Positions 1 to 22,892 of a stretch of DNA of 22,892 nt are shown here, piece after piece (positions within the stretch are counted from its first letter, which is position 1; each line of letters starts with the position of its first letter). Below the pieces are notes generated by a model. The model saw only the letters and a program-made list of their open reading frames with translations. It was not told the origin of the DNA and did not search any database. Origin of the DNA: a virus. The stretch spans positions 1-22,892 of the IMG/VR virus record IMGVR_UViG_3300031898_000276; one strand, 5' to 3'. A program made the translations under genes and the position numbers.

Positions 1-1533
1 TCACTCATCTCGTTTAACCTTCGTGATCATGGAGGCTCCGGATTGAACGGGCTCCAGGATCTCCCTGTCGGCTCGCGCGCGATTTTTCCAAAATAGGTAG
101 ACTTTTGTTTGGGTTAGGAAGCTGAGGATGCGGAGCATTTTCCCTAATTTCTTAACGTCAGCTTCCTCCACGTGTTTGTAAAACTCTTTGTGGGTGTAGT
201 AGGCTTTGTGGCCCGACAATAAACGCTTGCGGTAGATCCCCACAGATTTTGAAAGCTCCTCAAGGACGGCTTTGACTTGACTAACCGCTCGAAGAGCCCT
301 TAACTGATGCATGTTGTACTTTTCTGAGGAAAGGAAAACAGGGTTAAAGCCAAGCTTTCTCAGTTTTTCTACGGCTTCAAGGATCGCTGGGTTGGGCTTG
401 CTTTCCAGGATCTTCCTCATTCCCGCTTTCTCTGCGAAGGGGTTGTACCTCGCCATGACAGCGATCATCTCCACATAAGGCTTTCCAACCAGGGGCAGGG
501 TTTCTTTGACCAGTTTGGTGCCGAGGCCTATAGTGCGGTATTTCGGGTGGACCACCACTCTGGCAATTGTGGTTAGGTCTCGATTCAGTTCCTGGATGGT
601 TAATTGTCTGCCAAACGCTTCTTTTCTGCCTTGACAGGCTATGCTTGGATACTTGTAGAGTATCACTCCGCAGAGTTCCTCACGCCGCTTCAGAACAAAC
701 ACTTTGTAGACCGCTGCTACTCCTTTGCTGTCTCGATAATGAAAGCCCGAGAGCCTCTGATAATCCTGGATGGACCCCTCTTCAACACGCATCTCCTTTA
801 ACAAACTACATCCAAATCTTCGCCATTGGTCAAAACTATTATCCGGTAAATATTTAACCTGGATCTCCCTGCCGAACCGTTTATGAATGTGTACCGTAGG
901 CGAGAGATCTTCAATTAGATCTGTGTGCGTTGTGGCCGCTATAACAGCCCTCCCAGAGTTCCTGGCAAGCTTCTGCACGTTAAACGCCACGATCTTAGCG
1001 GTATCTCGATCCAGCGTGGAGCAGAACTCGTCCATGATCCACCATTGAGCGCCGCTCTCAATCAGCTTCGCAACACGATAACGATACTTCTGACCGTCGC
1101 TCAGCTGATCATAGCGACGTACAAACAGGAAGGCGTCGTTGAGGCCTACCCGAGAGAGCAGCTCAAGGCCCTCTTCAAGGGTTTTGCCCACCGTGTCGAT
1201 TAACGGCTTATCTCGGTCCACTCGGATATCCGCCATGTCCACAGCTTCTGTTCCTAGGTCCTTCTTGAAGGCTTTCAACAGCACGGATTTGCCGGATCCG
1301 CTGTCTCCGGTGATAAGCACGATATCCGTGGGGCCGATTTTCAACTCCACGTTATCGTAAATCACGTGCTTCTGATACTGGTCCACGCCGAGCCCGAAGG
1401 CCTCAGCCACCTGAATCGTGCGAGGTGTTATGTCCGTCGCGGTCTTGTAGGAGAGGCTAATGATGAACTTGCCTTCCCTTCTATCGTAGACCCGAGCGTA
1501 CCTCTGAATCTCAAAATACTCTCTGCGCCTCAA
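1..1533 (-). CDS. ABC-type ATPase fused to a GNAT acyltransferase domain (COG2401-like)
   Basis: This is a 510-residue two-domain protein. The N-terminal ABC ATPase shows Walker A GDSGSGKS (76-83), a signature-like LSDGQ (144-148), Walker B WIMDE (166-169) with a following STLD D-loop, and an H-loop TTH (201-203). No membrane segments are seen, so it is not a transporter ATPase. The second half carries a GNAT core, with motif A in ARVVVHPKYRTIGLGTKLV (324-342) and a later NPFAEKAGM segment. The C-terminal 120 residues are helical and basic. The start is TTG, overlapping the terminase stop as TTGA, with GGTGAG 7 nt upstream, so the two genes are translationally coupled. The architecture matches the archaeal COG2401 family, whose biochemistry I do not know to be settled. 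The phage Mu DNA-modification protein Mom is also GNAT-related, so a role in modifying viral DNA around packaging is a plausible inference, not shown here. The domain calls are firm; the function is open. Confidence 0.85.
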   Translation of the reverse strand: MRRREYFEIQRYARVYDRREGKFIISLSYKTATDITPRTIQVAEAFGLGVDQYQKHVIYDNVELKIGPTDIVLITGDSGSGKSVLLKAFKKDLGTEAVDMADIRVDRDKPLIDTVGKTLEEGLELLSRVGLNDAFLFVRRYDQLSDGQKYRYRVAKLIESGAQWWIMDEFCSTLDRDTAKIVAFNVQKLARNSGRAVIAATTHTDLIEDLSPTVHIHKRFGREIQVKYLPDNSFDQWRRFGCSLLKEMRVEEGSIQDYQRLSGFHYRDSKGVAAVYKVFVLKRREELCGVILYKYPSIACQGRKEAFGRQLTIQELNRDLTTIARVVVHPKYRTIGLGTKLVKETLPLVGKPYVEMIAVMARYNPFAEKAGMRKILESKPNPAILEAVEKLRKLGFNPVFLSSEKYNMHQLRALRAVSQVKAVLEELSKSVGIYRKRLLSGHKAYYTHKEFYKHVEEADVKKLGKMLRILSFLTQTKVYLFWKNRARADREILEPVQSGASMITKVKRDE

Positions 1534-3074
1534 TAGGCTCTCACCAATCGCGCTGAAGGTTCAGATCGGCTGGCTGTGCATGCTAAGGCGATAGCCCAGT
1601 AGATGTCGTCGTGTGTGCCTTCTGGATGGGCAAAGTGGATGCGCCCCTCTTTGGTTAACTCGAAGGTTTCCACGTTGAGGTTGCTGATTACGTCGTTGTC
1701 GTAATAGAGGCTGAACTGCTTGTTTTGCATCTTCTGTTTGAGATAACTGCAGATCTCTTCTTTAGTCGGCAATGACAATAATACGCCCTCGATTTGAGCG
1801 TTTATGAGAGCTCGCTTCATGTCCTCAACAATGTACTCGCCCACACCAGTTTGATCGACTAACACTTTGATGGTTGAACGCCACCGTTCACACAAAACCT
1901 TAACATAACCGATAACCGACGCATACGGAGTTTCTAAATTGAAAATCTTTACATGACGAAGCACAATGCTGTCTCCGATCTTCTCGATTGCTGCAACCAC
2001 GCTGTAGTCTACTTTTTTGCCCAAATCCACGCCCAGAAAAACTTCTTTCCCTGTGAAGAAGTCCTCGAACTGCCAGGGTTCTATGTCACTGCTCACACAA
2101 CTAGAGATGAGGTCTTGAGGTAGCCAGCGGTCGATGTCCTCTGTAAACTCGGCTTCATATTCACGGAGGAACCTATCTAACAAGATTTCACGTTTCTGTT
2201 TCTCAATAAACTCCAGAGGAATCAAGCCAGCTTGCACTGCTTCTTTCCATGTTACGTGATGTTGACTCCACTCTGACGCTATCTTCGGGTCTTTACAGAA
2301 CCGATAGAACATGTTGTTTCGACCCCAAGGAGTCGAGCTGGCGATTATTTGGGCGCCTTTCTCCCATCGAGTAGCCATCATTGGCTTGAGAACATTATCG
2401 AAGAGCACCTCGTCATCGCGAATGAACGCTGCCTCGTCCACAAAAATGAGATCGCTGGTTTCACCCCTAAGCCTGTGCAGGCTGTAGGGCAGAAACTTCA
2501 TCCTGGAACGGTTGTGAAAGGTTACCTTTGTTCTCTGCAGCTTGGATATCCAAGCCTTTCGAGCAGGCTCAGCCATCTGATAGTATGTTTCCTCGAAGCG
2601 GTCGCAGACAAGCATGCTCTGTCTAAGCCCAGGTGCCACGATTATGGCTTGGCTAATGGGATGCAATACGCAGAATTTTAAGCCTTTGATGCCGAAGCTC
2701 TTAGTTTTGCCGCTTTGACGACTCCAACGGGTTGCTATTTGCCTGCTTGTGTCTGTCAGAAATTTTAGCTGGTAAGGTGTCGGGTGGAAATTGAGGAAGA
2801 CTTCTGAAAAGAACGGTTCCTTTAGCAACTCAGCTACAGCATGACCCTTAATCTTTTCATAAAACCTCAAAATGTTCTCGAGCTGCTCGTCGTCTCTTGG
2901 CAGAATACGCTTGAACACCTCATTTGGCGGTTGACCGCTAACCTCAGCTAAAGCCTTCGCCACAAACCATACGTCTCGACGCTCCGAATCCCGCAGTTGA
3001 ATAGTCCGTAGCTTTTCAATTTCACGCCACAGGGCTGGAATACTGGTCGGTTGGCTTCTCCAATCCATGCTCAT
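1530..3074 (-). CDS. terL: Terminase large subunit (ATPase and nuclease)
   Basis: This is the DNA-packaging motor and headful or site-specific nuclease, 514 residues long, a normal length for the family. The ATPase domain has Walker A RWSRQSGKT (116-124), Walker B LIFVDEA (209-215) and coupling motif SSTPWG (246-251). The RNase H-fold nuclease follows, with acidic residues in FLGVDLG (D350), VLVDQTG (D408) and THDDIYWA (D489/D490). Residues 60-115 precede the Walker A motif and include the adenine-binding-type HPTPYQ segment. The ATG overlaps the stop of the upstream gene as ATGA, and the TGA overlaps the TTG of the ABC-GNAT gene. It should act at the portal vertex, although the portal gene here lies at the other end of the window on the opposite strand. 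All catalytic motifs are intact. Confidence 0.97.
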   Translation of the reverse strand: MSMDWRSQPTSIPALWREIEKLRTIQLRDSERRDVWFVAKALAEVSGQPPNEVFKRILPRDDEQLENILRFYEKIKGHAVAELLKEPFFSEVFLNFHPTPYQLKFLTDTSRQIATRWSRQSGKTKSFGIKGLKFCVLHPISQAIIVAPGLRQSMLVCDRFEETYYQMAEPARKAWISKLQRTKVTFHNRSRMKFLPYSLHRLRGETSDLIFVDEAAFIRDDEVLFDNVLKPMMATRWEKGAQIIASSTPWGRNNMFYRFCKDPKIASEWSQHHVTWKEAVQAGLIPLEFIEKQKREILLDRFLREYEAEFTEDIDRWLPQDLISSCVSSDIEPWQFEDFFTGKEVFLGVDLGKKVDYSVVAAIEKIGDSIVLRHVKIFNLETPYASVIGYVKVLCERWRSTIKVLVDQTGVGEYIVEDMKRALINAQIEGVLLSLPTKEEICSYLKQKMQNKQFSLYYDNDVISNLNVETFELTKEGRIHFAHPEGTHDDIYWAIALACTASRSEPSARLVRAY

Positions 3075-3397
3075 TTAATAGCTTGCCCCTTTTTGACTTG
3101 CGCCAAAACCTTCCTGATTTCCTCTAAATCAGACAGTTTCTTTGGTCTCAGAGACATGTTCAGAAGTTTACAGGCAAGCTTCATGTACTGCAGGCTGAGT
3201 TTGTGTTTCTGTTCCTTCGCAAACTTCTTCGCTAACTCATAACACTCAGCAGCGAAAACGCGGGCTATTCTGTCACGTTCGGAAAAGGACTCAGCCTTAA
3301 CGAAGTCTTTTCCTTCTAACTTTTCAAGTTCCTTAGCGATCCTGCGGAAGGCCCTGTATGTATTAAAAAAATATTTTTTTTCATCATTCATCTTCAT
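3071..3397 (-). CDS. Small helical protein upstream of terL, candidate small terminase
   Basis: This 108-residue protein is almost entirely helical and basic, with Lys/Glu-rich heptad-like stretches (residues 15-35 and 55-75). The frame is open further upstream, but that extension overlaps the membrane-protein gene in another frame and has low-complexity, unlikely composition. The ATG at 3397, after that gene's TGA, is therefore the best start. A second ATG at 3391 is possible. The stop overlaps the terL start by 4 nt. Position directly before terL, size and helicity fit a small terminase subunit that recognises viral DNA, but I see no clear helix-turn-helix signature. The assignment rests on gene order. 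Confidence 0.5.
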   Translation of the reverse strand: MKMNDEKKYFFNTYRAFRRIAKELEKLEGKDFVKAESFSERDRIARVFAAECYELAKKFAKEQKHKLSLQYMKLACKLLNMSLRPKKLSDLEEIRKVLAQVKKGQAIK

Positions 3398-3405
3398 TGA
3401 GGTTT

Positions 3406-3648
3406 TCACGTCCTCTGCGAGATGAATATGCCTGTGATGGTGCCGATTAGGCCGGTGATGGCGCTGAAGATTTCGCTGTTCCAAGCATGGAAGTAAATCA
3501 TGTGGAGGACCTCCAGCACTGTTAGTCCGATGAGGCTGACGGATGCGAAGTACACCACCCATACTATGTGCTCGCTCGGAGGAAGCTCCATTTCCCGCTT
3601 CTTTGTCCGGACAATTTTGGTTAAGGCCCTGCGAATTAGACTCCTCAA
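3406..3648 (-). CDS. Small two-helix membrane protein, holin-like
   Basis: This 80-residue protein has a basic N-terminus (RRALTKIVRTKKRE) and two hydrophobic segments, about 28-49 (HIVWVVYFASVSLIGLTVLE) and 60-77 (FSAITGLIGTITGIFIS). The segments are joined by a short polar turn. The start is TTG overlapping the previous stop as TTGA, with GGAGTGG upstream; an ATG at codon 20 is an alternative. Size and two-helix topology are typical of holins, which make membrane lesions at lysis. No endolysin is visible in the window, and archaeal virus lysis proteins are poorly known. The call is therefore by topology only, and another membrane role is possible. Confidence 0.55.
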   Translation of the reverse strand: MRSLIRRALTKIVRTKKREMELPPSEHIVWVVYFASVSLIGLTVLEVLHMIYFHAWNSEIFSAITGLIGTITGIFISQRT

Positions 3649-4064
3649 TCCGAGCCACTCCTAAGTCTCATGCGTTTGCCGCGTTTAATGATGCGGACCT
3701 GGCCCCTATCCCAAGCGATCTCCAGCTCTGTGGCAAGCTTAGGGTCCAGTAGCCCAGACGTTATCACCTTCACGTCCCTCGTTACTCCAAGAAGGATGGC
3801 CACTGCGTCAACATCGAAGTCACTCATGCCTGGCCAGATGAAGATGTCGCGGATGAGGATGATGTGCTTGGCTTCCTCTCCAGCTACACCGATGAATATA
3901 CCTACGGATTTCACAGGTACATCAAAAACAAGATACCGCTTTTGTCCCTTAGCCTTCAGCCTGATCTCTCGCTTGCTATGATCCCACCATTCAACCTCGA
4001 CCAGATCCCCAAACTGAAGCCGCGAAACCGTTTCAACTACATCATCGCTTGCTTTCTTATTCAT
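3645..4064 (-). CDS. Hypothetical protein with small beta-barrel-like N-terminus
   Basis: This 139-residue soluble protein is not recognised. I place the start at ATG 4064, inside the end of the 40-residue membrane gene (ATGAATAA overlap). The longer frame would run antisense-like through that gene with a Cys/Arg-rich segment. Residues 17-70 alternate hydrophobic and polar positions (FGDLVEVEWWDH, KRYLVFDVP, SVGIFIGVAG, HIILIRDIFI) like a small SH3- or Sm-type barrel. Residues 75-125 look alpha/beta, and the tail is basic (KRGKRMRLRSG). It lies in the left, poorly characterised part of the late operon with small membrane proteins. No enzyme motif is visible. Confidence 0.7.
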   Translation of the reverse strand: MNKKASDDVVETVSRLQFGDLVEVEWWDHSKREIRLKAKGQKRYLVFDVPVKSVGIFIGVAGEEAKHIILIRDIFIWPGMSDFDVDAVAILLGVTRDVKVITSGLLDPKLATELEIAWDRGQVRIIKRGKRMRLRSGSD

Positions 4065-4179
4065 GTTCGATTCCCCACTTCTCTTTCTTCTCTTTCGTGT
4101 GCAGCCAAGCGCTGTGCACAGCCATTCCCAAAATGAAGCCGCAAACAGCCGCAACGATCACGTTGATAAATTCAACCAT
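4057..4179 (-). CDS. 40-residue single-pass membrane protein
   Basis: This is a short gene starting at ATG 4179 and ending at TAA 4057. It encodes one hydrophobic helix (residues 4-25, FINVIVAAVCGFILGMAVHS) followed by a Lys/Glu-rich cytosolic tail. A strong ribosome site, GGTGGTGGGAAA, precedes the ATG. The start overlaps the end of the upstream 79-residue membrane gene by 8 nt, and its stop overlaps the ATG of the next gene, so it is embedded in a translationally coupled chain. Function is unknown. Together with its neighbours it forms a group of small membrane proteins that could serve lysis or virion egress. Confidence 0.7.
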   Translation of the reverse strand: MVEFINVIVAAVCGFILGMAVHSAWLHTKEKKEKWGIEHE

Positions 4180-4411
4180 TTTCCCACCACCATAACGCAA
4201 TAAAAGTCAGCGGGATGCCTAGAAACATGGCTCCGTAACAGAGAACATAAAATGTCTGGTTTGGCAAAAAAAGCCGGGGCAGAACCTCGCGTGGATAGTT
4301 GGGTTGGCCCCAAACTAAAGGCGCACAGATGAGGTCCAACTGCCAGGCTCCCAGCATGAACGTGGCTATGGCTAAGCCAAGCAACGCGAGGTTCACCGTG
4401 TTTTTACGCAT
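4172..4411 (-). CDS. Small membrane protein with two hydrophobic segments
   Basis: This 79-residue protein has an N-terminal hydrophobic helix (about 7-26, LALLGLAIATFMLGAWQL) and a C-terminal one (about 54-75, ending in FIALWWW). The loop between them is Pro-rich (APLVWGQPNYPREVLPRL). The start codon is ATG, 2 nt after the TAA of the tail-fibre-like gene. I do not recognise the family. The topology and its neighbours, another two-helix protein and a one-helix protein, suggest a lysis or membrane-interaction cassette, but nothing in the sequence proves this. Confidence 0.65.
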   Translation of the reverse strand: MRKNTVNLALLGLAIATFMLGAWQLDLICAPLVWGQPNYPREVLPRLFLPNQTFYVLCYGAMFLGIPLTFIALWWWENG

Positions 4412-4413
4412 TT

Positions 4414-4854
4414 TTAAGCCGCCGTTATCGTTGTCTCCACCACTACCGTGATCTTCTTGTCGCTTGTCTTAGAGATGCTGCTGGCAAACAGTTTCCTCAT
4501 CAGCATGGTTCCGGCGGATGCCGCATTGAAAATTCCGACCTCTGTCAACGTATAGCCGTTAGCTTCCGTATAGTCCACGATAAACTCCAGGTGGGCTTTG
4601 CCGGTGCTTGGGTTGGTGGTGACGGTTAAGGATTTGCGGAGTACCTCCGTCTGCAGGGCTGTGTCTCCTGCTGCCGGTGTGTTTGTGCCGGTTCCAACCG
4701 CTCCATAACCCATCTTTGTCGGCGTGTCGCTGTACATGCGCTGCTGATAGAAGTTTAAGCCAGCGTTGACCACTAAGTCGGGTTCTGCTTTCACGACTTC
4801 TTTTCGTCCGTCCTTGTGTTCCACGATCGCATAGACCTCATCCACTATCTTCAT
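4414..4854 (-). CDS. Tail-fibre/appendage-like beta protein
   Basis: This 146-residue protein contains a Gly/Thr-rich segment (GYGAVGTGTNTPAAGDTALQ) followed by beta-strand-rich sequence (LEFIVDYTEANGYTLTEVGIF). The pattern resembles short phage tail-fibre or tail-tip modules, in which a GTGTxxPAxxDTxLxxE motif is common. I chose ATG 4854, preceded by GAGTGAGGAAAAA and lying after the previous gene's TGA. A longer frame to 4899 would overlap that gene. Its location just downstream of the hub/adhesin gene supports a role at the tail tip or in receptor contact. It is short for a complete fibre, so it may cap or decorate a larger one. Confidence 0.65.
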   Translation of the reverse strand: MKIVDEVYAIVEHKDGRKEVVKAEPDLVVNAGLNFYQQRMYSDTPTKMGYGAVGTGTNTPAAGDTALQTEVLRKSLTVTTNPSTGKAHLEFIVDYTEANGYTLTEVGIFNAASAGTMLMRKLFASSISKTSDKKITVVVETTITAA

Positions 4855-4861
4855 TTTTTCC

Positions 4862-5227
4862 TCACTCACTTTCCAATTCCTCCTTACCAGTTTTTTCATC
4901 TAGAGTAACCCAAGATTTTTTGACGATTTCCCATTTTTCAAGAAGGTTCGGTAATTTAGTTTTAAGTGAATCAAGAATAGAAGAATCTACCTCCCATATC
5001 GTTCGAGTCGCGAAATGAGTTTCATCTTTATCCAACATTATTTTTTGATGATCTAAGTCATCGGCGACTATGCTAACCAGACACCACTCAACTCCGTTGA
5101 ATTTACCTAACTCGACCATGAACCAGCTTGTAACGATCGATAGATCGGCAAGCCTAGGCCTTCTCGCATCTTCTCGGGTTGCTCCGGTGCCAACTATGGG
5201 GCAAATATATGTTTTCTCTATGATCAT
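4862..5227 (-). CDS. Hypothetical protein next to tail hub
   Basis: This 121-residue soluble protein starts at ATG 5227, with GGAGTGA 7 nt upstream that overlaps the hub stop codon. The frame stays open to 5296 but would overlap the hub gene. The N-terminus (YICPIVGTGATREDARRPRL) resembles a motif I have seen in small uncharacterised tail-region proteins of viruses; no function is attached to it. The middle is beta-rich (WFMVELGKFNGVEWCLVSIVADD) and the C-terminal third is helical and charged. Position between the hub and the fibre-like gene suggests a tail-tip accessory, or a chaperone for these. The role is not determined. Confidence 0.65.
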   Translation of the reverse strand: MIIEKTYICPIVGTGATREDARRPRLADLSIVTSWFMVELGKFNGVEWCLVSIVADDLDHQKIMLDKDETHFATRTIWEVDSSILDSLKTKLPNLLEKWEIVKKSWVTLDEKTGKEELESE

Positions 5228-5234
5228 TTCATTT

Positions 5235-8200
5235 TCACTCCGTCCACATGTGACAATAATCGAAATCCGCCTTACCTCCAGCCTCTTGAACGGCATGAAA
5301 CATTAAGAAATCGCCGTCATTATGGCTGCGAGGATCTTCCAGGTGATTAATGCAGGGGTTAGTTTCTGCTTCGAACCAAACTTTTGTGCGAAGTCCTGTT
5401 CCTTCGTTCCTCTGATCCGTTTTGAGTTTATAATAAGTGTTATATGTTACAGTTTTAGCTACATAGGCCATCTGAGTCCAGGTGCCGCCTACACACCTGT
5501 AATATTGGACGCCTTTATTACCCGCAGCGTAATACACTAACTCTGTTTCATACATATTGTTTGCATCGACTCTTCGGAAGCGGTTTCCCCAGACTCCATC
5601 GTAATCAGCAATTAGTTTTCCTTTCATTTCAAAAATGTAACTTACTAAGTGTCCATGAGTCCACTTTAACCACTTCCCGCCTGTGGTTGTTTGAGTTTGG
5701 TGTAACACACCATCCGCCGACCATACCCCTGTTTCCACCGACCAATCGTTCATGTTGCCGAACTCGTCCCAAATCCATCTCGCCTGCAAATAGTCGCTGA
5801 TCGACATGCTGTCTGACGCTAAAACATCGATAAGTGCCTGTAGCAGATCGCTTATCGACATGCCGTCTGAAACCATAACTTCCCACAGAACTTCCACATA
5901 ATCGCTGATCGACATGAAATCTTTCAATGGCCCCATGAAAACTTCCACATTTTCAGCGTACACGTCAGCCTTCTGTAGTCGCTCAATATGTTCTTTCAGC
6001 CGTTTCTGCGGGTCTGTTAAAGCGTGAGGTAAACCAGCCAGATTGATTTCTGTCGTAAACTTGGTGGAGGCTGGCGGAATCGCATGAACGACTTCTTGGA
6101 CAACCATTTCCTCGCTGTTTATATTTTCGTTTGGAACATTCACAACAGCCACATCTCCAGCCCTCAGTTGGGGTAACCCCCAAGGATGAGCTATTGAACC
6201 TTCAACTAGCGGAGGCTGCTTCAGAATCGACAGGAAATAATCAGCTGCAGCTTGAGCGTCCTCCTGAGTCTTGTAATAGCTGCTAAAAATCTTCTCCGGT
6301 TGCAACCCAATGTCCAGTATGCTTTCCTCATCCCTTGCAATACCCCAAGCCTCTGTTTCACCCTCAAACCTGAATTCATCCAACATAATCGAGGTAACCG
6401 CACTTGTTGCAGGATACAAGAAGCAGACATAATTCAGGTTTTTTAGGTTGGGAGAACCTACAATCTCAAATTGAATATTCTCTATCCAGCCAACGTCAAA
6501 CTCAAAAAGCTCCTTCCATTTTGTGACGGGTTGAAAATCCGTGTAATAATAGTTATCGTCATTTGTGGCAAGAATTAAGCGACACGTTTCCGTGGCTTCG
6601 GCACTGCTGTGCTTAAACCAGAACTTCAACTTTTTAAGCTCAACAGCGTTTATCCCCAAGTCTTTTGTGCGGGGGAAATAGACTTTATGCTCTATCTGGC
6701 TTGTCGTCTGCTTGGCGAGGTAACGGTCTCCGCCCCAGATGTCGCTGTAGTCGGGGCTTGTATGGTCTAAGGTCTGATCTGGCTTGAAAACTTTAAAGAA
6801 ACCTGTAAAAGGAAAAACCAACGTCAAAACGTTTAGTTCCGCCACAGTGCCTCCGGAAGGAACTGTTGCTTCCGCCTTTTTCTCGATTGGAGAAGCGTTG
6901 GTACCGCTCCAAAGCTCCACTTTCCAGCCTGCAGATAAGCCTTCCACGTAGATTTTAATGTCCTTATAGATTTTGAGGTTGTCTTGCTTAGGATATTGAA
7001 ATGACGAATTGCCTGTGCTGCCGTAAAGGTAAACGTAAGCCTCAGTGAAACTTAATATGCGAGTTGCGTTACAGACAAGCACATCATCGAGGTAAACCTT
7101 CACATTGTTTTCCGTTATGATCATTTTCGCAACTTTTGTATGGTCAGAAACGACGCCACTGTTATAATGCGTTACAGGATCGTTTGGGTAATCTCTTTCC
7201 TGAACCGCCCAACTTTTTTGATTAGAATAATCATTAAAACTGTAAACCTGAACATGATCTGTGGCTGTGGGGTCACCATTCATTGTGTGTGTCACTGAAA
7301 AAATTAGTCGGTTTGATGTAGGACCGCTTAATCCTTCTGAAATGATTTTTGACTCGACAACCATACCATTCAATGATTTCAAGTCTTTTGTTACGATGTA
7401 TCGGCGGTAAGAGCTCGTTATCTGCCTTATTTTGTTAACAAGTTCCCCCGCTTCAACGTATGTGTCTCCTTCTCCTCCTCCGTGAGCTCCTTTGTCATAC
7501 TTTGTTAAATCCAGCGTGTCGAAGGGGTCTTGCAGAATGAAGCCGCTGCTTTGTCTCTGAAAGTTGTTGAGGACGCCTGTCTTAAACTCGGCTTTTAAAG
7601 AGTAAATTCCAGCTTTAGAATCCTGATCATTCGTGAGGATACAATGTTCGGCTCCCCAAGCGTAGCGAGTAGTGCTGAGAATTACCTCATCGAAACGGAA
7701 AGTGCCTGAAACATTAATGTCGTAACTGCCTATCGTAACTCTTGTAACGTTGCTCAAAATCGAGAGGACATCACCATTCACCACGTTTGGGTTTCTAATA
7801 TTGAGAACAATCGGCGTAGAAGACCATCCCGAAAAGCTATCATAAAAATGACATTCCAGATAACTTGAGCCACTCTGTATTGAAACCCTCATTTTCTTGC
7901 CGGAACCTGTTCCATACCACCATAAGAAAACATAGTTTTTGAGGCTCCAGTCTTGGCTCGGTGAATAATCATGAAAAACATGCCAATATTTATACGATCC
8001 AGCCCCAACAACCAGCTTTGTGCTCTGAGCACCCATTTTCTTCTCTGTGGTGTCAGCGGAAATAATGGGTGCCGCTATGGCTCCGCCTGACTCCCATGCT
8101 TCCGGACTCCAAAAGGCCACGTTGTCCTCCTCAATAACGGTCGGTGCGGGCTCCTTCGTCCACTCATCCGAGTCCAAAGGCACATTATAACTAAACTTGT

Positions 8201-9713
8201 CGCCCTTCACGATAACCATGTTTCGAGCCTTCTTAGGGTCCCTCTGGAAGGCTCCGGCATGAACGTTTGTAGCCACGTCTAATGTTGCTTTTTGGTAAGG
8301 AGGCGTCACGAGGAAAAACCCAAGCCACTTAAAATAAAGGATGCCTTGACTACCCGTCTTGGAAATTAATAAATGAATGTTTTTGACGTTTTTATTTGCT
8401 CCCGTGATTATGGAGGTTAAATCCCATTCCTTCACCGTGTAGGACGTTGGAGCTGCTGTTAAGGCTTGAACCGTGTATTCTGCATCGTCCTCAGTTACAA
8501 CCTTCACGGAATATTGCGTTTCAGCGTCTGAGCCCTTCAACTCTAAAAGAAGCTTCTTAAAAACAGTTGAATCTACAGATATAAGCGTGACACGATATAG
8601 GGTTCCGGTTCCGCCTGTGGCTGCTGTCTTCATCTGAGCGATGTCGCCATCCGTTTCAAAACTATAAGCGGTACAAGCCCATCCTTTCTCCCAGCTGTCT
8701 TCCATCCAGCCAGCGTAGCGGAGAAAACGTTTGCCGAGAGGATACAGGCTGGCGTCTCTGTTGGGTTCAATGTTGAAACATAAATCGTATTCCTCAATCA
8801 TTTCCACAATCTTAGATAACGCTGGGTCATAGTCGCATTTTAGCGCCAACATCTTTTTTTGCACGTCTTTCACGCCGAAAGTGGTGAAGCCGAGAGCAGC
8901 TTGTTTTTCTGCTTGGTCTAAAATATCCTTTACAACATCGTCGATGTCTTCATCCTCGTAGCCTTCGGCGATGAAACGTTCATAAAGCAGCGCAGACCAG
9001 CCAAGCATGTTTAATGTTAAATAGTCTCTGCCGTACTGGAGGCTTTCCGGGTCGATGCTGTCAATATAACCTCCGAAAATCCTGTTGAAGTCTCCGTCTT
9101 TCTTGACCCAGAGATAGGCTTCGTCACGATAAGCAAACGTGTTCTTGTGCTGTCCATCATGATTATCGATTATGAATTGAAGAAAGTCAGTTCGATCATT
9201 TACGCCGCCTCTATACTGAGGAACATCAAAAACATCATCTAAATCCTCGGTAGAGTAAAATGGATTCGCTTTCGTAAACAAGATGAAATCCACATACATG
9301 CTGCCAACTATGGTCCCTGCGTTACCAAAAGTTAATCGGACTTCACCCACAGTCTTTCCTGCAGGCAACTGAAAAACATGAATCGTAAAATCGGTTTCAG
9401 TAAACTCGCAACCACCGATCCATTCTCCCAACACATCAAAAATCTCCACCCAAGTGCCTGTTACACCCACCAAGTTAGAAGTTTTCTTAGCCCGAAAAAC
9501 CACATAGGGATAATCATCGCTGTCAATGTTCAACCCTAAACGCTGAAGCACGTAATAATCGCTTGTAGGACCCTTAGTGAATTTAACAATGTCTCCGTCA
9601 CATTCAACGGACGCTCCCCATGTTTTTATCCAGTTAGGCAGAGTAGGGTCTGCGAACTCTTCTCTCCATATAGCAGGTTTACAAACAAGAAGCTGCACTT
9701 GAAGACTACTCAA
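5235..9713 (-). CDS. Tail hub / tail-associated adhesin with beta-sandwich insertions
   Basis: At 1492 residues this is the largest gene here. Residues 15-150 look like a carbohydrate-binding type beta sandwich. Residues 150-335 (for example DGDFNRIFGGYIDSIDPESL) resemble the first half of a siphovirus tail hub. Residues 1131-1245 (QAAADYFLSIL, LRAGDVAVVNVP, VVQEVVHAI) resemble the second half. Between them lie several predicted lectin or CBM-like beta domains, about 340-1130, apparently inserted into the hub. Three 18-residue MSISD repeats (1265-1312) lead to a final LamG-like sandwich (1313-1492). The start is TTG, about 11 nt after GAGGAG. It follows the tape measure, as hub genes do, with RNA element A between them. 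Probable roles are tail-tip structure and binding of host surface glycans or S-layer. The domain limits are estimates by eye. Confidence 0.8.
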   Translation of the reverse strand: MSSLQVQLLVCKPAIWREEFADPTLPNWIKTWGASVECDGDIVKFTKGPTSDYYVLQRLGLNIDSDDYPYVVFRAKKTSNLVGVTGTWVEIFDVLGEWIGGCEFTETDFTIHVFQLPAGKTVGEVRLTFGNAGTIVGSMYVDFILFTKANPFYSTEDLDDVFDVPQYRGGVNDRTDFLQFIIDNHDGQHKNTFAYRDEAYLWVKKDGDFNRIFGGYIDSIDPESLQYGRDYLTLNMLGWSALLYERFIAEGYEDEDIDDVVKDILDQAEKQAALGFTTFGVKDVQKKMLALKCDYDPALSKIVEMIEEYDLCFNIEPNRDASLYPLGKRFLRYAGWMEDSWEKGWACTAYSFETDGDIAQMKTAATGGTGTLYRVTLISVDSTVFKKLLLELKGSDAETQYSVKVVTEDDAEYTVQALTAAPTSYTVKEWDLTSIITGANKNVKNIHLLISKTGSQGILYFKWLGFFLVTPPYQKATLDVATNVHAGAFQRDPKKARNMVIVKGDKFSYNVPLDSDEWTKEPAPTVIEEDNVAFWSPEAWESGGAIAAPIISADTTEKKMGAQSTKLVVGAGSYKYWHVFHDYSPSQDWSLKNYVFLWWYGTGSGKKMRVSIQSGSSYLECHFYDSFSGWSSTPIVLNIRNPNVVNGDVLSILSNVTRVTIGSYDINVSGTFRFDEVILSTTRYAWGAEHCILTNDQDSKAGIYSLKAEFKTGVLNNFQRQSSGFILQDPFDTLDLTKYDKGAHGGGEGDTYVEAGELVNKIRQITSSYRRYIVTKDLKSLNGMVVESKIISEGLSGPTSNRLIFSVTHTMNGDPTATDHVQVYSFNDYSNQKSWAVQERDYPNDPVTHYNSGVVSDHTKVAKMIITENNVKVYLDDVLVCNATRILSFTEAYVYLYGSTGNSSFQYPKQDNLKIYKDIKIYVEGLSAGWKVELWSGTNASPIEKKAEATVPSGGTVAELNVLTLVFPFTGFFKVFKPDQTLDHTSPDYSDIWGGDRYLAKQTTSQIEHKVYFPRTKDLGINAVELKKLKFWFKHSSAEATETCRLILATNDDNYYYTDFQPVTKWKELFEFDVGWIENIQFEIVGSPNLKNLNYVCFLYPATSAVTSIMLDEFRFEGETEAWGIARDEESILDIGLQPEKIFSSYYKTQEDAQAAADYFLSILKQPPLVEGSIAHPWGLPQLRAGDVAVVNVPNENINSEEMVVQEVVHAIPPASTKFTTEINLAGLPHALTDPQKRLKEHIERLQKADVYAENVEVFMGPLKDFMSISDYVEVLWEVMVSDGMSISDLLQALIDVLASDSMSISDYLQARWIWDEFGNMNDWSVETGVWSADGVLHQTQTTTGGKWLKWTHGHLVSYIFEMKGKLIADYDGVWGNRFRRVDANNMYETELVYYAAGNKGVQYYRCVGGTWTQMAYVAKTVTYNTYYKLKTDQRNEGTGLRTKVWFEAETNPCINHLEDPRSHNDGDFLMFHAVQEAGGKADFDYCHMWTE
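5778..5921 (-). repeat. Three 54-bp (18-residue) in-frame repeats in the tail adhesin
   Basis: The core CGACATG, read on the plus strand, recurs at 5802, 5856 and 5910, an exact 54-bp period. Each unit encodes D-x-MSISD followed by a helical or strand segment (YVEVLWEVMVS, LLQALIDVLAS, YLQARW). The repeats link the hub part to the terminal LamG-like domain and look like a stalk or spacer. Copy number could change by slippage or recombination. Confidence 0.85.
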
Positions 9714-9734
9714 GGCTTAGAACTCTCCTCATGT

Positions 9735-9830
9735 TTGGAGTGGATAGAGGATCCAGTTGTGCTGAGGAGACAACGCCCTTCGGAGTCGAACCCAGAAATG
9801 AGGGACCTCTACCCATTTCCCCCTTAATCA
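9735..9830 (-). ncRNA. Structured RNA element A between tape measure and hub genes
   Basis: This lies in one of only two large gaps in the tail operon. Read on the minus strand, GGGG (9819-9822), an AAA bulge (9816-9818) and TGGGTAGAGG (9806-9815) pair with CCTCTATCCA (9741-9750) and CTCC (9737-9740). TCC/GGA (9803-9805 with 9752-9754) extends the stem after one bulged base. An inner hairpin GTTGT/ACAAC (9770-9774 with 9756-9760) sits in the apical region, which also contains a tRNA T-loop-like GGTTCGACTCC. The helix is followed by AAACATGAGGAG, the ribosome site of the hub gene. Element B at 15562-15660 shares the helix, bulge and flanks. It could be a cis-regulatory leader, a processing site or a stabilising hairpin. 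The structure is supported by two-copy comparison only. Confidence 0.65.
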
Positions 9831-12112
9831 AGTCCCTGCCTCCTCTCCTCTTGAGCCACGTACCTGGCTAGTTTCCGAGCGGTTTCACGGATATCCATGT
9901 CGCTGCTGAGAGCGACGTTGGCAATATTGATGATTATATCCCCAAATCCCCTACCGTAGCCTCTTCGCCAACTCTCCGCTTGTTGCTCCGTCAAGATGGC
10001 TTCTCCTCGGTGAAGCATGGCTAAATAGCCCGTATAGGGGACATATTCTAATCCCATTTGCCGTATTGAAGGCGGTAAAGACGGTGGCGTTTTATAAGGC
10101 TCCTGCGTTGTTTTGGTTGTTGTTCCAGTCGCTGCCGTCGTCCCTGTGTAGTACGGTATTCTTTCTCCACCCTCAGTCACATAACGCGTCACGTATGTAG
10201 TTGTAATCGTAATTTCTTTTCCTCGAAGCTTATCAATCTCCGCTTGGATGGCGGCGAGGGCTGTGGCAATATCACCTTCAGCTCCCTTGAGGCAAATTTC
10301 CCACAATGCAACGATGTCTTCCCATTTACCGCCGCTCAAAGACTGCAGTGTTGTGAGACTGGACATGATGGTGCTTATTTCCGCATCCATATAGCCCTGC
10401 GTTTCCAGCTGCATCCTGAAAAGAATTTGAGCTTTCCACTCTTTCAACTGCTCAATCCTGGCAAGGTACTCGTCACGCATCTCTTCGGCTCGTTGAATCA
10501 TGAGGCCCCGTTCTTCACCGCTTAACTCATCCGCGGCTGCTAACATCTTTTCGTATTCGCTTTCCATCTCTGTGGTGAGACTTTCAATAGCGGAGTCAAT
10601 TTCCTCCGTCATCTTCCACATCTTGTCGGGTTCAGCTTCTTTGAACTGATCCATCAAAGCCTGAGCCTCGCCAAGCAGTCCATGACTAATCAATTCGTTG
10701 ACGGAAGAAACCAGGTCCTCCATTGCATCTCTAACGTCTTCCCTTGTCGCCGTGCTTTTCTCACCCATACACTCCTTGAACCGTTCCATGGCAGCCTGAG
10801 CCTTACCAACAAGCTCTTCCTCCAGGGTTGGTGCAACGGTTCCTACAGTAGCCTTAATCTCTTCAACCGCATCCATCACGATGGATTCTGCTTCATTCCA
10901 TGTGAGACCCCAGCGATCAGCGAACTCTTGAATCATGTCTCTCGCAGACGTGAAGTCGGGTTCCATACCTGACAAAGCTTCATAAACAGCTTGCCCCATC
11001 CCTTGCAGATCAACTTGGAAGCCTTCGCTTTCCTCAGTGAATATGCCAAAGAAAGAATCTTTAATGGCACCGATTTCTTCTTCCAGTGTCCCTCGTATGC
11101 TCGCCACTTTTTGCATTACGATTTTTTCCGCTTCATCCCATGTTAAGCCCCATTCATCGGCGAAAGCTTGTATGATTACCGAAACCGACCCAAAGGCGGG
11201 TTCGATGCCGGATAGAAAATCTTCCACAAGTTTAGCGGTTGTTGTTAAGTCATCTTGAAACTCTTTAGTTTCTACGGTAAAGACATCAAAAAATGACTTC
11301 TCTACCTTGTCTGCACCAGTAACAAAGACTTCTGTGAGTTCATCAACTTGCTTCTGCACATCGGGTAAGGCGTCTTCTATCCCCTTTAACTGGGCATCTA
11401 AACTTTCAAAGACTTTCGCCGACCTCAAAGTTTCCTCTTGAAGTTTTTCCTCTGCATCCGAAACGTCGTACAAGTATTCAGCAAGTTTTTCAAAGGCGAA
11501 ATACATCGCACCCGTCGCAGCCGCCGCGATACCGATAACTCCAGCGGCAGCCACGGTTGTTGTTGCAAGAGACGCTTGGCCTGCAGCCACCGCATCAATG
11601 GAAATCTTTAATTGGTCATAAGCGACCTTCCCTCGGTCAACCATCGTTATCATGCTGGGGATTACGAAAGTGACAGCCCTCAATATCGCTTCGTTGTAAT
11701 TGTTTTGTGCATAGGTTAAACGTTCTTGGATTACCGCAACATCTTTGGATGCTGCGTCGTAGGCCTCCTGAGCCTTTGCTGCCTCTTGACTGTTAGCGCC
11801 GTGTTTAGCGATTGCCTCATTTAGTTTGTCAAGAGCGTTGTTTTGACGTCTTTGAGCATCCTCCAGCGAGTTGGTGAGCCGCATCACCATAATCTGCTGT
11901 TTGTACACCGATTCATACATGGCGTACAAAGCAAAACCAGCAGTGATGACTCCGCTGATGCTCGTTGCCGCGTCTTTCCAGCTAACCCGAATCTTTCTGC
12001 TTTCCTGCTCCACCGTGTTCGCATAGTTTTTAACGTTTAACCCAGCTGACGCTAAACCTTCCTTGGTCTGATCTATCATTGACAAAATTATTTTTACTTC
12101 TGGACTGGACAT
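9824..12112 (-). CDS. Tail tape measure protein
   Basis: This 762-residue protein sets tail length and is threaded through the tail tube. It has long helical and coiled-coil stretches (about 80-140, 220-265, 430-620) and hydrophobic segments near 50-66 and 172-205 (Ala/Val/Gly-rich, ending GAMYFAF). Such segments are usual in tape measures and are thought to insert in the host membrane. Residues 263-422 hold an 80-residue tandem duplication. The C-terminal region (about 660-762) is more globular. The ATG shares one base with the TAA of the upstream chaperone ORF (TAATG). It lies between the chaperone pair and the tail hub, the canonical siphovirus position. Confidence 0.9.
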   Translation of the reverse strand: MSSPEVKIILSMIDQTKEGLASAGLNVKNYANTVEQESRKIRVSWKDAATSISGVITAGFALYAMYESVYKQQIMVMRLTNSLEDAQRRQNNALDKLNEAIAKHGANSQEAAKAQEAYDAASKDVAVIQERLTYAQNNYNEAILRAVTFVIPSMITMVDRGKVAYDQLKISIDAVAAGQASLATTTVAAAGVIGIAAAATGAMYFAFEKLAEYLYDVSDAEEKLQEETLRSAKVFESLDAQLKGIEDALPDVQKQVDELTEVFVTGADKVEKSFFDVFTVETKEFQDDLTTTAKLVEDFLSGIEPAFGSVSVIIQAFADEWGLTWDEAEKIVMQKVASIRGTLEEEIGAIKDSFFGIFTEESEGFQVDLQGMGQAVYEALSGMEPDFTSARDMIQEFADRWGLTWNEAESIVMDAVEEIKATVGTVAPTLEEELVGKAQAAMERFKECMGEKSTATREDVRDAMEDLVSSVNELISHGLLGEAQALMDQFKEAEPDKMWKMTEEIDSAIESLTTEMESEYEKMLAAADELSGEERGLMIQRAEEMRDEYLARIEQLKEWKAQILFRMQLETQGYMDAEISTIMSSLTTLQSLSGGKWEDIVALWEICLKGAEGDIATALAAIQAEIDKLRGKEITITTTYVTRYVTEGGERIPYYTGTTAATGTTTKTTQEPYKTPPSLPPSIRQMGLEYVPYTGYLAMLHRGEAILTEQQAESWRRGYGRGFGDIIINIANVALSSDMDIRETARKLARYVAQEERRQGLD
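10847..11326 (-). repeat. 80-residue tandem duplication inside the tape measure
   Basis: Two consecutive units share SFFxxFTxExxxFQxDL, a SG(I/M)EPxF segment and the anchor FAD(E/R)WGLTW(D/N)EAExIVM. The anchors WGLTW at residues 321 and 401 are 80 residues apart, as are the SFF anchors at 273 and 353. The DNA copies have diverged, so the duplication is old. Because tape-measure length determines tail length, this duplication would lengthen the tail. Confidence 0.85.
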
Positions 12113-12363
12113 TATGAATACATCTCCTTTTTCTTCATCTCCATTAACGCCCTTTGTCTAAGGATCTCCGCGCTTACGGAGCCGTCAAGCTCAGGAATCT
12201 CCGGCTTACTCAAGTCTCGTGTTGCCGCAAACTCAGCGTCGAAAAGTAGTCTTTCCCACCTCGTTTTCAAATGCTTACAACCTGGGTCCAATAGGTCACT
12301 TGGTCTCTGGTGATAGGTTTCCGCTACGAGGTCTACGATTCCTCTTAGCTTTGAGCAGGCCAC
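12112..12363 (-). CDS. Tail assembly chaperone, second (T-like) part, probably expressed by frameshift
   Basis: This 83-codon frame overlaps the end of the upstream chaperone ORF by 68 nt, in the +1 frame, and ends one base inside the tape-measure start. Its sequence (YHQRPSDLLDP and then FDAEFAA) resembles the second domain of siphovirus chaperones, in which a PSxLL motif and an FD motif recur. A GTG at 12363 could serve as an independent start, but no ribosome site lies at the right distance (GGGAGG is about 27 nt upstream). A frameshift product of about 222 residues with the upstream ORF is therefore more likely. The chaperone should coat the tape measure during tail assembly. Confidence 0.75.
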   Translation of the reverse strand: MACSKLRGIVDLVAETYHQRPSDLLDPGCKHLKTRWERLLFDAEFAATRDLSKPEIPELDGSVSAEILRQRALMEMKKKEMYS

Positions 12364-12781
12364 GAAATTTTCTTAGTTCACTCGCCCTCCCAGCGAAACC
12401 CACATGGTTCATGGCGTGACTGACCAGAAATCTTCGGTCAGAGATCTTGATCTCATCGAACCCTAACTCGTCACTGTTGTTTGGTTTTCCCTCAACAATT
12501 TTAGGCTTTACAACGATGTTGGAAAGAAGCTTGATCTGGGCTTTACGTTCATCCTCTTTAATGGCTTTGGTGGATTCCTTCGTGATCTCCTCTAGGCTGC
12601 GACGTTCATACTCCGCCTTTTTGTCTTCGTCAATGTGGAGAAGTAGGTGTTCAATCGGATCCAGGTAGGCCATCTCTACTTTCAATCCGCTTGGACACAC
12701 CACTTCCTCAGGCTTCCAAAGTTTCCGGTATTCTTCAGCAGAAGCAACAGGTTTATCCTCGGACTCCTCAGCCAAAGGCAT
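12296..12781 (-). CDS. Tail assembly chaperone, first (G-like) part
   Basis: This 161-residue protein is charged and mostly helical. Its C-terminal pattern (DELGFDEIKISDRRFLVSHA...ELRKF) is typical of the G part of tail chaperones, which usually ends in a Phe-containing segment just before the slippery site. It lies between the tail tube and the tape measure, as lambda G/GT does. The ATG follows directly after the amber stop of the upstream RHH-like ORF, in the same frame, with GAGGGAT as ribosome site. The last 22 codons overlap the second ORF and are Arg-rich, which is unlike the rest and fits a segment used only in the unshifted product. Confidence 0.8.
   Translation of the reverse strand: MPLAEESEDKPVASAEEYRKLWKPEEVVCPSGLKVEMAYLDPIEHLLLHIDEDKKAEYERRSLEEITKESTKAIKEDERKAQIKLLSNIVVKPKIVEGKPNNSDELGFDEIKISDRRFLVSHAMNHVGFAGRASELRKFRGLLKAKRNRRPRSGNLSPETK
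12362..12367 (-). promoter_or_regulatory. Candidate +1 programmed frameshift site UUU-CGU
   Basis: Codons 139-140 of the first chaperone ORF are TTT CGT. Slippage of the UUU-decoding tRNA to UUC gives TTC GTG and enters the second ORF. That ORF's frame is open only from a TAA 12 nt upstream of the TTC position, so the site falls at the very start of the permitted window. The same UUU-CGU heptamer core is known from the +1 shift of influenza PA-X. Whether it works in this host is not shown. Confidence 0.5.
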
Positions 12782-12967
12782 CTATCCCTCTTTAGCTGCC
12801 TTGTTCTTCTTGTACAGCAACTCGATGGCTTCTGAGATGACTTGGCTCTCGCTTACCGCTTTCTCGGGGAATCCTCTTTTCTTCATGATCTCGCAGAGTT
12901 TCTCGAAGATCTCTGCGGAAAGGGTTATCTCACGAGTTGACACTTCTTTCACCCTCTTATGAAGCAT
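12782..12967 (-). CDS. Small ribbon-helix-helix-like protein in the tail module
   Basis: This protein of at most 61 residues has an RHH-like pattern: a short strand (STREITLS), helix A (AEIFEKLCEIMKKRG) and helix B (SESQVISEAIELLYKK). RHH proteins bind operators as dimers. The ATG at 12967 overlaps the tail-tube stop but has no ribosome site. A GTG at 12946 preceded by GGGTGA is better placed and gives 54 residues. It ends in TAG immediately before the in-frame ATG of the chaperone ORF, so the two are separated by a single amber codon. It may be a regulator of late genes or a small tail protein that only resembles RHH. The fold call is moderate. Confidence 0.6.
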   Translation of the reverse strand: MLHKRVKEVSTREITLSAEIFEKLCEIMKKRGFPEKAVSESQVISEAIELLYKKNKAAKEG

Positions 12968-13964
12968 CTGGATATCCGGTGTCCGCGTTTGTTAGCTCCA
13001 CCTGAATCTCCGTTTCGTTTGCTACTACGGTCCCTTTTTCGCATTGAAAGTCTACGCGAAACATTTTGCGTTCTTGCCGCTCGATCCTGATTGGGGCTCC
13101 TGTGATCACGCATTTGGGTAGTATGAAGTCCAAGCGATACTTGTACGTGTCCACGATCACTATGCCCGTGTCAATGAGTAACTCTAGCTTGAAGGGTACC
13201 ACGGGTTCACCTGGTTCCACTGCTGCCGCATCTTTCAAGAATCGCTGGTAAACATCGAGGGTTCCGCTAAGCAGAGGCAAATCCATGCTTCCTGTGACGA
13301 CGCGTTCAGCTAACTCTATGCGGGTCAGTTTCCTGCTGCCTAAGACTCCGATGTCTCCCACACCGAAAACTCTTGGGGCAATATTGATTCTGAAGGCTTC
13401 CACAAGGTTCGCTAACTCGACATCGGCCAGTTCCACTTTGCTTTGATACGGCTTAAACGGGGCTAAGGCACTCCAGCCTGAAGAAGACTGCACGGTTTCA
13501 AGTTTCTCAGTTTGCCCAATAGCGCTTATGTCTGCGATCAACGGTGTTACTCCTCTTGCAATGCTAAAGCTGAGTCCAGACATGATGCAGCCTGGAACCC
13601 GCTTCTCCTTTATGGCGTCCCAGTTATAGCCCAAGGCGAAGCTTCGAACGGTTTCCGCCACCTTAAACGTGTGCTTGTACGCTGTGGTGGCGCCTTGCTG
13701 AGCTGATGTGACGCTTCCAAGAATCCATTTCAGAAACCAACCGATCATGTTGTCGGGTTTCACATCCATGTTCACGGTGACGGCTTCCTGCAAGTAGCCC
13801 TCACGATGCTCCAGTATGCTTCGACCTCTGATGCTTACGGGAAATGCTAGTCCAGGGTTTAAGGCGGTTTCGCAGAAGTTTGCAGCAAAGAACTTGTTTG
13901 GCACAACAGGCGTCGCTGGTGCATAGCTGACTTCTTCCGCAACGGCAACATATCTTTCAGGCAT
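12957..13964 (-). CDS. Major tail tube protein
   Basis: This 335-residue beta-rich protein opens with an RYVAVAEEVSYAPATP segment and has FLKWILGSVTS and AYKHTFKV stretches. These match the large tail tube proteins of siphoviruses, which stack as hexamers around the tape measure. Its length allows an extra C-terminal or inserted domain beyond a minimal tube protein of about 150-200 residues. The start is ATG 13964, with AGGAGG 12 nt upstream, a long spacing. It lies between the tail terminator candidate and the chaperone pair, as expected. The 41-bp gap upstream holds two overlapping small hairpins (CATAG/CTATG and CACGC/GCGTG) on the minus strand. Confidence 0.85.
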   Translation of the reverse strand: MPERYVAVAEEVSYAPATPVVPNKFFAANFCETALNPGLAFPVSIRGRSILEHREGYLQEAVTVNMDVKPDNMIGWFLKWILGSVTSAQQGATTAYKHTFKVAETVRSFALGYNWDAIKEKRVPGCIMSGLSFSIARGVTPLIADISAIGQTEKLETVQSSSGWSALAPFKPYQSKVELADVELANLVEAFRINIAPRVFGVGDIGVLGSRKLTRIELAERVVTGSMDLPLLSGTLDVYQRFLKDAAAVEPGEPVVPFKLELLIDTGIVIVDTYKYRLDFILPKCVITGAPIRIERQERKMFRVDFQCEKGTVVANETEIQVELTNADTGYPDAS

Positions 13965-14005
13965 TTTCTAATCATTCCTCCTATTTTTTTGCACGCATAG
14001 CGTGA

Positions 14006-14428
14006 CTATGATGGATAGATTTCTTTGTCAACGCGAAGCCGGCTTACCATCATGTCAAAAGCGTAGTCGGCCTCGCGGCCAGGAATGAACATGTAACCGA
14101 TAAGATGACTCTCCGAAACCAGCCCATCCCAGTTTTCGTTTGCCTTAAAAACTTGCCAAACAATCTCGGTTTTGTCGTGGACCCATTGATCGCAAACTTT
14201 CTCGTCGATGTGACGATAGGCAAGACCAACCACAATACTCATGATGTGGCGGTCTCCTCGCATGAGAGGCTCCACTCTTTGCTCTTCCAAAGGAGCCAGA
14301 CTTACGTATCCCTCGCCTTTGTCTGCTCTACCCCATTTTATTGGTTCGCCATAATGCCAAGTGACACCGGCTAGGTCGGCTTCAGCTTGAAGTTTCTCAA
14401 TTATTTTATTAAGCAAATCTTTGATCAA
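14006..14428 (-). CDS. Tail terminator / tail completion candidate
   Basis: This 140-residue alpha/beta protein begins with a helix (LLNKIIEKLQAEADL) and continues with strands and an HIMSIVVGLAYRH strand. This is the usual look of tail terminator proteins (gpU/HK97 gp11 type), which cap the finished tube and join it to the head. The gene sits between the gp10-like protein and the tail tube, the standard position. The start is TTG with GGAGG 7 nt upstream, overlapping the previous stop as TTGA. It ends in TAG. The sequence alone is not diagnostic, and the call leans on order and size. Confidence 0.65.
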   Translation of the reverse strand: MIKDLLNKIIEKLQAEADLAGVTWHYGEPIKWGRADKGEGYVSLAPLEEQRVEPLMRGDRHIMSIVVGLAYRHIDEKVCDQWVHDKTEIVWQVFKANENWDGLVSESHLIGYMFIPGREADYAFDMMVSRLRVDKEIYPS

Positions 14429-14862
14429 CGTAAAACCTCCTTAAGCGCTGCAGCCATCATGTCCGCAGCTATGGTTCTCACTTTTTCGCGAGTTCGTGCA
14501 ATGAAGGGATTTGGCTGCGTGCCAGGATGCATAACTCTGCGGAAAAAGACGGGGGCGCCTCGCCAAACAAAATGTAAAGCCCGTGCGCGACGAGCCACGA
14601 TTTCATGTGGCCTTGTTCCCCGCACCACATAAACAGCATAGGGAACTGTTGGAGCAATAACGTAAGCGTCTCCCTCTTTCGTCACAGTGATAGAACGTGC
14701 AAGGTCCCCTGTTCTATGTGGCGCCTCTATAACCATAATCGCTTGGCCGACGGTAGCCAGATCTTGTAAGCCCTTATCCTTTGCACACTTTATTGCCCAG
14801 GGAAAAAAATCGGCGAAATAAGACCCAAGCCGCGTCATGTCAATTCTAACAGTAAAACTCAT
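14425..14862 (-). CDS. HK97 gp10-like neck / tail completion protein
   Basis: This 145-residue protein has the family hallmarks: a helical N-terminus, APHRTGDLARSITV (about 49-62), then VPYAVYVVRGTRPHEI and an RRVMHPGTQPNPFIARTREK segment near the C-terminus, with a final helix. These P-x-RTG-L and HPG-x-x-x-x-PF motifs are typical of HK97 gp10-type proteins at the head-tail interface. The ATG lies 2 nt after the TAA of the membrane-anchored gene upstream, and its own stop overlaps the next TTG start. The motifs and context agree well. Confidence 0.85.
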   Translation of the reverse strand: MSFTVRIDMTRLGSYFADFFPWAIKCAKDKGLQDLATVGQAIMVIEAPHRTGDLARSITVTKEGDAYVIAPTVPYAVYVVRGTRPHEIVARRARALHFVWRGAPVFFRRVMHPGTQPNPFIARTREKVRTIAADMMAAALKEVLR

Positions 14863-14864
14863 GT

Positions 14865-15344
14865 TTATCCCTCTGCGGTTATCACAATGTCGAAGCTGAA
14901 GCTGGTGATGCCGGTGCAGTTGGAGAAAATCGTTAACTGAAACTCTACACTGACTCCCGTTCCGACAGCAATTTGTGCCCCTTCATAGTTCCAGCTTAAG
15001 GCCATGTATTGCTCTGCCTCTGCCGGGTTCCAAACCTCGGTTGAAAGGGTTAAAAGCACAGGCACATCGCCCTCATTGCGAATGTAAACTGGTCGTTTAG
15101 CAGCGTCGCCAGGCATCAGGGTTCCCCAGTCGATCTCCGTCACTGATACGGCACAATCCGAGCCTGTGTAGACTCCTATCTTGACGGTTGGTGGTGGAGG
15201 CGGCGGTGGGGGCGGCTCAGGCTCAGGATACTCAACGCGGATTCTGCTGGTGATACGCCAAGAATAAAAGAGGGCCGCAGAAACCGCCGTCATAACCAAT
15301 GCGACAGCGATTAAAGGCAGAACTGTTCCCCTCGCCAGCCTCAT
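14865..15344 (-). CDS. Membrane-anchored beta-sandwich protein with polyproline linker
   Basis: This 159-residue protein has a basic start and one hydrophobic helix (about 8-28, VLPLIAVALVMTAVSAALFY). A linker with nine consecutive prolines follows (about 44-52), and then a beta-rich domain (55-159). That domain reads like an Ig-like archaeal surface protein (IDWGTLMPGDAAKRPVYIRNEGDVPVLL). The helix may be a signal anchor placing the domain outside the cell. It is unusual inside a neck-gene run: the start overlaps the previous stop as ATGA and the downstream neck gene follows at once, so it is cotranscribed with virion genes. It could be a surface-acting accessory, such as an exclusion or envelope-interaction protein, or a virion component. 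The family is not recognised. Confidence 0.75.
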   Translation of the reverse strand: MRLARGTVLPLIAVALVMTAVSAALFYSWRITSRIRVEYPEPEPPPPPPPPPTVKIGVYTGSDCAVSVTEIDWGTLMPGDAAKRPVYIRNEGDVPVLLTLSTEVWNPAEAEQYMALSWNYEGAQIAVGTGVSVEFQLTIFSNCTGITSFSFDIVITAEG

Positions 15345-15550
15345 GATTTCACTTCCTTCATGCGCTCGTTGATCCTCTCCATAACCAAGATTCGGCTTTG
15401 AATCGCGGTGAGGAAGTCTTCAAGCAGAATCTCCCGCTGAGGCTTTGGCAACCTTAAAAGTCTGTCACCTATCTGATCCCATAACTCATTCCATTTCTTT
15501 TTTAGATGAAATTCGGCGCCAAAATTTCTTAGAGGTGTTACTTCACTCAA
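15341..15550 (-). CDS. 69-residue helical protein
   Basis: This small helical protein has charged amphipathic segments (AEFHLKKKWNELWDQIGDRLLRL and PQREILLEDFLTAIQSRILVMERI). It starts at TTG 15550, with GGTGA 6 nt upstream at the end of RNA element B. An ATG 4 nt upstream is in another frame and closes after three codons. It is not recognised. Position after the connector suggests a small neck or assembly factor. Its translation may be controlled by element B, which ends at its ribosome site. Confidence 0.65.
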   Translation of the reverse strand: MSEVTPLRNFGAEFHLKKKWNELWDQIGDRLLRLPKPQREILLEDFLTAIQSRILVMERINERMKEVKS

Positions 15551-15561
15551 ACATGTTCACC

Positions 15562-15660
15562 TTTGTTTGGCGTGGATAGAATCCTCCTAAGTTGAGTGTG
15601 GAGAAACACGCCACCCTTGAAAAGGAGGGATAGAACTCTATCCATTTCGCCTCAATCATA
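15562..15660 (-). ncRNA. Structured RNA element B between connector and 69-residue gene
   Basis: On the minus strand GGCG (15648-15651), an AAA bulge and TGGATAGA (15637-15644) pair with TCTATCCA (15573-15580) and CGCC (15569-15572). ATCCCTCCT (15623-15631) pairs with AGGAGGAT (15581-15588) with one bulged base. A GTGT/ACAC hairpin lies in the apical part. A competing local hairpin GGATAG/CTATCC (15628-15643) uses the same strand as the long helix, so two folds are mutually exclusive. The helix is followed by AAACAAAGGTGA, the ribosome site of the next gene. Compared with element A, a C-G pair in the basal helix becomes G-U, so pairing is kept while sequence changes. Confidence 0.65.
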
Positions 15661-15985
15661 CTCTTTTCAGCGTCCCCTCTCTTTCAGCCTGAACGTAGGC
15701 GTTCAGAAAGCTCATGGCTCGGTCGTAAAGCTTGTTGACTTCTGCTGGTGGAGCCCGTCTCTCTCGGAAGTATGCGGATGCGAAGTATCTGCTGGCGTCC
15801 TTGACGTTTTGTGGGATGGTTCCCGTTAAGGGAACCGTGAAGCCGTGAAACTTGAGAATACTATCAACGAACCCGTCAGCGGATGTGATGCAAGCATCCA
15901 ACTCAGTATCATAAGTAGTGTCGTTGATGTCTATGCCTAAGATGGGCTTGACTTCAGATTTAGTGGAGTAAGCCGTTTCAGCCAC
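15656..15985 (-). CDS. Head-tail connector (gp6-like adaptor)
   Basis: This 109-residue helical protein begins YSTKSEVKPILGIDINDTTYDTELDACITSA, the usual opening of phage head-tail connectors of the HK97 gp6/gp15 type. In this family a short N-terminal helix is followed by IxxxDxxxDxxL(D)xxIxxA. A second helical half ends AMSFLNAYVQAEREG. Twelve or more copies dock under the portal. The start is GTG 15985 with no Shine-Dalgarno. A TATA-like box about 30 bp upstream would place the transcript start next to this codon, so a leaderless mRNA is possible. It is the first gene of the neck/tail operon. Confidence 0.8.
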   Translation of the reverse strand: MAETAYSTKSEVKPILGIDINDTTYDTELDACITSADGFVDSILKFHGFTVPLTGTIPQNVKDASRYFASAYFRERRAPPAEVNKLYDRAMSFLNAYVQAEREGTLKRV

Positions 15986-16010
15986 GCTCGTATGAAAATC
16001 GAAAGAAGCC

Positions 16011-16020
16011 GAATTTAAGC
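16011..16020 (-). promoter_or_regulatory. Candidate archaeal promoter of the neck/tail operon
   Basis: GCTTAAATTC, read on the minus strand, is a TATA-box-like sequence centred about 30 bp upstream of the GTG at 15985. A purine/A-rich stretch (AAAATA) precedes it as a possible BRE. The distance would start transcription at or just before the GTG and explain its lack of a ribosome site. Supported by position and composition only. Confidence 0.4.
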
Positions 16021-16113
16021 TATTTTGTCAAAAAGAAAGACGGAAAAAGAACATCTTAGAAATAACGCCTTAAAATTCAAGACATCACTTTTGACACAGC
16101 GCGCGCTAAATGT

Positions 16114-16162
16114 ATCTCTAAAAGGGAGTTTCAAATATATTTTACAACGTCCCTTAAGAGAT
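16114..16162. repeat. Imperfect inverted repeat around an AT-rich core
   Basis: Arms ATCTCTAAAAGGGA (16114-16127) and TCCCTTAAGAGAT (16150-16162) match with one gap and one mismatch. The centre is the perfect palindrome AAATATATTT (16133-16142). It lies between the neck/tail operon and the broken winged-helix gene, about 130 bp upstream of the connector start. It could be a regulator operator with a bidirectional TATA core, or a recombination or replication site. No function is demonstrated. Confidence 0.6.
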
Positions 16163-16180
16163 CAATTTCCAAAGTAGTTT

Positions 16181-16414
16181 TCAAAACTCTGTAACAGGTT
16201 CCGTTATCTCTTTTATAATATTTTCAAGAAGCCCACAGTCCACTAAGCGTTCAACTGCTTTAAAAGCGAATTCGCGGTTGATATCAAAACCCTAGCCTCT
16301 TAACTTCCTAAGAACTTCCATAGTGGTTATTGGCTGCTCTGCCAATATTTTAATATTTACTCTTCGAGTTTTAGAACTTAACGCTGAACTTACTTTTTCT
16401 ATGTTCAATTTCAC
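16181..16414 (-). pseudogene. Winged-helix regulator interrupted by an in-frame amber codon
   Basis: Reading the minus strand from GTG 16414 to TGA 16181 gives 77 residues plus one TAG (16292-16294, codon 41). The sequence before it (VNIKILAEQPITTMEVLRKLRG) and after it (GFDINREFAFKAVERLVDCGLLENI) joins into a convincing winged-helix DNA-binding domain. The single TAG is the only break, so this looks like a recent nonsense mutation in a former regulator. No ribosome site precedes the GTG, and the real start may be elsewhere. Pyrrolysine readthrough is possible in some archaea. However, at least six intact genes in this window end in TAG, which argues that TAG is an ordinary stop here. Confidence 0.6.
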
Positions 16415-16484
16415 GATTATGAAGGTGACGTGATAGAAAGATGGCTAAAGGAGAACGAGGTGGAGAGACCGGTGGGGTAAAGCC

Positions 16485-16494
16485 TACATATAGT
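16485..16494 (+). promoter_or_regulatory. Candidate TATA box of the plus-strand membrane gene
   Basis: TACATATAGT lies about 50 bp before the ATG at 16542, which would give a transcript start near 16515 and a leader of about 25 nt. The site reads nearly as well on the opposite strand. Evidence is composition and spacing only. Confidence 0.35.
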
Positions 16495-16541
16495 AATCGA
16501 CCAAAAGCAATAAATTATCCTGTTTTCTAAAACTCTGGTAT

Positions 16542-17078
16542 ATGATCTACATAAGAAAAAAAATTGCCTTAGGCATTCTGATATCAGTAACAATAATATG
16601 TTTTGTCATTGCTGGAATTGCTTTCTTTCTTTCAGTTACAGAAGGCCCATACACTTATCAGGGCTCTGTGACAGATGAAGAGCCTGTAGATTTCATTGAT
16701 GTTGGAAGGCTATCCGCTGGTGACCAGATAACCTATAGTTATGAAGCTACTTCTCCGACATTTTTCGGAGCATCAAATATCTCTCGTACTAATCTATTGC
16801 TTCTTGAAAAGTGGAGAATTGATACACCAGAGAGTCCGAAAATAAAGTGGGATGACAAGTCAGTAGGCACTTTAACCCCCACCGATCGAACCATTCCGGT
16901 TACAGTTGAAGGCAGCTACATCTTTACTATTGGAAAACAAAATCAAACAAGTTCTTTCGAATTAACCTACAAAATTACCAGATACCCATATAGAGTTTTT
17001 GCGGATGAATTTTTTTGGAGCGGAATTTCGTTTTTTTTCGGAAGCATTATCACGGTGATGATCAAAGAGGAAGGTTAG
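16542..17078 (+). CDS. Plus-strand membrane protein with extracellular beta domain
   Basis: This 178-residue protein has a basic start and an N-terminal hydrophobic helix (about 9-30, LGILISVTIICFVIAGIAFF). A predicted beta-rich outer domain follows (about 38-150, for example GDQITYSYEATS, VEGSYIFTIGKQ), then a second hydrophobic helix near the C-terminus (157-173, WSGISFFFGSIITVMI). No family is recognised. The gene is AT-rich, on the opposite strand to the late genes, and splits the capsid genes from the neck genes, all signs of an accessory (moron-type) gene. It lacks a clear ribosome site. It may alter the host surface, for instance for superinfection exclusion, but this is speculation. 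It ends in TAG. Confidence 0.7.
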   Translation: MIYIRKKIALGILISVTIICFVIAGIAFFLSVTEGPYTYQGSVTDEEPVDFIDVGRLSAGDQITYSYEATSPTFFGASNISRTNLLLLEKWRIDTPESPKIKWDDKSVGTLTPTDRTIPVTVEGSYIFTIGKQNQTSSFELTYKITRYPYRVFADEFFWSGISFFFGSIITVMIKEEG

Positions 17079-17254
17079 GCTCCCTTTATTTCCTGACTTT
17101 ATAGGCGCGAAAAGTGAGTTTTCTCATAGGAGAAGCTTTCTTAGTTGCTTTTAGTAGCCTTTCTTGGACAGAGTGTACATTTAGTATAGAGATAAAAAGA
17201 ACAAGAAGAAACTTAAGAAGAATCTGAAAAGTGGAGAGAGAGCGCTCTTGAAAA

Positions 17255-17491
17255 CTAAAGGATTTCGAGATATTTCTTGCCTTTATCTGTTATGCGGTAT
17301 ATTCCTCGCTCAACTCTTTCGATGTGTCCGCTTCGCAGTAGGTATCGGATCTGAGCTGCGAAGGTGCTGTCTGTCGCGAACGAATGACACGAGCCCAAGA
17401 TCATCTTTTTTAGGTCGGTCCAGTGGATGGGACCCCTATTTATCATGTTAAGAATGATTTTGCGCATCGTGTCACGTTCATAGTCCTTCAT
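17255..17491 (-). CDS. Winged-helix DNA-binding protein
   Basis: This 78-residue protein has the layout of a winged helix. A first helix (YERDTMRKIILNMINRG) is followed by PIHWTDLKKMIL, a recognition helix region (FAAQIRYLLRSGHIERV) and a wing ending GIYRITDKGKKYLEIL. The last motif is typical of archaeal wHTH proteins. The ATG overlaps the TGA of the zinc-ribbon gene as ATGA, so the two are translated together and may act together. It is a likely transcription regulator. Candidate targets are the nearby inverted repeat and promoters in the 16000-16500 interval. It ends in TAG. Confidence 0.8.
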   Translation of the reverse strand: MKDYERDTMRKIILNMINRGPIHWTDLKKMILGSCHSFATDSTFAAQIRYLLRSGHIERVERGIYRITDKGKKYLEIL

Positions 17492-17772
17492 CTGAGGATG
17501 ACCTCCACTGGTCGCGAGGCGCTGTAGTATTTGCAGTCTGGACAGTAATAGAGAACGTTCATAGGAGATTCCGCGTCACCGGTCGCCTCTTCGCTTTCAA
17601 TTGGCCCGTAGGTTGAAGGAGTTAGATCCGGAGTATAGGGCTGCATCCTCTTTCCGCAGAGTGGACAATACTGATAGCAGTCGCAAACCGCGTAGTGTGC
17701 AGGCCTGCGCCTTCGCAGAGTTTTGCCGCAGCGTGAACAGGTTCCTTCAGCGTAGCCGATTTCGACTACCAT
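17488..17772 (-). CDS. Multi-zinc-ribbon protein
   Basis: This 94-residue protein is rich in Cys pairs: CSRC (12-15), CDC (30-32), CPLC (36-39) and CPDC (77-80). They suggest two or more zinc-binding knuckles. Between the second and third groups is an acidic, low-complexity linker (PIESEEATGDAESP). The start is ATG 17772 with GTGAG upstream. It is followed by the wHTH gene with a 4-nt overlap. Zinc ribbons of this kind bind nucleic acid or protein partners; the specific role is unknown. A 47-residue zinc ribbon lies just upstream, after the capsid gene. Confidence 0.75.
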   Translation of the reverse strand: MVVEIGYAEGTCSRCGKTLRRRRPAHYAVCDCYQYCPLCGKRMQPYTPDLTPSTYGPIESEEATGDAESPMNVLYYCPDCKYYSASRPVEVILR

Positions 17773-17810
17773 GTTTTGCTCACGTTAAATTTTATCCGAC
17801 TAAAATGGTT

Positions 17811-17828
17811 GGAGCATCCTCATGCTCC
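17811..17828 (-). terminator. Perfect hairpin between the two zinc-ribbon genes
   Basis: GGAGCAT and ATGCTCC form a perfect 7-bp stem with a GAGG loop, about 30 nt after the stop of the 47-residue gene. On the minus strand a short AACCATTTTAG follows, with only four T in a row. It may mark the 3' end of the capsid transcript or stabilise it. Archaeal terminators depend mainly on T tracts, so the terminator call is weak, while the hairpin itself is clear. Confidence 0.4.
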
Positions 17829-17857
17829 TGTTCATCGGTCTCCGGATCTTACTGGCT

Positions 17858-18001
17858 TCAGCCCCAGAAGGCTCGACCGCAACTATTGCAGTGATACTTC
17901 ATTTTCCCGCTGACTTTCGGCGGAGATTCAACGATGTCCTCGGAACCGCAGTAAGGGCATTTCACGGGTTTAAGGATCTTCTCCTTGAGGCCTTTGCTCA
18001 T
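17858..18001 (-). CDS. 47-residue zinc-ribbon protein next to the capsid gene
   Basis: This short gene runs from ATG 18001 to TGA 17858. It encodes a classic zinc ribbon, CPYC (15-18) and CNSC (38-41), with a basic N-terminal tail (SKGLKEKILKPVK). It begins 6 nt after the capsid stop, and GTGATCC just upstream can serve as ribosome site. Such minimal ribbons occur as transcription-factor-like or DNA-binding accessories. Being cotranscribed with the capsid gene, it could be made in late infection. It pairs by location with the 94-residue multi-ribbon protein. Confidence 0.75.
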   Translation of the reverse strand: MSKGLKEKILKPVKCPYCGSEDIVESPPKVSGKMKYHCNSCGRAFWG

Positions 18002-18007
18002 TTAGGA

Positions 18008-18955
18008 TCACACGCCTCTCGCCACAGCCTTCGATCGAAGAACTCCCAGACCAATACGCTCGCTCACGATGAGTCCGCTGCGCAGTTTCCCAGGGTTTTC
18101 GAAGGGTTCGGTTGTGATGTCTCGACGAACAAGGAGGACAGCGGCGAAATCGGGGTCGATGGCAAATTTATAGTTGTGCGTCGCGTCCACGGCTGGAACG
18201 AGGCTGCTGTGTACAATTTTCATTCCCAAGGCTGGCAGCTCAAAGACACCTTGCCTAATCGCTGACTCCGGCGCGTAGAAGAGGCTTTGGATAAACTGAT
18301 TTTGGCTGAGGATTCCACCCATCTCCCTGGTGTTCACAACCAGCACCTTAGGGTCAAAGTCTTCCCGTTCCACAGCGTTCCATAGGCTAACAACATCAGA
18401 CCATGCGAAGCTTGTGCCTTCGTTTGTCGCTATCTCCGCTCCGGTTGCAAGATTTGCAGCGGCGATGCCCTTGTATAAGGCGAGAATCTTGTCAGTCTCC
18501 AGCTTCGCTACCGCTCTTGCGGCTTCCTCAGCGGCTCTTGCTAAAGCATCGAAGGGTGCGTCTTCAATGTAGGATTTGCTGAACTCCATTTTGCAGGCGA
18601 TTTCTGTTGTGCATGAAATGTCTTGTGTTTCCATCCTCTCGGGAGCCTCCGCCGGCTCTGTCTCGCCTACGACATAGGCTGTGGCAAGCTTTTGTTTGAA
18701 GAAGCGCACTAGAGGATCGGTTGTGTTAACGACCCAGACGATTTCTCGTCCTATTAAGGCGGGTTTTGCCGCCTCAACAACCTTTTTATGTATTGCTCCG
18801 AGGGCCCCAGCCATGTCGCTAAAGAGCCCCTCTTTCATATAGCGCTGAACAAACGTTGATTCTTTAGCCTTCTCTAAGTATCCTCCCCAGCCCTCAGGGA
18901 ATCGATTGTCATCTCTCTCAACCGCTTCTTTCAGAATGCTAATATTTTCACTCAT
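18008..18955 (-). CDS. Major capsid protein, HK97 fold
   Basis: This 315-residue protein forms the capsid shell. Features seen are an N-arm (1-60), a beta/E-loop-type region with IPVxxx-like strands around ALIGREIVWVVNTTDPLVRF, a helical P-domain (YIEDAPFDALARAAEEAARAVAKLETDKIL) and an A-domain part (DPKVLVVNTREMGGIL, LGMKIVHSSLVP). The YKFAIDPDFAAVLLVRRDITTEPF stretch is followed by a terminal strand. This is the usual order for HK97-fold capsid proteins. No long delta domain precedes it, consistent with a separate scaffold in the upstream protease gene. Start ATG 18955 has AGGAG 10 nt upstream. Confidence 0.9.
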   Translation of the reverse strand: MSENISILKEAVERDDNRFPEGWGGYLEKAKESTFVQRYMKEGLFSDMAGALGAIHKKVVEAAKPALIGREIVWVVNTTDPLVRFFKQKLATAYVVGETEPAEAPERMETQDISCTTEIACKMEFSKSYIEDAPFDALARAAEEAARAVAKLETDKILALYKGIAAANLATGAEIATNEGTSFAWSDVVSLWNAVEREDFDPKVLVVNTREMGGILSQNQFIQSLFYAPESAIRQGVFELPALGMKIVHSSLVPAVDATHNYKFAIDPDFAAVLLVRRDITTEPFENPGKLRSGLIVSERIGLGVLRSKAVARGV

Positions 18956-18960
18956 CGCTA

Positions 18961-19398
18961 TCAGACTCCTGTTCCTTCAAAGTTGGCCTTGAACAGCATT
19001 ATTCCTGTGTCACCGTCCGCTGTCGTCTTTTGCATTAGAACGCCACATTCAATGTTGTCATCTGCTGCTAACGCTGCGACAAATTTAGGTGCGGTTCCGA
19101 CTTTCAAGGCCACCCCGCAAGCCATCGCTGCTCCGAAAGTAACTTTCACCATCGCGTTATCAATGGCAACAGGTATTGCCTCAGGCACTCCAGCGCCCGA
19201 AGCTGCTTTCAATGCGATTCCGATGCAACGCTCGCCATTGCCCGCGGCTACCACCTCTGGAGGCCAGACGCTTTTATCAGAGAACTTCACCGGCGCTCCT
19301 TTGGTTATAGCCCCGCCTGGCACGAAGGATTTGATCACCGCATCTTCCTCGTTTAAGCACTGGCCAAGTTCCACTTCAGGCAACCAATCAGTAGCCAT
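18961..19398 (-). CDS. Capsid cement/decoration protein (DUF2190-like)
   Basis: This 145-residue protein is Gly/Ala/Val-rich and beta-structured, with FVPGGAITKGAPVKF near the start and repeated short strands (CIGIALKAASGAG, MVKVTFGAAMACGVALKVG, ECGVLMQKTTADGDTGIMLF). This matches the DUF2190/capsid cement family placed directly before the capsid gene. It would bind the outside of the mature shell and stabilise it. Start ATG 19398 has GGAGTGAT upstream. The 59-bp gap to the protease gene holds nothing else recognised. Confidence 0.85.
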   Translation of the reverse strand: MATDWLPEVELGQCLNEEDAVIKSFVPGGAITKGAPVKFSDKSVWPPEVVAAGNGERCIGIALKAASGAGVPEAIPVAIDNAMVKVTFGAAMACGVALKVGTAPKFVAALAADDNIECGVLMQKTTADGDTGIMLFKANFEGTGV

Positions 19399-19457
19399 TT
19401 TCCATCACTCCCACATTTTATTCGGGTTAGCGTTCCATCGCGCCCACCCGGTCACGT

Positions 19458-20849
19458 CTATGACTCTGACTCATGTTTCTTGATGATGTTCCGCAAATTC
19501 CGGTGTAACTCATGATAGTGGTGGCCCCAAGCCATTGGCGGTCGTTCAGGAAGCAAACGCTTAATCTCCTTCAAGATGTCGGTGGGAGGCGTGACCGTGG
19601 TGGGTATGATAGCTTCGCCGAGTTTCTTCGCCTTATTCAGTTCCTCTTGCAATGTTATCTTCTGATCCTCTAAAATCTTGATTTGACCCTTAAGGACCTC
19701 AATGGTTTTTTCCGCTTGTTCAGGCTGGGAAGGTGGCTGTTCTTTAGGGAGGTGTGCCTCTAAAGCGTCAAGCCTCGCGTTTATCTGCTCCACGATATCT
19801 TCGATGCTTTCAATCAACTGGTCCATGGTGGGCTCAGGGGCTATTTGAAACTCCACCTCGTTTTGTTCCTTCCAAGCATGCTTATAGGGTTCTTGTTGAG
19901 CCTCCGCGAACTCGCCGATTCCAGCAGCCTTTTTATGACGGTCAAGATGCGCCTTCCCCGTGTTTCTTTCCTCTTCGCTGACATCCTTCATCTGTGGTGC
20001 TCGACTATTAGCATTCCTAAGATGGGGAAGGTCCAATGAACCGTCAGCACGATGATGAGGCAGTCGCCTCAACGAGCGCGGTTTCGTGCGGCCAGTCTCA
20101 TCCTTCTCTCCACCGCTTTGAATCAAAGCAAAAGCGGCATCGGGAAGATCATTGATATAAGCTCGATCCCAAACGCGTTCTTTTAAAGGTTCCATTTTCA
20201 TTTTATCCTCCGTTTCCGACCCCGTTTGGGGATTCGGCGGAGCGAGGCCCTTCGCCTCTTTCAGCTGTCGAGCGATACTCTCCCAGATTGACACACTGCT
20301 ACCAGGGTCCCCGGGCTCCATGTCTTTGAGGAGGCTCAAGTGTTGGAAGTTTAGACCTCGTGGCGCGACTCCGTCCACTTGCTCCAAAATTTTCCACTCG
20401 AATTGTACGCTGGCGTGTTTGATTTGGCCGTCGCGAATCATCCGCAATACATCTTCATCGTTCAGTTCGGCGATGTACTCGAGGGCTCCGTCCTCGTAGC
20501 GTGCACCCAAAACCTTGCCGTTTAAAGGCTTCCAATGATCTAAATAGAGAGGCTTGTCGCGGAGGGTCTCCGCAGACTTTTCCAACTCCTCTTCAAGATA
20601 AACGCGAAGTTGGGGCCATTCTACAGGGTGAAAGATCTTGACAGGGTGAATGGCTTCTCCTCGGATCAGCCCAGCACCTGGATAAGGCTTTATATCGCTG
20701 GCCCAGCTGAAACTCTCCTCCAGCTCCGCTTGCAGTTTACCACAGACTTGCTTAGCGGTTTCCTCATCGTAGCCTCCGCCGCCCTCTTCTCTGGGCTTAG
20801 TCATGTGGGCAACGCAAGATGAAAAATCGGGGAAAGGACCAATCGGCAA
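19458..20849 (-). CDS. Prohead protease fused to scaffold
   Basis: This 463-residue protein appears to be a polyprotein. Residues 1-50 contain a Cys-containing FPDFSSCVAHMT segment often found at the start of phage head proteins. Residues 55-190 look like a serine-type prohead protease, with candidate catalytic His105 (LDHWKP) and Ser147 (KHASVQF) and a terminal MEPGDPGSSVSI strand. Residues 234-310 carry the LPDAAF...GGEKDETGRTKPRSLRRLP...LDLPHLRNA module known from phage capsid proteases. Residues 340-410 form a coiled coil, the scaffold, ending in a basic/His-rich tail (AWGHHYHELHRNLRNIIKK) that probably binds the capsid protein. The start is TTG 20849 with GGAG upstream. It ends in TAG. 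Confidence 0.85.
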   Translation of the reverse strand: MPIGPFPDFSSCVAHMTKPREEGGGGYDEETAKQVCGKLQAELEESFSWASDIKPYPGAGLIRGEAIHPVKIFHPVEWPQLRVYLEEELEKSAETLRDKPLYLDHWKPLNGKVLGARYEDGALEYIAELNDEDVLRMIRDGQIKHASVQFEWKILEQVDGVAPRGLNFQHLSLLKDMEPGDPGSSVSIWESIARQLKEAKGLAPPNPQTGSETEDKMKMEPLKERVWDRAYINDLPDAAFALIQSGGEKDETGRTKPRSLRRLPHHRADGSLDLPHLRNANSRAPQMKDVSEEERNTGKAHLDRHKKAAGIGEFAEAQQEPYKHAWKEQNEVEFQIAPEPTMDQLIESIEDIVEQINARLDALEAHLPKEQPPSQPEQAEKTIEVLKGQIKILEDQKITLQEELNKAKKLGEAIIPTTVTPPTDILKEIKRLLPERPPMAWGHHYHELHRNLRNIIKKHESES

Positions 20850-20884
20850 ATCTTGGACTCCGAGGATTTCTAAGCAGATTTTAG

Positions 20885-20893
20885 GCTTAAAAA
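20885..20893 (-). promoter_or_regulatory. Candidate promoter of the head operon
   Basis: CCATTTTTAAGCC, read on the minus strand, is a TATA-like element about 40 bp before the TTG of the protease gene. It would start transcription near 20864 and give a short leader containing GGAG. The opposite-strand HNH promoter lies about 50 bp to the right, so the interval is divergent. Weak evidence by composition. Confidence 0.35.
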
Positions 20894-20935
20894 TGGAAAT
20901 AAAGGCTGTTGTGAAACCCTGCCATCATTTCCTAA

Positions 20936-20945
20936 CAATTAATAA
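20936..20945 (+). promoter_or_regulatory. Candidate TATA box of the HNH gene
   Basis: AATTAATAAC lies about 50 bp before the HNH ATG. The predicted start of transcription (about 26 bp downstream) falls inside the palindrome at 20955-20977. This arrangement is common for archaeal repressor sites. It is inferred from position only. Confidence 0.4.
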
Positions 20946-20954
20946 CTTGTTACA

Positions 20955-20977
20955 AAATAAGACTATTAGTCTTATTT
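20955..20977. promoter_or_regulatory. 23-bp perfect palindrome, likely operator
   Basis: Arms AAATAAGACTA and TAGTCTTATTT are exact inverted copies around one central T. It lies between the candidate TATA box and the GGAGG ribosome site of the HNH gene. As DNA it would be a dimeric repressor site. As RNA it would form an 11-bp stem beside the ribosome site. The neighbouring RHH protein (21476-21655) is one candidate ligand. Confidence 0.7.
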
Positions 20978-20990
20978 CGGAGGAAGCGAA

Positions 20991-21401
20991 ATGGGAAAAA
21001 GAGGGCGCCCAAGACTACCTGATGAAGAAAGGAAAAAACGCAAAGCCAAACGTTATAGAGAATGGGCACAAAGGCACAAGGAACAAGTCAACCTGTATAT
21101 TAAGAGATACAATGAACGCCTACGACTTTCGGTTTTAAAAGTATACGGAAGGCCTAATCCGAAATGCTCTTGTTGTGGGGAATCAGAGCTTAAGTTCCTG
21201 GTCATTGATCATATTCAAGGAAAAGGGAATATCCACAGAAGATCGGTTGTTGGAAAGGGGGGAGGATATCAATTTTATCGATGGATAAAGAACAATAATT
21301 ACCCGAGCGGATTCCAGGTTCTTTGTCATAATTGCAATATGGCGAAAGCTCTTTATGGAATTTGCCCTCATGAAGAAAAACGCAAAAAAGAGGCGAATTA
21401 G
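20991..21401 (+). CDS. HNH endonuclease-like protein
   Basis: This 136-residue protein has a basic N-terminus with an AT-hook-like GKRGRPRLP (2-10). A zinc-containing HNH module follows, with a Cys cluster CSCCG (59-63), VIDHI (71-75, His74), and LCHNCN (111-116) with GICPH (123-127). The KGGGYQFYRWIKNNNYPSGFQVLCHNCN block is typical of free-standing HNH proteins in viruses. It may be a homing endonuclease or a packaging-associated nuclease. The gene is AT-rich and on the opposite strand to the head operon, unlike the GC-richer portal, which suggests separate acquisition. GGAGG lies 7 nt before the ATG. It ends in TAG. Confidence 0.85.
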   Translation: MGKRGRPRLPDEERKKRKAKRYREWAQRHKEQVNLYIKRYNERLRLSVLKVYGRPNPKCSCCGESELKFLVIDHIQGKGNIHRRSVVGKGGGYQFYRWIKNNNYPSGFQVLCHNCNMAKALYGICPHEEKRKKEAN

Positions 21402-21413
21402 AAAAACAAACGA

Positions 21414-21437
21414 AATTATTACTTCTTCACAATAATT
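21414..21437. repeat. Inverted repeat upstream of the RHH gene
   Basis: AATTATT (21414-21420) and AATAATT (21431-21437) are 7-bp inverted copies with a 10-bp spacer. An overlapping perfect 11-bp palindrome ACAATAATTGT spans the right arm. TTAAAT just after it may be a TATA box for the RHH gene. It could be an autoregulatory site of the RHH protein. Confidence 0.4.
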
Positions 21438-21475
21438 GTTAAATGTTGCGAAGAGCTTAGCGTTATTGAAGACTC

Positions 21476-21655
21476 ATGAGGAAGGACAGGATCTCCGTCG
21501 CGTTAACAAAGGAACTGATCAAAAAGCTTGACGAAGCCAGCGAAAAGGCTCGACGTTCACGATCGGATTATGTTCAGCTTGTCTTAGAGAAGCATTTTGA
21601 ACGCTCCGAATTGGAAGGCCAAGAGAGGGGAGCCACCCTAAGGAGAGCCTATTAA
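21476..21655 (+). CDS. Ribbon-helix-helix DNA-binding protein
   Basis: This short gene (59 residues) runs from ATG 21476 to TAA 21655. It has a clear RHH pattern: strand RISVAL (5-10), helix A (TKELIKKLDEASEKA) and helix B (SRSDYVQLVLEKHFER), then a basic tail. RHH dimers bind operators through the strand. It lies one base before the portal ATG and carries the AAGGAG that serves the portal, so both are translated from one message. No clear ribosome site precedes its own ATG. Palindromes at 20955-20977 and 21414-21437 are candidate targets. Confidence 0.8.
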   Translation: MRKDRISVALTKELIKKLDEASEKARRSRSDYVQLVLEKHFERSELEGQERGATLRRAY

Positions 21656-21656
21656 A

Positions 21657-22892
21657 ATGGCGTTTTTCCGAAAAGGCTGGAACCAACTGCGTGAAGCCTT
21701 GCGGCGAGGCGGAACACGCACCCTGCTGTCTGCTCACAGGACCGCCTACGGAGAACTGAAACCGGTCAGCTTCAGCGACGTGATGACAGCCTATCTCCGG
21801 GACCCCAGCTGCAAGGCCTTCGTTGACTTCCTCGCGGATCAAACGGTGGGCATGGGGTTCTACACCACGGTGAACCAAGAACATGAACAGGCTAAGGAGG
21901 CGAAAACAGTTGTCGACGAGTATAATAAATCCGTGAACCTTGACGGTTTGCTGCAGACCGGTGCCCGTGAAATTGTAGCAAGTGGAAACAGCTTCTGGCT
22001 GAAAACAAACGATGCGAAGCCCTTCGGCCTCAAGATCTTACCCCTCACCGGTTTTGATGACCCCAAGGCGGTTATGCGAGACTCTGCCGGCGACGTACAA
22101 GGATACAAATACAAGTTTAACGGCGTCGAGAAAGAGTTTAAACCCGAACAGATCATTCACTGGAAGTGGGGAGCCGTCAACTTCAGCGCCTTCGGAACCG
22201 GAGTCCTGCAGGTTCTGTTACAGGAGCTCAGCTTCAACGGCGAGAAACGCATGAGCATCCTAGAAATGAAGGCCCGCATCGAAGCCCGCATGATCGACGT
22301 CTTCGAGAAGTATGCTGGACCTGACGAGCTCTGGCTCTTCCCCGGAGTTTCTCCGGATCAGCTCTCCAAGTATCAGACATTGATCAAAGGCAAGCCTAAG
22401 GCGGGAGCTCGTTTTGTGTATGATAAGGCGGATGCGGACATCAAGACGGTTCAGGTGGATCCACGCGCTCGATACGAGGCCTACATCGAGCACATTCTAA
22501 ACCAGGTGTACCTCGGAGGACAAACACCTCTGCCGAAACTGTTCACCACACCAGGATTTACAGAGGCGAGTGCAAAGGCGGCGATTGAAATTGCGGAACG
22601 CAAGGTCATGGCTTTACAGAGGTTTATTAAAAGAATTGTTGAGCGGGAAGTCTTCACACCTGTTTTAGAGCAAGGGGGTTTTGATCCGAAGGAGGCGGAG
22701 TGTCGTTTGGAGTGGGGCATGCCTGAGGCATTGGATTATGAGAAGCTCGCGGCGATTCTGCCCCATCTTGTGGAGCTTCAACTCAATGCGGTGATCAGAA
22801 CAAGCGAGATCCGATCTATCCTACGAGATGTCTGTAAGCTGCCCCTGGCAGAAATCGAACGGCAAGAAGCCGTTGAGAAAACAGCGAAATAA
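21657..22892 (+). CDS. Portal protein
   Basis: This 411-residue protein forms the dodecameric DNA gate at the head vertex. Features seen are an N-terminal segment VMTAYLRDPSCKAFVDFLADQTVGMGFY, a GAREIVASGNSFW core motif, an LKILPLTGFDD wing and the typical EQIIHWKWGAVNFSAFGTGVLQVLLQEL helix region. A stem/clip segment follows (FPGVSPDQLSKYQTL, VDPRARYEAYIEHILNQVYLGGQTP). The C-terminal crown helices end in LPLAEIERQEAVEKTAK. Length is at the short end for HK97/SPP1-type portals, but no motif is missing. Unusually it is on the plus strand, while protease, capsid and terminase are on the minus strand. Ribosome site AAGGAG is about 12 nt upstream. Confidence 0.9.
   Translation: MAFFRKGWNQLREALRRGGTRTLLSAHRTAYGELKPVSFSDVMTAYLRDPSCKAFVDFLADQTVGMGFYTTVNQEHEQAKEAKTVVDEYNKSVNLDGLLQTGAREIVASGNSFWLKTNDAKPFGLKILPLTGFDDPKAVMRDSAGDVQGYKYKFNGVEKEFKPEQIIHWKWGAVNFSAFGTGVLQVLLQELSFNGEKRMSILEMKARIEARMIDVFEKYAGPDELWLFPGVSPDQLSKYQTLIKGKPKAGARFVYDKADADIKTVQVDPRARYEAYIEHILNQVYLGGQTPLPKLFTTPGFTEASAKAAIEIAERKVMALQRFIKRIVEREVFTPVLEQGGFDPKEAECRLEWGMPEALDYEKLAAILPHLVELQLNAVIRTSEIRSILRDVCKLPLAEIERQEAVEKTAK

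Follow-up and report, generated by a model that had tools for sequence, protein, structure and literature searches.

A candidate portable RNA spacer with an open frame at two stop/start overlaps in the neck and tail operon of a probably archaeal virus

Gene order of the virus record

The window, i.e. the whole stretch of DNA that has been analysed, is one entire IMG/VR virus record (IMGVR_UViG_3300031898_000276) of 22,892 nt, whose minus strand codes for the terminase, a tail protein, the tape measure, the tail tube, neck proteins and an HK97-type capsid protein. An archaeal host is probable, because the terminase has its top match in Halogranum tailed virus 1 and the integrase of a related virus, L003, matches archaeal viruses only. 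Two stretches, A, located between the tape measure and the tail protein, and B, located between a gp36-like adaptor and an ORF of 69 aa, are the widest spaces of the neck/tail block. The first-pass annotation had described them as the exceptional gaps of the tail operon, followed in both cases by a gene that begins with TTG AGT; both descriptions hold, as the next widest space measures only 41 nt (13965-14005) and TTG AGT is read at both starts.

Additional features of this virus group lie outside the two stretches. The portal gene (21657-22892, plus strand), preceded by an HNH-like ORF (20991-21401), is located on the strand opposite to the terminase and the capsid, and the head module is therefore split. 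An ABC-type ATPase fused to an acetyltransferase-like domain (1-1533, minus strand) adjoins the terminase and is similar to proteins of ~110-kb Pseudomonas, Klebsiella and Stenotrophomonas phages. Two frames just ahead of the tape measure (12112-12781, minus strand) overlap by 68 nt, at the usual site of the frameshift-made tail-assembly chaperone pair. The space between the capsid gene and p94 holds an apparent unlisted, short, zinc-finger-like frame (17773-18007, minus strand; MSKGLKEKILKPVKCPYCGSED...), which is conserved in the related viruses L002, L004 and L028. The tape-measure protein of L003 contains an intein-like (Hint) stretch (~13381-13841; CFLSRTKISMLDGSKKSIENL...VDGEHNYFAEGVLVHNKPW), which coincides with an interruption of the tape-measure match between the window and L003.

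Conserved parts of elements A and B

Both elements comprise the same succession of parts: a 4-bp helix (P1), an AAA bulge, a 10-bp helix (P2) and AAACA, located ahead of a Shine-Dalgarno site. Their common skeleton reads GGNG, AAA, UGGRUAGAGN, a variable middle of 50-60 nt, NYUCUAUCCA, CNCC and AAACA. Each element is also crossed by a small open frame (mini-ORF), which overlaps the genes on both sides. The parts are the following:

9706-9831, minus strand: A as mini-ORF of 41 codons (TTG ATT AAG GGG ... GAG TAG)
9824-9831, minus strand: overlap of the A mini-ORF with the tape-measure stop, 8 nt
9706-9713, minus strand: overlap of the A mini-ORF with the tail gene start, 8 nt
9732-9823, minus strand: structured core of A, covariance-model match of 71.9 bits
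9819-9822, minus strand: 5' strand of A helix P1, GGGG, pairing with CUCC at 9737-9740
9816-9818, minus strand: AAA bulge of A at the P1/P2 junction
9806-9815, minus strand: 5' strand of A helix P2, UGGGUAGAGG
9741-9750, minus strand: 3' strand of A helix P2, CCUCUAUCCA
9732-9740, minus strand: 3' strand of A helix P1, CUCC, with the conserved AAACA
9725-9730, minus strand: Shine-Dalgarno-like GAGGAG of A, read from the sequence, preceding the TTG start at 9713
15543-15659, minus strand: B as mini-ORF of 38 codons (ATG ATT GAG GCG ... GAG TGA)
15656-15659, minus strand: overlap of the B mini-ORF with the gp36-like stop, 4 nt, ATGA
15543-15550, minus strand: overlap of the B mini-ORF with the start of the 69-aa gene, 8 nt
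15564-15652, minus strand: structured core of B, covariance-model match of 110.3 bits
15648-15651, minus strand: 5' strand of B helix P1, GGCG, pairing with CGCC at 15569-15572
15645-15647, minus strand: AAA bulge of B at the P1/P2 junction
15635-15644, minus strand: 5' strand of B helix P2, UGGAUAGAGU; P2 reaches 13 bp in window B
15573-15582, minus strand: 3' strand of B helix P2, AUUCUAUCCA
15564-15572, minus strand: 3' strand of B helix P1, CGCC, with the conserved AAACA
15557-15563, minus strand: Shine-Dalgarno-like AAGGTGA of B, read from the sequence, preceding the TTG start at 15550
15341-15550, minus strand: 69-aa ORF downstream of B

A and B have the two outer helices and the A-rich bulges in common, and the middle varies; of the common fold that had been proposed, the outer part stands, while the apical hairpins are not shared by the two elements.

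Copies in related viruses

Six related viruses, which come from two metagenomes, have been gathered by searches with the tail tube and the ORFs. The covariance model made from the known elements recognises exactly six copies, distributed over five related viruses of two metagenomes: the window has both A and B, L003 has A, and L002, L004 and L005 have B; the scores are 71.9-112.1 bits. The next score, 19.8 bits, comes from an unrelated bacterial genome, and all other loci searched remain below 20 bits; likewise, a structural descriptor run over 671 kb of loci returns the six true copies and nothing else. No more copies were found in IMG/VR and GTDB by exact and pattern scans followed by the covariance model on the returned loci. 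In Rfam 15 nothing came near the gathering threshold and permissive cut-offs gave chance matches only, in line with the earlier remark that no named RNA family is known to have this layout; blastn gave no match for B among phages or for A of L003 among plasmids. The element is known so far in one small virus group only.

Several weaker candidates have been set aside: the GTDB pattern matches L016-L019 belong to unrelated bacteria (at most 19.8 bits), the IMG/VR matches obtained with P2 left free are due to chance or to one unrelated sequence common to three contigs, and weak model matches in the gap between the capsid gene (MCP) and p94 sit in the apparent zinc-finger frame mentioned above.

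Homology and RNA pairing

Local alignment of the two window elements scores 36, against 28 for the best of 2000 dinucleotide shuffles, and that of A of L003 with B of the window scores 63, against 29 for the best of 2000; among 400 shuffles, 0-4 reproduce the layout of 4 bp, a 3-nt 5' bulge and 10 bp or more. By these comparisons A and B are homologous; the first-pass annotation had already called them related.

The 14 pairs of the two helices are standard pairs on the sense strand in all six copies (84/84 cells), compared with 77/84 cells on the reverse complement, where seven fail through the change of G.U to A.C; the sense RNA is therefore the paired form. Two pairs have changed on both sides across the six copies: C-G has become G-U in P1, and the last pair of P2 occurs as U-A, G-C or A-U. 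The P1 change is the one reported earlier, from C-G in B to G-U in A with the helix kept; in window A, it falls on two synonymous third positions of the mini-ORF and could therefore be coding drift. Among the B copies, none of the 11 variable sites lies within P1, P2, AAA or AAACA (chance ~0.009). The proposed search for homologues with compensatory changes has thus yielded four more copies, with every pair kept. The effective number of sequences in the covariance model is 1.69, and single-sequence folding energy is little better than that of shuffles for A (z -1.04) and moderate for B (z -2.75); in the predicted fold of A of L003 with its flanks, P1 and P2 are absent at 37 C and form at 60 C. 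Pairing is kept through sequence change on one strand, as in a structured cis-acting RNA, and sense-strand RNA pairing appears to be the conserved property, with support that is real but thin, the informative changes being few.

The open frame that spans each copy

An open frame of 37-41 codons runs through each of the six copies. At its start it shares 4 nt (ATGA, in B) or 8 nt (TTGATTAA, in A) with the stop of the upstream gene; at its stop it shares 8 nt (TTGAGTGA, TTGAGTAG) or 4 nt (TTGA, in L004) with the start of the downstream gene. Overlaps of -4, -1 or -8 nt, which are the commonest prokaryotic gene spacings (PMC10666635), are thus present at both ends of 6/6 copies, as well as at both kinds of empty site described below. 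The element had been thought to begin at a stop codon: the stop is there, but it belongs to a stop/start overlap, and the supposed gaps are ORFs with an overlap of 4 or 8 nt on either side.

The frame in which the conserved helices are read differs between A and B: small indels displace it there, and it is regained at the ends. Indels of 1, 2 and 4 nt shift the frame among A, B and B of L004 and the overlapping ends are kept; the L004 copy, which has a 1-nt insertion, is frameshifted and still ends in an overlap. By chance a frame would be open with a frequency of ~0.25 and ~2/3 of the frames would end in an overlapping stop, hence ~0.16 per independent configuration. Three independent open frames are suggestive of a joint constraint, by which the sequence would be both paired and open with overlapping ends.

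The peptides are not conserved between copies, and no peptide family match was found for the products. In gap-free blocks, A of the window and A of L003 differ by four synonymous and three non-synonymous codons, and their lengths change in multiples of three; among the B copies, the gap-free pair that has diverged most shows one synonymous and four non-synonymous changes. The combination of one frame and purifying selection that would mark a micropeptide gene is not seen.

Empty sites, linked ORF and history

Each site occurs without the element in some close relatives, and there the two flanking genes run directly into each other, with an overlap of 4 or 8 nt. Site A is empty in L002, L004 and L005, where the tape-measure stop and the tail start overlap within CTTGACTGA; site B is empty in L028 and L029, which are the full records of L012 and L014, and there the gp36-like stop and the start of the 69-aa ORF overlap in ATGA. 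The element is therefore an accessory module that is either present or absent.

The 69-aa ORF or a homologue follows five of the six copies. A 46-aa ORF follows element A in L003 and is a shortened homologue of the one after B (43 % over 28 residues, E 3e-6); this agrees, as do the empty sites, with the earlier suggestion of a small duplicated cassette; window A has no such ORF, and the 69-aa ORF occurs in L028 and L029 without the element. The ORFs linked to A and B share 35 % aa identity. All module borders are ATGA or TTGA; GCTTGA flanks the element in L003, and again the element together with its ORF, and CTTGA flanks window A. Border repeats (TTGA/GCTTGA) and inverted repeats are thus present, the former being also required by the overlapping codons.

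In the likeliest history, whose direction and mechanism we infer from these comparisons, the element would first have become linked to the 69-aa ORF at site B, and a copy of both would then have moved to site A, where the ORF later would have shrunk (L003) or vanished (window). The viruses of this group are mosaic. In L002 (~2370-2460), the gp36-like gene resembles that of L003 until ~45 bp before element B and is of the window type thereafter, which we read as a recombination break just upstream of the element.

Proposed relay of coupled translation

Termination-reinitiation coupling through stop/start overlaps is known from archaea and bacteria (PMC6728339, PMC10666635), and has been assumed for the operons of the archaeal tailed virus HFTV1 (PMC12542753). 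In tested Haloferax gene pairs a gap of ~22 nt abolished reinitiation (PMC10666635); an untranslated insert of 110 nt should therefore break the coupling, a break that the mini-ORF would avoid.

We tentatively favour, at somewhat less than even confidence, the reading that one portable, structured mRNA spacer of ~110 nt, acting in cis, is present in two copies, A and B, and carries a mini-cistron predicted to relay coupled translation. Its insertion would have occurred where stops and starts overlap in a late operon with coupled translation, and the mRNA would form a two-step hairpin, made of the 4-bp P1, the AAA bulge, the 10-bp P2 and a variable apical part, ahead of AAACA and the Shine-Dalgarno site. 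Ribosomes that finish the upstream gene would start again on the mini-cistron, pass through the hairpin and then start once more on the downstream gene, with AAACA and the Shine-Dalgarno site for this restart supplied by the element itself. Such a relay would keep the coupling, add a step and a structure, and most likely set the output of the downstream neck/tail gene, probably by lowering or delaying it; both the translation of the mini-ORF and its relay function are predictions from sequence, and the specific cis-regulatory, processing and stability roles suggested in the first-pass annotation stay conjectural. The arrangement resembles termination-reinitiation coupling in its 4- and 8-nt stop/start overlaps throughout and in the Shine-Dalgarno site before the restart, and differs from the ordinary case in that a structured mini-cistron is interposed between genes that overlap directly in relatives. 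It is rather doubtful, though conceivable, that the hairpin spacer is under joint selection to pair as RNA and to stay open with overlapping ends, and not for one peptide, and that it would represent a new type of regulatory module, exchanged among viruses, which inserts a translation step between coupled structural genes.

Alternative explanations

The main rival, which we consider unlikely, is a non-autonomous palindromic mobile DNA element, similar to MITEs or to the Rickettsia palindromic elements (RPEs), with the RNA structure as a by-product: the helix strands would be terminal inverted repeats for a transposase acting in trans, and target duplication would restore both codons. Two sites that are each filled in some relatives and empty in others, conserved ends around a variable middle, and the GCTTGA and CTTGA repeats would all be accounted for, and RPEs, which measure ~150 bp and are mostly in frame (PMC10969869), are similarly short imperfect palindromes of presence/absence type that keep the frame open on insertion. 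Unlike RPEs and MITEs, our element lies between genes and not inside them, has a very low copy number (at most two in any virus, and no others in IMG/VR or GTDB with the patterns used, where many copies would be expected) and pairs completely only as sense RNA, the G.U pairs suiting RNA but breaking a DNA palindrome. No transposase was seen, the TTGA repeats are expected anyway from the coding overlaps, and the A copy may derive from B along with the downstream ORF. A mobile palindrome is compatible with the translation relay; the two readings are not exclusive.

Three further readings are less likely than either of these. Translational operators and leader hairpins between phage cistrons place a hairpin near a Shine-Dalgarno site within a late operon, and so does the element, with conserved A-rich bulges directly ahead of that site; a viral structural protein, perhaps the 69-aa product, whose ORF or homologue follows most copies, could thus bind the bulged hairpin and repress the next gene. 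We find such a protein- or ligand-binding operator improbable: the ORF and the element occur without each other, the apical sequence varies, no Rfam relative or known operator sequence or fold is present, the Shine-Dalgarno site lies outside the conserved helices and the frame crosses the hairpin. Equally improbable is a genuine micropeptide gene, in which the likeness of the helices would reflect common ancestry and coding constraint; at both sites the module extends exactly from its own start codon to its own stop codon, and the A copies show the synonymous changes and the length changes in threes given above, yet the helices are read in different frames in A and B, the B copies show mainly non-synonymous changes, and neither the L004 frameshift nor the missing family match suits a conserved peptide. 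Slightly more improbable still is a functionless product of recombination, i.e. a fragment copied from one gene border to another through microhomology at TGA and young enough to seem conserved: the ATGA/TTGA borders and the mosaic genomes fit, but the helices of A and B are near-identical while the middle and the linked ORF have diverged strongly, and the B copies have no helix changes.

Known RNA and DNA signatures have also been compared with the element. The archaeal bulge-helix-bulge intron has 3-nt bulges 5' of a 4-bp central helix on both transcript strands; the two 3-nt A-rich stretches of the element flank a 4-bp helix too, but the sense bulges lie 3' of it, and the correct polarity occurs on the antisense only, where pairs are broken. 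A tRNA-like reading of GGGTTCGACTCC in A is rejected, as ARAGORN reports no tRNA and the motif is missing from B. By eye, there are no matching take-off and landing codons for ribosome bypassing (a bypass fusion is not expected either, since the empty sites hold two separate genes), the ends misfit the RYYYAAC...GTTRRRY of integron attC sites, and the tandem G.A that follows the bulge of a kink-turn is absent.

Significance

The unequal dosing of neck and tail proteins in viruses with fully overlapping late genes is poorly understood, especially in archaea, and two gene borders that each occur with and without the element offer matched alleles in which the effect of a structured spacer on coupled translation is directly testable. 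Selection for a sequence that is open in any frame and also paired would be an unusual constraint, and would warn that structured RNAs of ~100 nt which appear intergenic in phage operons can be translated. A removable insert of 110 bases may add a translation step between coupled genes while leaving their coupling unbroken.
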